Shown: piece after piece, positions 1 through 64,000 of the stretch
Layout: each line of letters opens with the position of its first letter
Numbering within the stretch: position 1 is the first letter of the stretch
DNA from: Allocatelliglobosispora scoriae
Lineage (GTDB): Bacteria; Actinomycetota; Actinomycetes; Mycobacteriales; Micromonosporaceae
Length of the DNA stretch: 64,000 nucleotides
NCBI RefSeq assembly: GCF_014204945.1
Contig: NZ_JACHMN010000001.1
Location: 1,054,001 to 1,118,000 of the forward strand
Reading direction: 5' to 3'
Translations under genes and position numbers: made by a program
The notes under the pieces: model-generated
Told to the model about the DNA's origin: nothing
The model's input: only the letters and a program-made list of their open reading frames with translations
Database searches by the model: none

Positions 1-2
1 CG

Positions 3-761
3 TCGACCGGATCGCTCACGGTCGTCGGCGACATCGCGCAGTCCACCGGGGTCTGGGCCCGTGACGCCTGGGACGACGTGCTCGCCAGCCTCCCCGAGAC
101 GCTGCCCGCCTCGGTGCAGAGCCTGCGCTACGGCTACCGGGTGCCGCGCCAGCTCTACGAGTTCGCGGCCCAGCTCCTGCCGATCGCCGCCCCCGGCGTC
201 ACGCCGCCCGTCGTCGTCCGCGACGGCCCGGCGCTGCCCGGCATCCACCGTGTCGACCCCGACGAACGCGCGGGCCGGGCGGTCTCGCTCGCCCTCGCGC
301 ACAGCGAGGAGTTCCGCTTCGTCGGGATCATCTGCACCGGGGAGAGCCGCGTCGAGGTCGAGACGGCGCTCGCCGCCAACGGGGTGGTCTGGAGCAGCGC
401 CGACCGCGGCGAACTCGGCCGGGCCATCAACCTGGTCAGTCCGCACGAGGCGAAAGGGCTGGAGTTCGACGCCGTCATCGTGGTCGAGCCCGAGGAGATC
501 GTCGCCGACGACGAGCGCGGACACCGTCTGCTCTACGTCGCATTGACCCGGACGGTCGGCTACCTCGACATCGTGTGCGTCGGCGATCCGCTGCCGCTGC
601 GCCCGGTGACGCCCGGCACCGAGCCGGAGACCGAGACGCCGTTCGACCCGGCGCTCATCGAGAAGGTGGCCGCGGCGATCGCGCTGCGCATCCGCGCCCA
701 GGTGCCGCCGGCGCAGCACGACGACGTCCTCGCCGAGCTGCGCCGACTGCTCCAGGAGTAA
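3..761 (+). CDS. HelD/HelR-like UvrD-superfamily helicase, C-terminal part (5' truncated by window)
   Basis: The last 252 residues of a superfamily 1 ATPase enter from the left edge; the start lies outside the window. Visible motifs are VVGDIAQ (UvrD motif III region), LRYGYRVPRQL (motif IV), SPHEAKGLEFDAV (motif V) and LLYVALTR (motif VI). The short variable sequence after motif VI fits the HelD/HelR branch, which removes RNA polymerase from stalled or rifampicin-bound complexes, better than DNA-repair UvrD/PcrA. That assignment is inference from motif spacing. It converges with the next gene with only 6 bases between the stop codons. Confidence 0.85.
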   Translation, partial: STGSLTVVGDIAQSTGVWARDAWDDVLASLPETLPASVQSLRYGYRVPRQLYEFAAQLLPIAAPGVTPPVVVRDGPALPGIHRVDPDERAGRAVSLALAHSEEFRFVGIICTGESRVEVETALAANGVVWSSADRGELGRAINLVSPHEAKGLEFDAVIVVEPEEIVADDERGHRLLYVALTRTVGYLDIVCVGDPLPLRPVTPGTEPETETPFDPALIEKVAAAIALRIRAQVPPAQHDDVLAELRRLLQE

Positions 762-767
762 ACCGCC

Positions 768-1178
768 CTACCTGCTGTTGAGGATCGCGTCGCTGCGCAG
801 CCGGCTGCCGACGGTGTAGTCCACCACCAGTCCCTGCACCGCGGCCGCCGTCGCGCTCGCCTTGAACGCGACGCCGAGCTCCTTGGCGAGAAGCACCGTC
901 TGCGGCTTGGAGAGCTTGAGGTCCTTCAGGTACTGGACCGCGGAGGCGCGGTCGGTGAACTTCGCCAGGTCGGCGGCGATCAGGTTCGCCGGCACCGGCA
1001 GCTCGACCGGCGCCGCCGCCTTCGCGGGGGCGGCTCCGGTGATGCGGGCGCCCTTCGGCAGGACCTCCAACTTGGCCTCGCCGCTGAGCAGCGCCTCGTA
1101 CTTCTCGGGGGTGAGCTTCTTGAGGAACTCCCCGATCCGCTGCAGCATGTCGTACGTCCGGTCGACCGGCTCGGTCAT
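768..1178 (-). CDS. Conserved hypothetical protein downstream of parA
   Basis: A 136-residue soluble protein of no family I recognise. The start ATG is preceded by GAGGAG at good spacing. The N-terminal third is helical and charged (MLQRIGEFLKKLTPEKYEALL), followed by an Ala/Pro linker. The C-terminal half is helix-rich (LKLSKPQTVLLAKELGV) and could form a small helix-turn-helix or SAP-like fold. It lies 9 bases after the ParA stop on the same strand, so the two are almost certainly co-transcribed. It could be the partner that positions or stimulates ParA, in place of a ParB. This is inferred from context only. Confidence 0.7.
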   Translation of the reverse strand: MTEPVDRTYDMLQRIGEFLKKLTPEKYEALLSGEAKLEVLPKGARITGAAPAKAAAPVELPVPANLIAADLAKFTDRASAVQYLKDLKLSKPQTVLLAKELGVAFKASATAAAVQGLVVDYTVGSRLRSDAILNSR

Positions 1179-1187
1179 GTCCGCTCC

Positions 1188-2099
1188 TCATACCCTGATC
1201 TTGGCGATGAACTCATTGGTGAGCTGCTGCAGATCGTAGTGAACGTTCTCGTTCGTCTGCGCGCCGAGGACCGCTGGGACGCCGTGCTCGCCGGAGTCGG
1301 CGAAGACACTCTTGCTCTCCCGCAACATGCTCTGGAACACCGGCACCTCGGTCGCACCGGCCTGGTCGATGAACTGCCGCAGCTTCGTCATGATCCCCGG
1401 ACCCGCGTACTGGATCATCGTGAAGACCACGCCCAGGATCACCGGGTTGATCGCCCTGGCCCCGTCCGGGCCGACCACACCGTTGAACTCCTCGACCAGC
1501 TTCGACAGCCGACGGCGCAAGTAGTCGATACCCAGAGTCGAAAGGTAGTCCGCCTTCGCGGGGATGAGCACGTAGTCGCTCGCCACCACTGCGGTCCGGG
1601 TGATCAGGTTGAAGTTCGGCGGGCAGTCGATCAGCGTGATGTCGTAGTCGCGGAACGCCTGCTCAGAGAACGCGTCCGTGAGGAGCCGGTGCAGGCGTAG
1701 GTAGTCAGGGTGCATCGCCTGGTGCCGCGCCCCGCCGACGACCGCCGCCAGATCCATGTCGACGTCGACCAGGCGCAGGTCCGATGCGATCAGATCGAGG
1801 CGGCCACCACGCCCGCGCAACCTCTCGTTGACGGCAGGCGGCGTCGTGATGAACGGCGACAGCTCCTTCACCGAATAGGAGTAGCTGAAGGAGTCGTACC
1901 AATGCATGATCGTCCGCGCGGGCGCCAGATCCGCGGCCCACTCGTCCGGCGAGTAGAACGAGAACGTCAGGCTGGACTGCGGGTCCAGATCGATCAGCAG
2001 CACTTTCCATCCTCGATGGGCGAGATCCGCGCCGAGGTTGGCGGTGACGGTCGTCTTACCCACGCCACCCTTGTAGTTGAGGACCGAGACAACACTCAC
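1188..2099 (-). CDS. ParA/Soj-family ATPase
   Basis: This 303-residue cytoplasmic P-loop ATPase starts at a GTG. The N-terminus has the deviant Walker A motif KGGVGKTTVTANLG, then LLIDLDPQSSLT, and a later switch region ITLIDCPPNFNLI, all diagnostic of the ParA/MinD family. It is longer than a minimal ParA, with an insertion around residues 60-110 (dominated by SFSYSYSVKELSPFIT). No ParB and no parS-like repeat was seen nearby, so it is an orphan ParA paired with the 136-aa gene downstream. Such orphans place cargo other than chromosomes in some bacteria; the cargo here is unknown. Confidence 0.9.
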   Translation of the reverse strand: MSVVSVLNYKGGVGKTTVTANLGADLAHRGWKVLLIDLDPQSSLTFSFYSPDEWAADLAPARTIMHWYDSFSYSYSVKELSPFITTPPAVNERLRGRGGRLDLIASDLRLVDVDMDLAAVVGGARHQAMHPDYLRLHRLLTDAFSEQAFRDYDITLIDCPPNFNLITRTAVVASDYVLIPAKADYLSTLGIDYLRRRLSKLVEEFNGVVGPDGARAINPVILGVVFTMIQYAGPGIMTKLRQFIDQAGATEVPVFQSMLRESKSVFADSGEHGVPAVLGAQTNENVHYDLQQLTNEFIAKIRV

Positions 2100-2171
2100 G
2101 GCGACCAGCCTGTCACGAACCGTGGGGTCGGCGCCTCCCCCAACCGGCGGCTACAGCCCCCACGGCGGCGG

Positions 2172-2753
2172 TCAGGAGATCGCCATCGGGCCGGTCGTGC
2201 CGGTGACCCGCCAGCCGCCCGCGCCGGAGTCGTTGTGCACGGTGTAGGTCAGCCACGTCGCGCCGAGGCAGGCCACATAGCCGTAGACGCCGACCGTCAC
2301 GTCGTTGTCATCGCCGTCGACCGGGCCGAGGTTCACCAGGATCCCGCCGTCCTTGACCTGCTCACAGCCGTCCTTCTTCACGATCACCGTGGCGCGGTCG
2401 GCGATGAACCTGATCACGTGGAGGTCGGCCAGCGCAGCGACGACCTCGCGTTGCGTGGACTCGGCGATCGGCTCGCCACCGGTCTTGGGCGCGACCGGGT
2501 CCGCCGCACCGGGAACGGCCCGGTCCAGGACGTAGACCGCGGCGATGGAGCCCGCCGGGAAGGAGTTCTCGCCGGGAGCCGACAGGTAGCGGCGCAGGAC
2601 CTGCGCGTAGACCTCCGCCTCCTTCGCCCCGGCCGGCCAGTCACCGGCGGCGGCGGGCGGCTCCGCAGCGTTGCCCACGGCCGTCACGCGAGCACAACCG
2701 GCTCCCGTCGCGGCGAGGACGACGGCGGCGAACACGGAGAGCACGGCGCGCAT
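2172..2753 (-). CDS. Putative secreted lipoprotein, unknown function
   Basis: A 193-residue exported protein. I chose the ATG giving MRAVLSVFAAVVLAATGAGC because GAAGGGA lies 8 bases before it; an upstream in-frame start 15 bases earlier has no ribosome site. The signal region ends in a Cys that could be lipidated, although the lipobox is weak. The mature part contains a central stretch with CEQVKDGGILVNLG and a final YVACLGATWLTYTVHN, suggesting a small beta-rich domain with a Cys pair. No family recognised. Confidence 0.7.
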   Translation of the reverse strand: MRAVLSVFAAVVLAATGAGCARVTAVGNAAEPPAAAGDWPAGAKEAEVYAQVLRRYLSAPGENSFPAGSIAAVYVLDRAVPGAADPVAPKTGGEPIAESTQREVVAALADLHVIRFIADRATVIVKKDGCEQVKDGGILVNLGPVDGDDNDVTVGVYGYVACLGATWLTYTVHNDSGAGGWRVTGTTGPMAIS

Positions 2754-2821
2754 GAGAGGTCCCTTCACCGATCAGATGTCCACCCTCCGACGCCTGCGGC
2801 GCCCGGGCGGTTCCCGCTCGG

Positions 2822-3052
2822 TCATCGGTCGTTGCGGAGGATCCGCTCCTTCTGCGCCCGGTACTCCTCGTCTGTGAGCGCACCGCTCATCCGGAGCTGG
2901 TGCAGCTTCTCCAGCAGCACCACCGGATCGTCGCTCTCCTTCTGCGCCCCGACCTCGCGGCCGACCTTCTTCGCGAGACTCGAATCGCGGATGTTGCCGA
3001 GCACGATCGCGACGATGACCAGCACGATCACGACGGGGAGGATGGCTTCCAC
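2822..3052 (-). CDS. SHOCT-domain small membrane protein
   Basis: A 76-residue protein with one N-terminal membrane helix (residues about 3-20, ILPVVIVLVIVAIVLG) and a C-terminal SHOCT motif (LEKLHQLRMSGALTDEEY, then KERIL). SHOCT domains are short helical hairpins found at the ends of many bacterial membrane proteins and are thought to mediate oligomerisation; their exact role is unknown. It stands alone on the minus strand, with its promoter region between it and the divergent gene at 3155. Confidence 0.8.
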   Translation of the reverse strand: MEAILPVVIVLVIVAIVLGNIRDSSLAKKVGREVGAQKESDDPVVLLEKLHQLRMSGALTDEEYRAQKERILRNDR

Positions 3053-3154
3053 AACGCGAGATCATAGGAGCGGCGGTCAACACCGCATGTCCCTCAAGGT
3101 CGGATGTGCGACCAGACCTGGGAATGCCACCACGATCAACTTAACCTTTCGGCC

Positions 3155-4015
3155 ATGAACTACTCACCGCTGCCCCGCGCGCTCGCCGACGCCGATCACC
3201 CGCACTCGCCGAACCATCGCGGACAGCACGCCCGCGTCGGGCGCCGAGGACTGGCCGTGGCGGGACTGCTCGCCTTCGCCCTCCTCGCGACCGGTGCCTG
3301 CGGCAAGAAGGACGGTGGCGCCCCGCAGGCCGACGCCACGGTCGGCACCACCCTCGACGAGACCCCCACCGCGAGCGCCCAGGCCACGGCCGGTTCCAGC
3401 GCCGCCCCGAAGCCGTCCGCGACGAGCGGGGGCGGCGGCCAGCAGCCGGTCAGCTATCCGTCCACCGCCAAGGAGTACGGGCTCGCGACCCTGGCGGCAT
3501 GGGCGACCGGGAGCAGGTCCCGCCTCGACCTCTACGCCACCCAGCCTGCGGTGGCGCAGTTCGAGGGGCACGGCAAGCCGAACAGCCAGTGGACCACCCT
3601 GAGCTGCGAGGCGGCGGGCTCGGGCTTCACGGCCTGCAACTACCGCAACGCCCACGGCGACGACGCCCGGCTGACGATGATGAAATCGCAGCTGGGCCAC
3701 CCGACCGCCACCACCGACGTGTTCGTCAACAGGACCGACTACGCGACCGACGCGGCCGGCTATGTCAGCTACTTCATGGCCGCCTGGGGCGACGACAACC
3801 GGCAGCGGATGGCCCGCTTCTCCAGTACCTCGATCGCCGAGAAGTTCTACGGCAAGACACCGCCGACCGGCAGCCAGACCAACGCCACCCAGTCCGGGGG
3901 TACGTGGACGGTGGAGGTGACCGGGCTGCCGGTCGGCTCCGGCACCTGGACGTTCACCGTCAGCAACTCCAAGCTCGGCGGCGGCAACGCCATCACCGGC
4001 GTCAAGACGAGCTGA
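3155..4015 (+). CDS. Putative exported protein, unknown function
   Basis: The product is about 286 residues. A hydrophobic signal segment (LAVAGLLAFALLATGAC) is preceded by an unusually long, polar N-terminus rich in His, Pro and Arg, so the true start may be downstream of the ATG given here. No clear ribosome site precedes this ATG. After the Cys comes a low-complexity Thr/Ala/Ser/Gly linker (residues about 60-110), typical of a cell-wall spanning tether, then a globular part with several Cys and aromatic residues. No catalytic motif recognised. A strong hairpin follows the stop. Confidence 0.6.
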   Translation: MNYSPLPRALADADHPHSPNHRGQHARVGRRGLAVAGLLAFALLATGACGKKDGGAPQADATVGTTLDETPTASAQATAGSSAAPKPSATSGGGGQQPVSYPSTAKEYGLATLAAWATGSRSRLDLYATQPAVAQFEGHGKPNSQWTTLSCEAAGSGFTACNYRNAHGDDARLTMMKSQLGHPTATTDVFVNRTDYATDAAGYVSYFMAAWGDDNRQRMARFSSTSIAEKFYGKTPPTGSQTNATQSGGTWTVEVTGLPVGSGTWTFTVSNSKLGGGNAITGVKTS

Positions 4016-4026
4016 CCGGCGCAGAA

Positions 4027-4064
4027 AGCGGCGCCCGGCGGACCCGCGTCCGCCGGGCGCCGCT
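4027..4064. terminator. Strong GC hairpin after the exported protein gene
   Basis: A perfect 17-bp stem (4027-4043 pairing with 4048-4064) closes on a 4-base loop CCGC, starting 11 bases after the stop at 4015. There is no T run, as is usual for actinobacterial terminators. Confidence 0.7.
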
Positions 4065-4098
4065 GTCGTCGCACCGGCGGCGGTTGGCGTACGCGGCT

Positions 4099-4527
4099 AT
4101 GGTGTTGATCGTGGACGCACTGACGAGCCGGATCACGGCGCTGTGGGCGCACCCCCGGGTGGGGCGCGATCCGGAACTCGCGCTCGGCGACGCCGCCCGC
4201 GACTGGCTCGCGGCGACCGGGCAGCCCGCGTTCGCGGCGGCGCTCGCGTTCGAGCGGGAGGCGGGCGGGCTGATCCTCGGCCGGCTGCGGCTCGGGTTGC
4301 GGACCAGCGCCGAGATCCCCGCGGCATGGGAGGTGGCCCGCGCCGGCGACCCGCCCCATCCCGGCCTCGTCCACATCGGATACGCCGACTATCTGGTGCT
4401 GTGGATCGGCGAGGACGGGCGGATCTGGGCCGAGCCCGACTTCGAGGACGCGACGCCGGCCGCCGACTCCTGGGTGGCCTACGTCGAGGGCGCGCTCGCC
4501 GAGGCGCCGCCGGCTCAGGCGGCGTAG
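4099..4527 (+). CDS. Small protein, possibly SUKH-like
   Basis: A 142-residue soluble protein; a GTG at 4111 is an alternative start. The segment AAALAFEREAGGL followed by VHIGYADYLVLWIGEDGRIW and a C-terminal SWVAYVEGALAE resembles the SUKH (SMI1/KNR4) superfamily layout of immunity-type proteins, where an early FE..YGG-like motif is followed by strands carrying an EDGR turn. The match is by eye only and no toxin gene lies beside it. The last 13 bases overlap the 3' end of the convergent hydrolase gene. Confidence 0.6.
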   Translation: MVLIVDALTSRITALWAHPRVGRDPELALGDAARDWLAATGQPAFAAALAFEREAGGLILGRLRLGLRTSAEIPAAWEVARAGDPPHPGLVHIGYADYLVLWIGEDGRIWAEPDFEDATPAADSWVAYVEGALAEAPPAQAA

Positions 4528-5660
4528 CGCCAGAGGTCGCGCATCATCTGCGGCGGGGTCGGTCCGGCCATCCCCACCTGGGTGAGCAGGATCGACACCG
4601 TCGCGGTGGCGGGGATGACGTGCGCTGCCGTGCCGGTGCCGCCGACCCAGCCGTAGCGGCCGGGAACATTCCACTCGTCGATCGGCTCGACGTCGACCGA
4701 GCCGCCGAATCCCCAGCCCTGACCCTCGATGAAGAGCCCGCTCGCCTCGCGCTGGGCCCGGGTCAGGTGGTCGGTGCCCATCAGCCGCACCGACTCGGCC
4801 GACAGCAGCCGGCGCCCCGACGCGGAGCTGCCCTCGGCGAGCAGCATCCGGCCGAAGGCCAGCCAGTCGTCCGCGGTGCTGACCAGCCCGCCGGCACCGG
4901 AGGGGAAAGCGGGCATGCTGCTCCACTGCCCGTCCGGCGTGTCGGCGAGCTCCAGGCCGCCGTCGGGGGTCGGCGTGTAGTAACTGGTGAAGCGGTCGAG
5001 GTCGCGGGCGGGGACGGCGAAGCCGGTGTCGCGCATGCCGAGCGGTTCGAAGATCCGCTCAGCGAGGAACTCCGGCAGCGGGCGGCCGCAGGCGCGGGCG
5101 ATGAGGACGCCCTGGATGTCGGAGCAGGTGTTGTAGAGCCAGGCTTCGCCCGGCTGGTGCAGCAGCGGCACGCCGCCCAGCGCCGCCATCCACTCGTCGG
5201 GGGCGGCGACGGCGTGCGGCACGGGCGGCCCCTGCCGCAGCTCGCTGAAGAGCAGCCCGACGGCCGGGAGGGTGAAGTCGGACGGGAAGCCCCAACCGGC
5301 CCGGAACGTCAGCAGGTCGAAGACGGTGATCGGCCTCGCGGCCGCGACGAGGTCGGTGGCGGGGCTCTGCGGGGTGCGCACGACGCTGGGCTCAGCGATC
5401 TCGGGGAGCCATGTCGCGACCGGCGCGTCCAGGGCGAGGACGCCGTCGTCGACGAGCATCATGACGGCGGCTGCGATGATCGGCTTGGTGGTGGAGGCGA
5501 TCCGGAAGATCGAGTCGCGGGCCATGGGCGCCGTGCCCTCGACATCGACGGAGCCCGCCACCGCCAGCTCGATCTCGTCGCCGCGCGCGACGAGGGCGAC
5601 CGCACCGGGAACCGGGCCGGCCTTCACATGGCTGTCGAGGATGTGGCGCAGATCGGTCAT
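4515..5660 (-). CDS. Serine hydrolase, class C beta-lactamase / esterase family
   Basis: A 381-residue enzyme of the Beta-lactamase (PF00144) family. The nucleophile motif is SxxK in IASTTKPIIAAAVM (about residues 55-68), and a YxN-type motif occurs in AWLYNTCSDIQG. A Gly-rich strand near the C-terminus (WVGGTGTAAHVIP) fills the place of the third KTG/HTG box. No signal peptide is visible, so it is more likely a cytoplasmic esterase, D-aminopeptidase-like enzyme or transesterase than a secreted beta-lactamase. The start ATG has GAGAGG upstream. Its promoter region is shared with the NRPS cluster leader. Confidence 0.85.
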   Translation of the reverse strand: MTDLRHILDSHVKAGPVPGAVALVARGDEIELAVAGSVDVEGTAPMARDSIFRIASTTKPIIAAAVMMLVDDGVLALDAPVATWLPEIAEPSVVRTPQSPATDLVAAARPITVFDLLTFRAGWGFPSDFTLPAVGLLFSELRQGPPVPHAVAAPDEWMAALGGVPLLHQPGEAWLYNTCSDIQGVLIARACGRPLPEFLAERIFEPLGMRDTGFAVPARDLDRFTSYYTPTPDGGLELADTPDGQWSSMPAFPSGAGGLVSTADDWLAFGRMLLAEGSSASGRRLLSAESVRLMGTDHLTRAQREASGLFIEGQGWGFGGSVDVEPIDEWNVPGRYGWVGGTGTAAHVIPATATVSILLTQVGMAGPTPPQMMRDLWRYAA

Positions 5661-5771
5661 GACTCACCTCTCGGGCATGGGTTCACGCCGAGACTATCGG
5701 GGTGGAGTGACACCCGCAGGGGAACCGCCCGGCACCCATCGAAGAGCCGCTAGATCACTATTAACATTGCG

Positions 5772-5800
5772 TTGACATTGAAGAATTTCTCGACAATGAT
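5772..5800 (+). promoter_or_regulatory. Candidate promoter of the NRPS cluster
   Basis: A perfect -35 box TTGACA (5772-5777) is followed after 17 bases by AATGAT (5795-5800), a 4/6 match to a -10 box. The surrounding DNA is unusually AT-rich for this genome. Transcription would begin near 5807 and leave a leader of about 230 bases before the first start codon at 6036. Confidence 0.55.
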
Positions 5801-5811
5801 CTACCTGTCCA

Positions 5812-5825
5812 TGGGAGCGCTCTCC
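5812..5825. promoter_or_regulatory. CebR/LacI-type operator-like site
   Basis: TGGGAGCGCTCTCC matches 12 of 14 positions of the CebR box TGGGAGCGCTCCCA known from Streptomyces cellulose utilisation genes. It lies just downstream of the predicted transcription start, a position suited to repression. Confidence 0.5.
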
Positions 5826-5847
5826 CGACCATGGGCACACGCTCGGG

Positions 5848-5863
5848 CGTTGAGCGCTCAACG
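5848..5863. promoter_or_regulatory. Second LacI-type operator-like palindrome
   Basis: CGTTGAGCGCTCAACG is a perfect 16-bp palindrome with the GAGCGCTC core shared with the site at 5812. The start-to-start distance is 36 bases. The rest of the untranslated region 5661-6035 shows only the promoter, these two sites and a GGAGG ribosome site at 6027-6031; no small gene or riboswitch was recognised. Confidence 0.5.
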
Positions 5864-6035
5864 ACGACCGCTGCCTACGCCATCCCACACCAGCCAGACA
5901 CTCCGAATCGTCGTCCTCCGGCCGACGATCGCATCCTGGCGCCCGGGATCCCCCGTGCCGCTCCGGCGGTCATGCGGGCTGCCGGTAAGCCGAACACCGG
6001 CCCGCCCACTCCCGGTCAGGAAGGCTGGAGGTCCC

Positions 6036-7811
6036 ATGCGACGCACCACCAAGCTCGACCAATGGAGCCAGGAGCTCCAGCGCGCCCGAGACCCGCAGGA
6101 ACTCTTCGGCGCCAGCGCCCACCACGGCACCGTACGGCTGCTGACCATGAGCGGGAAGATCCCGTTCCGCTCCGCCGTCGACGGCATGACCCCGCGCGAG
6201 CAGTCCGTCATCCGGCACCTGCTCGGCCGCGACGAGATCACGCTGACCCCGGTGGACTCCCCGGGCCTCGCCGCCTGCGACGTGCTGCTCGCCCACTCGG
6301 CGCTGGGCAAGCTGACCCTGCACGAACCCGCCCTCGGCGACCACCCCGACAGCGAGGTCGTCGCCGGGCTGGCCCTGCCGGACTGGCTGCGCGAGATGGT
6401 CGACGAGGAGGACCGCGCCGCCCGCGCCGCCGAGGACAACGAGCGCCGCCAGCTCGAGGAACTGCTCACCGGCTGGGTCGCCGACGGCTCCCTCGCCCGG
6501 CGCCTGGAGGAGGTCATCGACTGGGTCGAACGCGTCGAAACCGTCCTCGTCTACATCGGACGACGGATCTTCTCCCGCTCCGACTCCGGCTCCAGCACCC
6601 TGATCCGCGACGCCGTCCTGCCGGCCCTGCGCGACCGCGACCCCGCGGACTGGGCCCCCGAGGAACGCCTGTTCGTCGCCGCCATCCAGCTGCTGTTCCG
6701 CACCGGGCGGGCGGTGCGGTTCGAGGAGTTCAACGGCCGCCAGCTCAGCGCCGTCGGACTGCGCCAGGTGCTGCTGGGCCGGTGCGCCGCCTACCGGACC
6801 TCGCTCGGCGCCGCCCCCGCCACCGACCTGAGCACGGCGACGCTGGCGGAGCTCGCCGCGATCGCCGGCGACCTGGTGCCGCTCGTCGACGGCGGCGACG
6901 CCATGCGCTACCGCCGGGTCAACGGCCTGACCTACGCCAAGGACGAGTTCCTGCTGCCCTGGCCGCAGCACGACCGGGTGCTCGCCGAGCCCGCCCCGGC
7001 CATGCTCGCGCTCGCCTCGGCCCGGCGCTGGGACGACGGCGCCGCCGACGACGCCGCGACCTGGGTACGCCGGATGACCGGCCACGCCCTGCGCTCGGCC
7101 GCCGACGGCCTGGGCGTCGACGACCTGCAGGACGTGCTGCAGAGCATCGTCCTGGCCGCCGTCGTCGCCGGGAAAGCCGACTACGGCATGTCCAGCGGCG
7201 TCCGGGACCTGGCCCGGCTCGCGCAGGAGGCGGAGGGCTTCGGCGAAGGGATGCAGGCGCTGAAGAAGCCCGACTTCTTCTGCTGCGTGCTGCCGAGCGC
7301 CGCGATGGCCGAGGACCTGCCGGAGGAGGAGGTCACCGACATCCTGTGGCAGGTCGCACAGCGGATGATGTACAACCGCTGGCACTTCGTCCCCGGCAAC
7401 TTCGACCGCGCCGAGGTCCCCCGCAACCGGCACTACTTCTTCCCGCCGCTCGTACCCGACATCGGCGAATGGGCGGACCTGCGCCACGGCGGGCACAGCA
7501 CCGCCCGGGTCCGCTTCACCCTGCGAGCGCCGGGCGCCGCGATGTGGCTGCCGCCGCTGAGCGTGGGCGGCAAGAACTACCGGGGCGCCTACGACATCCG
7601 GCTGGTCCGGATGGACGGGCCGCCGTTCACCGTGGACGACATGCGCACCGCCAGCCGGTTCTCCGCCCTCGTCGACATCTTCTGGCGGGAGATCGCCGCG
7701 CACACCGACGCCCACGGCGGCCACGCACCGGTCTTCACCGGCTTCACCGCCGAGTGGTACGCCAAGACCGCCTGGCTCGACACCGTCCGCTCCCTCGGCG
7801 GTGGCCAGTGA
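6036..7811 (+). CDS. Unknown 591-aa protein, first gene of the NRPS cluster
   Basis: The start ATG has GGAGG 4-8 bases upstream. I do not recognise a family. The N-terminal 150 residues are helical and acidic (EMVDEEDRAARAAEDNERRQ). A middle helical section (about 150-400) follows. The C-terminal third is rich in aromatics, His and Arg: a CC pair in DFFCCVLPSA, MMYNRWHFVPGNFD, RNRHYFFPPLVPD, then WADLRHGGHS and VRFTLRAPGAAMWLPPL. The clustered His/Tyr/Trp residues look like a binding or catalytic pocket, but no metal-site signature is clear. The stop overlaps the NRPS start by 4 bases (GTGA), so translation is coupled. It may tailor, load or supply the NRPS substrate. Confidence 0.85.
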   Translation: MRRTTKLDQWSQELQRARDPQELFGASAHHGTVRLLTMSGKIPFRSAVDGMTPREQSVIRHLLGRDEITLTPVDSPGLAACDVLLAHSALGKLTLHEPALGDHPDSEVVAGLALPDWLREMVDEEDRAARAAEDNERRQLEELLTGWVADGSLARRLEEVIDWVERVETVLVYIGRRIFSRSDSGSSTLIRDAVLPALRDRDPADWAPEERLFVAAIQLLFRTGRAVRFEEFNGRQLSAVGLRQVLLGRCAAYRTSLGAAPATDLSTATLAELAAIAGDLVPLVDGGDAMRYRRVNGLTYAKDEFLLPWPQHDRVLAEPAPAMLALASARRWDDGAADDAATWVRRMTGHALRSAADGLGVDDLQDVLQSIVLAAVVAGKADYGMSSGVRDLARLAQEAEGFGEGMQALKKPDFFCCVLPSAAMAEDLPEEEVTDILWQVAQRMMYNRWHFVPGNFDRAEVPRNRHYFFPPLVPDIGEWADLRHGGHSTARVRFTLRAPGAAMWLPPLSVGGKNYRGAYDIRLVRMDGPPFTVDDMRTASRFSALVDIFWREIAAHTDAHGGHAPVFTGFTAEWYAKTAWLDTVRSLGGGQ

Positions 7812-10800
7812 GCCCCGACCGGTTGACCGTCGTCGTCAACGGCGAGGACCAGTATTCGCTCTGGCCCGCCGACCGCGACCGACCCGACGGCTGGAGCAGC
7901 ACCGGCGCCGAGGGCGGGCTCGACGAATGCCTGGCCTACGTCGCCGAGCACTGGACCGACCTGCGGCCGAGGTCGCTGCGCTCGCCGCGGGCTACCGCCG
8001 CGGCCCCCGTCGACGAGACCGCGGCCGCCGTGGACCCCGCGACGGCGAGAGCCCTCGGCCCGCGGGTGGCGATCGACGAGCAGCCGGTGCAGGTGCTGGT
8101 CGAGCGCGCCTGCACGGCGGATCCGGACCGGATCGCGGTGCGCTGCGGCGACGACACCGTCACCGCGGGCGAGCTGATCAGCCGGGTCCGGGAGTGGTCG
8201 CGAGTGCTGCGCGGCCACGGAGCCGCTGCCGAGACGCCGGTGGCGGTGCTGCTGCCCCGGTCGGTCGACGCCGTCACCGCCATCCTCGCGGTGCTGCACA
8301 GCGGGTCGGCGTACCTGCCGATGTCGTTTCTGGAACCACCCGACCGGCTGGCGCGGATCCTCGCCGACGCGGGCGAACCGGTCGTCATCGCCTCCGCCAC
8401 GACAGCCGGGCTGCTGCCCGGCTACGGCGGGACGGTGCTCGACATCGCGCACCCGCCGGCACCGGAGTCCGATGCAGACGACGGCGATCCGGACTGCGGC
8501 ATCGACAACCTCGCGTTCATCATGTACACCTCCGGGACCAGCGGCACCCCCAAGGGCGTGCTGGGAACACACCGGCAGCTCGTCAACTACGTGCGGTGGT
8601 GCGCGGCGGAGTTCCCGTTCACCGACAAGGAACGGGCGGTGCTGCACGCGCCGCTGCACTTCGTCGGCTCGGTGATGACCCTGTTCACGGCCCTGATCGC
8701 GGGCTGGGAACTGGTCGTGGCACCGGAACCGGTGCCGTTCGACGCCCTGATCGAGCTGACCGCGCAGGCGCCCTGCGGGTTCCTCAAGCTCACCCCGTCG
8801 CACGTGCGGGCCATGACCGCGCTCGGCGGGGTCGACGACATCGCCCGCCAGGTCATGATCGGCAGCGAGCCGCTCTACCTGACCCCGGAGTTCGACCGGT
8901 GGATCTCCGCCAGCCCGGCGTCGGGCTTCGGCAACCACTACGGCATGAGCGAGACCGTCGGCGCCACCTGGTGGTGGATCGGCGCGGACCGCACCGTCGG
9001 CGAGCGGCTGCCGGTCGGCGCGCCGATCCGCAACGCCGAGGTCTACGTGCTCGGCCCGGACGGGCAGCCGCTCGGGTTCGGCGAGGCCGGCGAGATCCAC
9101 CTCGGCGGGTCGGTGATCGGGCGCGGCTACCACGGGCAGCCGGTCCTCACCGCACAGCGCTGGGTGCCGCACCCGTGGGGCCCGCCGGGAGCACGGCTGC
9201 TGCGCACCGGCGACCTGGGGTCGATGCGCCCCGACGGGGTCCTCGACGTGCTGGGCCGCGCCGACCGGCAGGTCAAGATCCGGGGACAGCGGGTGGAGCC
9301 GCCCGCGGTCGAGGACGCGCTGCGCCGCTGCCCCGGGATCGCCGAAGCGGTCGTCGTCGCCGAACCCGACGGGCACGAGGTGCAGCTCGTCGCCTACCTG
9401 CGCCCCGAAGGCGAGGACCTGCCGACCGAGGCGGAGCTGCGCCGGCACGCGGCGAGCCTGCTGCCCGAGGCGTCGATCCCGGCCCGCATGCTCTACCTCG
9501 CCGCCTACCCGCTCACCCCCAACGGCAAGGTCGACACCCGGCGCCTGGCCCAGGCCCAGACGATCCGCCCCGCGCTGACCACGGCGTTCACCGAGCCCAC
9601 CGGGCCGGTCGAGATCGCCGTCGCCGCCGTCGTCGCCGACGTGCTCAAGACCGACCGCCTCGGCGCCCTCGACGACTTCTTCGAACTCGGCGGCGACTCG
9701 ATGCAGGTCGTCGAGGTCGTCACCCGCCTCGACGAAGAACTGGGCCTGCCCGCCGCGATCAGCGACGTCTTCGACCACCCGACCGTGCGGGCGCTCGCCG
9801 CCGCGCTCGCCGGGCGCGGTCCCGGCCGCGCGGCGGCTCCGGCCGCCGGGCAGCGGCCACCGCGCACGAGCAGCACGCCGGTCGCGCCCGCCCCGCCGAT
9901 CGGCACCGACACCGGTGGGGTACGCGCGCCCTTCGCCGCGGCCGACAGCGGCGACGCTCCGCTGACCTGGGGACAGCAGGCGATGTGGCGGCCGCTGCAG
10001 TGGTTCGGCGACGCGAGCGCGGACTTCAACATCAAGCGCGTCCTGCGACTGGGCCGCCCGGTGCCGATCGCCGACGCCGTGACCGCCTGGAGCGAACTGG
10101 TCGGGCGGCACCAGGTGCTGCGGACCCTCGTCACCGACGACGGCACCGGCCCCCGCCAACGGGTGCAGGCATCCGGCGACCACCGGCTGGAGCTGCGCGA
10201 CGGCGACCCCGACGAGGCGGCAGCCGCGCTGGCGGCGGCGCCGTTCGACCTGACCTCGCAGTGGCCGGTCCGGGTCGCCCTGATCACCGCCGACGGCCAG
10301 GCCGACGCGTTCGCGGTCGCCGCCTCCCACGCGGTGCTCGACGGCTGGGCGCTGGAACTGCTGCTGGGCGAGTGCCGCGACCTGCTGGAATCGGACCAGG
10401 CCCTGCCGCCGGTCGGCTGGCGGCCGCTGGACCAGGCCGCCTACGAGCAGTCCCCGGCCGGGCAGCGGCGGGCCGAGCAGGCCCTGGAGTTCTGGCGCGC
10501 CCAGCTTCCCGCCGCCCCGCAGCGGCTCTTCGCGGGACCGGACCTCGACGGCGGGGACCTGCCGATCGTGCGCTGGCGGCTGGAGTCGACCGCCATCCCC
10601 GCAGCGGCCGCGGCCCTCGCCCAGCGCACCGGTACGTCGTCGTCCACGGTGCTCCTCGCCGCCACCGGCCTCGTCCTCGGCGCCGCCAGCGGCCGCGACG
10701 ACGTGGTTCTCAAGCTGATCGCGGGCAACCGCTACACGCCCCGGCAGAAGGAGCTCGCGGCGCAGGCCGCCCAGGACGGCATCTACGTCTTCCGGCCCGG

Positions 10801-11248
10801 CGGCGGCGATGTGCTGGCGGCGATCAGCCGCTGCTACCGCGACTCCACCGAGTCCTACTTCCACGCCGCCTACCCGCCCGACGACCTCGCCGCACTGCTG
10901 ACGGCCGAGGCGGCAGACCGGGACCTGTCGGCGTTCTTCAACGACGCGCGGATGGGCCGCGACTGGGAGCCGACGCTGCCCGCCGAACCCACCCGGGCCG
11001 ACCTCGACCGGCTGCGCGCAGCCACCACCGTGGCGCAGGTCGCCGCCCTCGCCAAGCACGACATGACCTTCTACCTGCAGATGCCCTACCTCGCCGACGG
11101 CTGCGCGCTGCAGCTGCTCGCCGACACCCGCCGGATCTCCCCGGCGGCGTGCCTGCGGGCGCTGCGCGGCATCGAGACGCTCCTGTGCGAAGCGGTGCTG
11201 CGCGACGTCGCGGTCAGCGAGGTCGGCGAGCTGCTCGAACTGCCCTGA
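7808..11248 (+). CDS. NRPS: MbtH-adenylation-thiolation-condensation
   Basis: A 1146-residue single-module synthetase. Residues 1-57 are an MbtH domain (NGEDQYSLWP, then CLAYVAEHWTDLRP). The adenylation domain (about 95-595) has core motifs YTSGTSGTPKG near 239, NHYGMSET near 376, GEIHLGG, RTGD and NGKVD near 572. A carrier domain follows with LGGDSMQ, phosphopantetheine Ser about 631. The C-terminal condensation domain (about 717-1146) carries SHAVLDG at 840-846, where the first His of HHxxxDG is Ser but the catalytic second His and the DG remain. By hand alignment to GrsA the Asp235 position is Val, so the substrate may lack an ordinary alpha-amino group. There is no thioesterase or reductase domain. 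The GTG start overlaps the upstream stop. Confidence 0.93.
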   Translation: MSPDRLTVVVNGEDQYSLWPADRDRPDGWSSTGAEGGLDECLAYVAEHWTDLRPRSLRSPRATAAAPVDETAAAVDPATARALGPRVAIDEQPVQVLVERACTADPDRIAVRCGDDTVTAGELISRVREWSRVLRGHGAAAETPVAVLLPRSVDAVTAILAVLHSGSAYLPMSFLEPPDRLARILADAGEPVVIASATTAGLLPGYGGTVLDIAHPPAPESDADDGDPDCGIDNLAFIMYTSGTSGTPKGVLGTHRQLVNYVRWCAAEFPFTDKERAVLHAPLHFVGSVMTLFTALIAGWELVVAPEPVPFDALIELTAQAPCGFLKLTPSHVRAMTALGGVDDIARQVMIGSEPLYLTPEFDRWISASPASGFGNHYGMSETVGATWWWIGADRTVGERLPVGAPIRNAEVYVLGPDGQPLGFGEAGEIHLGGSVIGRGYHGQPVLTAQRWVPHPWGPPGARLLRTGDLGSMRPDGVLDVLGRADRQVKIRGQRVEPPAVEDALRRCPGIAEAVVVAEPDGHEVQLVAYLRPEGEDLPTEAELRRHAASLLPEASIPARMLYLAAYPLTPNGKVDTRRLAQAQTIRPALTTAFTEPTGPVEIAVAAVVADVLKTDRLGALDDFFELGGDSMQVVEVVTRLDEELGLPAAISDVFDHPTVRALAAALAGRGPGRAAAPAAGQRPPRTSSTPVAPAPPIGTDTGGVRAPFAAADSGDAPLTWGQQAMWRPLQWFGDASADFNIKRVLRLGRPVPIADAVTAWSELVGRHQVLRTLVTDDGTGPRQRVQASGDHRLELRDGDPDEAAAALAAAPFDLTSQWPVRVALITADGQADAFAVAASHAVLDGWALELLLGECRDLLESDQALPPVGWRPLDQAAYEQSPAGQRRAEQALEFWRAQLPAAPQRLFAGPDLDGGDLPIVRWRLESTAIPAAAAALAQRTGTSSSTVLLAATGLVLGAASGRDDVVLKLIAGNRYTPRQKELAAQAAQDGIYVFRPGGGDVLAAISRCYRDSTESYFHAAYPPDDLAALLTAEAADRDLSAFFNDARMGRDWEPTLPAEPTRADLDRLRAATTVAQVAALAKHDMTFYLQMPYLADGCALQLLADTRRISPAACLRALRGIETLLCEAVLRDVAVSEVGELLELP

Positions 11249-11286
11249 ACCGCTTGACCCCACCGACACCAGCAGGGAGAACATAG

Positions 11287-12261
11287 ATGACCGAGACCTT
11301 CGCGACGCTGCGGGAGCTCGCCGCCCAGGACGCGCCGGAGCTGCTCGACACACCGCTGCCGCCCGACCACCGCTACCAGGTCGTCACGACCACGGTGGCG
11401 GAGGTGACCGCGCAGATCGTGGCGACGCTGCGGACCGGGTTCGCCGGGGTCGCCGCGGCCGACTTCCCGCTGCTCGTGGTCGGATGGGGCCGCTGCCGGG
11501 TCGGGTCGACCGCGGTGACGAACCTGTTCGGCATGGCCGGGGCCGCCTCCTACTACCAGCCGGTCAAGACCATCGGCCGGTTCGTGCTCACCGGCGGCCA
11601 GGGCGCGCCGTGGAAGCCGCCGGTCGGCGAGCCGGTCGCGTTCGCGAAGGAGATGGCCGGGCCGTACGTGCCGTTCGAGGACCTCTTCAACCCCGCCCAG
11701 TGCCTCATCGAAGCCGGGTGGCCGGTGGAGAAGCTGCACCTGATGGTGCTCGACCGGGAGCCGCGCGCGTCGATGGACTCGTGGATGGCGAAGTGGGAGG
11801 GCAAGATCGGCCGCGAGCGGGTGGCGGAGAACTTCTACCTGAGCACCCTCAACTACGCCCGGATGCGCAGCTTCGCCGCCCGTGAAGGACTCGCCACGAC
11901 GCACTTCCCCTACGAGTGCAGCAAGCGGCCGGAGGAGACGGTGTCGCGGCTGTTCGCCCGGATCGGGATCAGCGACCTCTACGACCCGGCGATGCTCACC
12001 GGATGGGGGCAGGCCGGCGACCTGAACTCCGAACAGTCGAAGATCCACAACCCGGTGGAGCCGGAGCCCTACATCGTGCCCGGCCTGCACGGATCCGGCG
12101 ACGAATACCGCTACCGCGCCCGCGAGATCACCTGCCTCACCGCCGAGGAGCTCGCCGTCGCCGACAGCCCCGAGGTGCGGTCGGCGTACCAGGCCTCGGT
12201 GGGCGCCTGCACCACGGAGCTGGACCTGCCCGAGCCGCTGCGGGCCGAGATCTTCGGGTGA
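11287..12261 (+). CDS. Sulfotransferase-like protein of the NRPS cluster
   Basis: A 324-residue protein with a PAPS-binding-type P-loop, VVGWGRCRVGSTAVTNLFG (about residues 63-81), followed later by LDREPRASMDSWMAKW (about 157-172), which resembles the 3'-phosphate-binding RxxRxxxxSW motif of sulfotransferases. The usual RSGST loop is written CRVGST here. The ribosome site AGGGAGA lies 8 bases before the ATG, and the gene starts 38 bases after the NRPS stop. It would transfer a sulfonate from PAPS to the carrier-bound or released product. No PAPS biosynthesis genes lie in the window. A kinase-like P-loop enzyme is the alternative. Confidence 0.75.
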   Translation: MTETFATLRELAAQDAPELLDTPLPPDHRYQVVTTTVAEVTAQIVATLRTGFAGVAAADFPLLVVGWGRCRVGSTAVTNLFGMAGAASYYQPVKTIGRFVLTGGQGAPWKPPVGEPVAFAKEMAGPYVPFEDLFNPAQCLIEAGWPVEKLHLMVLDREPRASMDSWMAKWEGKIGRERVAENFYLSTLNYARMRSFAAREGLATTHFPYECSKRPEETVSRLFARIGISDLYDPAMLTGWGQAGDLNSEQSKIHNPVEPEPYIVPGLHGSGDEYRYRAREITCLTAEELAVADSPEVRSAYQASVGACTTELDLPEPLRAEIFG

Positions 12262-12271
12262 CCCGGGACCG

Positions 12272-14185
12272 ATGACGAGCACAACCACCCAGCCCCGGGC
12301 CGGGCTCTGGTCCGACGCGGTCGGCGCCCGATGGCGGATCGCCCGCCTGCTGCCCGCGGCCGGCATCGGCGCCAGCACCGCCGCGATCGTCCTGAGCCTG
12401 CTGCGCGGACTGCTGCCGGTGGCTTTCGCGCTCGCGGTCAGCACCGCCGTCGGCCGCATCCCGGCCGCCCTCGCTGGCGGCGCGGTCGACCTGTCCGGGC
12501 TGTGGCGGGCGCTGATCGCCGCCTGCGGCGCGCTCATCGGGCTGCAGCTCGCCGAGGCCGCGCAGAAGGCGCTCGGCGAACGGCTCAGCCGCCGCGTCGA
12601 CGGCCACATGTACGCCCGCCTCATCCAGGCCGCCCTCTCCTCCCGCGAGATCACCCCGCTGGAGGAGAAGGCGGTCCTCGACGAGCTGGGCGAGGCGAGC
12701 CACGAGCTGCGGTTCGCGTTCCGCACCCCCGGCGCCGCCTACGCCGGGCTGATCGCCCTGGTCGGGCCCTACACGCAGGTCGCCGGATTCACCGTGGTCG
12801 TCGCGGCGGCGCTCAACACGTGGGCGGCATTGGCGGTGCTCACGGTCGTCCTGCTGTTCCGGCAGGGTCAGCGCGGTGGGCTGCGCCGCTACGCCCGGGT
12901 CATCCGGGACGTGGCGGCGATCCGCCGGGAGAGCCGCTACCTGCGGGAGACCGCGATGGGGGCCGGTGCGGCGAAGGAGCTGCGGATCTTCGGGCTCACC
13001 GGCTGGTTCGCCGACCGGTACCGCGAGGTCTACCTGCGTACCCTCGCCCCGGTCTGGGCCGAGCGGCGGCGCATCTACCTCAAGCCGTACCTCGCGTACA
13101 CCCTGGTGGGGTTGACCCTCACCGCCGTCGTGCTGGCACTGGCGGGCCGCCGGGCCGCCGGCGGCGCGCTGGACCTGGCCGGGCTGGCCCTGGTCCTGCA
13201 GGCGGTGATGGCGCTGCTGCGGCTCGGCGAGTTCTACCCCGACTCCGACACCCAGACCCAGTACGGCATGAACGCCGCCACCGCGATCAGCAGGTTCGAA
13301 GCAGCGATGGCCCGCCACACCGAACCCGACGACCCGGCCGCAGCCGGTGCGGCCGCCCGGATCGGCACGGCACCGCAGATCCGGTTCGCCGGGGTGCGCT
13401 TCGGCTACCCCGGCGCCGACCGGCCGGTCCTCGACGGCCTCGAGCTGACGCTCGCGTCCGGCACGTGCACCGCGATCGTCGGAGTCAACGGCGCCGGCAA
13501 GACCACCCTCGTCAAGCTCCTCGCCCGGCTCTACTCCCCCACCAGCGGCGCCGTCCTCGCCGACGGCGTCGACCTCGCCGGGCTCCCGACCGCCGACTGG
13601 CAGGCCCGCATCGCCGTCGTCTTCCAGGACTTCGTCCGCTACGAACTCTCCGCAGCCGCCAACATCGGCTTCGGCGCCGTCGGCCACCTCGACGACACCG
13701 ACGGGATCCGGCGCGCCGCCGACGCCGCCGGGATCCTCGCCGCCCTCGACGGCCTGCCCCACGGCCTGGACACGCTGCTGTCGCGCGCCTATGACGACGG
13801 CACCGACCTCTCCGGCGGGCAGTGGCAGCGGATCGCGATCGCCCGCGCCCTCTTCGCGCTCTACCACGGCAGCTCGATCCTCGTCCTCGACGAACCCACC
13901 GCCGCCCTCGACGTCCGCGCCGAAGCCGAGTTCTACGCCCGGTTCGCCGAACTCACCCGCGGCCGCACCACCGTGCTCATCTCGCACCGGTTCGCCAGCG
14001 TCCGGCTCGCCGACCACATCGTCCTGCTCGACGGCGGTCGCGTCGCCGAGCAGGGAACCCATGACGAGCTGGTGGCGCTCGGCGGCCGCTACGCGGCGAT
14101 GTTCACCCTCCAGGCGGAACGGTTCGACACGGACACCCCGGTCGAATCGCCAGACGACGCGGCCCAGCCGCAGAAGGTCCGGTAG
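12272..14185 (+). CDS. ABC exporter half-transporter 1 (TMD-NBD fusion)
   Basis: A 637-residue half transporter. The membrane domain spans about residues 20-330 and holds the AKELRIFGL motif common in actinobacterial peptide and lanthipeptide exporters. The ATPase domain has an intact Walker A (GVNGAGKTT, about 407), signature LSGGQWQR (about 515) and Walker B with catalytic Glu (ILVLDEPTAALD), plus the H-loop ISHRFASV. It starts 10 bases after the sulfotransferase stop and is 5 bases from the next transporter gene. The pair likely forms a heterodimer that exports the NRPS product. Confidence 0.92.
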   Translation: MTSTTTQPRAGLWSDAVGARWRIARLLPAAGIGASTAAIVLSLLRGLLPVAFALAVSTAVGRIPAALAGGAVDLSGLWRALIAACGALIGLQLAEAAQKALGERLSRRVDGHMYARLIQAALSSREITPLEEKAVLDELGEASHELRFAFRTPGAAYAGLIALVGPYTQVAGFTVVVAAALNTWAALAVLTVVLLFRQGQRGGLRRYARVIRDVAAIRRESRYLRETAMGAGAAKELRIFGLTGWFADRYREVYLRTLAPVWAERRRIYLKPYLAYTLVGLTLTAVVLALAGRRAAGGALDLAGLALVLQAVMALLRLGEFYPDSDTQTQYGMNAATAISRFEAAMARHTEPDDPAAAGAAARIGTAPQIRFAGVRFGYPGADRPVLDGLELTLASGTCTAIVGVNGAGKTTLVKLLARLYSPTSGAVLADGVDLAGLPTADWQARIAVVFQDFVRYELSAAANIGFGAVGHLDDTDGIRRAADAAGILAALDGLPHGLDTLLSRAYDDGTDLSGGQWQRIAIARALFALYHGSSILVLDEPTAALDVRAEAEFYARFAELTRGRTTVLISHRFASVRLADHIVLLDGGRVAEQGTHDELVALGGRYAAMFTLQAERFDTDTPVESPDDAAQPQKVR

Positions 14186-14190
14186 CAGCG

Positions 14191-15969
14191 GTGTTCCGAG
14201 CGATCCGAGGACTCCTGCTCCTCTCCTTCCGGCAGCACCCGCGCAAGATGGCGATCGCGATCGCCCTGATGGCCGGCAACGCCGTCGCCGTCCCCGCCGG
14301 CGCGCTCGCCCTCAAACACCTCACCAACGAGGCCATCGCCGGGCACGCCGACCGGGCGGCCACCGCCGGGATCATCGTCGCCGCCTGCGCGATGGCCGCG
14401 CTGACCTGCGCGCACTTCGCACACATCGCCTACTTCGAAGTCTCCGAGATCAACGTCCTCACCATGGACCAGCGGCTGATCGCCGTCAGCAACGGCTCGC
14501 CCTACCTCGACCACCACGAGCGCCCCGAGCACGCCGACCGGATGGCACTGGTCCAGGAGGAGCTTCAGCGGCTCGGCGAAGGGCTCCAGGCCCTGCTCAC
14601 CGGAGCATCGCTCGCCGTCGGACTCCTCATCACCACCGTGCTGCTCACCCTGGCCCACCCCGCGCTGATCGCCCTGCCACTGCTCGCCGTCCTGCCGCTG
14701 CTCGCCGGGCGCAAAGCCCAGGCGGCCGCCGAGCAGGCCCGCGAGCGCAGCGCCACCGACACCCGCCAGGCCCGCCACCTCTTCGAGCTCACCACCGCCG
14801 CCGCCTCCGCGAAGGAGCTGCGGCTGCTCGGCCTCACCGGCGAACTCCAGCAGCGCTACGCACGGCACTGGCAGCGCTCCAGCACCCGCATCTGGCGCGG
14901 CGAACTCGCCGCCGGACTGTGGCGGGCCGGCGGGCAGACGGTCTTCGCCTTCGGCTACGTCGGCGCCCTCATCCTCGTCGTCGGCGAGGCGGTCCGCGGC
15001 CGGGCCGGCATCGGTGACGTCGTGCTGGCGATCGTGCTCGCCGCGCAGCTCAACCAGCAGGTCGCCGCCGCGGTCACGATCGCGCAGCAGCTCCTGCGCA
15101 GCGGCCGGTCGCTGCAGCGATTCGACGAGGTACGCCAGACCGTCACCAACCTGGTCGGATCCGACCACACGATGCCGCCGCCGGACCGGCTCACCGACGG
15201 CATCCGGCTCGAACACGTCTCCTTCGCCTACCCAGGGACCGACGTACCGGTGCTTCGCGGCATCGACCTGCTGCTGCCCGCCGGAAGCACCGTGGCGATC
15301 GTCGGCGAGAACGGCGCCGGCAAGACCACCCTCGTCAAGCTGCTCGGGCGCCTTTACGAGGCGAGCAGCGGCCGGATCCTCGTCGACGGCACCGACCTGC
15401 GCCGCCTGGACCTCACCGCCTGGCGGCAGCGGATGTCCGCCGGGTTCCAGGACTTCGCCCGGTTCGAACTGACCGCGCGGACCGCCGTCGGCATCGGCGA
15501 CCTGCCCCGCGTCGCGGACGACCGGGCGGTGCAGACCGCGCTCGCCCGTGCCCGCAGCGGGGTCGTGACGGCACTGCCGTCCGGATTGGACACCCGGCTC
15601 GGGCGCAGCCACGCCGAGGGCGGCACGGACGTCTCGGGCGGCCAGTGGCAGCAGCTCGCCCTGGCCCGCGCCATGATGCGGGACGAGCCGCTGCTCATGA
15701 TCCTCGACGAGCCCGCGTCGGCGCTCGACGCGGAGGCCGAGCACCGGCTGTTCGCCCAGTACGCCGAGACCGCCTCCCGGGTCGCGAAGGAGACCGGCGG
15801 GATCACGGTCTTCGTCTCGCACCGGTTCTCCACCGTCCGGATGGCCGACCTGATCATCGTGATCGCCGGGGGCACCGTTCAGGAGTGCGGCACCCACGAG
15901 ACGCTGATGGCGCTGGCCGGGACGTACGCAGACCTCTACAACATCCAGGCCGCCGCCTACCGCCCCTGA
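14191..15969 (+). CDS. ABC exporter half-transporter 2 (TMD-NBD fusion)
   Basis: This 592-residue half transporter starts at GTG. Membrane helices fill residues about 15-300, with AKELRLLGL in the same place as in its partner. The ATPase domain keeps Walker A (GENGAGKTT), signature VSGGQWQQ, Walker B LLMILDEPASALD and H-loop VSHRFSTV, so both ATP sites of the presumed heterodimer look competent. This is the last gene of the cluster; the kinase gene follows after 80 bases with its own ribosome site. No separate terminator hairpin was recognised. Confidence 0.92.
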   Translation: MFRAIRGLLLLSFRQHPRKMAIAIALMAGNAVAVPAGALALKHLTNEAIAGHADRAATAGIIVAACAMAALTCAHFAHIAYFEVSEINVLTMDQRLIAVSNGSPYLDHHERPEHADRMALVQEELQRLGEGLQALLTGASLAVGLLITTVLLTLAHPALIALPLLAVLPLLAGRKAQAAAEQARERSATDTRQARHLFELTTAAASAKELRLLGLTGELQQRYARHWQRSSTRIWRGELAAGLWRAGGQTVFAFGYVGALILVVGEAVRGRAGIGDVVLAIVLAAQLNQQVAAAVTIAQQLLRSGRSLQRFDEVRQTVTNLVGSDHTMPPPDRLTDGIRLEHVSFAYPGTDVPVLRGIDLLLPAGSTVAIVGENGAGKTTLVKLLGRLYEASSGRILVDGTDLRRLDLTAWRQRMSAGFQDFARFELTARTAVGIGDLPRVADDRAVQTALARARSGVVTALPSGLDTRLGRSHAEGGTDVSGGQWQQLALARAMMRDEPLLMILDEPASALDAEAEHRLFAQYAETASRVAKETGGITVFVSHRFSTVRMADLIIVIAGGTVQECGTHETLMALAGTYADLYNIQAAAYRP

Positions 15970-16049
15970 CCCGCGGTGTCCCCCGCCCGGCTGACCTGGC
16001 GCAACCGGTGGATTTGACGAAACGGCGGCCGATACCGAAGGCTTCTCCC

Positions 16050-17420
16050 ATGCTGGACCGGGGGTTGACGCTCGGCGGCCGCTACACGCTCGTCACCCTG
16101 ATCGCCCGCGGCGGGATGGGCGAGGTGTGGCTCGCCGACGACATGGTGCTCGATCGCCGTGTCGCGGTGAAGATCCTGCTGCCGAACCTCGCCACGGACC
16201 CCGGGTTCGCCGCCCGGTTCCGGGCCGAGGCGCGGGCGATGGCGGCGCTGAGCGATCCCGGCATCGTCGAGATCTACGACTACGGCCAGACCGACTCGCT
16301 CGCCTACCTGGTGATGCAGTTCGTCGAGGGCGAGTCGCTGCTCTCCCTCGTGGACAGGGTGGGCCCGCTGGAGCCGTCGCGGGCGATGCGGATCCTGGCC
16401 CAGGCCGCCGACGCCATCCACGTGGCTCACAAGCAGGGGATCGTCCACCGCGACGTCAAGCCCGCCAACCTGCTGCTCCGACTGGACGGGCGGCTGGCGC
16501 TGACCGACTTCGGCATCGCCCGGATAATCGCCGCCGACCGGCTCACGGCGGCCGGGGAGTTCTTCGGCACCGCCTCCTATCTGGCCCCGGAGCAGGTCAC
16601 CGGGGCTGAGATCGGTCCGGCGACCGATGTGTACGCGCTCGGCATCGTCGCCTACGAGATGCTGGCGGGACGCAAGCCGTTCGCGGGCGACAACCCGCTC
16701 GAGGTGGCACTTCAGCACGTCAACGAGGCACCCCCGGAGCTGCCCGCGAGCATTCCGGGACCGGTCCGGGCCATCGTGATGCGGGCGCTGGCGAAGGACC
16801 CCGCCCAACGCTGGCCCAGCGCCGCCGCACTCGCGCACGCCGCCGCCACGGCCCGCCGGGAGCTCACGGCGACGGCGACGCTGCCCCGTCCTGTCGCCGC
16901 CCACGCGGCAGCTCCTCGCCGCCGGAGATGGGCGGTGCTCGCCGGTGCAGTGGCGGCGCTGGTGCTCGTACCCGTCGCGATCTTCGTTTTTGCCGATGGC
17001 GGCGCTGACGACGCTCGGCCGCAGGGCGCCGCGGCCTCGCCTTCCGCGAGCCCTGCCGTCGCCGCCTCGGGCGTGCCGACGCCGAGCGTGTCGCCGTCCG
17101 TGCGCGTGACGCCCAGCCGCCGCGCGCCCTCGGCCTCGGCCGCGCCCAGCGGCGGCGGGCCGTCCGCGACCGCGTCCCCCACGGCCGAGCCGAGCCCGCT
17201 GCCCGCGAAGCGGATGGTGCCGGGCATGTACGGCTGGCGGGAGGTCGAGGTCCGGGCGGAGATGAAGCGCCTGGAGCTCGTCGCCCGCATCGAGTACAGG
17301 TCCACGTTCGACAAGTGCTATGTCATCGATCAGTCCCCGCCGGGAGGCACGGTCGTGCCCGCCGGTTCCACGGTCGACGTCGTGATCGCCACGGCGACCG
17401 GCATCTGCATCGTCGTCTAG
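16050..17420 (+). CDS. PknB-type Ser/Thr protein kinase with one PASTA domain
   Basis: A 456-residue membrane kinase. The catalytic domain (about 11-265) has the Gly loop ARGGMGEVW, VKIL Lys, HRDVKPANLLL catalytic loop, DFGIAR and YLAPEQ. A juxtamembrane Arg cluster precedes one membrane helix (about 292-315, WAVLAGAVAALVLVPVAIFVF). Outside lies a Ser/Pro/Ala-rich linker, then a single PASTA-like domain (about 388-456: VPGMYGWREVEVRAEM, ending IDQSPPGGTVVPAGSTVDVVI) with two Cys. PASTA domains sense peptidoglycan fragments. The ATG is preceded by GAAGG. Its stop codon and that of the facing gene share the palindrome CTAG. Confidence 0.93.
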   Translation: MLDRGLTLGGRYTLVTLIARGGMGEVWLADDMVLDRRVAVKILLPNLATDPGFAARFRAEARAMAALSDPGIVEIYDYGQTDSLAYLVMQFVEGESLLSLVDRVGPLEPSRAMRILAQAADAIHVAHKQGIVHRDVKPANLLLRLDGRLALTDFGIARIIAADRLTAAGEFFGTASYLAPEQVTGAEIGPATDVYALGIVAYEMLAGRKPFAGDNPLEVALQHVNEAPPELPASIPGPVRAIVMRALAKDPAQRWPSAAALAHAAATARRELTATATLPRPVAAHAAAPRRRRWAVLAGAVAALVLVPVAIFVFADGGADDARPQGAAASPSASPAVAASGVPTPSVSPSVRVTPSRRAPSASAAPSGGGPSATASPTAEPSPLPAKRMVPGMYGWREVEVRAEMKRLELVARIEYRSTFDKCYVIDQSPPGGTVVPAGSTVDVVIATATGICIVV

Positions 17421-18394
17421 GGCGCCAGCACGCAGGTGGGGCTGGGCACGGCGAGGGTCGACACGACCGCCGGGACACCGGTCGCCGGGTCGATGAGCAT
17501 CGTGGTCAGCTCGTCGGACTTCTGGTTGGCGACGTGCAGGTGCGGGCCGACGACGGCGATGTGCCGGGGCCATGCGCCGGTCGGCACCTCGGTGACATAC
17601 TCCGGCAGCTCGGCACCGAGCCGGAACACGCTCACCGTGTCGACACCCCGATTGGCGACGTAGAGGAAATCCCCGCCGACGGCGAGCTCCGAGACGAGGC
17701 ACTCGCCGGTGGACCGGGTCGCGGGGACCTGCCCGACCAGCCGCCAGTCCGCGTCGTAGACCAGCACCTGCGTGCTGAGCTCGGCGGTGACGAGCCACGC
17801 GTCGCCGACCTGGACCAGGTGGCGGGGCCCGGATCGCGCCGGTGCCTCGATCAGCCCGTCGGCGATCAGCTTCCCGTCGCGCAGGCGGTAGCGGTAGATC
17901 GCGTCGCCGCCGAGGTCGGTGACGAGCAGCGCGCCGCCGGGCAGGGCCCGGACCTGGTGCGGGTGCCCGCCGTCCTGCCGCTCATGATCGCCGTGGCGGT
18001 CGTGGTGGACCAGGTCCGTGCGCTCCAGGATCGCGCCGCCGCCGTCGAGCCGGTGCACCGCGATGCTCCCGCCGGTGTAGTTGACGGTGACGAGGAACCG
18101 GCCGGTGGAGTCCACGGTGAGGTGGCACGGGTCGGCGCCGCCGGAGTCGACGACGGCTCCGAGCGGCGCGTCCGGCGCGTCGCCGCTGGTCGACCAGGCC
18201 GCGATGGTGCCCGTGTCGGTCTCGGTCTCCCCCACGGCGTAGAGCACGGGTCTCGTCGGGTGCCGGGCGAGAAAGGACGGTGAGGCGGCGGGCACGACCC
18301 GCTCCACCCGCACCGGCACGCCGGCCTCGGTCGCGACGACCGCGACACCGGCGCCCTGCCCTCGTTCGGGGGTGTAACAGCCCACCAGCAGCAC
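17417..18394 (-). CDS. Lactonase, 6-phosphogluconolactonase-like beta-propeller family (YbhE type)
   Basis: A 325-residue seven-bladed propeller protein. The GTG start giving MLLVGCYTP was chosen because family members begin this way and it lies 2 bases after the upstream stop; earlier ATGs fall inside the neighbouring gene. Repeats such as SPSFLARHPTRPVLYAV, FLVTVNYTGGSIAVH, GGHPHQVRALPGG and WPRHIAVVGPHLHVANQ are typical of lactonase PF10282. It is the last gene of a three-gene operon and would open the sugar lactone produced by the adjacent dehydrogenase. Confidence 0.88.
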   Translation of the reverse strand: MLLVGCYTPERGQGAGVAVVATEAGVPVRVERVVPAASPSFLARHPTRPVLYAVGETETDTGTIAAWSTSGDAPDAPLGAVVDSGGADPCHLTVDSTGRFLVTVNYTGGSIAVHRLDGGGAILERTDLVHHDRHGDHERQDGGHPHQVRALPGGALLVTDLGGDAIYRYRLRDGKLIADGLIEAPARSGPRHLVQVGDAWLVTAELSTQVLVYDADWRLVGQVPATRSTGECLVSELAVGGDFLYVANRGVDTVSVFRLGAELPEYVTEVPTGAWPRHIAVVGPHLHVANQKSDELTTMLIDPATGVPAVVSTLAVPSPTCVLAP

Positions 18395-18396
18395 GA

Positions 18397-19248
18397 TCAG
18401 CTCCCATTCGGACGGTGGAGATACTCCGGTCGAAGGCCCAGTATCTCCGTCGCCGGGGCGAGGTCCAGCGGCACGGTCCATCCTGGCAGCTCACGCCGCC
18501 TAGGCACGTCCGGCAGCCACCGCCGCAGCAGCTCCTCGGTGGGCGCTGCGGCGAGCGTCTGCGGCGCGGCCACGGTGAACATCCGATAACCCGACAGCTG
18601 CGCGGTCAGCGCCAGCCACGCGGCGGTCGCGGCATCGCGATCCTCCAGGTACGCCCAGAGCGAGGCCGCACCCCGCTGGGGCTCGTACCGGTAGCGGTCG
18701 GCGTAGGTGGGCAGCCGGTCGCCGAGGCCGCCCAGCAGCGGGTACCGCAGGGTGATCACGGTCATCCCGTAGCGGCGGGCCATCATCGCCCCCGTCGCCT
18801 CGTCGGCCTGCTTGCCCAGCGCGTAGGAGTCGGCGGCCTGCAGCGGGTGGTCGTCGTCGATCGGCAGGTAGGCCGGGACCAGCGGCGACGGCGCGAACGC
18901 GAACCCGAGGATCGACTGGCTGCCCGCGAGCACCGCCCGGGTCACCTTGGCCCGCGCCGCCTGCTCCAGGACGGTGAAGGTGGCCAGGGAGTTCCCGCCG
19001 AAGACCCGCTCGGCGGTGTCGAGGAACGGTGACGGGATCGCCGCGCAGTGCACCACCGCGTCGGCCCCGTCGAGGGCCTCCCGGACCGCGTCTACATCGC
19101 CGGCGGCGCCGATGACCATCCGGTCGACCGGGGCGTCGGCGACCGGCACCAGGTCCAGGCCGGTCGAGGCGACGCCGCGTTCGGCGAGCAGCCGCAGCAC
19201 GGCCCGCCCGAGCCGACCGGACGCACCGGTCACCAGGACCCGTCTCAC
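18397..19248 (-). CDS. NAD-dependent epimerase/dehydrogenase (possible uronate/aldose dehydrogenase)
   Basis: A 283-residue extended short-chain dehydrogenase. The Rossmann motif is VTGASGRLGRAVL at the N-terminus, and the catalytic pair is in SYALGKQADE (YxxxK) near residue 152. The GTG start overlaps the stop of the upstream dehydratase by 4 bases. Position between a lactonase and an enolase-superfamily dehydratase suggests it oxidises a sugar or uronate C1 to a lactone rather than epimerising a nucleotide sugar. No nucleotide-binding feature separates the two possibilities by eye. Confidence 0.85.
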   Translation of the reverse strand: MRRVLVTGASGRLGRAVLRLLAERGVASTGLDLVPVADAPVDRMVIGAAGDVDAVREALDGADAVVHCAAIPSPFLDTAERVFGGNSLATFTVLEQAARAKVTRAVLAGSQSILGFAFAPSPLVPAYLPIDDDHPLQAADSYALGKQADEATGAMMARRYGMTVITLRYPLLGGLGDRLPTYADRYRYEPQRGAASLWAYLEDRDAATAAWLALTAQLSGYRMFTVAAPQTLAAAPTEELLRRWLPDVPRRRELPGWTVPLDLAPATEILGLRPEYLHRPNGS

Positions 19249-20495
19249 GGTGCTTCGATCCCGCCGTCGGGACGGCGCACCCGAGCAGCCCATCGTTCGT
19301 GCAGGTGGGTGCTGGGCGGGTATTTCGCAGCTTCCGCCTCGTCGAGGTCGATGCCCCAGCCGGGCTGGTCGGAGGGGTAGAGGTAGCCGTTGACGGGCAT
19401 CAGCGCACCGGGGAACACCTCGCGGACCGCGTCGGGCCACAGGTGGCCCTCCTGGATGCCGAAGGCGGGGGTGCTGACGTCGAGGGCGACGTTGGCGGCG
19501 GCGCCGATCGGCGAGACGTCGGCGGGCGCGTGCCAGGCGGTGCCGACGCCGCTGAGCTCGCAGAGCGCGACGAGCTTGCGGGCCGGGGTGAGGCCGCCGA
19601 TCGCGGAGATGTGCACCCGCAGCAGGTCCACGCCGCCGCTGGTCACCAGGCGGGCCGCGTCGGCGACGGAGGCGACCTGCTCGCCGACGGCGATCGGCAT
19701 CGGCGCCGCCGCCCGGATCTCGGGCAGCCGGTCGTAGAGCTCCAGCGGGATCGGGTCCTCCAGGAAGAACAGCCGGTAGGGCTCCAGCGCCCGGGCCAGC
19801 CCGATCGTCTGCTTCACGGTGAGGCGGTGGTGCACGTCGTGCAGCAGCGCGGGCTCCTCGCCCAGCACCTCGCGGGCCTTCTCGAAAAGCTTCGGGGTCT
19901 GCCGCAGGTAGTGCTGCACGTCCCAGCCGTCCGGGTAGGGCGCGTCCGGGTAGGAGTTCGGCACGCCCCGGCCGCCATAGGTGCCGACGCCGGGACCGCC
20001 GGTCTGCAGCCGCACGTGGCGGAACCCGTCGGCGAGGATGCGCTGCGCGTGCTCGATGGTGTGGTCGATCGTCGGGCCCTCGGCGTGCAGGTAGGTGTCG
20101 GCCGCCGCGCGGACCCGGCCGCCGAGCAGCTCGTAGACCGGCATCCCGGCGCGCTTGCCGGCGATGTCCCACAGCGCCTGGTCGACGCCGGAGAGCGCGC
20201 TGTTGAGGACCGGTCCGCCGCGCCAGTAGGACGACAGGTGCACCATCCGGGTGATGTCCTCGATGTCGGCGGGGTGCCGGCCGATGAGCATCGGTGCGAC
20301 GTGCTGGTCGACGGCGGCCACGACGGCGTGGAAGCGCTGGGTGAAGGTGGCGCAGCCCAACCCGTAGAGGCCGGGGTCGTTGGTGTCGACCCGGACCACG
20401 ATGACCGGGACGCGCTCGGGGGCGGTGACGATGGCCCGGACGCCCGTGATCCGCAGGGAGTCCCGCGCGGGCCAGGGGGCCTGGGTCTCCGACAT
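19245..20495 (-). CDS. Enolase-superfamily sugar acid dehydratase, D-mannonate dehydratase (ManD) type
   Basis: A 416-residue mandelate racemase/muconate lactonizing enzyme relative. Landmarks typical of ManD are HDVHHRLT (metal ligand Asp), FFLEDPIP (Glu), IAVGEQ (Glu), the HAPADVSPIG motif with catalytic His, and the C-terminal PGWGIDLDEAEAAKYP. It would dehydrate a C6 aldonate (mannonate, gluconate or similar) to a 2-keto-3-deoxy acid in the cytoplasm. It is the first gene of the operon, and the downstream gene overlaps its stop (GTGA). The exact substrate cannot be read from the sequence. Confidence 0.88.
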   Translation of the reverse strand: MSETQAPWPARDSLRITGVRAIVTAPERVPVIVVRVDTNDPGLYGLGCATFTQRFHAVVAAVDQHVAPMLIGRHPADIEDITRMVHLSSYWRGGPVLNSALSGVDQALWDIAGKRAGMPVYELLGGRVRAAADTYLHAEGPTIDHTIEHAQRILADGFRHVRLQTGGPGVGTYGGRGVPNSYPDAPYPDGWDVQHYLRQTPKLFEKAREVLGEEPALLHDVHHRLTVKQTIGLARALEPYRLFFLEDPIPLELYDRLPEIRAAAPMPIAVGEQVASVADAARLVTSGGVDLLRVHISAIGGLTPARKLVALCELSGVGTAWHAPADVSPIGAAANVALDVSTPAFGIQEGHLWPDAVREVFPGALMPVNGYLYPSDQPGWGIDLDEAEAAKYPPSTHLHERWAARVRRPDGGIEAP

Positions 20496-20578
20496 GATGT
20501 TGTGCACGCCCTGACGGTAGCCGCTGCCGCGACCGCCGGGCCATGGACTGTGCGGACGGGTCGGCGCGGCCCCGCGGG

Positions 20579-22660
20579 CTACCGCCGGACCGGGGATCCG
20601 GCCTGGGCGAGGACCCCGTTGCCCGGCAGCGGGGCGACGGCCGGCAGGCCTCCCGCGGCGACCAGGCCCGCGATCCGGTCCGGGGGCAGGGCCGGTGCCA
20701 GCAGGTATCCCTGCATCAGCGAGCAGCCCGCCGCCTGGAGGTGCCGCCGGGTCGGCTCGTCCTCGATGCCCTCGGCGACCGTCCGCAGCCCCAGCGTCCC
20801 GGCGAGGGCGATCACCGAGGAGACGATCGCGTTGTCGTGCCGGTCGGAGGTCATCCCGGCGACGAACGACCTGTCGATCTTGATTTCGTCGAGCGGGATC
20901 ATCCGCAGGTGCTGCAGGGAGGAGAAGCCGGTGCCGAAGTCGTCGAGGGCCAGCCCCACCCCGAGGTCGCGCAGCGCCGCGACGGTGCGCATCGCCCGGC
21001 CCGGGTCGGCCATCAGCGCACTCTCGGTGATCTCCAGCTGCAGCTGCCGCGCGGGCAGCCGGTGCTCGGCGAGACGACATCGGAGCCGTTCGACCAGGTC
21101 GTCGCGGAACAGGTCGCGGATACTGACATTCACCGAGGTACGCAGTCGCAGCCCCGCCGCGTGCCACTGCCCGGCCTGCGCGATGGCGTCGTCGAGGACC
21201 CGGTCGGTGAGCTGGTGCATCACCGGGGTGTGCTCGATCACGGAGATCACCTCGGCGGGCGACACCGGCTGCCCGTTCGCGTCGGTCCAGCGCAGCAGCG
21301 CCTCCACTCCCACGATCCGGCCGGTGCTCAGGTCCGCCTGCGGCTGGTAGTGCACCGCGATGGCCCGGCGGTCCTCGGTGACGATCGCCTGGCGGAACTG
21401 GTCGAGGATGGCGAGGCGCTGCGGGTGCCGGTCGGCGCCGAGGCGGTAGAGGGCGACGTCGACATTGTCGTGCTTGGCGTCGTACATAGCGATGTCGGCG
21501 TGGCGCATCAGCGTGGCGAAGTCGTCGCCGTGCGGCGGGTAGACGGCGATGCCGATCGCCGCGGTGACCTCGACCTCGAGGCCGTTGAGCGGCACCGGGC
21601 CGTTGAGCGCGGCGCTGATCCGATTCGCCGCCGGCACCGAGCCGTCGAGGTCCGCCTCGTCGGGGAGCAGGATGCCGAACTCGTCGCCGCCGAGCCGGGC
21701 GACGGCCGCACCCTCCGGCACACCTCGGCGGAGCCGCTCGGCGACCGCGACGAGCAGCTGGTCGCCGGTGTCGTGGCCGAGGGAGTCGTTGACGTACTTG
21801 AAGCCGTCGAGGTCCAGCAGGAGCAGGGTGAGGCCGCGCCCGTTCCGCAGCGGATCAGCGTTGGCCCGGTCGAACGCGGTCTGCAGGCCGGCCCGGTTGC
21901 CCAGGCCGGTGAGCGTGTCGGTGAGGGCGGCACGCTGGCGCTCCTCGGAGAGCCGGGCCATCCGCTCGACGGCGTAGAGCGGCATGATCACCAGCGGCAC
22001 GAACCCGATGCTGACATGCCCGGCGACCGCGAGCACGGGGCTCATCATCATCAGAGCGGTGGTGTGCACGGCGGGGTCCCGCAGAGTGGACATCCGCTCG
22101 CGCTGCCGACCGGCGACGGGCGGATGCTCGGGCCGGGGCATCGTGGCGACGACCGACCAGCCGTAGACGGCGAGGAACGCCAGGACCGCGCCGATCACCG
22201 CGATCGTGTCGGTGAAGAGGTCGACGGTCGACAGCGCGTGGAACGGGTCGGGCTGGCCGAGCAGCAGCACCACGTAGGCGGCGCCGAACGCGGCGGCGTA
22301 GCGGGCCGCGCCGACCACGGCGTCCCGCCAGGGCAGCCGGGTACGCACCGCGATGATCACCACCGAGAGCCCCTGCACCAGGATCGCCGGGCCGAGGTCC
22401 CAGCAGAGCAGGATCGCGAAGGTGAAGCAGAGTGAGGGGCTGACCACCGCGCCGAGCGTGGTGCTCGACGGCGGGATGTAGGTGGCGGCCGAGGCGCCCA
22501 GGGCCAGCACCGCCATCACCCAGAACGGGCCCTTCTGCGCGGCGAGCGGCACCTGCGCCAGGCTGAGCACGGCCAGGACCCCGCCGATCACGGCGAGTGC
22601 TGTCGGCAGCGCTGCCGATCTTCGCACCGATGGCCTCCCGGCCAGCGCCTGTGGCGTCAC
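20579..22660 (-). CDS. Membrane GGDEF-EAL cyclic-di-GMP enzyme
   Basis: A 693-residue protein. About seven hydrophobic segments fill residues 15-240. The GGDEF domain (about 260-420) has the intact active site LGGDEF, and the EAL domain (about 440-680) keeps EALLRW, ITESALM, DDFGTGFSSL and IKIDRSFV, the metal and loop-6 residues. Both diguanylate cyclase and phosphodiesterase activities could therefore be functional. No N-terminal PAS domain is seen; the membrane part is the likely sensor. The GTG start has a strong ribosome site (GAAGGAGG). It is transcribed alone. Confidence 0.93.
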   Translation of the reverse strand: MTPQALAGRPSVRRSAALPTALAVIGGVLAVLSLAQVPLAAQKGPFWVMAVLALGASAATYIPPSSTTLGAVVSPSLCFTFAILLCWDLGPAILVQGLSVVIIAVRTRLPWRDAVVGAARYAAAFGAAYVVLLLGQPDPFHALSTVDLFTDTIAVIGAVLAFLAVYGWSVVATMPRPEHPPVAGRQRERMSTLRDPAVHTTALMMMSPVLAVAGHVSIGFVPLVIMPLYAVERMARLSEERQRAALTDTLTGLGNRAGLQTAFDRANADPLRNGRGLTLLLLDLDGFKYVNDSLGHDTGDQLLVAVAERLRRGVPEGAAVARLGGDEFGILLPDEADLDGSVPAANRISAALNGPVPLNGLEVEVTAAIGIAVYPPHGDDFATLMRHADIAMYDAKHDNVDVALYRLGADRHPQRLAILDQFRQAIVTEDRRAIAVHYQPQADLSTGRIVGVEALLRWTDANGQPVSPAEVISVIEHTPVMHQLTDRVLDDAIAQAGQWHAAGLRLRTSVNVSIRDLFRDDLVERLRCRLAEHRLPARQLQLEITESALMADPGRAMRTVAALRDLGVGLALDDFGTGFSSLQHLRMIPLDEIKIDRSFVAGMTSDRHDNAIVSSVIALAGTLGLRTVAEGIEDEPTRRHLQAAGCSLMQGYLLAPALPPDRIAGLVAAGGLPAVAPLPGNGVLAQAGSPVRR

Positions 22661-22789
22661 GTCGCCTCCTTCAGCAGGGCTGCGAGCTGCACGAACGGCC
22701 AGCGTAGCCGAGCAGGAGGAGAAAATGAAACAATTCGCCTTTTACTCAGATATCACCCACCACCCCTTTTCGTGCACGCCACGGAGGGC

Positions 22790-23395
22790 TCAGCGGGGAC
22801 GCAGCACCGCGACCAGGAAGTCCGACTCCGGCGTGAACGGCCGCAGGTCCCAGGTCGACAGCAGCAGGTCCGGCACCAGGCCGCCCGCCTGCGCGTCAGC
22901 GAGGAACTCGTCGAAGTCGTAGCCGCGCCCGGCACCGAACCCGATCACGGCCCGACCGCCGTCGCGCAGGTGCGCCCGCATCGCGCGGAGCACATCCCGG
23001 CGGGCTCCGGTCGCCAGGAACGTCACCACGTTGCCCGCGCACACGATGGCGTCGAAGCCCTCGTCGATGCCGAGCGACGGCAGGTCCAGGGTGCCGAGAT
23101 CCCCGACGAGCCAGCGAGCCCCCGGGTGGTCGCGCTGCGCGGCGGCGACGAGCACCGGATCGAGGTCCACGCCCACCACGTCGTGGCCGACGCCGGCGAG
23201 GTAGCCGCCGATGCGGCCCTGGCCGCAGCCCGCGTCGAGGATCCGGGAGCCGCGCGGGAGCATCGCGTCGATCAGGCGCGCCTCGCCGACCAGGTCGGCC
23301 CCCGACTCCGCCAGCGACCGGAAGCGGTCGATGTAGCGCTGCGAGTGGGCCGGATCGGCCTGGATCATCGCGGTCCATTGATTCTGCGTACTCAC
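22790..23395 (-). CDS. Class I SAM-dependent methyltransferase
   Basis: A 201-residue protein of the Methyltransf_11/25 type. The SAM-binding motif I is ILDAGCGQGRIGGYL (about 52-66), followed by the acidic residue in VVGVDLDPVL, motif III FDAIVCAGNVVTFL and a later strand GGRAVIGFGAGRGYDFDEF. The substrate is unknown. The start is GTG. It is the most downstream gene in a series of minus-strand genes, 33 bases after the Xre regulator. Confidence 0.88.
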   Translation of the reverse strand: MSTQNQWTAMIQADPAHSQRYIDRFRSLAESGADLVGEARLIDAMLPRGSRILDAGCGQGRIGGYLAGVGHDVVGVDLDPVLVAAAQRDHPGARWLVGDLGTLDLPSLGIDEGFDAIVCAGNVVTFLATGARRDVLRAMRAHLRDGGRAVIGFGAGRGYDFDEFLADAQAGGLVPDLLLSTWDLRPFTPESDFLVAVLRPR

Positions 23396-23428
23396 CTGAG
23401 CATCATCGCAGGTGGGCGATGAGCGCGA

Positions 23429-23653
23429 TCAGGGCTCCTGGATGGTGATCAGCTCGCCGGGGGTGCAGCCCAGCGCGTCGCAGATCGCCGTCAGGGTGCT
23501 GAAGCGGATCGCGCGGGCGTGGCCGTTCTTCAGGATCGACAGGTTCACCACGGTCACCCCGACCCTCGCGGAGAGCTCCACGAGGGTCATGCCCCGGGCG
23601 GCGAGCAGGTCGTCGAGGTGCACCTCGATCCGGTGCTCGGCGGACTCCCCCAT
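23429..23653 (-). CDS. Xre/Cro-type regulator (YozG-like)
   Basis: A 74-residue helix-turn-helix protein; HTH at about residues 12-60 (LLAARGMTLVELSARVG, then VNLSILKNGHARAIRF and CDALGCTPGEL). This size and the LKNG..AIRF sequence match the small Xre proteins that accompany DUF2975 membrane proteins. Its ATG overlaps the upstream stop codon (TGATG). It probably represses its own operon through the twin sites at 24267-24302. Confidence 0.9.
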   Translation of the reverse strand: MGESAEHRIEVHLDDLLAARGMTLVELSARVGVTVVNLSILKNGHARAIRFSTLTAICDALGCTPGELITIQEP

Positions 23654-24252
23654 CAGATGACCGCGTCGAGCTCGGTCCGCATCGCCACACCCCGGGCCAC
23701 GAGCTGCCCGAACGCGGCGAGGATGAACGCGACCGCGAGCCAGCCGACCAGCGACTGGCTCGCCTCGACCGCCGCGCCCGAGGTGAGCATGGTCGCCGAG
23801 AGCGACCACTTCGCGAGGATGCTCGCCGCCCACGTGCCCACCCCGCCGAACGCGGTGATCCTGGCGATGAGCGTCAGCTCGCGAGCGGTCCGCTCCGTGA
23901 ACGGGTCGCTCGCCTGCGCTGCCTTGAGCAGCGTCGCCATCCGCCGGGCGATCTCGCCGATCAGGAGCAGTCCCGGCACGATGGTCACGGCGTAGAGAAG
24001 ACGCTGCGCCGGCGACGGATCCGTGACCGAGAAGACGAGCCAGCCGTCCGGGTCGACGACGACCCCCGGCTCGACGCCGCCCACGTCCCTCAGCCCGGTC
24101 AGCGTCCCGGTCGGCAGCTCCAGTATCACCGGCGACCCGGGGATGAGTGTGATCACCAGCACCGCCGCCGCCAGGCAGAGGACGGCGATGAAGACGAACG
24201 TCGCCGTCCCCCGCAACCACCGCAACCACGTGCCCAGCCCTCTGGTCTCCAT
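23653..24252 (-). CDS. DUF2975 membrane protein
   Basis: A 199-residue protein with four membrane helices (about 13-42, 87-110, 135-160, 165-188) and the DUF2975 signature EIARRMATLLKAAQASDPFTERTARELTLIA between helices 2 and 3 (only partly quoted here as TARELTLIA). I chose METRGLG as start because GGAGGG lies just upstream; an earlier in-frame ATG lies beyond the operators. It is paired with the Xre gene, an arrangement seen widely in actinobacteria and firmicutes. Function is unknown. Confidence 0.87.
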   Translation of the reverse strand: METRGLGTWLRWLRGTATFVFIAVLCLAAAVLVITLIPGSPVILELPTGTLTGLRDVGGVEPGVVVDPDGWLVFSVTDPSPAQRLLYAVTIVPGLLLIGEIARRMATLLKAAQASDPFTERTARELTLIARITAFGGVGTWAASILAKWSLSATMLTSGAAVEASQSLVGWLAVAFILAAFGQLVARGVAMRTELDAVI

Positions 24253-24266
24253 GACACCCTCCGAGC

Positions 24267-24302
24267 ATATCGAAAAACAATACGAATATCGAAAAACGAT
24301 AT
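24267..24302. promoter_or_regulatory. Twin operator of the DUF2975-Xre operon
   Basis: ATATCGAAAAACGATAT (24286-24302) has perfect 6-bp arms around AAAAA. An imperfect copy, ATATCGAAAAACAATAC (24267-24283), lies 19 bases away. Both sit 15-50 bases upstream of the DUF2975 start, in AT-rich DNA, where a promoter is expected. Confidence 0.65.
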
Positions 24303-24375
24303 GCCTGGTACGCAGACTCGTCAACCCCGGCAGCCGGGTGGGCTCTCGTCGCCGCGTCGGGGCCCCGGGATCGCG

Positions 24376-24495
24376 CATGATCGCGTACCTTCCCGGAAAC
24401 AGTCCCCTCAGCGCCTATCGGTAGGGCTTGCTTCCGAGAAGCAGCACGATCTCGCACCCTGGTAGGGGCAGTTTCCCGGAACGTGCGCGATCTTG
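24376..24495. repeat. REP-like palindromic repeat, locus A
   Basis: Left half-site 24376-24409 begins CATGATCGCG and ends TCCCCTC. It is followed by a degenerate right half (about 24420-24453) and a second right half (24462-24495) ending GCGCGATCTTG. The same 34-nt half-site occurs at 43001, 43239 and 45176. It fills the space between the DUF2975 promoter and the gene ending at 24500. Confidence 0.7.
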
Positions 24496-24499
24496 CGCG

Positions 24500-24844
24500 C
24501 TACTCCATTGCGGGTTGCTCGATCTGGTCGCTGAACACTCGAAATTCGTCCAGCCCGTCCTCGGTCTCCACTCCGTCCATGGCGGTGGAGACAACAGATA
24601 CCTCTCGCCCGTCCGCCCCGCGATCGGTTCGGAGCACGTGGCAGCGGATGTGCGCCGCGACCGGGAGGCTGGTGGCCCGGGTAGGAGCGTCCCCGGCGAA
24701 GAAGATCGGCACCTTGCCCTCGAAAGTCCAGGACACATCGGCTGCGTCGACCAGGCGCACGCGAACCCAGCCCGGCCAGTCATCGTCGAGCAGCTCGATG
24801 GCCTCGACCTTGAGCAGAGACCAGCCACGCACCCTCGCGTCCAT
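24500..24844 (-). CDS. Hypothetical protein
   Basis: A 114-residue soluble protein beginning MDARVRGWSLLKVEAIEL; an ATG 12 bases upstream is an alternative. The sequence reads as a small beta-barrel-like fold (WPGWVRVRLVDAADVSWTF, then KVPIFFAG and HIRCHVL), rich in Val/Trp and ending acidic. No family recognised. It is 32 bases downstream of the nucleotidyltransferase gene on the same strand and may belong to that transcript. Confidence 0.65.
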   Translation of the reverse strand: MDARVRGWSLLKVEAIELLDDDWPGWVRVRLVDAADVSWTFEGKVPIFFAGDAPTRATSLPVAAHIRCHVLRTDRGADGREVSVVSTAMDGVETEDGLDEFRVFSDQIEQPAME

Positions 24845-24876
24845 GCCTTGAATCATGCCCAGCGCTCGGCGGGAAG

Positions 24877-25545
24877 TCAGTCGACTTCTCGCGGCCAATC
24901 GGCGAACGACGCCCGGATCCTGGCGCATGCCTGCGGTGTCAGGCCGTACTGCAGCTGCCACACGTCGTCGGCGAGCCGGTCCAGGCGCACCATCGCGTCG
25001 GCGACCTCGTCATCGGCGAGCGCGGGGTCCGACGCCCGGCCGAGCTCCAGCAGCTCCTCCCGGGTGAAGCGATCCAGTGCCGCGCTCACGTCGATGTAGT
25101 CCCGGGGCTCCGCACGGGTGGCCAGCGCCGCGACCTTGGAGCCGATGACGTCGGCCAGGTGCAGCACCGGTCCGACCTCCATCATCCCCGGAACCTCGTT
25201 TCGGTCGAACCTCGCCAGCGAGAGCCGCACATGGTCGGTGGACCGGCTGACCTGCAGGTCGACGATCTCGGAGTCGAGTCCCTCGATGACGTCGCCGAGG
25301 TCGGACTCCTCCCGCTGCAACTCGACCTGGAACCCGGCCGCCTCCAGCGCGCCGGTGACGAGAGCGGTCGCCGAGCGCACCGCGCCGTCCCGATCGGTGA
25401 AGAGGTCGACGTCCTGGGTGGGGCGCTGGACGATGCCGTGCGCCATCAGCGCCTGCCCGCCCGCGAGCGCGAACCCGTGACCGGCAGCCGCCTGCAGGGC
25501 GATCTGCGCGACCTCGGTCTGCAGCGGATCAGGCGTCGTCGTCAC
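24877..25545 (-). CDS. AbiEii/AbiGii-like nucleotidyltransferase
   Basis: A 222-residue protein with a minimal nucleotidyltransferase motif, FALAGGQALMAHGIVQR then TQDVDLFTD (GG..A..H..xRxTxDvDL), as in AbiEii-family proteins, some of which are toxins of type IV toxin-antitoxin systems. A conserved Lys follows in ADVIGSKVAALATRAEPRD, and the segment RDYIDVSAAL matches the family's later motif. The GTG start overlaps the upstream gene's stop by 4 bases. The usual AbiEi winged-helix antitoxin is absent; a 116-aa unknown gene takes its place. Confidence 0.82.
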   Translation of the reverse strand: MTTTPDPLQTEVAQIALQAAAGHGFALAGGQALMAHGIVQRPTQDVDLFTDRDGAVRSATALVTGALEAAGFQVELQREESDLGDVIEGLDSEIVDLQVSRSTDHVRLSLARFDRNEVPGMMEVGPVLHLADVIGSKVAALATRAEPRDYIDVSAALDRFTREELLELGRASDPALADDEVADAMVRLDRLADDVWQLQYGLTPQACARIRASFADWPREVD

Positions 25546-25892
25546 ACCGCCGCCGGCACGGCTTTCAGACCGGGGTGGCGGGACTCCCAGGCGACGCGTA
25601 CGCCCGCCGGGACGTACAGCTCGTCCCAGAGCGAGCGCAGGGTCGGTCCGTCGAGCCACGTCTGCAGCTCCTGGACCGTGATCGCCTCACGGAGCACGGT
25701 CTCGTACAGCCAGCGGAGCAGGTTGCCGTTGTCGAGGTCGACATGGCGGTCGGCCTGCCAGAACAGCCGGTGCGGCAGCTCGACGACGCCAGCTGTCGGG
25801 CCGTGCAGCAGGGCCAGGTCGGGTGCGACGACGGCACGCCGACCGGGACGCGCGCCGGAGCGCGGCGTCACCCGATGCGGCTGGACTGCCAT
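25542..25892 (-). CDS. Hypothetical protein translationally coupled to the AbiEii-like gene
   Basis: A 116-residue protein starting MAVQPHRVTP. The N-terminal third is Arg/Pro-rich and basic. The rest is helical with HRLFWQADRHVDLDNGNLLRW (quoted in part: NGNLLRWLYETVL) and LDGPTLRSLWDELYVPAGV. No helix-turn-helix is obvious. The GTGA overlap with the nucleotidyltransferase suggests a fixed ratio of the two proteins, as in toxin-antitoxin or enzyme-partner pairs. No family recognised. Confidence 0.72.
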   Translation of the reverse strand: MAVQPHRVTPRSGARPGRRAVVAPDLALLHGPTAGVVELPHRLFWQADRHVDLDNGNLLRWLYETVLREAITVQELQTWLDGPTLRSLWDELYVPAGVRVAWESRHPGLKAVPAAV

Positions 25893-26004
25893 CTGACCAG
25901 CGTAACCCCTCACACCCGAGACCTGAAGCCCGCTGCTCGGCGACGTGCGTGAAGTGCCACCATCCGATGCGGCCGCGGCGGAGGGCGGACCGGACCGACC
26001 CTGT

Positions 26005-26724
26005 TCATTGGACGCGTAGCTGGCGGGCGCGTCTCTCCTGGCGCGCCCGCCGCTGGGACACCGTGCCGCGGTCGAGCCACCATTCGGCGGCGAGCACATT
26101 CACCATGAAGCCGACCCAGACGCCCATTCCGGTGAACACCTGCACCGTCGGGTCGAGTGGTCCTGCGCTCTGGGTGAGCTGATCGCCGAAGAACGCCACG
26201 GCGAAGACGACCGACCAGACCCGTGTGGTGATGATGGCGAACGTCAGCGCGAAGCTGCGGATCATCCACCGCCGGTGCTCGGCGGTGCGGCGGCCGACGG
26301 CCATCCGGAACCCGACGACGGTGACGATGAGCCAGACCGCGCCGAGAGTGACGTTGCCGGTCCGGACGACGGGTCCGAACGGGCTGACCGCGCCGACCGT
26401 GATCCCCAGCAGCCCGGCCGGGAGTACGCCGCCGAAGACGTACAGGCGCCCCATCGCTCGGTGTGCTCTCGGGTAGCGGGTGCGAAAGGCCGGCCAGATC
26501 TGGAAACAGCATGTCGTCATCGCCACCGAGCCGAAAACGACGTGGGCGACCAGGAGCCAGAAATGCGCCCCGAACCCGGCCGGGGCGGGGACGTTGGTGT
26601 TCGCGGGGTCGAAGGTGAGGTAGCGCGGCACCGAATACGCCATGAAGGCCAGGGCGACGAGCATCAGCGGTCCGATCCAGGGGCGGCGCCAGAAGCGGGG
26701 CCGCAGCTCGACAGTGCTGTTCAT
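26005..26724 (-). CDS. DUF2306 membrane protein
   Basis: A 239-residue protein with about six or seven membrane helices. The family signature is RTRYPRAHRAMGRLYVFGG in the first half, followed by AEHRRWMIRSFALTFAIITTRVW (quoted in part: EHRRWMIRSFALTF). Conserved His residues in the membrane region (FWLLVAHVVFGS, HRAMGR, EHRRWM) resemble haem-binding membrane proteins, but this is inference. The ATG has GAGGAG upstream. It is divergent from a TetR regulator whose operator lies between them. Confidence 0.88.
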   Translation of the reverse strand: MNSTVELRPRFWRRPWIGPLMLVALAFMAYSVPRYLTFDPANTNVPAPAGFGAHFWLLVAHVVFGSVAMTTCCFQIWPAFRTRYPRAHRAMGRLYVFGGVLPAGLLGITVGAVSPFGPVVRTGNVTLGAVWLIVTVVGFRMAVGRRTAEHRRWMIRSFALTFAIITTRVWSVVFAVAFFGDQLTQSAGPLDPTVQVFTGMGVWVGFMVNVLAAEWWLDRGTVSQRRARQERRARQLRVQ

Positions 26725-26748
26725 AAGGGTTCAGCTCCTCGAAACTAA

Positions 26749-26792
26749 AACTCTGTATGTGATACAAAAAATAATGTACCGCATACAGAGTT
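26749..26792. promoter_or_regulatory. TetR operator between DUF2306 and regulator genes
   Basis: Perfect 11-bp arms AACTCTGTATG (26749-26759) and CATACAGAGTT (26782-26792) flank a 22-base AT-rich centre. Within the left part, TGTATGTGATACA (26754-26766) is itself a palindrome. The DNA is far more AT-rich than its surroundings, as expected of a divergent promoter. Confidence 0.7.
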
Positions 26793-26835
26793 CTACGATG
26801 GGGACCGGTCCTGACACTTTTCCGATAGGAGCCAG

Positions 26836-27603
26836 ATGTCGCGCGACACCGGCGGAGTCCTCCGCACCGTCGATCTTCTATGGGGCAAGGACACGCCACG
26901 CGGCACCCGCGGCCCTCGGCCGGGACTCGACCTGGAGAAGATCACGCGCGCAGCACTCGCCATAGCCGACGCGGAAGGCATCAACGCACTGTCCATGCAG
27001 CGGGTCGCCGGCGATCTCGGCTATACCACCATGTCGATCTACAACTACGTACCGGGCAAGGACCAGCTCATCGAATTGATGATCGACGCCGCGACCCCGC
27101 CGCCACCGCAACCCCAGGTCGGCGACACCTGGCGTGAGGAGCTGGAACGCTGGGTCCGGGCTACCTGGGAGCTCTACCACGCACACCCATGGGTCCTCAA
27201 GGTCCCCACCCTCAACCCCCCGCTCGGCCCCCACCAATTGGCCTGGTTCGAGGCGGCCCTGCAGGCTCTGATCCGCAGCGGACTCGCCGGCGGCGAAGTC
27301 CTGTCGCTCGGCCTCTACGTCATCGGCTCCGTCCGCGGCCAGGCCGCGATGGCACTCGACCTCACCACAGCCACATCCGCGCAGGAGACCGCCGACATCG
27401 CCGAAGCCATGTCCCGCGTCATCACCGCAGACCGCTTCCCCGCCCTCCACGCCGTGTCGACACCCAGCAGCACCGAGGAGTACGGCGCCGCAGGACAACG
27501 GCTGATGGAACTGGAATTCGGACTGAAGCTCCTGCTCGACGGGGTCGAAGCCTACGTAGAGCACCGCTCCTCGGCAGCGGTCATTCCTCACACCGCAAGG
27601 TGA
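26836..27603 (+). CDS. TetR-family regulator with TetR_C-type ligand domain
   Basis: A 255-residue regulator. The HTH is at about residues 35-80 (ITRAALAIADAEG, then RVAGDLGYTTMSIYNYVPGKDQLIELM). The C-terminal half (about 90-245) matches the tetracycline-repressor C-terminal family by its PWVLKVPTLNPPLGPH and later QRLMELEFGLKLLLDGV. AGGAG precedes the ATG. It probably represses itself and the divergent DUF2306 gene through the palindrome at 26749-26792. Confidence 0.92.
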   Translation: MSRDTGGVLRTVDLLWGKDTPRGTRGPRPGLDLEKITRAALAIADAEGINALSMQRVAGDLGYTTMSIYNYVPGKDQLIELMIDAATPPPPQPQVGDTWREELERWVRATWELYHAHPWVLKVPTLNPPLGPHQLAWFEAALQALIRSGLAGGEVLSLGLYVIGSVRGQAAMALDLTTATSAQETADIAEAMSRVITADRFPALHAVSTPSSTEEYGAAGQRLMELEFGLKLLLDGVEAYVEHRSSAAVIPHTAR

Positions 27604-27640
27604 TTGAAACAACCAGCAACCAATGTAAGATCGCAGGTAC

Positions 27641-27925
27641 ATGGCTACCTATCGAAGTCCCGCAGTGCTGCTGTCCGCAGACGGCACGAGAACGTCCGGC
27701 ACAGTCGCCCTCTTCACCGAGCCTGCCCGCAAGGGCGGCATTCCTCCATGGGCCGGCGACTTCCGTCCCGGCGCCGATTCTCCCAGCATCAAGAGTCCGG
27801 TCGGAAAGACCTTGACGCTGGAGATGCCTGACGGCCGCACGGCCAAGGTGCTCGTCCAGAGCCTCAAGGGCGGGTCGAAGGCCAGCGTCCTGGCCCTGCT
27901 CGGCGAGGATCTCGCGCCCTTCTGA
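27641..27925 (+). CDS. Small hypothetical protein
   Basis: A 94-residue soluble protein, beta-rich by appearance: YRSPAVLLSADGTRTSGTVALF at the start (quoted in part: TSGTVALFTEP), then VGKTLTLEMPDGRTAKVLVQ near the end. It could be a single small barrel domain. It follows the TetR gene by 37 bases on the same strand and may be read from that transcript. A long palindrome follows its stop. Confidence 0.7.
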   Translation: MATYRSPAVLLSADGTRTSGTVALFTEPARKGGIPPWAGDFRPGADSPSIKSPVGKTLTLEMPDGRTAKVLVQSLKGGSKASVLALLGEDLAPF

Positions 27926-27937
27926 GCGCATTATTCG

Positions 27938-27988
27938 TAGATCTTGTGCGTTTCCGTCGCCAGAGCGACGGAAAACGCACAAGATCTA
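27938..27988. terminator. Long palindrome between convergent genes (27.9 kb)
   Basis: A 23-nt arm starting TAGATCTTGTGCG pairs with a 24-nt arm ending CGCACAAGATCTA with a single bulged base and a 4-nt loop CAGA. It lies exactly between two convergent stop codons, so it may terminate transcription in both directions. It lacks a T run. Confidence 0.6.
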
Positions 27989-27992
27989 GAAA

Positions 27993-28556
27993 TCACGGCC
28001 TTTCGTAGTGGGTCACCACCACCGCGCCGTCGACGAGCCTCGACTCGACCGCGCGCAGGCGGATCCGCTCCCCCGGCTCGGCGAACAGCGGCCGTCCACC
28101 ACCGAGGACCACCGGGTGTACGGCGACGTGGTACTCGTCGATCAACCCGAGCCCCGTCAGCACCGCCGCGAGTCCGGAACCGCCCGTGAGCAGCAGATCT
28201 TCGCCGTCGCCGGCCTTCAGCGCCGCGACCTCGTCGGCGAGCCCGTCGGCCCCGATGACCCGGCTGGTCCACTCGTCACCGGCGAAGCTCCGCGAGAACA
28301 CGACCTTCGGCGTGGCCCGCCAGAACGGCGCGAACGACCGCACGTGCGAATCGTCGACGGCCGACTCAGCCTGCGGCCAGAAGCCGACCATCATCTCCCA
28401 GACCGCCCGCCCGTAGAGCAGCGTGTCGACCCGCTTGTTGAGGCCGTCGGAGTACGCGAAGAGCTCCGGCCCCAGCACCGGCCAGTCGAACTCCCCCTCT
28501 GGCCCGTTGATGAACCCGTCCACCGAACTGTGCACCCAGTAAATGATCTTCCGCAT
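27993..28556 (-). CDS. Dihydrofolate reductase / RibD C-terminal family protein
   Basis: A 187-residue reductase-like protein. It begins MRKIIYWVHSSVDGFI, the typical strand-SxDG start of the RibD_C/YwjB family, followed by LLYGRAVWEMM, VVFSRSF and LLLTGGSGLAAVL (NADPH-phosphate loop region). Family members are usually NADPH-dependent reductases of unknown substrate. The ATG has GGAG upstream. Monocistronic. Confidence 0.88.
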   Translation of the reverse strand: MRKIIYWVHSSVDGFINGPEGEFDWPVLGPELFAYSDGLNKRVDTLLYGRAVWEMMVGFWPQAESAVDDSHVRSFAPFWRATPKVVFSRSFAGDEWTSRVIGADGLADEVAALKAGDGEDLLLTGGSGLAAVLTGLGLIDEYHVAVHPVVLGGGRPLFAEPGERIRLRAVESRLVDGAVVVTHYERP

Positions 28557-28650
28557 GTCAGGCTCCCATCCCGCTCACCACATCTACACCCCCAGGTCGG
28601 AGCCGGGACCCGGTTCTCGACATGTGAAAGGCACCAGAAATGAGCGTTCG

Positions 28651-29559
28651 CTATGCCGGGTGCAGCCACCAGTCGATGACGGCGAGGGTGACCATCGACA
28701 GGGCGGTCGTCGCGATCACGGTCCGCCGGGCGATCGAGGATCCCTGGTCGTATTCGCGGGCGAAGATATAGGTGTTCTGGGCGGTGGGCAGCGCCGCGCA
28801 GACCACCAGCGCCAGCAGGTCGGTCCGGCTCAGATCCAGGGCGATCCCCACCAGGTACGCCACCAGCGGCTGCCCGACCAGCTTCAGCACCGACAGCGCG
28901 GCCATCTCGCTGCGCTCACCCGCGAGCGCCGGCCCGCGTACCGTCAGGGAGAGCCCGAGCGCGACGAGCGCCGTGGGGACCGCAGCGGCGCCGAGGAGCT
29001 CGAGCGGCCCGGTGACCGCGACCGGCGGCAGCCACCCCGTCACCGAGCAGACCGCACCGGCCGCGAGCCCGATGATGACCGGGTTGCGCAGCGGCATCGC
29101 GGCGAGCCGCCCGAGGCTGAACCGCCGATCGCCGCCCCGGTCGAGCAGCAGCAGGATGACCGGGGTGACGATGAGCACCTGGAAGAGCAGCACTCCGGTG
29201 AGGAAGGCCGCGTTGCCCAGCACGTAGAGGGCGATCGGTATCCCGAGGTTCGCGGAGTTGATGTAGCCGGCCGCCATCGCGGCGATCGTCGCCTCGCCGG
29301 GCTTGCGGCGGAAGATCCGGCTGCTGAGCCAGAATCCCGAGCCCATCACGACCAGGGTGCTGGCGGCGAAGGCGCCGAGCGCGGGCCCGCTGACCGACAG
29401 GGTGGCCCGGGACAGGGCGGTGAAGAGCGCGGCGGGCATCGCCAGGTGGAAGACGAAGCCGCCGAGGACCCGGTCGGCGTCCGTGCCGAGCAGCCGGTAG
29501 CGCCCGGCAAGGTAGCCGAGCAGCGTCAGGACCCAGATCGGGATGAAGGCCGCGATCAC
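28651..29559 (-). CDS. AEC-family (auxin efflux carrier-like) transporter
   Basis: A 302-residue membrane protein with about ten helices in two inverted halves. The GTG start giving MIAAFIPIWVL has GAGGAGG upstream. The cross-over motif region GYINSANLGIPIALYVLG and the second-half TAQNTYIFAREY are family landmarks. Bacterial AEC members export or import small organic acids such as malonate or malate. Its substrate is unknown. Confidence 0.88.
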   Translation of the reverse strand: MIAAFIPIWVLTLLGYLAGRYRLLGTDADRVLGGFVFHLAMPAALFTALSRATLSVSGPALGAFAASTLVVMGSGFWLSSRIFRRKPGEATIAAMAAGYINSANLGIPIALYVLGNAAFLTGVLLFQVLIVTPVILLLLDRGGDRRFSLGRLAAMPLRNPVIIGLAAGAVCSVTGWLPPVAVTGPLELLGAAAVPTALVALGLSLTVRGPALAGERSEMAALSVLKLVGQPLVAYLVGIALDLSRTDLLALVVCAALPTAQNTYIFAREYDQGSSIARRTVIATTALSMVTLAVIDWWLHPA

Positions 29560-29609
29560 GTAAGGCCTCCTCGTGCCGACCGGGCCCGAGCCTATACAGG
29601 CCACGATCG

Positions 29610-29648
29610 CGTCAGGCCGCCACACCGCTCGGGTGTGACGGCCTGACG
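29610..29648. terminator. Hairpin after the GH64 gene
   Basis: CGTCAGGCCG (29610-29619) pairs with CGGCCTGACG (29639-29648), and an inner CACACC/GGTGTG extends the stem. It lies 15 bases beyond the GH64 stop. Confidence 0.65.
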
Positions 29649-29662
29649 ATCACCGCAGGGCG

Positions 29663-31315
29663 CTACGGCTGGACGGCGAGCCGGAACGACTGCGCCCCGG
29701 TGCCGTTGCAGGCGTACTGCACCAGCTGGACGCTGTCGGCGGTCGAGGCCGCCGGCACGTCCAGGCACTTGCCGCTGTGCCGGGCGACGAAGTGGAAGTA
29801 GCCGCCGCCCTCGGAGACGGGCAGCCACTGCTGGTTGTTGCCGCCGACGTAGTTCCACAGGTTGATCAGGGCGTTGTCGGCGGTCGAGACGCCGGCCACG
29901 TCGAGCACCTGGGCGGAGTTGTTGCGGTTGTTGATCCGCACGTATCCGCCGCTGGTCGGCTGGAACTGGTACTGCTGGGCGTAGGAGTTGTTGCAGGTGT
30001 ACTGCTGGATCACGGTGCCGTTGGCGGTCCCCGACGAGCGGGCGTCGACGCACTTGTTGCTGGTCTTGTTGATCACGGTGTTCCAGGTGTTCGACGGGAT
30101 CGTGCCGCCTCCGCCACCACCGGCGCCGAACGGGCTGAGGATGATCCCGGCCGCGCGCGGGTCGCCGTCGTTGACGAGGGACTCGAAGGCGCCGACATCG
30201 TCGAACGCGAACGCGTACGCCTTACCGTCCACCATGTTCGCGTGGATGATCTTCCCGTACTGGTTGGCGGGGTTGTTCTTGTAGAAGTCGCCCGCGTTGA
30301 GGCTCGGCTGGGTGTCGATGGTGCCGAGCGTGCCCCGGTTGAGGGCGGCGCAGAGCGTCCGCGAGATCGGCCCGACGATGAGGTCGTTGGGCGCGGCGAG
30401 GTTGCCGTCGCAGCCCCACACGTTGGCGCTGCTGGGCTTGTTGAACGAGGCCACCTGTGCGCCGCTGGTGTTGGTGAAGTTCATGACGTTGCCGCTGGTC
30501 CGGCCGAAGAACTTGGTGTTCGGCTGGTCCCCGAAGGGCACCACGGTGAGCGTCTTGGACGCGTAGGCGTTCCACGCCGAGGTGATGTAGCTGTCGTAGT
30601 AGGTCGCGCTGAACAGGCCCGCACCGGCGGCCTTGCCCGGGGCGAGCATCCGCAGCACGGTGCCGTCGGAGCGGGTGTAGCCGGTGTTCGCCCAGCCGGA
30701 CTGCGCCTTGATCGTGTTGATGATCGTGTCGCGGCCGTTGTTGACGACGTCGCCCGTGCGCTTGGTGACGCCGTTGGCACCGGTGACGGTGACGGCGTGC
30801 GGCACGGCGAACATGTCCACCTGCGAGCTGTTGAGCCAGAGCCCGGCGTCGTTGTAGGTGAACTCGCTCCAGTCGAACAGGATGTTCTGGTTGGGGTCGC
30901 CGGCCGCCCACGGTGCGGGCTGGACCAGGCCGTCCGGGGTGAGGAAGAACTTGAGCTTCTCACCGAAGGAGAAGTAGACCCGGCCGGAGAAGCCGCGCGG
31001 GACGTTGATCGTGGTGCTGCCGCCGTTGCCGGGGCCGCCGATCGCGACATCCGGCGCGGGCGAGGGCGGGAGCTGCCCGCCGCTCCAGGCGGTGAAGGTG
31101 CCGCCGCCGTTGACGTAGCCCAGGCGCCCGTTGCTCAGGTTGACGCCGATGACGTAGAGGTAGACCGCGTCGCCACGGCCGGTGCTGTTGGTGACCGTGA
31201 CGGGGAGCAGCGCGGGCCCGATCGCGTGGGCCGGGGTGGCGGCTGCGGCGATCGCCATGGGGACGGCCATGGCGGTCGCGGCGAGCGCGCCGAGGAGCTT
31301 TCTGGAGGTACGCAT
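29663..31315 (-). CDS. Secreted GH64 beta-1,3-glucanase with ricin-type lectin domain
   Basis: A 550-residue exported enzyme. The start was set by GAGGA 9 bases before the ATG. Signal peptide about 1-31 (ends PAHA). The GH64 domain (about 36-400) shows LLPVTVTNSTGRGDAVYLYV, DGLVQPAPWA, FDWSEFTYND and NVWGCDGNLAAP, as in laminaripentaose-producing glucanases. After a Gly linker comes a CBM13/ricin B lectin (about 415-550) with three QxW-like repeats (AQQYQFQP, NQQWLPV, AQSFRLAV) and KCVDARSSGTANGT. It degrades fungal-type beta-1,3-glucan outside the cell. Twin operators upstream suggest LacI-family control. Confidence 0.93.
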   Translation of the reverse strand: MRTSRKLLGALAATAMAVPMAIAAAATPAHAIGPALLPVTVTNSTGRGDAVYLYVIGVNLSNGRLGYVNGGGTFTAWSGGQLPPSPAPDVAIGGPGNGGSTTINVPRGFSGRVYFSFGEKLKFFLTPDGLVQPAPWAAGDPNQNILFDWSEFTYNDAGLWLNSSQVDMFAVPHAVTVTGANGVTKRTGDVVNNGRDTIINTIKAQSGWANTGYTRSDGTVLRMLAPGKAAGAGLFSATYYDSYITSAWNAYASKTLTVVPFGDQPNTKFFGRTSGNVMNFTNTSGAQVASFNKPSSANVWGCDGNLAAPNDLIVGPISRTLCAALNRGTLGTIDTQPSLNAGDFYKNNPANQYGKIIHANMVDGKAYAFAFDDVGAFESLVNDGDPRAAGIILSPFGAGGGGGGTIPSNTWNTVINKTSNKCVDARSSGTANGTVIQQYTCNNSYAQQYQFQPTSGGYVRINNRNNSAQVLDVAGVSTADNALINLWNYVGGNNQQWLPVSEGGGYFHFVARHSGKCLDVPAASTADSVQLVQYACNGTGAQSFRLAVQP

Positions 31316-31412
31316 ACCGATGTGTCCTCGCATTTCGCTGGCGGGTGGCCGCGCGGACGCCGGGCGGCGTCGTACGCGGCGGGACTGGGTGATTTCTCAC
31401 GGTACCCAGGCC

Positions 31413-31428
31413 GTGAGAGCGCTCTCAC
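31413..31428. promoter_or_regulatory. LacI-type operator 1 upstream of GH64
   Basis: GTGAGAGCGCTCTCAC is a perfect 16-bp palindrome in the region between the divergent GH64 and RHS genes. Its GAGCGCTC core is shared with the sites in the NRPS leader. Confidence 0.6.
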
Positions 31429-31459
31429 ACAACGCGGTTAAGGATATCCATCGGGGTGC

Positions 31460-31471
31460 GAGAGCGCTCTC
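31460..31471. promoter_or_regulatory. LacI-type operator 2 upstream of GH64
   Basis: GAGAGCGCTCTC repeats the core of operator 1, with 45 bases between the two starts. The spacing is near four helical turns and could support looping. No LacI-family gene is in the window. Confidence 0.6.
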
Positions 31472-31544
31472 ACGGTAACTCGTAAGAAACATTTCAGTCA
31501 ATGGAGGTCATCGATCGAATCCGCGTCGTCCGTCAGACACGCGC

Positions 31545-34500
31545 ATGGGTGCAGCTATTCGCCGGATGGCCGGGGCGCTGACGATCACGCTCGTGGCAGG
31601 ACTGATCCACGCGGTACCGGCGCACGCCGGGACCGCCACCACACCGTCGGCCGCGCCGCCGGCCGTGGCCGGGGTCGGCCCCGGCGGCTACGTGGCCCTG
31701 CCGCCCGCCCGGCTGCTGGACACCCGAGGCACGACCGGCGGCTTCAACGGGGTGCCGATCGCGGCGGGCGCGACGATCGCGGTGACCGTGGCGGGCGCGG
31801 GCGGCGTACCGGCGACGGGAGCGGCGGCCGTGCTGCTCAACGTCACCGCCACGCAGTCCACGGCAGGCGGATACCTGATCGTGCACCCCGACGGCGTGAC
31901 CCGGCCCAACGCCTCCAACCTCAACTTCACCACCGGGCAGACCGTGCCCAACCTCGTCGCCGCCACCCTCGGCGGCAACGGCAAGGTCAGCTTCTACAAC
32001 GGGTCCACCGGCACGGTGCACGTCCTCGCCGACGTGGCCGGCTACTTCACCACCGGTACGCCCGGCCCCGGCGGATACGTGCCGCTCTCCCCCGCCCGGG
32101 TCCTCGACACCCGGGGCGCCATCGGCGGCTTCAACGGCACCCCGATCGCGCCCGGCGCGACGATCACGGTGACCGTGGCGGGCGCGGGCGGCGTACCGGC
32201 GACGGGTGCCGCCGCCGTGCTGATCAACGTGACCGCGACCCAGCCCGCCGCGAGCGGCTACCTCACCGTGCACCCCGACGGCGCGACCAGGCCCAACGCC
32301 TCCAACGTCAACTTCTCGGCCGGGCAGACCGTGCCGAACCTCGTCGCCGCCACCCTGGGCGCCAACGGCAGGGTCAGCGTCTACAACGGATCGTCGGGCA
32401 CCGTGCACGTCCTCGCCGACGCCGCCGGCTACTTCGTCGCGGGCACACCCGCCACCGGCGGCTACACCCCGCTCGCCCCGGCCCGGGTCCTCGACACCCG
32501 GGGCACGACCGGCGGGTTCAACGGGGTGCCGATCGCGGCCGGTGCGACGATCCACGTGCAGGTGGCGGGGGTCGGCGGCGTACCGGCGAGCGGAGCGTCG
32601 GCCGTCCTGCTCAACGTCACCGCCACGCAGCCGTCGACCGGCGGCTACCTGATCGTGCACCCCGACGGCGTGACCCGGCCCAACGCCTCCAACCTCAACT
32701 TCACCGCCAGACAGACCGTGCCCAACCTCGTCGCCGCCACCCTCGGCGGCAACGGGAAGATCAGTGTCTACAACGGATCGTCGGGCACCGTCCACGTGCT
32801 CGCCGACGCGGCGGGCTACTTCACCGCCGCGCCCCTCGACGGCGACCCCGCCACCTTCGCGCACGACGCCGACGGCCGCCTCGTCGGCGCGTTCGACGAG
32901 ACCGGGGCGGCGGCCCGCTACAGCTACGACGCGGCGGGCAACCTCACCGGCATCGTCCGGCTCGCCGCCAACCAGCTCGCCGTCGTCGGCGTCGCCCCGC
33001 CGTCGGCCCCCGTCGGCGGCCAGGTCACCATCTCCGGCACCAACTTCGCGAGCAACGCGACGGTCTCGTTCAACGGCACCGCCGCCACCCCGGCCGAAGT
33101 GACCCGCAACCGGATCCGGGTCGCCGTCCCCAGCGGCGCCACGACCGGCACGCTGACCGTCACGGCCGGCGGCGGCTCGGTCTCGGCCGGCTCGTTCACC
33201 GTCACCCCGATCACCCCGCCGGTGATCTCCTCGATCAACCCGTCGATCGTCAGCAGGGACGGGTCGTTCACCGTCACCGGCAGCGGGTTCGACCCGGTCC
33301 CGGGCAACAACGTCGTCTCGCTCGGCGGTACCCGGGCCGTGGTGACCGCCGCGACCGCGACGACGCTGACGGTCTCCGTACCGCCGTTCTCGTCGGCGGG
33401 CCGGCTGCGGGTCCGCACCCCGGCGGGCGAGACCGCCTCGACCGGCACCGTCGTCACCGCGCCCGCGCCCTACATCGCCGCCGATGTGGCGACGACGGCA
33501 CTGCTGACGCCCGAGACCGCCACGGCGGTGCCGGTCGCGGCCGCGCAGAAGGTGTCGGTGGCGATGCTGGAGGCCGCCGCCGGAGCTCGGGTACGCCTGG
33601 AGTTCCCCGCCAGCACGTTCGTCACCTGCGCCACCGTACGCGTCTACGCACCCGGTCGGCGGCTGCTGTGGCGCAACGGATGCCTCGCCGCGGGCGCCCA
33701 GACCACCGCCTTCTCCGCTCCCGACGCCACGACCTACGAGGTCACCATCGACCCGTCGGGCGACTCGACCGGCTCGCTGACGATCACCCCGCACGTCGTG
33801 GCGGCGGACCCGACCGGGCAGGTCGCCATCGACGGCACCGCCGTCACCCTGTCACCCGGCGGCGGGCAGCGGGCGGTCTTCACCTTCACCGGCAGCTCGG
33901 GGCAGCGGATCCGCGGCAACGTCACCACCGCCTACCCCGACACCGGCTGCCCGACGATGTGGATCGAGGGTCCCACCGGTTCCCCGGTCCGCCCGAAGAC
34001 GGTCCACTGCGCCGGGGACATCGACGCCGTTCTGCTGCCGGTCCGCGGCACCTACCGCATCATCGTCGAGCAGCCCACCGGGGTCGCCGGCAGCGCCACG
34101 GCGAGCCTGATCGGCGTTGCGCCCGACGCCACCGGCGCGGTCACCCCCGGCGGGCCGGGCGTCACGCTCACCACCACCGCGCCGGGCCAGAACGCCCTGT
34201 TCACCATCGCGGCCGCCGCCGGTGACCGGATCTACACCCAGGTCGTCGCGACGCTCGACTCGGGAACCTGCCCCAACCTGGTCCTGCGCGGGCCCGACGG
34301 CGCACTGATCCGGACGCCCAGCCGCCAGGTCGGCGCGTCCGGCACCACCTGCTCCGTCGACGCCGACGCGGTCACCCTGCCGGTGGCGGGGACCTACACG
34401 CTGCTCGCCGACCCCTACGGCCTCGCCGTGGGCACGCTGCGCGCGACGATCGCGGCGGTCCCGGCCGACCTCGCGGTCGCGGGCGCGATCGACGGGACCG

Positions 34501-37500
34501 CGCGCCAGCTCACCACCGCGCTCGGCCAAAATGCCAAGATCACCTTCCCGGGTACGCCGGGCCAGCGCCTCTTCGTCCGCTTCAGCACCTCGACGGCGGG
34601 CAGCTGCACCGTCGGTGCCACGGTACGGACACCCGGCGGTTCGACCGCCGTCGCCAACAGCTGCCTCGGCTCGGCCGACAGCTTCCTCGACACCACGGCG
34701 CTGACCGAGAACGGCACCTACACGCTCACGGTCGACCCGGCCCTCGGCGTCAGCGGGACGACGACGGTGACGCTGGTCGGCGTACCCGCCGATGCCACCG
34801 CGACCACGACGGTCGGCGGCGGACCCGCCACCGTGACCACCTCGGTGGGCCAGAACGGGGCCGTGGCCTTCAGCGCGACGGCGGGCCAGCGGGTCTTCCT
34901 CGCCATCGACAACACCTATGCCGACATCGGGTACTGCCACCTCTACCAGCTCTTCGGCCCCGGCGACGTCCACCTCAACTCGGCCTGCGTCATCGGACAG
35001 GGCGACCTGGACGCGCTCACCCTCCCGACGACCGGCACCTACACCCTGCTGTTCAACCCCGGCGGCGTCGCTTCCGGCAGCACCACCGCCACGGTGACCG
35101 CCGTGCCGGCCGACGCCGCCGCGACCACGACCGTCAACGGCAGCCCGGTCACGGTCGCCACCACGGCGATCGGCCAGGAGTCCAACCTGGCCTTCCCGGC
35201 GACCGCCGGGCAGCCGGTCCGGGTGGAGATCCGATCGGTGACCTACCCGACCCCGTTCCGGACCCTGGTCAGCCTCATCACGCCCGACAACGTCACGTGG
35301 TTCAACACCTACGCCTACGACGGCAACATCGTCGACGTCACGCTGCCCGGCACCGGCACCTACCGGCTGCACGTCAACCCCGGCGCCCGCGACATCGGCG
35401 CGATCACCATCGCGGTCGGACCGGTCCCGGCGGTGGCCGCACCCCGCTTCCGGCACCCCAACGGCACCTCCCCCTACGCCGTCGCACCGGCACCACCGGC
35501 ACCGGCCCGGCCCCGGCCCACCCCCGTCGTCGCGGACACCAGCCTCTCCGGAAGCGTCCGCACCACCGCCGACCAGCCGCTCGCCGACGTGACCCTGCGC
35601 ATCGAGAACCGGACCACCCGCACCGGCGCCGACGGTAGGTTCACCCTGACAGGCCTGCCCGCCGGTACGCGGTCGCTGCTCATCGACGGCCGTTCCGCGA
35701 GCGGCGGCGGTGTCGTCTACGGCGCCTTCCGCACCCCGGTCAGCCTGCTGCCCGGCCAGGACAACCCGCTCGGCTTCACCTCCTACCTCCCGCCGCTGGA
35801 CACCGCCAACGAGGTGCCGGTGCAGATGCCGCTCGCGGCGGACCTGGTGCTGACCCACCCCGCCGTGCACGGGTTGGAGGTGCACCTGCCCAAGGGCGCC
35901 ACCGTCTTCGACGCCGACGGGCACCCGGTGACCCGGCTCGGCATCACCCCGATCCAGCTCGCCCGCACCCCGGTGCCGCTGCCGCGCGGGGTGCTCGTAC
36001 CGATCTTCTACACGATCCAGCCCGCCGGCGGCACCATCGTCGGCGGCCAGGCCCAGGTCTACTACCCGAACTACCGCTACGCCCGCCCGGCCGGAGCCCG
36101 CGTACCCTACTGGCACTTCGAGGCCGGGCCGGACGACCTCGGCGGCTGGCGCACCATCGGCAACGGCGTCGTCGAACCGACCGGGCACCAGGTCGTCCCC
36201 GACCCCGGTGTCGGTGTCACCGACTTCAACGGCGTGATGATCAATGTACCGAGCCAGCCGGCGTCGACGGGTCCACCGACCACGTGCCCGGCGCGAGCGC
36301 AGTGCGCCGACCCGATCGACCTCGCCACCGGCCGCTTCACCGTCACCGAGGACGACCTCGTCGTCGACGATCCCGTGGCGCCGCTCGCCGTCACCCGGGG
36401 CTACAGCTCCGGCGACACGGTGGACCGGGCCTTCGGCGTCGGCGGCAACGACCTCTACAGCAGCTTCCTCTCCTCCGCCACCGACGAGCTCACGCCCGAC
36501 AGCAGCTACTCCGATGTGGAGCTGAACCTGCCCAACGGCAGCCAGGTCCGCTTCACCCGGATCTCGTCCGGCGAGAGCTTCATCGACGCGGTCTTCCAGG
36601 CCCAGCAGACCCCGTCGGACCTCTACCACGCGGTGCTGAGCTGGAACGCCGACGGCTGGGACCTCGCCACCCCCGACGGCACCGTCTACGTCTACGGCGA
36701 CCACCTGCCGCTGCAGGAGATCCACGACCGCCACGGCAACGTCACCAGCATCGTCCGCGACTTCACCGCCGACAGCGGCCGGGGCACCGGCAACGTCGTC
36801 GACGTCCGCTCACCCGGCGGGCGCTGGGTGCACTACACCTACGACGGCACCGGCAAGCACGTCACCCGGGTCGACGACAGCGCGGGCCGCACCGTGTCGT
36901 ACACCTACGACGGCACCGGCCATCTGACCGGCGTCACCGATCCCGGCGGCGGCGTCACCGCCTACACCCACGACGGCGCCGGGCGGGTCGCCACGGTCCG
37001 CGACGCCCGCGACCACGTCGTCGCCGCCAACACCTACGACGCGCAGGGCCGCACCACCCGGCAGGTGGCCGCCGACGGCGGTGTCTGGCAGGTGGACTAC
37101 ACGCCGACCGGCGCCGGCCAGGTGACCAGCGCCAAGGTCACCGATCCGGGCGGTCGGATCACCCGCTATGACTTCGACGCCGACGGCTTCCTCGCCACCC
37201 TCGCCGAGGCGGTCGGGACGCCGCTCGCCCGGACCACGCAGTACCACCGGCGGGCCGGATCGCACCTGGTGGACCGGGTCACCGACCCGCTCGGCCGGGT
37301 CACCGCGATCGAGCACGACGCCGACGGCAACCCGACGTCGATCACCCGCGCCCACGGCACCCCCGCCGCGAGCACGGTCACGATCGCCTACAGCGGCACC
37401 GCGCTGCCGGGGCTGCCCAGCGGCGTCACCGACCAACTCGGCCACGCCACCACCCTCGGCTACGACGCCGACGGTGACCTGATCCGCGAGACCGACGCGC

Positions 37501-39506
37501 TCGGCCACGCCACCGTCACCACCCGAGACCTCCTCGGCCGGATCACCGCGATCGCCGACCCCGCCGGCAACACCCGGCGATTCGGCTGGTCCGACGGTGA
37601 CCTGGTCACCGTCACCGACCCGCTGGGGCTGATCACGGCCTATGGCGTCGACGCGGCCGGCCGCGATGTCACCGAGCGGGACCCGATCGGTGCGGTGACC
37701 AGGACCAGCTACGACGCCCTCGACCGGCCGACCTTGCTCCGCGACGCCCTCGGCGCCACGGTCACGATCGGCTACGACGCCAACGGCAACGTCACCAGCG
37801 TCCGCGACGAGCGGGGCAACACGACCCGCTACACCTTCGACCCGATGGACCGGCTCGCCACCAGGACCGACCCGCTCGACCGGGTCGACAGCTACACCTG
37901 GAACCTGCTCGGCGAGTCGGCCACCCACACCGACCGGCGCGGCCAGACCACCGTCCACATCCGGGACGCGCTCGGCCGGCTGACCGGCGTCGACTACAAC
38001 GGATCGATCGCCGACACGTTCGGCTACGACGCCGCCGACCGGCTGACCAGCGCCGCCAGCACCGCACCCGGCGGCCCGGTCACCCGCACCTACGACACCC
38101 TCGACCGGCTCGCCACCGAGGTGACACCGCGCGGCACCGTCACCTACGGCTACGACGCGGCCGACCGGCAGACCTCGATGACCGTCACCGGGCAGCCCCC
38201 CGTCACCTACGCCTACGACAACGCCGACCGGCTCACCGGCATCACCCGCTCCGGCGCGACCACAACATACGGCTACGACGACGCCGACCGGCGCACGTCA
38301 CGCGCCTACCCCAACGGGGTCGGCACCGGCTACACCTACGACGCGGCGAGCCGGCTCACCGGGATGGCGCACAAGCGCGGCGCCACCACCCTCGGCGAGC
38401 TCGCCTACTCCTACGACCCGGCCGGGCGCCGATCGGCGATCACCGGCAGCTGGGCCGAGGTCGACCTGCCGCAGCCGGTCAGCGGAACCGCCTACGACGC
38501 GGCCAACCAGGCGACATCGTGGAACGGCACGCCGATGACGTACGACGCCAACGGCAACCTCACCGGCGACGGGGACGACACCTACACCTGGGACGCCCGG
38601 GACCGGCTCGTCGGGGTCAGCGGCTCCACGACGGCGAGCTACCAGTACGACCCGTTCGGTCGGCGTACCCGCAAAGTCCTCAGCTCGACCACGACGGACC
38701 TGCTCTATGACGGCGACAGCCCGGTGCAGGAGCTCAGCGGCGGCCTCGTCGTCGCGAACATCCTGCTCGGCGACGATGTGGACGAGGTGATCGCGCGCAC
38801 CGACGCGAGCGGCACCCGCTATCCGCTCGACGACGCGCTGGGCAGCGTCGTCGCGCTCACCGACGGGGCCGGGGCGGTCGGGACCCGCTACTCCTACGAC
38901 CCGTTCGGCACCACGACGGCGAGCGGACCGGCGAGCAGCAGCCCGACCGGGTTCACCGGGCGCGACAACGACGGGAACGGGCTCTACCACTACCGCAACC
39001 GCTACTACAGCCCGGGAACGGGCCGGTTCATCAGCTCCGACCCGATCGGGTTCGGCGGCGGCACCACCAACCTCTACAGCTACGTCGCCAACGACCCCGT
39101 CGACGCCACCGACCCCACCGGCCTGTTCGCCCTAGAGATCATTCCCGCCGCGACGATTCTCGTGATCGCCACGTTGGGACTGCTCGCGATCTATATGGCC
39201 CAGCACCCGCCGCCTCGGATGCGGTCCTTCGGGACGACGTCGCCGGCCTATGTGGAGCCGGTGCCCGAATGCGAATCGCCGATGCGGTCCGAGCACGACG
39301 CGGGTGGGCTCGACGGCGACATCAGGCGGGCGTTGGAGAACAACAAGCGGCTGACCAAGAAGCAGGAGAAGGCGCTGCGGCGTTGGGAGAAGCGGGAGGA
39401 GAAGTTCGAGGCCCAAGCCAACGCCCAGAAGGACCGCTCCAAGAAGAACAAGAAGAACGGCAGCAGCAAACAGTCCCGCAGCAACAAGGGCGGCGGCCGC
39501 AAGTAA
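31545..39506 (+). CDS. Giant secreted RHS/YD-repeat protein
   Basis: The product is 2653 residues. A signal peptide (about 1-29, ending PAHAG) is followed by three tandem domains of about 128 residues (about 47-430), each running from GGYxxLxPARxLDTRG to VHVLADxAGYF. Two IPT/TIG domains follow (about 480-640), then several beta-sandwich repeats of about 100 residues (645-1295; LPTTGTYTLLFNPGG type) and a carboxypeptidase-regulatory-like domain (about 1334-1386). The RHS shell with many YD repeats (about 1590-2420) ends in the core motif GLYHYRNRYYSPGTGRFISS and DPTGL. The variable tip (about 2528-2653) has one membrane helix and a Lys-rich tail. No nuclease or deaminase motif is visible in the tip and no immunity gene follows. 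Confidence 0.93.
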   Translation: MGAAIRRMAGALTITLVAGLIHAVPAHAGTATTPSAAPPAVAGVGPGGYVALPPARLLDTRGTTGGFNGVPIAAGATIAVTVAGAGGVPATGAAAVLLNVTATQSTAGGYLIVHPDGVTRPNASNLNFTTGQTVPNLVAATLGGNGKVSFYNGSTGTVHVLADVAGYFTTGTPGPGGYVPLSPARVLDTRGAIGGFNGTPIAPGATITVTVAGAGGVPATGAAAVLINVTATQPAASGYLTVHPDGATRPNASNVNFSAGQTVPNLVAATLGANGRVSVYNGSSGTVHVLADAAGYFVAGTPATGGYTPLAPARVLDTRGTTGGFNGVPIAAGATIHVQVAGVGGVPASGASAVLLNVTATQPSTGGYLIVHPDGVTRPNASNLNFTARQTVPNLVAATLGGNGKISVYNGSSGTVHVLADAAGYFTAAPLDGDPATFAHDADGRLVGAFDETGAAARYSYDAAGNLTGIVRLAANQLAVVGVAPPSAPVGGQVTISGTNFASNATVSFNGTAATPAEVTRNRIRVAVPSGATTGTLTVTAGGGSVSAGSFTVTPITPPVISSINPSIVSRDGSFTVTGSGFDPVPGNNVVSLGGTRAVVTAATATTLTVSVPPFSSAGRLRVRTPAGETASTGTVVTAPAPYIAADVATTALLTPETATAVPVAAAQKVSVAMLEAAAGARVRLEFPASTFVTCATVRVYAPGRRLLWRNGCLAAGAQTTAFSAPDATTYEVTIDPSGDSTGSLTITPHVVAADPTGQVAIDGTAVTLSPGGGQRAVFTFTGSSGQRIRGNVTTAYPDTGCPTMWIEGPTGSPVRPKTVHCAGDIDAVLLPVRGTYRIIVEQPTGVAGSATASLIGVAPDATGAVTPGGPGVTLTTTAPGQNALFTIAAAAGDRIYTQVVATLDSGTCPNLVLRGPDGALIRTPSRQVGASGTTCSVDADAVTLPVAGTYTLLADPYGLAVGTLRATIAAVPADLAVAGAIDGTARQLTTALGQNAKITFPGTPGQRLFVRFSTSTAGSCTVGATVRTPGGSTAVANSCLGSADSFLDTTALTENGTYTLTVDPALGVSGTTTVTLVGVPADATATTTVGGGPATVTTSVGQNGAVAFSATAGQRVFLAIDNTYADIGYCHLYQLFGPGDVHLNSACVIGQGDLDALTLPTTGTYTLLFNPGGVASGSTTATVTAVPADAAATTTVNGSPVTVATTAIGQESNLAFPATAGQPVRVEIRSVTYPTPFRTLVSLITPDNVTWFNTYAYDGNIVDVTLPGTGTYRLHVNPGARDIGAITIAVGPVPAVAAPRFRHPNGTSPYAVAPAPPAPARPRPTPVVADTSLSGSVRTTADQPLADVTLRIENRTTRTGADGRFTLTGLPAGTRSLLIDGRSASGGGVVYGAFRTPVSLLPGQDNPLGFTSYLPPLDTANEVPVQMPLAADLVLTHPAVHGLEVHLPKGATVFDADGHPVTRLGITPIQLARTPVPLPRGVLVPIFYTIQPAGGTIVGGQAQVYYPNYRYARPAGARVPYWHFEAGPDDLGGWRTIGNGVVEPTGHQVVPDPGVGVTDFNGVMINVPSQPASTGPPTTCPARAQCADPIDLATGRFTVTEDDLVVDDPVAPLAVTRGYSSGDTVDRAFGVGGNDLYSSFLSSATDELTPDSSYSDVELNLPNGSQVRFTRISSGESFIDAVFQAQQTPSDLYHAVLSWNADGWDLATPDGTVYVYGDHLPLQEIHDRHGNVTSIVRDFTADSGRGTGNVVDVRSPGGRWVHYTYDGTGKHVTRVDDSAGRTVSYTYDGTGHLTGVTDPGGGVTAYTHDGAGRVATVRDARDHVVAANTYDAQGRTTRQVAADGGVWQVDYTPTGAGQVTSAKVTDPGGRITRYDFDADGFLATLAEAVGTPLARTTQYHRRAGSHLVDRVTDPLGRVTAIEHDADGNPTSITRAHGTPAASTVTIAYSGTALPGLPSGVTDQLGHATTLGYDADGDLIRETDALGHATVTTRDLLGRITAIADPAGNTRRFGWSDGDLVTVTDPLGLITAYGVDAAGRDVTERDPIGAVTRTSYDALDRPTLLRDALGATVTIGYDANGNVTSVRDERGNTTRYTFDPMDRLATRTDPLDRVDSYTWNLLGESATHTDRRGQTTVHIRDALGRLTGVDYNGSIADTFGYDAADRLTSAASTAPGGPVTRTYDTLDRLATEVTPRGTVTYGYDAADRQTSMTVTGQPPVTYAYDNADRLTGITRSGATTTYGYDDADRRTSRAYPNGVGTGYTYDAASRLTGMAHKRGATTLGELAYSYDPAGRRSAITGSWAEVDLPQPVSGTAYDAANQATSWNGTPMTYDANGNLTGDGDDTYTWDARDRLVGVSGSTTASYQYDPFGRRTRKVLSSTTTDLLYDGDSPVQELSGGLVVANILLGDDVDEVIARTDASGTRYPLDDALGSVVALTDGAGAVGTRYSYDPFGTTTASGPASSSPTGFTGRDNDGNGLYHYRNRYYSPGTGRFISSDPIGFGGGTTNLYSYVANDPVDATDPTGLFALEIIPAATILVIATLGLLAIYMAQHPPPRMRSFGTTSPAYVEPVPECESPMRSEHDAGGLDGDIRRALENNKRLTKKQEKALRRWEKREEKFEAQANAQKDRSKKNKKNGSSKQSRSNKGGGRK
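31683..32830 (+). repeat. Three tandem repeats of about 387 bp inside the RHS gene
   Basis: Units begin near 31683, 32067 and 32457. Each encodes the same 128-residue domain (DTRG...FNG, VHPDG.TRPNAS, QTVPNLVAATLG, YNGS.GTVHVLAD). Copies one and three share long stretches of identical codons, which points to recent duplication or gene conversion. Confidence 0.85.
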
Positions 39507-39515
39507 CCGCTCAAA

Positions 39516-39591
39516 ATTCGCGTTGATCAAGGGAAGACTCGCCGCATATCGGACACCCGAGATGGCGAGTCTTCCCTTGATCAACGCGAAT
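39516..39591. terminator. Perfect 28-bp palindrome between convergent genes (39.5 kb)
   Basis: Arms 39516-39543 and 39564-39591 are exact reverse complements, starting ATTCGCGTTGATCAAGGG, around a 20-nt loop. It lies between the RHS stop and the permease stop and may act as a bidirectional terminator. No T run follows. Confidence 0.6.
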
Positions 39592-39600
39592 ATGTGGTCG

Positions 39601-40827
39601 TTACTCGCGGCCGCTGCTGCGGCGGCCTCGGCGGGACAGGGCGTCCAGGATGACCGCTGCCAGCAGAACCGCTGCGGTGATCATGTAGCGGACCGAGCTG
39701 TCCAGGCTCAGCAGGAACATGCCGTTGCTGATCGAGCCCAGGACCAGGCTTCCCAGCAGCGCGCCGTAGGTGCTGCCCCGGCCGCCGAAGAGGCTGACAC
39801 CACCGATGACCGCCGCCGCGATCGACAGCAGCAGCACGTCGCCCGCACCCGTGGACTGCCCGGCCGAGAAACCGCGCGACGCGATCATGATGCCGCCGAG
39901 CGCGGCGAACATCGAGCAGAGCGCGAAGACCGAGATCCGGATCCCGGCGACGTTGAGGCCGGCCCGCCGGGCCGCCTCGGCGTTGCCGCCGACGGCGAAG
40001 ATCCCCCGGCCGTACCGGGTCCGCCGCAGCACCAGGTCCACGATCGCCACGATCCCGACCAAAATCAACAACGAGAGGGGTACGCCACGAGCACCCCCCA
40101 GCACCAGCAGCGTCGCCAGCACGATCACCGCGACCCCGCCGATCCGGACCGCGCTCGCCACCATCGATCGCGTCGGCAGCCCCGCCTTCGTCCGGCGCGC
40201 GTGGTCCACCAGCACCGCCGCAGCGTAGGCGGCGATCACCAGGATGCCGATGATCCACCCGGCCGCCGAGGTGAGGAACGTGCTCGACAGCTTCGCGATG
40301 AACCCGTCGTAGGGGATGTTGATCGTCCCCTCGGGCTTGAGCACGAAGAGCTGCAAGCCCTGCCAGCCCAGGTTGCCCGCGAGAGTGACGATGAACGCCG
40401 GCACCCCCAGCTTGGCGAAGATCCCGCCCTGCAGGCAGCCGATGAGCAGGCCCATCGCGAGCACCAGCAGGATCGCGGGCACGTCGGCGATGCCCTGGCG
40501 GACGGTGAGGACGGCGAGGGTCGCGGCACCCAGGCCGGCGACCGAGCCCGCCGACAGGTCGATCTCGCCGAGCAGCAGCACCAGCACGATGCCGACGCTG
40601 ATGATGCCCGGCCCGACGATCTGCAACGCCAGGTTGGAGAGGTTCTCCGGGGTCAGGAACCGGTCGTTGAGGATCTGGAAGACGGTCCAGATCACGATCA
40701 GGCCGATGACGACCGGCCACGCGCCGAGTTCGCCACTGCGTACCCGCCGCTTGACGGCGTCGAGCGGCCCGGCGGCCGGCGGCGTGGCGAGCGGTCCCGC
40801 GGCCGGTGGGGCGGCGATGTCGCTCAT
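39601..40827 (-). CDS. Sugar ABC transporter permease (XylH/RbsC type)
   Basis: A 408-residue membrane protein with about ten helices after a Pro/Ala-rich N-terminus. The family motif GEIDLSAGSVAGLGA and the cytoplasmic EAA-like loop YGRGIFAVGGNAEAARRAGLN (quoted in part: GGNAEAARRAGL) are clear. The ATG overlaps the ATPase stop by 4 bases. It imports a pentose or related monosaccharide with the two genes upstream. The length and split N-terminus match xylose-type permeases. Confidence 0.92.
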   Translation of the reverse strand: MSDIAAPPAAGPLATPPAAGPLDAVKRRVRSGELGAWPVVIGLIVIWTVFQILNDRFLTPENLSNLALQIVGPGIISVGIVLVLLLGEIDLSAGSVAGLGAATLAVLTVRQGIADVPAILLVLAMGLLIGCLQGGIFAKLGVPAFIVTLAGNLGWQGLQLFVLKPEGTINIPYDGFIAKLSSTFLTSAAGWIIGILVIAAYAAAVLVDHARRTKAGLPTRSMVASAVRIGGVAVIVLATLLVLGGARGVPLSLLILVGIVAIVDLVLRRTRYGRGIFAVGGNAEAARRAGLNVAGIRISVFALCSMFAALGGIMIASRGFSAGQSTGAGDVLLLSIAAAVIGGVSLFGGRGSTYGALLGSLVLGSISNGMFLLSLDSSVRYMITAAVLLAAVILDALSRRGRRSSGRE

Positions 40828-41624
40828 GCGGTCTCCTCCGGTGTCGCGGCGCCCGACGTGCGGGACTGTCGCCTGGTCACTGCGTTGTCGAGGGCACCGG
40901 TGATCGCCTGGACGATCTCCTCCTGACTCGTGGAGTCGGTGCGGAAGGTGCCCGCGTTGCGGCCGAGGCGCAGCACCGCGACCCGGTCGGCAACCGCCTT
41001 GACGTCGGCGAGGTTGTGGCTGATCAGGATGACCCCGAGGCCGCGCTGCTTGAGCCGGTCGACGAGGTCGAGCACCTCGGCGGTCTGCGCCACGCCGAGC
41101 GCGGCGGTCGGCTCGTCCAGCAGGACCACCGACGGCTCGCCGAGCAGCGACCGGGCGATCGCCACCGACTGCCGCTGACCGCCGGAGAGCCCCGCGACGG
41201 GTACGCGCACGCTGGGGATCTTCACGGAGAGGCTCTTGAGCAGCTCGCTCGCCTGCTTCTCCATGTCGATCTCGTTGAGCAGGCCCGTCTGGGTCTTCTC
41301 GTGGCCCAGGAAGAGGTTGCCGACCACATCGAGGTTGTCGGCGAGCGCCAGGTCCTGGTAGACGGTGGCGATGCCGAGACCGCTGGCGTCGCCCGGCTTG
41401 GTGATGCTGACGGTCTTGCCCTTCCACCGGATCTCGCCGGTGTCGGCGGGGCCGACACCGGCGATCACCTTGATGAGCGTCGACTTCCCGGCGCCGTTGT
41501 CGCCGACCAGCGCGACAACTTCACCGGCGTGCACCTCCAGCTCGGCGTCCGTCAAAGCCTGGACGGCGCCGAATCGCTTGGAGATGCCCGACAGGGCGAG
41601 CACCGGAACGTCGCTGCTGGTCAT
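40824..41624 (-). CDS. Sugar ABC transporter ATP-binding protein (single NBD)
   Basis: This 266-residue ATPase has Walker A GDNGAGKSTLI (about 39-49), signature GLSGGQRQS, Walker B VVLLDEPTAALG and H-loop ISHNLADV. It has one ATPase domain rather than the two fused ones of E. coli XylG/RbsA, which is common in actinobacterial carbohydrate-uptake (CUT2) systems. Start and stop both overlap the neighbours by 4 bases (ATGA), so the three genes are translationally coupled. Confidence 0.93.
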   Translation of the reverse strand: MTSSDVPVLALSGISKRFGAVQALTDAELEVHAGEVVALVGDNGAGKSTLIKVIAGVGPADTGEIRWKGKTVSITKPGDASGLGIATVYQDLALADNLDVVGNLFLGHEKTQTGLLNEIDMEKQASELLKSLSVKIPSVRVPVAGLSGGQRQSVAIARSLLGEPSVVLLDEPTAALGVAQTAEVLDLVDRLKQRGLGVILISHNLADVKAVADRVAVLRLGRNAGTFRTDSTSQEEIVQAITGALDNAVTRRQSRTSGAATPEETA

Positions 41625-42736
41625 GAGATGCCGGCCGCCGTGCAGGCTGCGGCGTACTGCGAGGTGCAGATCTGAGCCACGGTGTAGACGCCGTCCTTGA
41701 CGATGGTGTCCTTCAGGTTCTCCTTGGTGACCGAGACCGGCGTGAGCAGCACGGACGTGACGTCCTGCGTACCGTTGTTGACCTTGACGGTGACCTCGCC
41801 GACGTAGTCTTTGCCGGTCGCCGCCGCGATCGCCATGGCGGCCGCGATCTCGGCCTCCGGCTTGATCGCCTTGTAGACGGTCATGTACTGGTCACCGGCG
41901 ACGATGCGCTGGATCGCGGCGAGCTCCGCGTCCTGGCCCGTGGTCGGCGGGATGGTGGTGAAACCGCCCGACTTCATCGCGGCGATGGCGCCACCGGCGG
42001 TGCCGTCGTTCGCGGCGTACACACCGATGATCTTGTCCTTGCCGAGCGCGGTGATCGCCTGGGTCATCTGATCCTGGGCCTTGTCGGGCGACCAGTCCGG
42101 AGTGTCGTACTCCTTGCCGATGTTGACCTTGCCGTCGAGGACCGAGTGCGCGCCGGCCTTGAAGTCGGCGGCGTTCGGGTCGGTCGGCGAGCCGTTGATC
42201 ATGACGATGTCAGCGCGCTTCGGGTCGCCGCCCTTGGTCAGCACGTCGAGCAGCGCCTGGCCCTGCACCTGGCCGACCTTCTTGTTGTCGAACGAGACGT
42301 AGAACGACACCGGGCCGGTCGCGAGCCGGTCATAGGCGACGACCGGTACGTTCTGTCCCTTGGCGTTGGTGACGATGCCACCGGCGGCCTTCGCGTCGAC
42401 GGCGTCGAGGATGAGCACCTTGGCACCCTGGGTCAGCATCGCCTCGGCCTGCGACTGCTGCTTGGCGCTGTCCTGGTCGGCGTTCTGGTAGAGGACCTCG
42501 CACTTGGGGCAGAGTTCCTTCAGCTTCGCTTCGATGAGCGGCTTGTCGAAGGTCTCGTACCGGGTCGTCTTCGACTCCGGCAGCAGCAGACCGATCTTGA
42601 AGCCGGCGTCGACGGTCTGCCCGCCGCCGGTCGAACCGCTGTCCTTGTCGTCGGAGCTGCTGCACGCGGATGCCACGAGGGCGAGGCTGAGCAGCCCGCA
42701 GGCGGCAGCCATCGATCGTCTAATCTTCCTGTCCAT
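41621..42736 (-). CDS. Sugar-binding lipoprotein of CUT2 ABC importer (XylF-like)
   Basis: A 371-residue periplasmic-binding-protein-like lipoprotein. Signal with lipobox LVASAC (Cys about 25), then a Ser/Asp/Gly linker. The Peripla_BP_4 domain shows KIGLLLPESKTTRYETFD, NVPVVAYDRLA, DIVMINGSP and IIGVYAANDGTAGGAI, matching xylose/D-allose-type binders; RYE, YDR and NDG are at the expected ligand-contact positions. No ribosome site is obvious before the ATG. An operator-like GTAAAT-N7-ATTTAC is immediately upstream. Confidence 0.92.
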   Translation of the reverse strand: MDRKIRRSMAAACGLLSLALVASACSSSDDKDSGSTGGGQTVDAGFKIGLLLPESKTTRYETFDKPLIEAKLKELCPKCEVLYQNADQDSAKQQSQAEAMLTQGAKVLILDAVDAKAAGGIVTNAKGQNVPVVAYDRLATGPVSFYVSFDNKKVGQVQGQALLDVLTKGGDPKRADIVMINGSPTDPNAADFKAGAHSVLDGKVNIGKEYDTPDWSPDKAQDQMTQAITALGKDKIIGVYAANDGTAGGAIAAMKSGGFTTIPPTTGQDAELAAIQRIVAGDQYMTVYKAIKPEAEIAAAMAIAAATGKDYVGEVTVKVNNGTQDVTSVLLTPVSVTKENLKDTIVKDGVYTVAQICTSQYAAACTAAGIS

Positions 42737-42741
42737 ATTGC

Positions 42742-42760
42742 GTAAATTACACCCATTTAC
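42742..42760. promoter_or_regulatory. Operator-like inverted repeat upstream of the sugar importer
   Basis: GTAAAT (42742-42747) and ATTTAC (42755-42760) are separated by 7 bases, 6 bases before the start codon of the binding protein (reading on the minus strand). The site is AT-rich in GC-rich DNA, as for a ROK- or LacI-type repressor site. Confidence 0.5.
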
Positions 42761-42849
42761 CGGGCCCATGCAGGCAGAACGGATGGACACGCCCTTGATC
42801 AATCCGTACGCGATCGCCGCGATGGCGCCCGAGCCACCCAAGATCGCCG

Positions 42850-42866
42850 CAACTCTTCAAGAGTTG
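42850..42866. repeat. CAACTCTTCAAGAGTTG palindrome, copy 1
   Basis: An exact 17-nt palindrome (8-bp arms, central C). The same 17 nt occur at 43886-43902 and, at least in the 15-nt core, at 47710-47726. All copies are intergenic. Confidence 0.6.
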
Positions 42867-43000
42867 GTGCCCGGGGCGGGCTGCCGACAGTCAGGCTCGG
42901 AGACGATGGCGCTGAGTGGCAGGCGAAGGCGCCGCCCGCAACGCCGAGATCATCCCGCCGTTCGGCGCACGATGGGCGCCGCGCTCGGGGCTGGCGCTCA

Positions 43001-43079
43001 CATGATCGCGTTGCTTCCGGGAAGTAGCCCCCTCAACAGTCCACCGAGGGGACAGTTTCCGGGAAACGGCACGATCATG
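43001..43079. repeat. REP-like palindromic repeat, locus B
   Basis: Left half 43001-43034 (CATGATCGCG to CCCCCTC) and right half 43046-43079 (GAGGGGAC to CGATCATG) form an imperfect hairpin with an 11-nt loop. Related to loci at 24376, 43239 and 45176. Between 42737 and 43914 there are 1.18 kb without a convincing gene; the region holds these repeats and the minisatellite. Confidence 0.75.
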
Positions 43080-43238
43080 AATGCGGTGAGGGCTGTATTT
43101 GCGTCACCAACGTGAGTGGCGCCAACTGCTATCGATGGCAGGCACGTCCCGACGCAATCCTGCTCATAGCGGGCACATAGTGTCGCTACTCGGCCCGCGG
43201 CGGGCACAGATCTCGGGCCCCTACGGGCTCCGACCGCG

Positions 43239-43358
43239 CATGATCGCGCTATTTCCCGGAAGTAGGCCCCTCGGCCTGCTGCTGAGGGGCCTACTTCCGG
43301 GAAATAGCGCGATCATGAATCGCTGAGGGGACTGTTTCCCGGAAGCAACGCGATCATG
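43239..43358. repeat. REP-like palindromic repeat, locus C (perfect hairpin plus extra half)
   Basis: Arms 43239-43272 and 43284-43317 are perfect 34-nt reverse complements around an 11-nt loop. An additional right half-site follows at 43325-43358 in the same orientation. This left-right-right order is also seen at locus A. Confidence 0.8.
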
Positions 43359-43439
43359 CGCTCCAGTGAGGCAACGCAACACGAACCTTGAGCCCAGCAC
43401 CGTGCGCGCCCAGGGCTGCTGCCCGGCTCATCGTCACGC

Positions 43440-43712
43440 TCTTTTGCCCCAGCGCCGCGCACACCCTGCGTCCCGCACACCCTGCGCCTCGCACACCCAG
43501 CGCCCCGCACACCCAGCGCCCCGCGGACCTGCGCCCCGCACACCCTGCGCCCCGCACACCCAGCGCCCCGCGGACCTGCGCGCCGCGCACACCCGCGCCC
43601 TACGCACCCCACACCCTGCACCCAGCGGACCTGCGCACCGCGCACACCCGCGCCCTGCGCACCGCGCACACCCGCGCCCTGCGCACCGCGCACACCCGCG
43701 CCCTACGCAGCG
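43440..43712. repeat. GC-rich minisatellite
   Basis: Degenerate tandem units of about 16 bp (CGCACACCCTGCGCCC type) run from about 43448. From 43633 to 43704 there are three exact copies of a 24-bp unit (start GCGCACCGCGCACACCCG). Several open frames cross the region only because the unit length and composition avoid stops; none looks coding. Confidence 0.75.
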
Positions 43713-43876
43713 CGTCTTCGTGCTGGACCGGCTCGCGACCGCGCCGGTCACCTCCATCGCCGACCTCATCGACGAACCGGTCCGCGACGCCACCGCGCAC
43801 ACCTTGCGCACCGCGCGCCCATACGTCTCGCGCCACCGCGCCGCACCCTGGGCAACGGCAACGCCCGCGTCCCGCT

Positions 43877-43911
43877 TTTTAGCACCAACTCTTCAAGAGT
43901 TGGTGCTAAAA
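43877..43911. terminator. Palindrome copy 2, after the acyltransferase gene
   Basis: A 17-bp stem around a central C, with TTTTAGCACCAACTCTT as the left arm; the core is the CAACTCTTCAAGAGTTG repeat. It begins 4 bases beyond the acyltransferase stop (43915), so it may serve as its terminator. Confidence 0.55.
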
Positions 43912-43914
43912 GCC

Positions 43915-45069
43915 TCAGCGGGCGCCGACCGTCGTCGCTGAGAGTGCCGCAGCGATGGCCGGCGCGGCTGAACCGACCCGCGCGCCCACCATCGGCCGGT
44001 CGCCAGCGGCAGCGGCAGCATCAGCGGCGGCAGCCGGAGCAGGCAGCGGTGCCGGGGCGCCCGGGATCAGGACCGGGCGGCGCCGGGCGGCGAGGTCCTC
44101 GACCCAGCCGGTCGCCGCGACCGCCAGCACCGTGAACACCGTGCCCACCGCGAAGATCGGCCCGATCCCCGCGACGAGGAATCCCGCGAAGTAGAGCGCC
44201 GGCAGGTGCCAGACGTAGATCGACACGGCCCGCGCGTTGAGTACGTCCACCACTCTGGCGGCTCCCGGTACCCGGTCGAGCCAGGCGAAGCTGGGCCGGA
44301 TCCGCATCGCGATCAGTACGAAGGCCAGCCCCCAGAACATCTCGGCGACCGGGTCGACGAGGGTGACGCCGTGGGTGTCGGCCCAGACCAGCCCGGTCAC
44401 GGCGAGCACTGCCGATCCGGCGGCGAGCCAGCCGATCGCCACCCGCTCCAGCAGCCCGGTGTGCCGGGCGAACCCGAGCATCCAGGCGCTGCCGTAGATC
44501 GCCACCGACCAGCAGACGTCGCCGATGTGGCCGGTCGTGGGCGGGAGCGTACCGATGCTGATCAGCACCGCCGCCGTCGCGGGGAGCAGCAGGGCGGGGA
44601 CCGGCCAGCGGCGGAAGGCCCACCACAGCACCGGCGAGATGAGCACGAACCACAGGTAGGCCCGCAGGTACCACAGCGCCATCGCGAAGGGCCCGCCCCA
44701 GGTGCTCGACGGCGGGTTGGCGAGCGGGAGCACCCAGTTGACCAGTTCGGTCCATTGCAGTGGCCGCTCGGGGTCGGTGATCCAGCCGTGCAGCAGCATC
44801 AGCGGCAGCGCCACCGCGGCGAGCAGCCACAGCGGGGGCAGCAGGCGGCGTACCCGCGAGGTGATGGTTTTGACCGAACCGCCGCGCTCCAGCGAGACGG
44901 CCGTGAGGTAGCCGGCGAGCGCGAACATGATCGGCATCGAGGGGAAGACGACCGGGAGCCACGCGAGCCACAGCGAGTGCAGCAGGTAGACCCGCACGAT
45001 CGCGACGGCACGCAGTGCGTCTAGGTACCGGCTGCGGCGCTGGGGCGACGTTCGCGGGTCTTGGCTCAC
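43915..45069 (-). CDS. Acyltransferase family 3 membrane protein
   Basis: A 384-residue protein with about ten membrane helices and the family N-terminus RYLDALRAVAIVRVYLLHS, including the conserved catalytic-type His in helix 1 (LLHSLWLAW). PSMPIMFALAGYLTAVSL matches the second helix. The last 50 residues are an Ala/Pro-rich disordered tail. Such proteins O-acylate sugars, peptidoglycan or secondary metabolites at the membrane. GTG start. It is isolated between repeat-rich intergenic regions, so no pathway can be assigned. Confidence 0.88.
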   Translation of the reverse strand: MSQDPRTSPQRRSRYLDALRAVAIVRVYLLHSLWLAWLPVVFPSMPIMFALAGYLTAVSLERGGSVKTITSRVRRLLPPLWLLAAVALPLMLLHGWITDPERPLQWTELVNWVLPLANPPSSTWGGPFAMALWYLRAYLWFVLISPVLWWAFRRWPVPALLLPATAAVLISIGTLPPTTGHIGDVCWSVAIYGSAWMLGFARHTGLLERVAIGWLAAGSAVLAVTGLVWADTHGVTLVDPVAEMFWGLAFVLIAMRIRPSFAWLDRVPGAARVVDVLNARAVSIYVWHLPALYFAGFLVAGIGPIFAVGTVFTVLAVAATGWVEDLAARRRPVLIPGAPAPLPAPAAAADAAAAAGDRPMVGARVGSAAPAIAAALSATTVGAR

Positions 45070-45175
45070 AGCAGGAAGGGTTACCCCCGAACCTCAAGAT
45101 TTACTCAGCGCCGGCCCTCCGGCACGCTGCTGACCTGGGCAGAGCCGCCGCTGTAATCCTGCCCACATCCCCGCG

Positions 45176-45253
45176 CATGATCGCGTCGCTTCCGGGAAGT
45201 AGTCCCCTCCGGAGCAGGTCGAGGGGGATGTTTCCCGGAAACAACGCGATCAT
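45176..45253. repeat. REP-like palindromic repeat, locus D
   Basis: Left half 45176-45209 (CATGATCGCGTCGCTTCCGG...) and right half about 45221-45253 ending CGCGATCAT. It separates the acyltransferase promoter from the sulfatase 3' end. Confidence 0.75.
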
Positions 45254-45281
45254 CAGCGTTCCCGAGCCCGGGCATCGGGCG

Positions 45282-47640
45282 CTACTGGCGGGACATGGCG
45301 ATCGTCATCCGGTGGGCGGGGTCGGCCTCGTGGTCGTGGTCGTCGCCACCGGCGTCCAGGCGTACCCAGTGCAGGGTCCCGGTGAACGCGTTCCCGCGAG
45401 CGCCGTAGTCGTCGGAGACCGGCGTACCCGTCTCCGACCCCACGTCCACCGTCTCGTCCAGGGAGAAGATGAACGGCTGGGTCTGCTCCACCCGCCCCCG
45501 CGCCACCGGCTCGCCGTCGGCGCTGAGCAGCACCTCACCGCCCTTGCCCATCCCGCCGCCGTCATAGGTGAACGCCGCGGCCACCTCGTAGGTGCCGGCC
45601 GGGAGCGGCGAACCCGCCCGCACCGTGAACCGCTGCACGCCGAGCAGGTTGTAGCAGTAGGTCAGGACGCCCTCGTGCAGGTAGAGGCTCCAGCCGCCGA
45701 ACGCGCCGCCCTGCGCGATCAGGACACCCCGGGCGCCGCCCTCCGGCACGGTGATCTTCGCGGTGACCGTGTGCGACTTGTTCTTCAGGTTGAGCACCGA
45801 GTTCTCCGACAGCCGCACCATGCCCGGGTAGAGCTGCTGCGACTTCCCCTGGACCAGCTCGGGCCGCCCGGCGCGCTCGGCGTTGAAGCGCTCGGCGGAC
45901 CGGTCGTCCAGCGGCAGCACGTTGAAGCGCGCGGCCTGGATGAGGAAGAGCCGCTGCAGCTCCCGCAGCTTCTCCGGATGCTCGGCGGCGAGGTTGTGCG
46001 CCTGGGAGAAGTCGGTCGACCCGTCGTAGAGCTCCCAGGTGTCGTCGTCGAGCACCGGGTGGCCCATCTCGGCGGCGCTGAGCCACGGCACCTTGTGCAT
46101 CGTCACCGCGGACCAGCCCTTGTGGTATATCCCCCGGTTGCAGACGAGCTCGAAATACTGCGTCTCGTGGCGCTCGGGGGCACCCGCGTCGTCGAAGGTG
46201 TAGACCATGCTGGTGCCGTGCATCGGCTCCTGGGTGACACCGTGCACCTGGACCGGCTCGGGCAGCCCGGCCGCCTCCAGTACGGTGGCCGCCACGTCGA
46301 TGACGTGGGTGAACTGCGACCGCAGCCCGCCGGCGTCGGTGATCCGGGCGGGCCAGTGCACGAGGGTGGCGTTGCGGGTGCCGCCCCAGTGCGAGGCGGC
46401 CTGCTTGGTCCACTGGAACGGCGCGCACATCGCGTGCGCCCAGCCGATCGCGTAGTGGTTGTAGGCGCGGGGGGTGCCCAGGTCGGCGATGTGCTCGCGC
46501 ATGTACTCCGGTGTCTCCAGCGGGATTTGGTTGAGCAGCATGCTCTCGTTGAGAGAGCCCTGCATCGTGCCCTCGGCGGAGGCGCCGTTGTCGCCGATGA
46601 TGTAGTAGATCAGCGTGTTGTCGAGCTCCCCCAGCTCCTCGATCGCGTCGACGAGCCGACCGACGTGGTGGTCGGCGTAGGACAGGAACCCGGCGTAGAC
46701 CTCCATCTCCCGGGCGAGCACCGGCCGCATCTGCGGGTCGGTCTCCTCCCAGGCCGGGATCAGCTCGCTGCGCGCGGTGAGGTCGGTGTTCTCCGGCACC
46801 GTGCCCGACGCCTTCTGCCGGGCCAGGGTCTCCGCCCGGACGGCGTCCCAACCCTGGTCGAAGGCTCCTTTATATCTGTCGGCCCACTCGGTGGGCACGT
46901 GGTGCGGCGCGTGGGTCGCGCCGGGGGCGAAATACATGAAGAACGGCTTGTCCGGCATGAGCGACTTCTGCGACCGGGCCCAGTCGATGGCCTTGTCGGT
47001 CATGTCGGCCATGAAGTGGTAGCCCTCCTCGGGCGTCCGGTCCGGTTCGACCGGGCGGGTCCCTTCGTAGAGGGCCGGGTACCACTGGTTGGTCTCGCCG
47101 CCGATGAAGCCGAAGAAGTGCTCCATGCCGTTGCCGGGGGTCGGCCAGTGGTCGAAGGGGCCCATCGGGCTCGACTCCCAGACCGGCACCTCGTGGCACT
47201 TGCCGAACTGGCTGGTGGAGTATCCGTTGAGCCGCAGGATCTCGGCGAGCGGCGCGCAGGTGTTGGGCCGCAGCGAGTTAGCCGGGCGCCGAGGTCGCGA
47301 TCTCGGTGATGCCGCCCATGCCGACGGTGTGGTGGTTGCGCCCGGCGAGCAGCGCCACCCGGGCCGGCGAGCAGAGCGCGGTGGTGTGGAAGCGGTTGTA
47401 GCGCAGCCCGCCTGCGGCGAGCCGCTCCGCGGTGGGCATGCTCACCGGTCCGCCGAAGGCCGAGGACGCTCCGAAACCCACATCGTCGAGGAGCACGATC
47501 AGCACGTTGGGCGCGCCGGCCGGGGGTCGAAGGGCGACAATCGGCGGGTACGCCGTATCGGGGTCCTTCGCGTCGTAGGTCGTCAGCCCGATGTTCGTGC
47601 GGTCCGGAATCGGCAGGACCGACCGTTGACTCTCACCCAC
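45282..47640 (-). pseudogene. Arylsulfatase split by a frameshift
   Basis: Two minus-strand reading frames make one sulfatase of about 785 residues. The first (47640 to 47278, GTG start with GGAGG upstream) carries NVLIVLLDDVGFG and the formylglycine motif CSPARVALLAGR (Cys about 90), then stops at TAA after ITEIATSAPG. The second frame continues at once with SLRPNTCAPLAEIL, FGKCHEVPVW and the rest to 45282, including GDNGASAEG metal ligands. The bases GGCTAACTCG look like GGCTACAACTCG with two bases lost. The frameshift is either a true inactivating mutation or an assembly error. Function would be hydrolysis of sulfate esters. Confidence 0.82.
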
Positions 47641-47702
47641 GACATACCTCCACCAATAAGAACAAAACCCACGTATCCCCGAAACTACGCCCACCGCCCC
47701 GT

Positions 47703-47764
47703 CAAGGCGCAACTCTTCAAGAGTTGTTGATTCAGGCCGTTAGGCCTTGAAGAGTTGCGCCTTG
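47703..47764. repeat. Palindrome upstream of the oxidoreductase, with CTCTTCAAGAG core (copy 3)
   Basis: Perfect 19-bp arms CAAGGCGCAACTCTTCAAG (47703-47721) and its reverse complement (47746-47764) flank 24 bases. The left arm overlaps an inner AACTCTTCAAGAGTTG palindrome, so two alternative hairpins are possible. It lies between divergent genes. Confidence 0.6.
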
Positions 47765-47809
47765 CCCCCGGACCGCCGGGCCGCCGACGTGCAGATGTCG
47801 CGCGATCCG

Positions 47810-47823
47810 CTACCGATCGGTAG
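47810..47823. promoter_or_regulatory. TetR-type operator candidate
   Basis: CTACCGATCGGTAG is a perfect 14-bp palindrome ending 10 bases before the chosen start codon of the oxidoreductase. ACCGNNCGGT cores are typical of TetR-family operators. No TetR gene is adjacent. Confidence 0.5.
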
Positions 47824-47833
47824 CGTGACGGGC

Positions 47834-49012
47834 ATGCCGAAGGACTCCGCCCGCCCCTATGACCTCGTGCTCTTCGGTGCCACCGGGTTCACCGGCTCGC
47901 TGACCGCCCGCTACCTCGCCGAGCACGCCCCGGCCGACTGCCACTGGGCGCTCGCCGGGCGCAACTGGGGCAAGCTGGAGGCGCTGCGCACCGAGCTCGC
48001 CGCGGTCAACCCGGCCTGCGCCGACCTGCCGCTGCTCGCCGCCGACGTCACCGACCCCGGTTCGCTGCAGGCGGTGGCGGAGTCGGCCCGGGTCATCATC
48101 ACCACCGTCGGCCCCTACGCGCTGCACGGCGAGCCGCTCGTCGCCGCCTGCGCCGAGGCGGGCACCGACTACGTCGACCTCACCGGGGAACCGGAGTTCA
48201 TCGACCGGATGTACGCCGCCCACCACGCCCGCGCCGTGCAGACCGGTGCCCGGCTGGTGCACGCGTGCGGCTTCGACTCGATCCCGCACGACCTCGGCGT
48301 GCTCTTCACGGTCGGATTGCTGCCGGAGGGCGTACCCATCGTGATCGAAGGTTTTGTCCGAGCCGGCGGCGAGGTCTCGGGCGGGACGCTCGCGTCGGCG
48401 CTGCTGGCGTTCTCGCGGCAGCGGCAGACCCGCGACGCGGCGAAGGCGCGGCGGGCGCTGGAGGTGCGACCTGCCGGGCGGCGGATCTCGACCTCGGGGG
48501 CGAAGCTGCACCGCGACGCGACGGTCAACGCCTGGGCGGTGCCGCTGCCGACCGTGGATCCGCAGGTGGTCGGTCGCAGCGCGGCGGCGCTGGAGCGGTA
48601 CGGCCCCGACTTCACCTACCGGCACTTCGCCGCGGTGAAGCGGCTGCCGGTGGTGCTCGGAGCGGGTGCCGCGCTCGGCGGAGCGGCGCTGCTGGCGCAG
48701 CTCGGCCCGGCCCGGCGGTTCATCATGGACCGGCGCAAGTCCGGCGAGGGTCCCAGTGCCGAGAAGCGGGCGAAGAGCTGGTTCTCGGTACGGTTCGTCG
48801 GCGAGGGCGGCGGCAAGCGCGTCGTCACCGAGGTGGCCGGCGGCGATCCCGGGTACGACGAGACGGCGAAGATGCTCGCGGAATCCGCGCTGTGCCTCGC
48901 TTTCGACGACCTTCCGGATATGTCCGGTCAGACCACCACGGCTGTCGCGATGGGCGACGCCCTCATCGAGAGACTGGTCCGGGCGGGCCTGCGGTTCTCC
49001 GTGCGGGAGTGA
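47834..49012 (+). CDS. Saccharopine dehydrogenase-like / trans-acting enoyl reductase family oxidoreductase
   Basis: A 392-residue protein with an N-terminal Rossmann motif DLVLFGATGFTGSLTARYL, then WALAGRNWGKLEAL and VIITTVGPYALHGEPLVAAC, closely matching mycobacterial proteins of this family (Rv2449c, Rv2953 types). The conserved YVDLTGEPEFI and HACGFDSIPHDLG are present. A short hydrophobic segment (about 275-295) may touch membrane. Rv2953 acts as an enoyl reductase for a lipid polyketide; the substrate here is unknown. The start ATG was preferred over upstream codons because the operator-like palindrome lies between them. Confidence 0.88.
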   Translation: MPKDSARPYDLVLFGATGFTGSLTARYLAEHAPADCHWALAGRNWGKLEALRTELAAVNPACADLPLLAADVTDPGSLQAVAESARVIITTVGPYALHGEPLVAACAEAGTDYVDLTGEPEFIDRMYAAHHARAVQTGARLVHACGFDSIPHDLGVLFTVGLLPEGVPIVIEGFVRAGGEVSGGTLASALLAFSRQRQTRDAAKARRALEVRPAGRRISTSGAKLHRDATVNAWAVPLPTVDPQVVGRSAAALERYGPDFTYRHFAAVKRLPVVLGAGAALGGAALLAQLGPARRFIMDRRKSGEGPSAEKRAKSWFSVRFVGEGGGKRVVTEVAGGDPGYDETAKMLAESALCLAFDDLPDMSGQTTTAVAMGDALIERLVRAGLRFSVRE

Positions 49013-49071
49013 CACACTGTCGCCTCCGGGCGGCCGATGTGGCTGCCCACTCACGTGAGACGGGGCAAGCA

Positions 49072-49629
49072 GTGGACGTCGCCACCCTTCAGGCGCAACA
49101 GACCCTCACCATCAAGCAGCGCTTCACCTTCATGGTCAACCGCTACGAGGTGCGCACCACCTCCGACCAGCTCGTGGCCTTCGCCGAGCAGAAGCGGATG
49201 GCCTTCAAGGAGCAGGTCACCCTCTACGCCGACGACGCCAAGAAGCACGTCTTCGCCGGCTTCAAGGCCCGCAAGGTGCTCGACCTCGGCGGCGCCTATG
49301 ACGTGACGGACGCGGCCGGCGCGCCGATCGGCCTGTTCCGCAAGGACTTCGCGGCGTCGCTGCTGCGGTCGACGTGGCACGTCGAGGACGGCGCGGGCAC
49401 CACCACCGGCCAGGAGCGCAGCTTCCCGATCGCGCTGCTGCGCCGCTTCACCGACATCAGCTTCCTGCCCTACCACTTCGACTTCGTCCGCAATGGACAG
49501 ACGATCTTCTCGGTCGAGAAGAAATGGGGCATCCGCGACAAGTACGTCGTCACCATCAACGACCCCCACATCGACCGCCGCCTGGTCGTGTCGATGGCCG
49601 TAGCCCTCGACGCCCTCCAGGGCCGCTGA
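49072..49629 (+). CDS. LURP-one-related / scramblase-like protein
   Basis: A 185-residue protein starting at GTG (MDVATLQAQQTLTIKQRF). It has the LOR/tubby-like 12-stranded layout: LTIKQRFTFMVNRYEV, YADDAKKHVFAGFKARK, PIGLFRKDFAASLLRSTW and YVVTINDPHIDRRLVVSMAVALD, ending in a hydrophobic helix as in tubby folds. Bacterial members are of unknown function and may bind phosphoinositide-like lipids. It starts 59 bases after the oxidoreductase stop. A GC hairpin follows. Confidence 0.82.
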   Translation: MDVATLQAQQTLTIKQRFTFMVNRYEVRTTSDQLVAFAEQKRMAFKEQVTLYADDAKKHVFAGFKARKVLDLGGAYDVTDAAGAPIGLFRKDFAASLLRSTWHVEDGAGTTTGQERSFPIALLRRFTDISFLPYHFDFVRNGQTIFSVEKKWGIRDKYVVTINDPHIDRRLVVSMAVALDALQGR

Positions 49630-49637
49630 TGTAGCCC

Positions 49638-49665
49638 CGCCCCGGGGCCCTTAGGCCCCGGGGCG
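49638..49665. terminator. GC hairpin after the LURP-one gene
   Basis: CGCCCCGGGGCC (49638-49649) pairs perfectly with GGCCCCGGGGCG (49654-49665) across the loop CTTA, 8 bases after the stop codon. Confidence 0.75.
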
Positions 49666-49713
49666 ACCCCCCAGGGGGCGAAAATCGCTGGTAGGACTCG
49701 GTAGCCTGACGAT

Positions 49714-51450
49714 ATGCCCCCGCAACTCCCCCACCCCGACCCCGGCACGCCCGACCTCCGGGGTCCGCTGCGCTATCTCTGGTGGCTCGTCGCCTGCCAG
49801 CCGTGGCGGGTGCTGCGCGGCAGCGTCATCGGCACGCTCTGGATGATCGGGCTCGCGGTGCGCCCCTACCTGATCGCCCGCGCCATCGACGACGGACTGC
49901 TCGCCCACGACCAGGGGGCGCTCCTCTTCTGGGTGGCGGCGGTCCTGGCCGCCGGCGGCATACTGGCCTGGCTCGGCATCATTCGGCACCGCACGATGAC
50001 CTTCGTCCGCGAGGACGCCACCGCCCGGTCGGCGGCGGTCCTGCTCCGCCACATCTCCCGCGTCGGCGCGGTGCTGCCGCGCAAGCTCGCCGCCGGTGAG
50101 GTCGCCACGGTCGGCGGCACCGACATCGGCCGAGCCTCGATGGTGCTGACGATGACCGGGCCGGGCGTCGGCGCGGTGATGGCCTACACCGCCGTCGCCG
50201 TGGCCCTGTGGCGGATCTCGCCCATGCTCGCCGCGGTCGTGCTGCTCGGGGTCCCGGCGATCGCGATCGGCGTCGGGCCGCTGCTGCGGCGGCTGGAGCG
50301 GGCCGAGACCGGCTACCGCCGCCAGCAGGGCATCCTCACCACCCGGGCGGGAGACATCGTCGCCGGGCTGCGGGTGCTCGCCGGGGTCGGCGGACGCGAC
50401 CTCTTCGCCCGCCGCTACGCCGACCGCTCCCGGGAACTGCGGACCGAGGGCTACCGGGTCGCGGCGGTGGCGAGCTGGATCGAGGCGCTCACCGTCGGCA
50501 TCCCCGGCCTCTTCCTCGCCACGGTGGTGTGGCTGTGCGCCCGGATGGCCGCCGACGGCGAGATCACGATCGGGCAGATGGTCGCCGTCTACGGCTACGT
50601 CGCGATCCTCATCGTGCCGGTCTGGTTCCTGCTGGAGGCGGGCTACGAGCTCATCCAGGGCCGGGTCGCCGTCCGCCGGATCATCGCCGTGCTCAGCATC
50701 GAGCCCGACACCGCCGGGGCGACCGGCGACGGACCCGGCCCGCGCGGCGCCGGCGACCTGCACGACCCGGACTCGGGACTGACCGTGGCCTCGGGCGGGT
50801 TCATCGGGGTCGCCGCCGACGATCCCGCCACCGCGATCGCGATCGCCGACCGGCTCGGCCGCTACGCACCCGGCGACGTGACGTGGGGCGGGCTGCCGAT
50901 CAGCGGGGTCGCCCTGCCCGAGGTCCGCGAGCGCATCCTCGTCGCCGACCACGACTCCTACCTCTTCGCAGGCACGTTGCGAGAGATCCTGCGCGGCGCC
51001 GACGACGAGCGGGCGACCGAGGCGCTGCACACCGCGTCCGCGGCCGACGTGATGGAGTCGCTGCCCGACGGGCTGGAGAGTCCGCTGGAGTCGAGGGCGC
51101 GGTCGCTCTCCGGCGGCCAGCGCCAGCGGATCCGCCTCGCTCAGGCGCTGCTCGCCGAGTCCGAGGTGCTGATCCTCATCGACCCGACCTCCGCCGTCGA
51201 CGCCCACACCGAGGCCCGGATCGCCGAGCGGCTGCGCGCCGCGCGGCACGGCCGGACGACGATCATGATGACCACCTCGCCGCTGCTGCTCGGGCGGACG
51301 GACACCGTCGCCTACCTGCGGGAGGGGCGGGTCGCCGCCGAGGGAACGCACGCCGAGCTGCTCGCCCGCGACACCGGCTACCGGGCCCTCGTCGCCCGCA
51401 CCGTGGATGCGGACTCCGCCACCGACGACGCGCTGGGAGCACTGCGATGA
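49714..51450 (+). CDS. ABC exporter subunit with degenerate ATP-binding motifs
   Basis: A 578-residue half transporter with six helices (about 30-320). In its ATPase domain the Walker A is lost (GVAADDPATAIAIADRLG in place of GxxGxGKS/T), Walker B is altered (LILIDPTSAVD lacks the catalytic Glu), and the H-loop His is replaced (MMTTSPLLLG). The signature LSGGQRQRIRLAQ is perfect. It can therefore supply the signature to the partner's ATP but not bind its own in the usual way. Start ATG at 49714; the stop overlaps the partner's start by 4 bases. Confidence 0.9.
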   Translation: MPPQLPHPDPGTPDLRGPLRYLWWLVACQPWRVLRGSVIGTLWMIGLAVRPYLIARAIDDGLLAHDQGALLFWVAAVLAAGGILAWLGIIRHRTMTFVREDATARSAAVLLRHISRVGAVLPRKLAAGEVATVGGTDIGRASMVLTMTGPGVGAVMAYTAVAVALWRISPMLAAVVLLGVPAIAIGVGPLLRRLERAETGYRRQQGILTTRAGDIVAGLRVLAGVGGRDLFARRYADRSRELRTEGYRVAAVASWIEALTVGIPGLFLATVVWLCARMAADGEITIGQMVAVYGYVAILIVPVWFLLEAGYELIQGRVAVRRIIAVLSIEPDTAGATGDGPGPRGAGDLHDPDSGLTVASGGFIGVAADDPATAIAIADRLGRYAPGDVTWGGLPISGVALPEVRERILVADHDSYLFAGTLREILRGADDERATEALHTASAADVMESLPDGLESPLESRARSLSGGQRQRIRLAQALLAESEVLILIDPTSAVDAHTEARIAERLRAARHGRTTIMMTTSPLLLGRTDTVAYLREGRVAAEGTHAELLARDTGYRALVARTVDADSATDDALGALR

Positions 51451-53189
51451 ACCGCCTGCCCGTCGCCGACCGCCCCACGGTCCGCCGCGCCGCCTGGGCG
51501 CTGATGACCTATGAGAAGCGCGCCGTCGCCCTCATCCTTGCCCTGCACATCGCCGCGGCCCTGGCCGCGATCGCGGCACCGGCACTGGTCGGGCAGATCG
51601 TGAACGAGGTCAACGCCGGTGCCACCGCGGACTCCGTGGACAGGCTGGCGCTGCTCATCGGCGTCTGCGTCGTGATCCAGGTGATCCTCGGGCGCTACGC
51701 GCAGTATTTCGGCCACCGCTTCGGCGAGCGGTCCATCGCGCGGCTCCGGGAGGAGTTCGTGTCGCGTACGCTCGCCCTGCCCATCTCCGTCGTCGAGCGC
51801 GCCGGGACCGGCGACCTCGCCACCCGCAGCTCCGTGGACGTGGCCAACGTCGGCAACACGGTCCGCGACGTGGTGCCGGTCGTCATCATCGCCTCCACCC
51901 AGCTGATCCTGCTCTTCGGCGCCGTCTTCGTGCTGCACCCGCTGCTCGGCCTCGTCGCGCTGACCGGACTGCCGTCGATCATGCTGGTGAGCCGCTGGTA
52001 CCTGCGCCGGGCGACCCCCGCGTACCTCCTGGAGGGCGCGGCCAGCGCGGAGCTCACCGACGAGCTCACCGCGACCGCCGAGGGCGCCCGGACCGTGGAG
52101 GCGCTGCGCCTGTCCGGCCACCGCGTCGAGCGCGGCACCGACCGCATCGGCCGCCAGTGGCAGACCCGCCGCGCCACCCTCGCACTGCGCAGCGTCTTCT
52201 TCCCGGTGGTCGAGACGAGCTACGCGGTGCCGGTCGCCGCGATCCTGCTCGCGGGCGGATTCTTCTACAGCCGCGGCATGGTGACCCTTGGCGCGGTCGT
52301 GGCGGCGGCGCTCTACCTGCAGCAGGCGATCGAGCCGCTCGACCGGCTGCTGCAGTGGATGGAGCAGGCCCAGCGCGGCATCGCCTCGTTCTCCCGCGTT
52401 CTCGGGGTGGGCCTGGTGCCACCCGAGCCGCGCGGCGCGGAGTCCGCGCCGTCCGGGCAGCACCTCACGGTGCGCGGTGCCCGGTTCGCCTACGGGGGCG
52501 GGCCGGACGTGCTGCACGGCATCGACCTCGACGTCCGGCCCGGTGAACGGCTCGCCCTCGTCGGCCCGTCCGGCGCCGGCAAGTCGACCCTCGCCCGGCT
52601 GCTCGCCGGCATCGACGCACCGCACGCCGGGTCGGTCCGCATCGGCGGCCTGCCGGTGACCGATCTGGAGCCCGCCGAACGGCGCCGGCGCATCGCGCTC
52701 GTCACCCAGGAACACCACGTCTTCATCGGATCGCTGCGCGACAACCTGGCGTTCGCCGCACCCGGCGCGAGCGACGAGCAGATGCGGGCGGCACTCGCCG
52801 CCGTCGGCGCCGACTGGGCGGCCGACCTGCCCGAAGGGCTCGACACCGAGGTGGGCGACGGCGGCAGGCAGCTCCCGGCCGCCGACGCGCAGCAGCTCGC
52901 GCTGGCCCGCCTGGTCCTCGCCGACCCGCACACCCTGATCCTGGACGAGGCGACCGCCGCACTCGACCCGACGACGGCCCGCCGGACCGAGCGGGCGCTG
53001 GGCGCGGTTCTGGCGGGGCGCACCGTCATCGCGATCGCCCACCGCCTCAACACCGCCCACGACGCCGACCGGGTCGCGGTGCTCGAAGGCGGCAGGATCA
53101 CGGAGCTGGGCAGCCACGACGAGCTGGTCCGCATCGGCGGCGCCTACGCCGCGCTGTGGCACTCCTGGCACGGCCCCGCGCCGGCGTAG
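51447..53189 (+). CDS. ABC exporter subunit with intact Walker motifs and degenerate signature
   Basis: A 580-residue half transporter, partner of the gene before. Six helices (about 25-310), then an ATPase domain with Walker A GPSGAGKSTLARLL (about 372), Walker B TLILDEATAALD with Glu, and H-loop IAHRLNT. Its signature is changed to QLPAADAQQLALAR instead of LSGGQ. Combined with the upstream subunit, the heterodimer has one complete ATP site and one in which every motif is degenerate. Substrate unknown; family relatives export drugs or lipids. Confidence 0.92.
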   Translation: MNRLPVADRPTVRRAAWALMTYEKRAVALILALHIAAALAAIAAPALVGQIVNEVNAGATADSVDRLALLIGVCVVIQVILGRYAQYFGHRFGERSIARLREEFVSRTLALPISVVERAGTGDLATRSSVDVANVGNTVRDVVPVVIIASTQLILLFGAVFVLHPLLGLVALTGLPSIMLVSRWYLRRATPAYLLEGAASAELTDELTATAEGARTVEALRLSGHRVERGTDRIGRQWQTRRATLALRSVFFPVVETSYAVPVAAILLAGGFFYSRGMVTLGAVVAAALYLQQAIEPLDRLLQWMEQAQRGIASFSRVLGVGLVPPEPRGAESAPSGQHLTVRGARFAYGGGPDVLHGIDLDVRPGERLALVGPSGAGKSTLARLLAGIDAPHAGSVRIGGLPVTDLEPAERRRRIALVTQEHHVFIGSLRDNLAFAAPGASDEQMRAALAAVGADWAADLPEGLDTEVGDGGRQLPAADAQQLALARLVLADPHTLILDEATAALDPTTARRTERALGAVLAGRTVIAIAHRLNTAHDADRVAVLEGGRITELGSHDELVRIGGAYAALWHSWHGPAPA

Positions 53190-53194
53190 CTGGT

Positions 53195-53252
53195 CGTTTT
53201 GCAGCAAAGCGTGGCCATCTCGCGCAGCGAGGCCACGCTTTGCTGCAAAACG
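53195..53252. terminator. Perfect 22-bp palindrome between convergent genes (53.2 kb)
   Basis: Arms 53195-53216 (start CGTTTTGCAGCAAAGC) and 53231-53252 are exact reverse complements with a 14-nt loop. It lies between the ABC subunit stop and the CGNR gene stop. Confidence 0.65.
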
Positions 53253-53287
53253 TGACCTCGCGAGCGCCTGCCAGAAACAGCCGGCGC

Positions 53288-53851
53288 CTACGCCGCTTGG
53301 CGGGCGCGGTAGGTGCGGATCTTGTCGCGGTTGCCGCACGCCTCCATCGAGCACCAGCGCCCGCCGCCGTTGCGGGAGCTGTCGTAGAAGACCCAGCGGC
53401 AGTCCTCGGCCGCGCACTCCTTGAGCCGGGCCCAGGAACCGGACCACTGCGCCCGCACCGCGGCCGCCGCCACGAGCGCCAGCGCCCCGGGGACGCCGTC
53501 CGCCTCCGGCACCAGACCGGGGGTGCCGTCGGAGTCGCACGCCACCCGCAGCGGCAGCCGTTCCAGAGCACCGTTTACCTCGAAGAGATCAGGCCCCGGT
53601 ACGCCGTCGCCGGCCCGCAGCCGCATCGCCACCCGCAGCGCCTCGCGGAGCTCCTGCCCCAACTCCAGATCGTTGAGGTGGGCCCGCGAGCGGTGGTTGA
53701 TCAGGTGGTGCTCGACGAGCCAGCGGGTCAGGTCGCCGGGGGTGATCAGCGCGTCGCCGCCGTGGTGGCGTCGGCCGTGCCGGACATAGCTGCGCAGGTC
53801 GAGGGTGTTGAGAAAATCGGCGACGACCGCGAGCTGCTGGGGGGTGCTCAC
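53288..53851 (-). CDS. CGNR zinc-finger transcription regulator
   Basis: A 187-residue protein. The N-terminal ABATE-type domain (about 1-125; LAVVADFLNTLDLRSY) is followed by the C-terminal CGNR zinc finger (about 135-180) with LKECAAEDCRWVFYD and RWCSMEACGNRDK, the four Cys and the CGNR motif intact. Such proteins are stress-linked DNA-binding regulators. GTG start. Several GGTGTC motifs lie immediately upstream and around the promoter of the preceding 32-aa gene, suggesting autoregulation. Confidence 0.9.
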   Translation of the reverse strand: MSTPQQLAVVADFLNTLDLRSYVRHGRRHHGGDALITPGDLTRWLVEHHLINHRSRAHLNDLELGQELREALRVAMRLRAGDGVPGPDLFEVNGALERLPLRVACDSDGTPGLVPEADGVPGALALVAAAAVRAQWSGSWARLKECAAEDCRWVFYDSSRNGGGRWCSMEACGNRDKIRTYRARQAA

Positions 53852-53872
53852 GACACCACTGTAAGCAGATAA

Positions 53873-53916
53873 CGGTGTCACCGTAAGGACACCGGTGTCG
53901 GGCTTTACCGGTGTCA
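53873..53916. promoter_or_regulatory. GGTGTC operator cluster upstream of the CGNR gene
   Basis: Three related sites: CGGTGTCACCG (53873-53883), the perfect palindrome GACACCGGTGTC (53888-53899) and ACCGGTGTCA (53907-53916). They fill the 62 bases between the small upstream frame and the CGNR start. Confidence 0.55.
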
Positions 53917-54012
53917 TCCCAGGGAGCGCCGGTTGACGGCGATCACCAGCAGGGCTCCGACGGCGGTGAGGGCGAGTTGGATGGCGATCTGGAGGGCCAT
54001 GACCCCGCTCAT
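53914..54012 (-). CDS. 32-residue membrane microprotein
   Basis: A short frame MSGVMALQIAIQLALTAV..., with one clear membrane helix (about 4-26) and a basic end (NRRSLG). It is preceded by a TATAGT -10-like box (54052-54047) and an operator-like repeat, so it has its own regulated promoter. The ribosome site is weak. It is the first frame on the CGNR transcript. It could be a genuine regulatory microprotein or a chance frame in a leader; the compact, uninterrupted helix favours the former. Confidence 0.45.
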   Translation of the reverse strand: MSGVMALQIAIQLALTAVGALLVIAVNRRSLG

Positions 54013-54022
54013 GCCCGAAATC

Positions 54023-54052
54023 CGGTGTCTTTAAACACCGATGACCACTATA
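54023..54052 (-). promoter_or_regulatory. Promoter with GGTGT operator of the microprotein-CGNR unit
   Basis: On the minus strand TATAGT (54052-54047) is followed by CGGTGT-N6-ACACCG (54040-54023), covering the expected transcription start. The remaining stretch up to 54231 (about 180 bases, plus strand side) shows no gene, only the promoter of the next gene. Confidence 0.55.
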
Positions 54053-54231
54053 TCGATACCCGACGTGATCGACTGATTTATCACTTCGGAGCCCGTGCTC
54101 TGTTCGCTCCCGCCGGATCTCCACTCTTGCCTGGTCAAGGTCCAGGAGTGCGCTCGCCGAGGCAGGAGCGGGGCTTGTCGGATCCCTCATTCGGATCGAC
54201 GTGCCACTCCTGCGGTTGTAGCGTAACGATC

Positions 54232-55611
54232 GTGGGACCGGCATTGCGAAACCATGACAAAGCCGATCACGCGCGGGCCTCTCAGGCGTTGCGCGCCGCC
54301 TATGCGGCGCTGCCGCCCGATGCGCCGGTGCGACTGGCGAAGAAGACCTCCAATCTGTTCCGTTTTCGCCCCCCTGGCGAGACCGGTCTGGACGTAAGCC
54401 CCTTCGATCAGGTCATCTCGATCGACCCTGACCGGCGCACCGCCGACGTGCAGGGCATGGTGACCTATGAGGCGCTCGTCGACGCGACCCTGCGGCACGG
54501 ACTCATGCCGCTCGTCGTCCCCCAGCTCAAGACGATCACCCTCGGCGGAGCGGTCGCGGGCCTCGGCATCGAGTCCTCCTCGTTCCGCAACGGGCTGCCG
54601 CACGAGTCGGTGCTCGAGATGGAGATCCTCACCGGCAGCGGCGAGATCGTGCTCGCCACGCCCGACAACGAGCACGCGGAACTCTTCCGCGGCTTCCCCA
54701 ACTCCTACGGCACGCTCGGCTACGCGCTGCGCCTGACGATCGAGCTGGAGCCCGTCAAGCCCTACGTCCGGCTGCGGCACGTGCGCTTCGACGACGCGCA
54801 CTCCTGCTTCGCAGCGATGGAGGCGATCTGCGCCACCGGCGCCGACCAGGGCGAGCGCGTCGACTTCATCGACGGGACGGTCTTCGGCCCCGACGAGCAG
54901 TATCTGACGCTCGCCACCTTCACCGACACCGCGCCGTCGGTCAGCGACTACACCGGCATGGAGATCTACTACCGCTCCATCCAGCGCAAGCGGGTCGACC
55001 ACCTCACGGTCCGCGACTACATCTGGCGGTGGGACACCGACTGGTTCTGGTGCTCGCGCGCCCTCGGCGTCCAACAGCCGTGGGTACGCCGCATGTGGCC
55101 CGCGAGCAAGCGCCGCTCCGATGTCTACCGCCGGCTCGTCGCGCTGGACCGGCGGCACCGCATCAGCAACCGGCTCGACAAGTGGCGCGGGCACCCGCAG
55201 CAGGAGCCCGTGGTGCAGGACATCGAGGTCCCGGTGGCCCAGGGACCGTCCTTCCTGGACTTCTTCCACCGCGAGATCGGCATCGAGCCGATCTGGCTGT
55301 GCCCGCTGCGCCTGCGCGATCCGCAGGCGTGGCCGCTCTACCCGCTCAAGCCCGGTGAGCTCTACGTCAACGTCGGGTTCTGGTCCAGCGTCTCGCTCCA
55401 CGCCGGCCAGGCCGAGGGGCACTACAACCGCCTCATCGAGGAGGCGGTGACCGCGCACGACGGTCACAAGTCCCTCTACTCGACGTCCTTCTACCCGCCG
55501 GAGGAGTTCTGGCGGCTCTATGACGGCGTGGCCTACGCCGAACTCAAGCACCGGTACGACCCGAACCAGCGGCTGCCGGATCTGTACGACAAATGTGTCG
55601 GGATGCGATAA
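54232..55611 (+). CDS. tmsA: FAD-binding reductase of 10-methyl fatty acid synthesis (TmsA/BfaA-like)
   Basis: A 459-residue FAD_binding_4 protein related to DHCR24-type reductases. Residues about 25-170 form the FAD domain (RLAKKTSNLFRFR, DQVISIDPDRRTADVQGMVTYEAL, TLGGAVAGLGIESSSFRNG). Later parts include DWFWCSRALGVQQPWVRRMWP and FYPPEEFWRLYDG. Adjacent to a cyclopropane synthase-like methyltransferase, it matches the known pair in which TmsB adds a methylene to oleoyl phospholipid and TmsA reduces it to 10-methylstearate (tuberculostearate). GTG start; TAGCGT 7-8 bases upstream suggests a leaderless transcript. Confidence 0.85.
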   Translation: MGPALRNHDKADHARASQALRAAYAALPPDAPVRLAKKTSNLFRFRPPGETGLDVSPFDQVISIDPDRRTADVQGMVTYEALVDATLRHGLMPLVVPQLKTITLGGAVAGLGIESSSFRNGLPHESVLEMEILTGSGEIVLATPDNEHAELFRGFPNSYGTLGYALRLTIELEPVKPYVRLRHVRFDDAHSCFAAMEAICATGADQGERVDFIDGTVFGPDEQYLTLATFTDTAPSVSDYTGMEIYYRSIQRKRVDHLTVRDYIWRWDTDWFWCSRALGVQQPWVRRMWPASKRRSDVYRRLVALDRRHRISNRLDKWRGHPQQEPVVQDIEVPVAQGPSFLDFFHREIGIEPIWLCPLRLRDPQAWPLYPLKPGELYVNVGFWSSVSLHAGQAEGHYNRLIEEAVTAHDGHKSLYSTSFYPPEEFWRLYDGVAYAELKHRYDPNQRLPDLYDKCVGMR

Positions 55612-55621
55612 GGAGTCAACT

Positions 55622-56854
55622 GTGGCGATCGCCCAGGTCTTTGCGCGCCTCGTGGGGGGCGCGCTGCCACTTCGTTTTCAAGCCTTCGACGGCAGCAAAG
55701 CCGGTCCCGACGACGCCGAGGTCGGCGTCGAGGTCCGGTCGCCGCGAGCGCTGTCCTACCTGGCCACGTCGCCGGGGAGCCTCGGCCTCGCCCGGGCGTA
55801 TGTCGCCGGTGACATCGAGGTCTCCGGCGACCTCTACACGGCGCTGTCCCGGCTCGCCTCGATGGACCTGTCGATGTCCCTCGGAGACCGGATCAGCACG
55901 CTGCGCCAGCTCGGCGGAGCCAAGCTGCTGATCCCGCCGCCACCGCCGCCGCAGGAGGTGCGCCTGCGCGGCCGACGCCACTCCAAGGCCCGCGACCAGG
56001 CGGCGATCGCGCACCACTACGACGTCTCCAACAAGTTCTACTCGTGGATCCTGGGACCGTCGATGGCCTATACCTGTGCCGTCTACCCCAGCGACACCGC
56101 GACGCTCGAGGAGGCGCAGTACGCCAAGCACGACCTCGTCGCACGCAAGCTGGCCCTGAAGCCGGGGATGCGGCTGCTCGACGTCGGGTGCGGCTGGGGC
56201 GGCATGGTGATGCACGCCGCCAAGCACTACGGCGTCAACGCGATCGGCGTGACCCTGTCGCGCCGCCAGGCCGAGTGGGCACAGAAGGCGATCGCCGAGG
56301 AGGGCCTGTCGGACCTCGCCGAGGTGCGCTACCTCGACTACCGCGATCTACCTCCGGGCCGGTTCGACGCGATCAGCTCCATCGGGCTCACCGAGCACAT
56401 CGGACGCGCGCAGCTGCCGGGCTACTTCGGCTTCCTGCTCAACCGGCTGGAGACCGGAGGGCGGCTGCTCAACCACTGCATCACGCGGCCCAACAACACC
56501 GATCCGGCGATCCGCGAGCAGATGTTCATCAACCGCTACATCTTCCCCGACGGCGAGCTCTCCGGCCCCGGGCACCTCATCGGCGTCATGACCGACGTGG
56601 GCTTCGAGGTCCGCCACGAGGAGAACCTGCGCGAGCACTACGCCATGACGCTGGCGGCCTGGTCACGCAACCTCGACGCCAACTGGGACGACGCGGTGGC
56701 CGAGGTCGGCCTGGCCCGGGCCCGGGTCTGGCGCCTCTATCTCGCCGGGACCCGGATCGGCTTCGAGCGCAACGAGGTCCAGCTCCATCAGGTGCTCGGC
56801 GTCAAGCTCGACGCCGCCGGTGCCAGCCGGATGCCGCTGCGGCCCGACTGGTAG
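55622..56854 (+). CDS. tmsB: SAM-dependent methyltransferase of 10-methyl fatty acid synthesis (TmsB/BfaB-like)
   Basis: A 410-residue cyclopropane-fatty-acyl-phospholipid synthase family enzyme. The CFA motif set is present: AIAHHYDVSNKFYSWILG, YTCAVYPSDTATLEEAQ, motif I LLDVGCGWGGMVMHAA (about 180-195), and FDAISSIGLTEHIG with the Glu-His of the bicarbonate site. AAGGAG sits 5 bases before the GTG start, and the gene follows tmsA by 10 bases. It methylenates the double bond of oleoyl chains. The 3' end overlaps an oppositely directed gene by 67 bases. Confidence 0.88.
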   Translation: MAIAQVFARLVGGALPLRFQAFDGSKAGPDDAEVGVEVRSPRALSYLATSPGSLGLARAYVAGDIEVSGDLYTALSRLASMDLSMSLGDRISTLRQLGGAKLLIPPPPPPQEVRLRGRRHSKARDQAAIAHHYDVSNKFYSWILGPSMAYTCAVYPSDTATLEEAQYAKHDLVARKLALKPGMRLLDVGCGWGGMVMHAAKHYGVNAIGVTLSRRQAEWAQKAIAEEGLSDLAEVRYLDYRDLPPGRFDAISSIGLTEHIGRAQLPGYFGFLLNRLETGGRLLNHCITRPNNTDPAIREQMFINRYIFPDGELSGPGHLIGVMTDVGFEVRHEENLREHYAMTLAAWSRNLDANWDDAVAEVGLARARVWRLYLAGTRIGFERNEVQLHQVLGVKLDAAGASRMPLRPDW

Positions 56855-57663
56855 ATCGCCTCGCTGAGCCGGTGGACGAACACGTCCACCGGCTCCGGGC
56901 CGACATCGACAGGCGCGGTGGCGCGGCCCAGGGCCACCCCGACGACGAGCTCGGTGACGGGTCGACCGCCCGAGAGGAACTGCATCACGCGTACACCGGT
57001 CACCTCGCCGCCGCGCAGCCAGTCGACGGGCTCCATCGCGGCACCCAGCGACGACGGCGCGCGCAGTTGCTGGCGCAGCGGTCGGACCACCGTGCCGACC
57101 GCTTCGATCTGTGCGAGCGGCCGTTCGGTGGCGGTGCCCGCCTTCGCCTGCCCGGTCCGCATCTCCAACGTCTCGCTGTAGAGCACGCACCGGTCGTCGA
57201 TGAGGTGCACCACGAGGATCTCGTAGACGCTGAAGTGGCCGTCGGCGACGTCGTTGCGGCCGGTGGTGAGGTCCGGCACGCCGACGACGGTGAGGCAGCG
57301 GGCGGCGGTGCTCGCCGCGCCGAGCCGACGGGCGGCGCGCTCGACGGACTGCTCGACGCCGGCGGCGAGCCAGTGGTCCATCTGGACACCGGTCGGACGG
57401 CGCCGCGACCGGCGGACCGCCACCCGGTAGCGCAGGACCCAGCCGATGGTGTGCATGAGGGTGAAGCAGAAACCGACGGCGCCCGCGACGAGCAGCAGGG
57501 ACGAGACACCCGCGAGGTATCCGTCGCGGGCGGAGAAGAGCGCCGTGCCCCCGGCGACGGCAGCGACCGAGCACGCCAGCAGCGCAAGGTCACGTCCCAC
57601 CCCCGGTCGGTGGGGCACCGGCAGGAAGAACGTGGCGGCGAGTTCGGCGCGGTCCTCGGTCAT
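56788..57663 (-). CDS. Hypothetical membrane protein
   Basis: A 291-residue protein with two membrane helices near the N-terminus (about 25-45 and 50-75) and a large cytoplasmic part (80-291) of mixed structure (LTVVGVPDLTTGRND, HFSVYEILVVHLIDDRCVLY, VDVFVHRLSEAIYQSGRSG). No family recognised. Its last 22 codons overlap the tmsB 3' end on the opposite strand. Either both genes are real and antisense-coupled, or the true stop of one is misplaced; coding quality looks good in both. Confidence 0.7.
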   Translation of the reverse strand: MTEDRAELAATFFLPVPHRPGVGRDLALLACSVAAVAGGTALFSARDGYLAGVSSLLLVAGAVGFCFTLMHTIGWVLRYRVAVRRSRRRPTGVQMDHWLAAGVEQSVERAARRLGAASTAARCLTVVGVPDLTTGRNDVADGHFSVYEILVVHLIDDRCVLYSETLEMRTGQAKAGTATERPLAQIEAVGTVVRPLRQQLRAPSSLGAAMEPVDWLRGGEVTGVRVMQFLSGGRPVTELVVGVALGRATAPVDVGPEPVDVFVHRLSEAIYQSGRSGIRLAPAASSLTPST

Positions 57664-57703
57664 CGTCGCGAGGATACGAAGGAAGCGTTACTAATAGATG
57701 TCG

Positions 57704-57717
57704 GCTGACCGGTCAGC
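57704..57717. promoter_or_regulatory. TetR-like palindrome upstream of the membrane protein gene
   Basis: GCTGACCGGTCAGC is a perfect 14-bp palindrome 41 bases before the start at 57663. The 298-base stretch 57664-57961 otherwise holds AT-rich promoter-like DNA (around 57760-57880) and a terminator hairpin. Confidence 0.5.
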
Positions 57718-57917
57718 GTATGTCCCGATCGGACAAATGGATCACCCGTGTCGTCAGGACCCCATAAGGCATCCAGTCAATGCCGTTCATGATCACGACA
57801 CGGTTCATCGATATCCGATAGCAGGAGAATCACACAGTCTCTTTACAGTGAGGCTAAATTGCGATATGAACTAAGTCTCAAACTTGTACCGCGGAGAGAC
57901 ACACGCGGGAGGAGACT

Positions 57918-57953
57918 CCGGGGCGGGCTGTTACCAGGATCGGCCCGCCCCGG
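57918..57953. terminator. GC hairpin after the DUF1304 gene
   Basis: CCGGGGCGGGC (57918-57928) pairs with GCCCGCCCCGG (57943-57953), 8 bases beyond the minus-strand stop at 57962. Confidence 0.7.
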
Positions 57954-57961
57954 TTCCCGCG

Positions 57962-58324
57962 TCAGCGGGCGAGCAGCACCAGCGCGAGCGCGATCGCCGC
58001 AGGCAGCGCCTGTGCGATGAGGATCCGCTTGTTGGCCGTGACAGCACCGTAGACCCCGGCCACGATCACGCAGAGCAGGAAGAAGACCTGCACCCGGAAC
58101 CCGGTCGGGTCATCGGCCACCAGCCCCCAGATCAGCCCGGCCGCGAGGAACCCGTTGTAGAGCCCCTGGTTCGCCGCGAGCCCCTTGGTCCTCGCCGCGA
58201 GTTCCGCGTCGAAGCCGGAGAGCTTGCGCCCCACCGGCCCCGTCCAGAGGAACATCTCCAGCACCATGAAGTAGATGTGCAGGACGGCGACGACGCCGAC
58301 CATGATTGACGCGGCAACCTGCAT
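57962..58324 (-). CDS. DUF1304 membrane protein
   Basis: A 120-residue protein with four membrane helices. Family landmarks are VLHIYFMVLEMFLW in helix 1, the loop GLAANQGLYNGFLAAGL, and a C-terminal hydrophobic hairpin. DUF1304 proteins are widespread and uncharacterised. Monocistronic. Confidence 0.88.
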   Translation of the reverse strand: MQVAASIMVGVVAVLHIYFMVLEMFLWTGPVGRKLSGFDAELAARTKGLAANQGLYNGFLAAGLIWGLVADDPTGFRVQVFFLLCVIVAGVYGAVTANKRILIAQALPAAIALALVLLAR

Positions 58325-58549
58325 CGCCGCTCACCGCCTCCCGATCAGCCCCGTGCACCGACGACTCTAAGCGATCACAAGGGCACGCATGCCGTAACGG
58401 CCCGGCCAGCGGATTTACCCGATTCGTACATGGACCGGACACATCGTTCACCTGCCGCGGGAACGATGTTCACCGCGCCTTCCGCCCCGGTCCGGCCGTT
58501 CTGCCATCGCACTGGCATCCCCCGGCCGGGCCGGGCGGAAGGCGTCCAG

Positions 58550-58894
58550 TCAGCGGAACTCGTGAACGACCGAGATCTGCCCGACGATGTGCCGGTTGAA
58601 CTCCTCGAGCTCCTCGGCGGGCACCCAGAGCTCGATGATGTCGCGCCCGCCAGCCTGCTGCACGGGGTAGCGGCGCGAGAACTCAAGGTTGATCTCGAAG
58701 CGGGTGACGTACCCGACGCCGGAGGCGGGCACGTTCCAGTCCCGGGCGATCTTGATCGCGTACTCCTCGTTGAGGACCGGGTAGAAGATCGGCTGCTCGG
58801 GCAGGCGCGGCGGCCACGCGGTCCAGCCGGACGCGCGCACGAGCTCCAGCTCCGCGGGCCCGGTCGGCCGCCAGAGGGTCAAGGTCTCCGTCAT
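58550..58894 (-). CDS. Small conserved protein often annotated ADP-ribosylation/crystallin J1
   Basis: A 114-residue soluble protein, MTETLTLWRPTGPAELELV at the N-terminus, then WPPRLPEQPIFYPVLNEEYA and YVTRFEINLEFSRRYPV. I recall the same protein in streptomycetes under that name; the name is not supported by any ADP-ribosylation motif. AAGGAG lies 6 bases before the ATG. Function unknown. Confidence 0.85.
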   Translation of the reverse strand: MTETLTLWRPTGPAELELVRASGWTAWPPRLPEQPIFYPVLNEEYAIKIARDWNVPASGVGYVTRFEINLEFSRRYPVQQAGGRDIIELWVPAEELEEFNRHIVGQISVVHEFR

Positions 58895-58957
58895 CACGAT
58901 CTCCTTCGGATGGGTACGCCGAAGAGTAAGCGGCGGCCGGACCCATGGCGAACGAAA

Positions 58958-58990
58958 TCAGGGGCGCGGCAACCGGTGCCGCGCCCCTGA
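58958..58990. terminator. Hairpin after the GH16 gene
   Basis: TCAGGGGCGCGGC (58958-58970) pairs with GCCGCGCCCCTGA (58978-58990) across a 7-nt loop, 13 bases beyond the GH16 stop. Confidence 0.75.
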
Positions 58991-59003
58991 TCGTCACACC
59001 GGA

Positions 59004-60251
59004 TTACGCGGCGGGGTACCACTTCTGGGCGGCGCCGCCGGTGCAGGCCCAGATCTGCAGCTGGGTGCCGTCGGCGGTGCTGCCGCCGGTGGCATCCAGA
59101 CACTTCTGCGACTGCGGGTTGTAGAGCTCGTTGATGCCGGTCCGTTGCCAGACCTGCGCCCCCGAGCCGTTGCAGTCCCAGAGCTGGACCTTCGTGCCGT
59201 TCGCGGTGCCGCCGCTGGCGACATCGAGGCACTTGCCCAGGGCACGGATGTCGCTGCCGATCGTCCACTGCTGGGCGTTGGTGCCGTTGCAGCCCCAGAG
59301 CTGGATCTTCGTGCCGTTCGCCGTACCGGCCGCGTTGACATCGATGCACTTGCCGCCGGGGCCGGTGATCGCCTTGCCGCCGCCGCCGGGACCGCTGGTC
59401 CAGGAGTAGACGCGGACGTAGTCGACCGTCAGCGTCTGCGGGAAGACCGTGCTGGCGTTGGGCGAGCCCGGCCAGTTGCCGCCGACCGCGAGGTTCAGGA
59501 TCATGAAGAACGGGTGGTTGAAGACCCACTGGTTGCCGCCGGCATCGGCGGGCGTCTTGCGGCCGTACTGGATGCCGTCGATGTACCAGGTGATGCTGTC
59601 GGGAGCCCAGTCGACCGCGTAGGTGTGGAACGCGTCGGCGAGGGGCGCGCCGTTGGTGTAGGCCTGGCCGAGACCGCAGCAGCCCGAGTAGCCGGGGCCG
59701 TGCAGGGTGCCGTGCACGATGTTCGGTTCGAAGCCGACGTTCTCCATGATGTCGATCTCGCCGCTCTGCGGCCAGCCGACGCTGCCGATGTTGTCGCCGA
59801 GCATCCAGAACGCGGGCCAGATGCCCTGACCGCGGGGCAGCTTCATCCGGGACTCGAAGCGGCCGTAGGCCTGGGTGAACTTGCCTTCGGTCTTGAGTCG
59901 CGCGGAGGTGTAGGTGCAGCTGCCGTACCAGCAGCCGTATCCGCCGGGGTTCTCCTTGCGGGCGGTGATGACCAGGTTGCCCGCGCCGTCGTGGGCGACG
60001 TTCTGGGTCCTGTTCGTGTAGTACTGCAGCTCGTTGTTGCCGAAACCGCCACCGCCGAGGTCGAAGTTCCACTTGGCGCTGTTGGGACCGGTGCCGGCTG
60101 CGGCGTTGAACTCGTCGGACCAGGTCAGGCCGCCGATCGCGGCGTTGGCGGCGGGGGCGGCGGGTCCGAGCAGCGTGCCGGCGGCAATGAGTGCCGCCGA
60201 CGCGAGGATCACGAGGCCGCGCCGCCGAATACGGCGCAGAGGGACGGTCAT
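59004..60251 (-). CDS. Secreted GH16 beta-glucanase with ricin-type lectin domain
   Basis: A 415-residue exported enzyme. Signal peptide about 1-37 (LVILASAALIAAGTLLGP, cut near ANA). The GH16 domain (about 40-285) has the catalytic ExDxxE motif in SGEIDIMENVG (about 161), FWMLGDN and WYIDGIQYGRK, as in laminarinases (beta-1,3-glucanase). A CBM13 lectin follows (about 290-415) with three repeats of KCIDVNAAGTANGT type and QQW ends. GAAGGGAG precedes the ATG. It complements the GH64 enzyme in beta-1,3-glucan degradation. Confidence 0.94.
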   Translation of the reverse strand: MTVPLRRIRRRGLVILASAALIAAGTLLGPAAPAANAAIGGLTWSDEFNAAAGTGPNSAKWNFDLGGGGFGNNELQYYTNRTQNVAHDGAGNLVITARKENPGGYGCWYGSCTYTSARLKTEGKFTQAYGRFESRMKLPRGQGIWPAFWMLGDNIGSVGWPQSGEIDIMENVGFEPNIVHGTLHGPGYSGCCGLGQAYTNGAPLADAFHTYAVDWAPDSITWYIDGIQYGRKTPADAGGNQWVFNHPFFMILNLAVGGNWPGSPNASTVFPQTLTVDYVRVYSWTSGPGGGGKAITGPGGKCIDVNAAGTANGTKIQLWGCNGTNAQQWTIGSDIRALGKCLDVASGGTANGTKVQLWDCNGSGAQVWQRTGINELYNPQSQKCLDATGGSTADGTQLQIWACTGGAAQKWYPAA

Positions 60252-60319
60252 GGGAGGGCTCCCTTCGCAGGTGGACCGTGGCGACGGAGGGACGACCCGC
60301 CGGACACGGAATCGATCGA

Positions 60320-60355
60320 AGGTTATGCCTCTCTTAACACTGTTGTCAATTTAAG
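60320..60355 (-). promoter_or_regulatory. Promoter and operator-like repeat of the GH16 gene
   Basis: On the minus strand a TTGACA box (60349-60344) is followed after 17-18 bases by ATAACC/TAACCT. The inverted repeat CTTAA/TTAAG (60333-60337 and 60351-60355) brackets the -35 box. The region abuts the stop codon of the neighbouring gene. Confidence 0.5.
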
Positions 60356-61477
60356 TCACAATGTAAGGCCCTCGCGGGTCTCCGCGACGACCGCCGCCAC
60401 GACGCCGGTCATTCCGGCTCCCTGGCCCAAAGCCCGGCGCTGCCGCTGGGCCGAGCTGCCCCGCCGGAGCAGCGCGTCCACGGCACCCACCACATAGTCC
60501 CGGTCGCCCATCTCGTCCAGTGCGTCACCGACGTGCTTGACGAGGCGGCGCACCAGGTCCGGGGCGGAGACGGACTCCCCCGCGACCGGGTCGACGAGCT
60601 GTCCACGCAGGCCGGACCGGGCCGCTCGCCACGTCGCACCGCGAACCAGCTCGTCGGTGACGGCGGCGGGGGCCTTGCCGGCGGCCTCCTCGGCGGCCGC
60701 GGTCACGACGAGCGCCCGGGCGAGCGCGCTGACGAGGACCACATCCTCCAGGCTCGGGCACGCGTCGGCGATGCGGATCTCCAGCGTCGGGTAGCGGTGC
60801 GACGGGCGCACGTCGTAATAGATCATCCCGTAGTCGCCGATGACACCGGCCTCGATCAGGCGGTCCACCCGCAGCCGGTAGTCGGCGTAGTCCTTGAAGA
60901 CCGGCATCGGGCCCGCCGTCGGCCAGCGCGACACGACGATCGAGCGGTAGCTGGCGTACCCCGTGTCGTTGGATTGGAAGAAGGGCGACCCCGCGGTGAG
61001 CGCGAGCAGCGGGGGGAGCCAGCCCCGCAGGCGCGGGATGAGCCGGATCGCCAGATCCCGGTCCGGTACGCCGACCTGCACCTGACAGGCACAGACCTGC
61101 TGCTCGGTGGCGAGCTGGCGGTACTCGTCGGAGATGCGGCGGTAGCGGTCGTCGGGGTAGACGGGCGCGTTGGAGATGCCCGAGTCGGGCACGGTGCCGG
61201 CGGCGGCGATCCAGAGGCCCAGCCGGTCGGCGGAGGAGATGAGCGAGCTGCGCGACGCGATGAGCGCGCTGCGGACCTCGTCGATCGTCTCGCAGATCGG
61301 GGTGGCCGTCTCGATCATCGAGCGCTTGAACTCCTGCTGGGCGGTGTTGACCCGCTCAGCCGCCTCGACCGGTGCCTCCTCCATGATCTGCCGTGACGCG
61401 GGCGCCAGCCGTCCTGTCTCCGGGTTGAGGATGTGGAACTCCTCCTCCACCCCCACCGTCATGCCGACCTGATCCAT
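60356..61477 (-). CDS. YbdK-type carboxylate-amine ligase (glutamate-cysteine ligase 2 family)
   Basis: A 373-residue ATP-grasp-like ligase. The family start is MTVGVEEEFHILNPETG, preceded by five residues if the first ATG is used; GGAGG is only one base before that ATG, so the second start is possible. Further landmarks are SSADRLGLWIAAAGTVP, CQVQVGVPDRDLAI, PSHRYPTLEIRIADACP. E. coli YbdK makes gamma-glutamylcysteine weakly; the actinobacterial role is unclear (EgtA- or mycothiol-unrelated). Confidence 0.88.
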   Translation of the reverse strand: MDQVGMTVGVEEEFHILNPETGRLAPASRQIMEEAPVEAAERVNTAQQEFKRSMIETATPICETIDEVRSALIASRSSLISSADRLGLWIAAAGTVPDSGISNAPVYPDDRYRRISDEYRQLATEQQVCACQVQVGVPDRDLAIRLIPRLRGWLPPLLALTAGSPFFQSNDTGYASYRSIVVSRWPTAGPMPVFKDYADYRLRVDRLIEAGVIGDYGMIYYDVRPSHRYPTLEIRIADACPSLEDVVLVSALARALVVTAAAEEAAGKAPAAVTDELVRGATWRAARSGLRGQLVDPVAGESVSAPDLVRRLVKHVGDALDEMGDRDYVVGAVDALLRRGSSAQRQRRALGQGAGMTGVVAAVVAETREGLTL

Positions 61478-61536
61478 GCCTCCTTACTACCCGCACAGGC
61501 GACATGTCATACCTGCTTTGCCCGGAGCCGCCAATT

Positions 61537-62025
61537 TCAGGCCCGGGAAAAGCTCCAGCTCACCATCTCGCCGTCGCGGTAGGGCATGTATCCGTGGAAC
61601 GGCGGCTCGTCGTCGAAGACCATCGGCAGCCACAGCGCGTCGCTCTCCCACATCGGCACCGAGTCGAGCTCGTCGACGCCGGTCCAGACCAGGGTGCCCT
61701 CGTCGTTGCCCCCGTGGGCCTCGCCCTCGAAGGAGTCGACCCGGAAGACGAAGCAGAACCAGTCCTGGCCGCCTTTGCCGAACCCGGTCCAGGAGACGGT
61801 GCCGCGCAGCACCACGTCGCGGGCGACGAGCCCGGACTCCTCGGCGATCTCGCGGACGACGCCGGAGACCACGTCCTCGTCCCGCTCGACCCGGCCGCCC
61901 AGGCCCAGGTGCTTGCCGAAGTGGATGTCGCCGGGCCGCTTGTCGCGGTGGATGAGCAGCACCCGCCGCCGATCCGGCGAGACGACGTAGGCGAGCGTCG
62001 CGACGACCGGCATCAACGACGTCAC
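61537..62025 (-). CDS. NUDIX hydrolase
   Basis: A 162-residue protein with a full Nudix box, GGRVERDEDVVSGVVREIAEE then SGL (about 42-65). RRVLLIHRDKRPGDIHFGKHLGLG and the C-terminal GEMVSWSFSRA resemble the MTH1/8-oxo-dGTP diphosphatase subgroup. It would hydrolyse a damaged or unusual nucleotide. The GTG start overlaps the upstream reductase stop (GTGA), supporting this start over the ATG four codons on. Last gene of the folP2-type operon. Confidence 0.9.
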   Translation of the reverse strand: MTSLMPVVATLAYVVSPDRRRVLLIHRDKRPGDIHFGKHLGLGGRVERDEDVVSGVVREIAEESGLVARDVVLRGTVSWTGFGKGGQDWFCFVFRVDSFEGEAHGGNDEGTLVWTGVDELDSVPMWESDALWLPMVFDDEPPFHGYMPYRDGEMVSWSFSRA

Positions 62026-62675
62026 TCGCCGCTCCTGACCGAGTAGCGCAGGTAGAGCAGCTCGCCGTCGGTGAGCGCGTGGCGGATCCGCAGCGCCTGC
62101 GGGTCGAAGCGCTCCCCCGCGATGATCCGGCCCGGGCCGGGACCGACGAGCAGCGGGCTCAGCGTCAGGAAGAGCTCGTCGACATCTCCGGCGGCGGCGA
62201 GCGCGCCGAAGGTGTGCGGGCCGCCCTCGCAGAGGATCTGCGGCAGGCCGAGCGCGGCCAGCTCCGCCTTGGCCTTGGCCGAGTCGGTCAGCACGATCGG
62301 ATCACCGGCGAGGACCTTCTCGGGCACGTCGCCGGAGCGGGTCAGGACCGCCATGCGCGGGTTGGGAGCGAGCCCCCGGGCCACCCGCCAGGCCTGAGCC
62401 GCCTCGGCCAGCTCGATGGGGCCGTAACCCTCGGCGCGGATCGTGCCCGCGCCGACCAGCACGACATCGGCGTGCAGCCGCAGCCGGGCCATCATCTCCT
62501 GGTCGGTGGCGTTGCCGAGGGCGCCGGAGCGGCCGTCGAGCGTGACGGCGCCGTCGAGCGCGGCGATGAAGTTGACCCGGATCCGGGGGGTCTGGCGGTC
62601 GTCGGGCGCGCAGGCGCCGACGAGAGCCGCCTCGTCGAGGTCGTGGGCGCCGGGCTCCGGCAGCAGCATCCGCAT
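62022..62675 (-). CDS. RibD C-terminal domain reductase (pyrimidine reductase-like)
   Basis: A 217-residue reductase. IRVNFIAALDGAVTLDGRSGALG (strand plus SxDG-like turn), ADVVLVGAGTIRAEGYGP and QILCEGGPHTFGAL with the GGP phosphate loop match the RibD_C domain. No deaminase domain is fused. It follows the folP2-like gene after 3 bases and overlaps the NUDIX gene, so it belongs to a pterin/nucleotide-type operon; it may reduce a pterin or flavin precursor. Confidence 0.9.
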   Translation of the reverse strand: MRMLLPEPGAHDLDEAALVGACAPDDRQTPRIRVNFIAALDGAVTLDGRSGALGNATDQEMMARLRLHADVVLVGAGTIRAEGYGPIELAEAAQAWRVARGLAPNPRMAVLTRSGDVPEKVLAGDPIVLTDSAKAKAELAALGLPQILCEGGPHTFGALAAAGDVDELFLTLSPLLVGPGPGRIIAGERFDPQALRIRHALTDGELLYLRYSVRSGE

Positions 62676-62678
62676 GGG

Positions 62679-63578
62679 CTACAGGTTATGCGTCGTATAG
62701 GACGGCGGGCGCCAGCCCAGGATCGACTCGGTCATCCGGATCGCGTCGACCGACTCCCTGACGTTGTGCATCCGCACGATCCGGGCACCCAGGAACGCGC
62801 AGGCCACCATGGCGGCGAGGCTGCCGGAGAGGCGTTCGCCCCGGGGCCGGTCGAGGGTCTCGCCGACGAAGTCCTTATTGGAGACCGCCGCCAGCGTGGG
62901 GTAGCCGATCTCGGTGATCTCGGCCATCCGCCGGGTCAGCTCCAGCGTGTGGAACGTGTTCTTGTTCAGGTCGTGGCCGGGGTCGATGATGATCTGCTCC
63001 GGGCGTACCCCCCGGGCCAGCGCTACCTCCACGCGGGCCCGCAGCAGCGCGGCGATGTCGCCCGCGACATCGGCGTAGGTCGGCCGCGGGTAGTGCGTCC
63101 GCGGCTGGGCCAGGCTGTGCGTGATGATCAGCTGGGTACGCGGCCGCTGCGCCACCAGGTCCGCCAGGCGCGGATCGTGCAGTCCGGTGGTGTCGTTGAC
63201 GATGCTCGCACCCGCCTCCAGCGCCGCGTGCGCCACCTCGTAGCGGAACGTGTCGACGCTGATCACCAGATCGGGGTGCGCCGCCATCGCGGCCTCGATC
63301 AACGGCATGACCCGGTCGAGCTCCTCGGACGCGGGCAGCTCGCCGTCGTTGGGCGAGAACTTGACCCCGCCGATGTCGACGAGGTCCGCACCGTCGGCGA
63401 CCGCCGCGTCGACGGCCTCGACCGCCTTCTCCAGCGCGTAGGTGGCGCCCTGGTCGTAGAACGAGTCCGGGGTGCGGTTTATCACGGCCATCACGGCGAT
63501 GTGGCGGGCGAAATCGAACTCGCGGGTCCCGATGACGCGCCGGGGTGCGATCAGGTCCGGCAGGAAGAATCCGCTCAT
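62679..63578 (-). CDS. folP2: Dihydropteroate synthase homologue (FolP2-like)
   Basis: A 299-residue TIM-barrel protein. AVINRTPDSFYDQGATY replaces the N-RTPDSFSDGG consensus, and loop 2 reads DIGGVKFSPN instead of the sulfonamide-loop GGESTRPG. SIVNDTTGLHDPRL, IIDPGHDLNKNT and the final RMHNVRES pterin/phosphate site (R.H dyad) are kept. These deviations match mycobacterial FolP2, which appears not to substitute for FolP1. Three bases separate it from the RibD-like gene. Confidence 0.88.
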   Translation of the reverse strand: MSGFFLPDLIAPRRVIGTREFDFARHIAVMAVINRTPDSFYDQGATYALEKAVEAVDAAVADGADLVDIGGVKFSPNDGELPASEELDRVMPLIEAAMAAHPDLVISVDTFRYEVAHAALEAGASIVNDTTGLHDPRLADLVAQRPRTQLIITHSLAQPRTHYPRPTYADVAGDIAALLRARVEVALARGVRPEQIIIDPGHDLNKNTFHTLELTRRMAEITEIGYPTLAAVSNKDFVGETLDRPRGERLSGSLAAMVACAFLGARIVRMHNVRESVDAIRMTESILGWRPPSYTTHNL

Positions 63579-63678
63579 AGGGTGATCTTAGGCTGACGCT
63601 GCGTGGAGGTACGCGTAGTGCCCGGTGGCGAGCGCCCGATAGCATCCGGGTGACGACGCGTGAAGGGCGGTGGCGAGG

Positions 63679-64000
63679 GTGGCAGGTCGAGGCCCGCTCC
63701 GCCTGTTGCTGCTCGCCGCGCTGACGGTCGGCGTCGCCGGGATGCACACGCTCGGCCATGCCGACACCGATCACACCGCCCCTTCGGCCGTCGGCGCGCA
63801 CGCCCAGCCGACCGTGCCGGTCCTCGTCGGCGACGGGCCCGCCGCCGAGACCGAGCCGTGCCTGTGTTTCGACCCGTCGTCGGCCTGCCTCGCCGTGGTC
63901 CGCAGCGGCTGGACGCCGGCCCCTGCGGCCAACCCGGTGACCGGCCCCGCCACCGGCCACGACGTCCACGCCGGGCCGTCCGACCCCACGGCGTCGAGCC
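63679..64000 (+). CDS. DUF6153-like exported protein, 3' truncated by window
   Basis: The frame from GTG 63679 stays open to the window edge. It encodes a short hydrophobic segment (LRLLLLAALTVGVAGMHTLGH) followed by a Pro/Ala/His-rich part containing CLCFDPSSACLAVV. The MHTLGH and MDP..-CLAVL-like pattern matches DUF6153, small actinobacterial membrane proteins that may relate to copper or oxidative chemistry (inference). An in-frame GTG lies 9 bases upstream. GAAGGG is at 63662-63667. Confidence 0.75.
   Translation, partial: MAGRGPLRLLLLAALTVGVAGMHTLGHADTDHTAPSAVGAHAQPTVPVLVGDGPAAETEPCLCFDPSSACLAVVRSGWTPAPAANPVTGPATGHDVHAGPSDPTASS

Follow-up and report, generated by a model that had tools for sequence, protein, structure and literature searches.

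The question raised by this locus is what a 591-aa protein does at the head of a nonribosomal peptide synthetase (NRPS) operon. Within the 64-kb stretch of DNA that was analyzed (the window), its open-reading frame spans positions 6036–7811 of the forward strand, with 591 codons, zero internal stops, an ATG start, and a TGA at 7809–7811, and an RBS-like GGAGG lies at 6027–6031, 5′ of the ATG at 6036. An alternative, longer frame from a TTG at 5772 was disfavored, as close homologues start at the equivalent of 6036. The NRPS frame starts with a GTG at 7808, and the stop and start codons overlap in the sequence GTGA at 7808–7811. The first-pass annotation had read this overlap as coupling of the 591-aa protein to the NRPS, a reading borne out by its conservation: a stop/start overlap is kept in all eight distinct loci of the NRPS-operon type (the window, L005–L010, and L025), as GTGA in each case except L010, where it is ATGA.

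The same annotation had assigned the protein to no recognised family. This was correct for Pfam and NCBIfam, neither of which has a model that reaches its cut-off with the protein; the best Pfam E-value obtained with 15 members of its family was 0.26, and a phmmer search against PDB sequences returned E-values of 0.11 and worse. It was not correct with respect to the NegJ/KinJ/FzmP heme family of 2025, into which the protein falls. From its translation, homology, residues, and fold, we describe it here as a NegJ/KinJ-family protein, proposed to be heme-dependent and hydrazine-forming.

Probable membership in the NegJ/KinJ/FzmP family

In the available part of a 2025 preprint, PMC12154649, KinJ and FzmP are described as heme b proteins that, together with a ferredoxin, convert nitrite and L-aspartate to L-hydrazinosuccinate without oxygen. 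NegJ is presented there as a homologue reported to convert glycine to hydrazinoacetic acid, the hydrazine of negamycin; the study itself (Wang, Wei and Ryan 2025, Nat Chem Biol) is known to us through its citations in PMC12154649 and PMC13274452, both available in part. The associated products are kinamycin for KinJ, fosfazinomycin for FzmP, and lomaiviticin for Lom29 (PMC12154649). A figure legend in that paper gives Kitasatospora purpeofusca NRRL B-1817 as the source of NegJ, and Kitasatospora purpeofusca produces negamycin, a compound with an N–N bond. Alignment of the 591-aa protein with the homologue from this strain (locus L018) gave 242 identical residues out of 570 aligned (42–43%) over near full length. 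The L018 locus also has lysine-2,3-aminomutase-like, methyltransferase, and ATP-grasp genes, matching the negamycin cluster. Because strain and cluster agree, we take the L018 homologue to be NegJ, an identification made on strain and cluster and not on an accession. Judged by its sequence, the 591-aa protein almost certainly belongs to the NegJ/KinJ/FzmP family of heme-dependent hydrazine-forming enzymes.

A scan of the genome collection yielded 14 loci, six of them in Micromonospora and Catellatospora at 66–68% identity and eight elsewhere at 38–45% (Dactylosporangium, Streptomyces, Kitasatospora, Allorhizocola, an actinobacterial MAG, and the chloroflexote Dictyobacter). Homologue matches per genome sample were 4/101 for relatives, 7/394 for the class, 6/397 for the order, and 21/295 for one genus, with the samples overlapping one another and the first three including the window's own genome. 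The class, order, and genus samples added 25 distant homologues, comprising 22 long matches at 27–34% identity and three short or weak ones (L061–L063). Five duplicates were dropped from the distinct-locus counts: two with equal scores (L024 = L009 and L026 = L016) and three separated by near-zero branches (L041 = L010, L042 = L005, and L045 = L017), the last three of which are still rows of the 41-row alignment. In a tree of 38 rows, from which L052, L056, and L062 were excluded, the NRPS-operon rows form a single clade (99/100), and 18 NRPS-operon and NegJ-type rows fall on one side (100/100) with 20 ferredoxin-adjacent rows opposite. The 591-aa protein is on the NegJ side of this family tree. 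Monophyly of the NegJ-type rows was weak, appearing in 24% of bootstrap trees, with a long-branch warning for L013. Mean identity of the 591-aa protein to the ferredoxin-adjacent rows, which have KinJ-like spacings, was 25%.

The residues listed around the heme of KinJ in the available part of PMC12154649 are K356, C468, R497, M498, N501, H504, H541, R551, and R570, with H541 as the proposed axial ligand; the H541A variant loses heme. R496 and R550, one lower, are also printed there, and the R497 and R551 set was used here. KinJ was mapped onto the window's protein by the offset and spacing of these published residue numbers and not by an aligned KinJ sequence. With an offset of −54, eight of the nine KinJ letters coincide with the 591-aa protein, as compared to at most two at the other 600 offsets. 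Among the ferredoxin-adjacent rows, the spacing that corresponds to C468–R497 (first Cys of FCC to the Arg) is 29 in 19 of 20 rows and 28 in L054, while that corresponding to R551–R570 (the last two Arg) is 19 in 19 of 20 and 20 in L060. Given these KinJ-like spacings, C468 was placed on C416 and R570 on R522. The residues found by the plain offset were dropped: F414 for C468, where the spacing of 29 gives C416, and R516 for R570, where R516 is kept in 18 of 41 rows and the spacing of 19 points to R522.

In KinJ order, the counterparts are K302, C416, R443, M444, N447, H450, H487, R497, and R522. The near-homologue alignment keeps all nine in every one of its 15 rows, and the wider alignment does so in 40 of 41, the sole exception being the weak row L062, which differs at K302, C416, and H450. 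On the forward strand, offset mapping and alignment locate the codon for K302 (KinJ K356) at 6939–6941, the R443-M444-x-x-N447-x-x-H450 motif (KinJ R497, M498, N501, and H504) at 7362–7385, and the codon for H487 in RHGGH (KinJ H541, the proposed axial heme ligand) at 7494–7496. The C416 codon (KinJ C468), located by spacing in the ferredoxin-adjacent branch, is at 7281–7283, and the R497–R522 stretch (KinJ R551 and R570), located by offset plus spacing, is at 7524–7601. These positions also bear on a guess made in the first-pass annotation, that the many His, Arg, Tyr, and Trp residues in the C-terminal third of the protein resemble an active site. All 15 aligned homologues have H450, H466, H484, and H487, and two of the motifs it had singled out, HFVPGNF and LRHGGHS, contain H450 (KinJ H504) and H487 (KinJ H541, the proposed heme ligand), respectively. 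Since the KinJ-pocket counterparts are invariant, the guess was a good one.

Proposed reaction and alternative readings

The reading that follows combines homology, residue conservation, predicted fold, and operon conservation from this analysis with the heme, nitrite, ferredoxin, and hydrazine chemistry given for KinJ and FzmP, and for NegJ as reported there, in the available part of PMC12154649; from these, we infer the reaction of the 591-aa protein, its substrate, and everything downstream. By sequence, model, and analogy, the protein is very probably a NegJ-branch heme enzyme in which ferredoxin-driven reduction of nitrite would provide a nitrogen to be joined to the amine of an amino acid, yielding a hydrazino acid for the NRPS. 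Heme b would be bound in the C-terminal GAF-like domain and held by H487, with nitrite on the open face of the iron, placed by R443, R497, R522, N447, and perhaps K302. A low-potential ferredoxin whose gene lies elsewhere in the genome would supply a net four electrons, and the reduced nitrogen would then bond with the amine of a small amino acid, glycine being the likeliest, to give the hydrazino acid (hydrazinoacetic acid in the case of glycine).

A scan for the C..C..C...C (4Fe-4S) motif, which divergent ferredoxins can escape, found none in the 64-kb window or in L005–L018, L024, and L025, some of which end at contig edges. NegJ and FzmP subgroups are often without a nearby ferredoxin gene, and work on NegJ relied on a ferredoxin that its own cluster does not supply, according to the available part of PMC12154649. 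Of the 22 distant homologues with long matches, a count that excludes the short or weak L061, L062, and L063, 20 have paired motifs beside them; the weak row L062 has one unpaired motif. Two distant homologues at about 29% identity, L052 and L056, showed no ferredoxin motif within about 1.5 kb. Nine Fer4 matches are present elsewhere in the window's genome, one of them in an FdxA-like ORF on contig C2 (its type read by eye) that is, by sequence, a candidate for the ferredoxin partner. On the side of nitrite supply, a NarG search of the genome produced two matches, neither over cut-off.

The adjoining NRPS (7808–11248, forward strand, 1146 aa) has the organization MbtH-A-T-C, as identified by Pfam matches to MbtH, AMP-binding, PP-binding, and condensation domains, and its LGGDSM and ASHxxLDGW sequences were kept in 7/7 rows. 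Condensation domains carry the motif HHxxxDG; in the C domain of this protein, which is its last domain, the second His and the Asp are present and the first His is replaced by Ser. In the A domain, FVGSVMTLF, kept in 7/7 rows, aligns with FDGSALDIF of LgrA. The Asp at this site holds the alpha-amine of the substrate. With this Asp missing, the domain probably does not take a plain alpha-amino acid; from the sequence, hydroxy, beta-amino, aryl, and hydrazino acids are all candidate substrates. We propose that a single amide or hydrazide bond is formed by the module: the A domain would load an acid that lacks the usual alpha-amine anchor, and the C domain at the end of the protein would hand the acyl group to a free acceptor, plausibly a hydrazine nitrogen. 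The MbtH-A-T-C protein would thus stand in place of the ATP-grasp ligase of negamycin-type clusters.

Glycine is the probable amine substrate by analogy, given the nearness of the 591-aa protein to NegJ. A plausible, if somewhat doubtful, alternative keeps the family and the heme chemistry and has the enzyme act on an amine other than free glycine, such as that of L-aspartate, of a different amino acid, or of a substrate tethered to the carrier domain of the NRPS. This would fit with the acceptance of L-Asp only by KinJ and FzmP (PMC12154649, available part) and with an A domain unlike those that usually take alpha-amino acids. The residues are divided on this point. S184, Y300, and S421 are invariant within, but different between, the seven NRPS-operon and eight NegJ-type rows, which speaks for another amine, whereas R448, H466, and R516 are common to the 591-aa protein and all NegJ-type rows, with none of the three in the distant rows. 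The position of the protein on the NegJ side of the tree likewise argues for glycine.

An AF2 model of the 591-aa protein (pLDDT 82, pTM 0.84) was compared using VIA-align in a run that covered mainly residues 166–561, and residues ~ 313–560 aligned with GAF domains. The top match was the photosensory histidine kinase 6ob8, with the best Z of 9.6 over 160 residues, and the heme GAF domains of DosS and DosT followed with Z of 8.7–8.8 over 132–134 residues at 19–20% identity. Because VIA-align itself gives 7 to 8 as the typical best Z for unmatched models, which 9.6 exceeds only modestly, we regard this value as support and not as proof. Foldseek returned 179 matches at E ≤ 10, none of them at E ≤ 0.001; the GAF domain of DosS ranked first (E 0.023), and the best 50 of the 179 were mostly phytochrome and other GAF-domain proteins. 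The C-terminal part of the protein, then, models as a GAF-like fold, and a resemblance to DosT and PixJ is reported for KinJ as well (PMC12154649, available part). With sensor GAF domains as the nearest folds, the protein could be taken for a heme/NO- or nitrite-sensing protein that regulates or assists the NRPS with no catalysis of its own, but the residues of the KinJ pocket are invariant and the homologue in the negamycin strain is reported as a hydrazine-forming enzyme (PMC12154649). On this residue conservation and relation to NegJ, we rejected the sensor reading, which we consider highly unlikely.

Whether homologues of the 591-aa protein always lie beside an MbtH-A-T-C protein, a point raised in the first-pass annotation, was answered in the negative: eight of 16 distinct near-branch loci have this arrangement and the other eight are elsewhere, six of them in negamycin-like settings. 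These six (L011, L012, L013, L014, L016, and L018) contain lysine-2,3-aminomutase-like, methyltransferase, and ATP-grasp ligase genes. Pfam identified the ATP-grasp ligase in L011, L012, and L013 as well as the other two genes of L013; the remaining assignments come from tblastn, whose weakest match, at 31%, is that of the aminomutase in L016. L014 and L016 also encode FemAB-like and MFS proteins, as does L018, judged by similarity. The last two loci, L015 and L017, lie in other settings, both with weak NRPS-like stretches further off. A new NRPS-dedicated enzyme with chemistry unrelated to N–N bonds, near to what the first-pass annotation had envisaged, is about equally improbable, since the absence of a Pfam or NCBIfam family and the strict NRPS coupling in 8/8 loci are outweighed by near-full-length homology to the NegJ-strain protein, by the conserved KinJ residues, and by the 8/16 near-branch loci without the MbtH-A-T-C operon.

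At L017:9932–13451, the NegJ-type homologue adjoins an AMP-binding ligase and tblastn gave no ATP-grasp or aminomutase match in the locus, which is possibly a further product type. In Dictyobacter arantiisoli (Chloroflexota), genes for a lysine-2,3-aminomutase-like protein, an ATP-grasp protein, and a methyltransferase accompany the NegJ-type homologue at L013:9959–15033, which places a negamycin-like cluster in a phylum other than Actinomycetota; Chloroflexota are not named in the available part of PMC12154649.

The five-gene cluster and its relation to known systems

The gene for the 591-aa protein is the first of five common to the window and seven other loci, the others encoding the NRPS, a 324-aa orphan protein, and two ABC proteins; the L007 contig stops partway through the fifth. 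Outside this block, ORFs of at least 100 aa in the window's first 26 kb had no listed match in the seven other loci at the thresholds used, and among the matches listed, some Micromonospora loci have further flanking genes in common with each other. The window also encodes a Ser/Thr kinase with a PASTA domain (15645–17420, forward strand, ORF as listed with a provisional start); a convergent gene that overlaps it by 4 bases (17417–18481, reverse strand) was read by eye as a beta-propeller lactonase. Neither of the two has a listed match in the other operon loci.

The orphan protein (11287–12261, forward strand) is 74–76% identical across six aligned loci (L005–L010) and is called sulfotransferase-like on motifs only. 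These motifs, GWGRCRVGST and LDRxPRASxDSW, were kept in 7/7 rows, and we take them to resemble the 5′-PSB-like and 3′-PB-like PAPS-binding loops of sulfotransferases. The orphan had no Pfam match over cut-off, and no sulfotransferase model was matched in Pfam (seven members, E ≤ 10), NCBIfam (window protein), or PDB sequences; AF2 gave no usable fold for it (pLDDT 38.4). Among 197 class genomes, four matched the orphan, with strong matches in the window's genome and in G003, which has the window's operon, and short and weak ones in the other two. The first ABC transporter permease/ATPase (12272–14185, forward strand) has as its best NCBIfam match an MsbA model, below cut-off, and the second (14191–15969, forward strand) was named by its similarity to the first. 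In the proposed pathway, the product, probably a small hydrazide, may be sulfonated by the sulfotransferase-like protein and would be exported by the two ABC proteins.

A protein missed by Pfam and NCBIfam is thereby assigned a specific, testable, and unusual chemistry: the heme-based formation of N–N bonds from nitrite, independent of oxygen. The compact five-gene cluster occurs in eight distinct Micromonosporaceae loci; we could not link its product to a known compound, and no description of the cluster or its product was found in the literature searched. Some gene clusters of the family contain NRPS modules (PMC12154649), and these may include the window's cluster type; the main text of that paper, as available, does not mention MbtH or a sulfotransferase. 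As the family has been known since 2025 and NRPS-module clusters are mentioned in PMC12154649, the surprise lies in the cluster and its product, not in the enzyme. We suggest, tentatively and with less than even confidence, that Micromonosporaceae make an apparently undescribed family of small exported N–N natural products, in which a NegJ-type enzyme would make a hydrazino acid, a lone MbtH-A-T-C protein, with an A domain that is missing the alpha-amine Asp and may itself activate the hydrazino acid, would join it to a free partner, and an orphan of a new sulfotransferase-like family would modify the hydrazide.

Compared to known systems, the 591-aa protein resembles the heme GAF domains of DosS and DosT in fold only; those are sensors and no membership among them is claimed. 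With KinJ, FzmP, and Lom29, it has in common the nine KinJ-pocket residues and the C-terminal GAF-like part, whereas KinJ and FzmP use L-Asp, and the mean identity quoted above is to the KinJ-spaced ferredoxin-adjacent rows and not to KinJ itself. NegJ is similar in its near-full-length homology, in the nine pocket residues, and in having no ferredoxin motif seen nearby, and both clusters hold a putative exporter and an amide-forming enzyme. In the window, however, the predicted amide former is an MbtH-A-T-C NRPS in contrast to the ATP-grasp ligase of the NegJ cluster, and the five-gene unit is without an aminomutase or a methyltransferase and carries a sulfotransferase-like gene and two ABC proteins where the NegJ cluster has an MFS protein.
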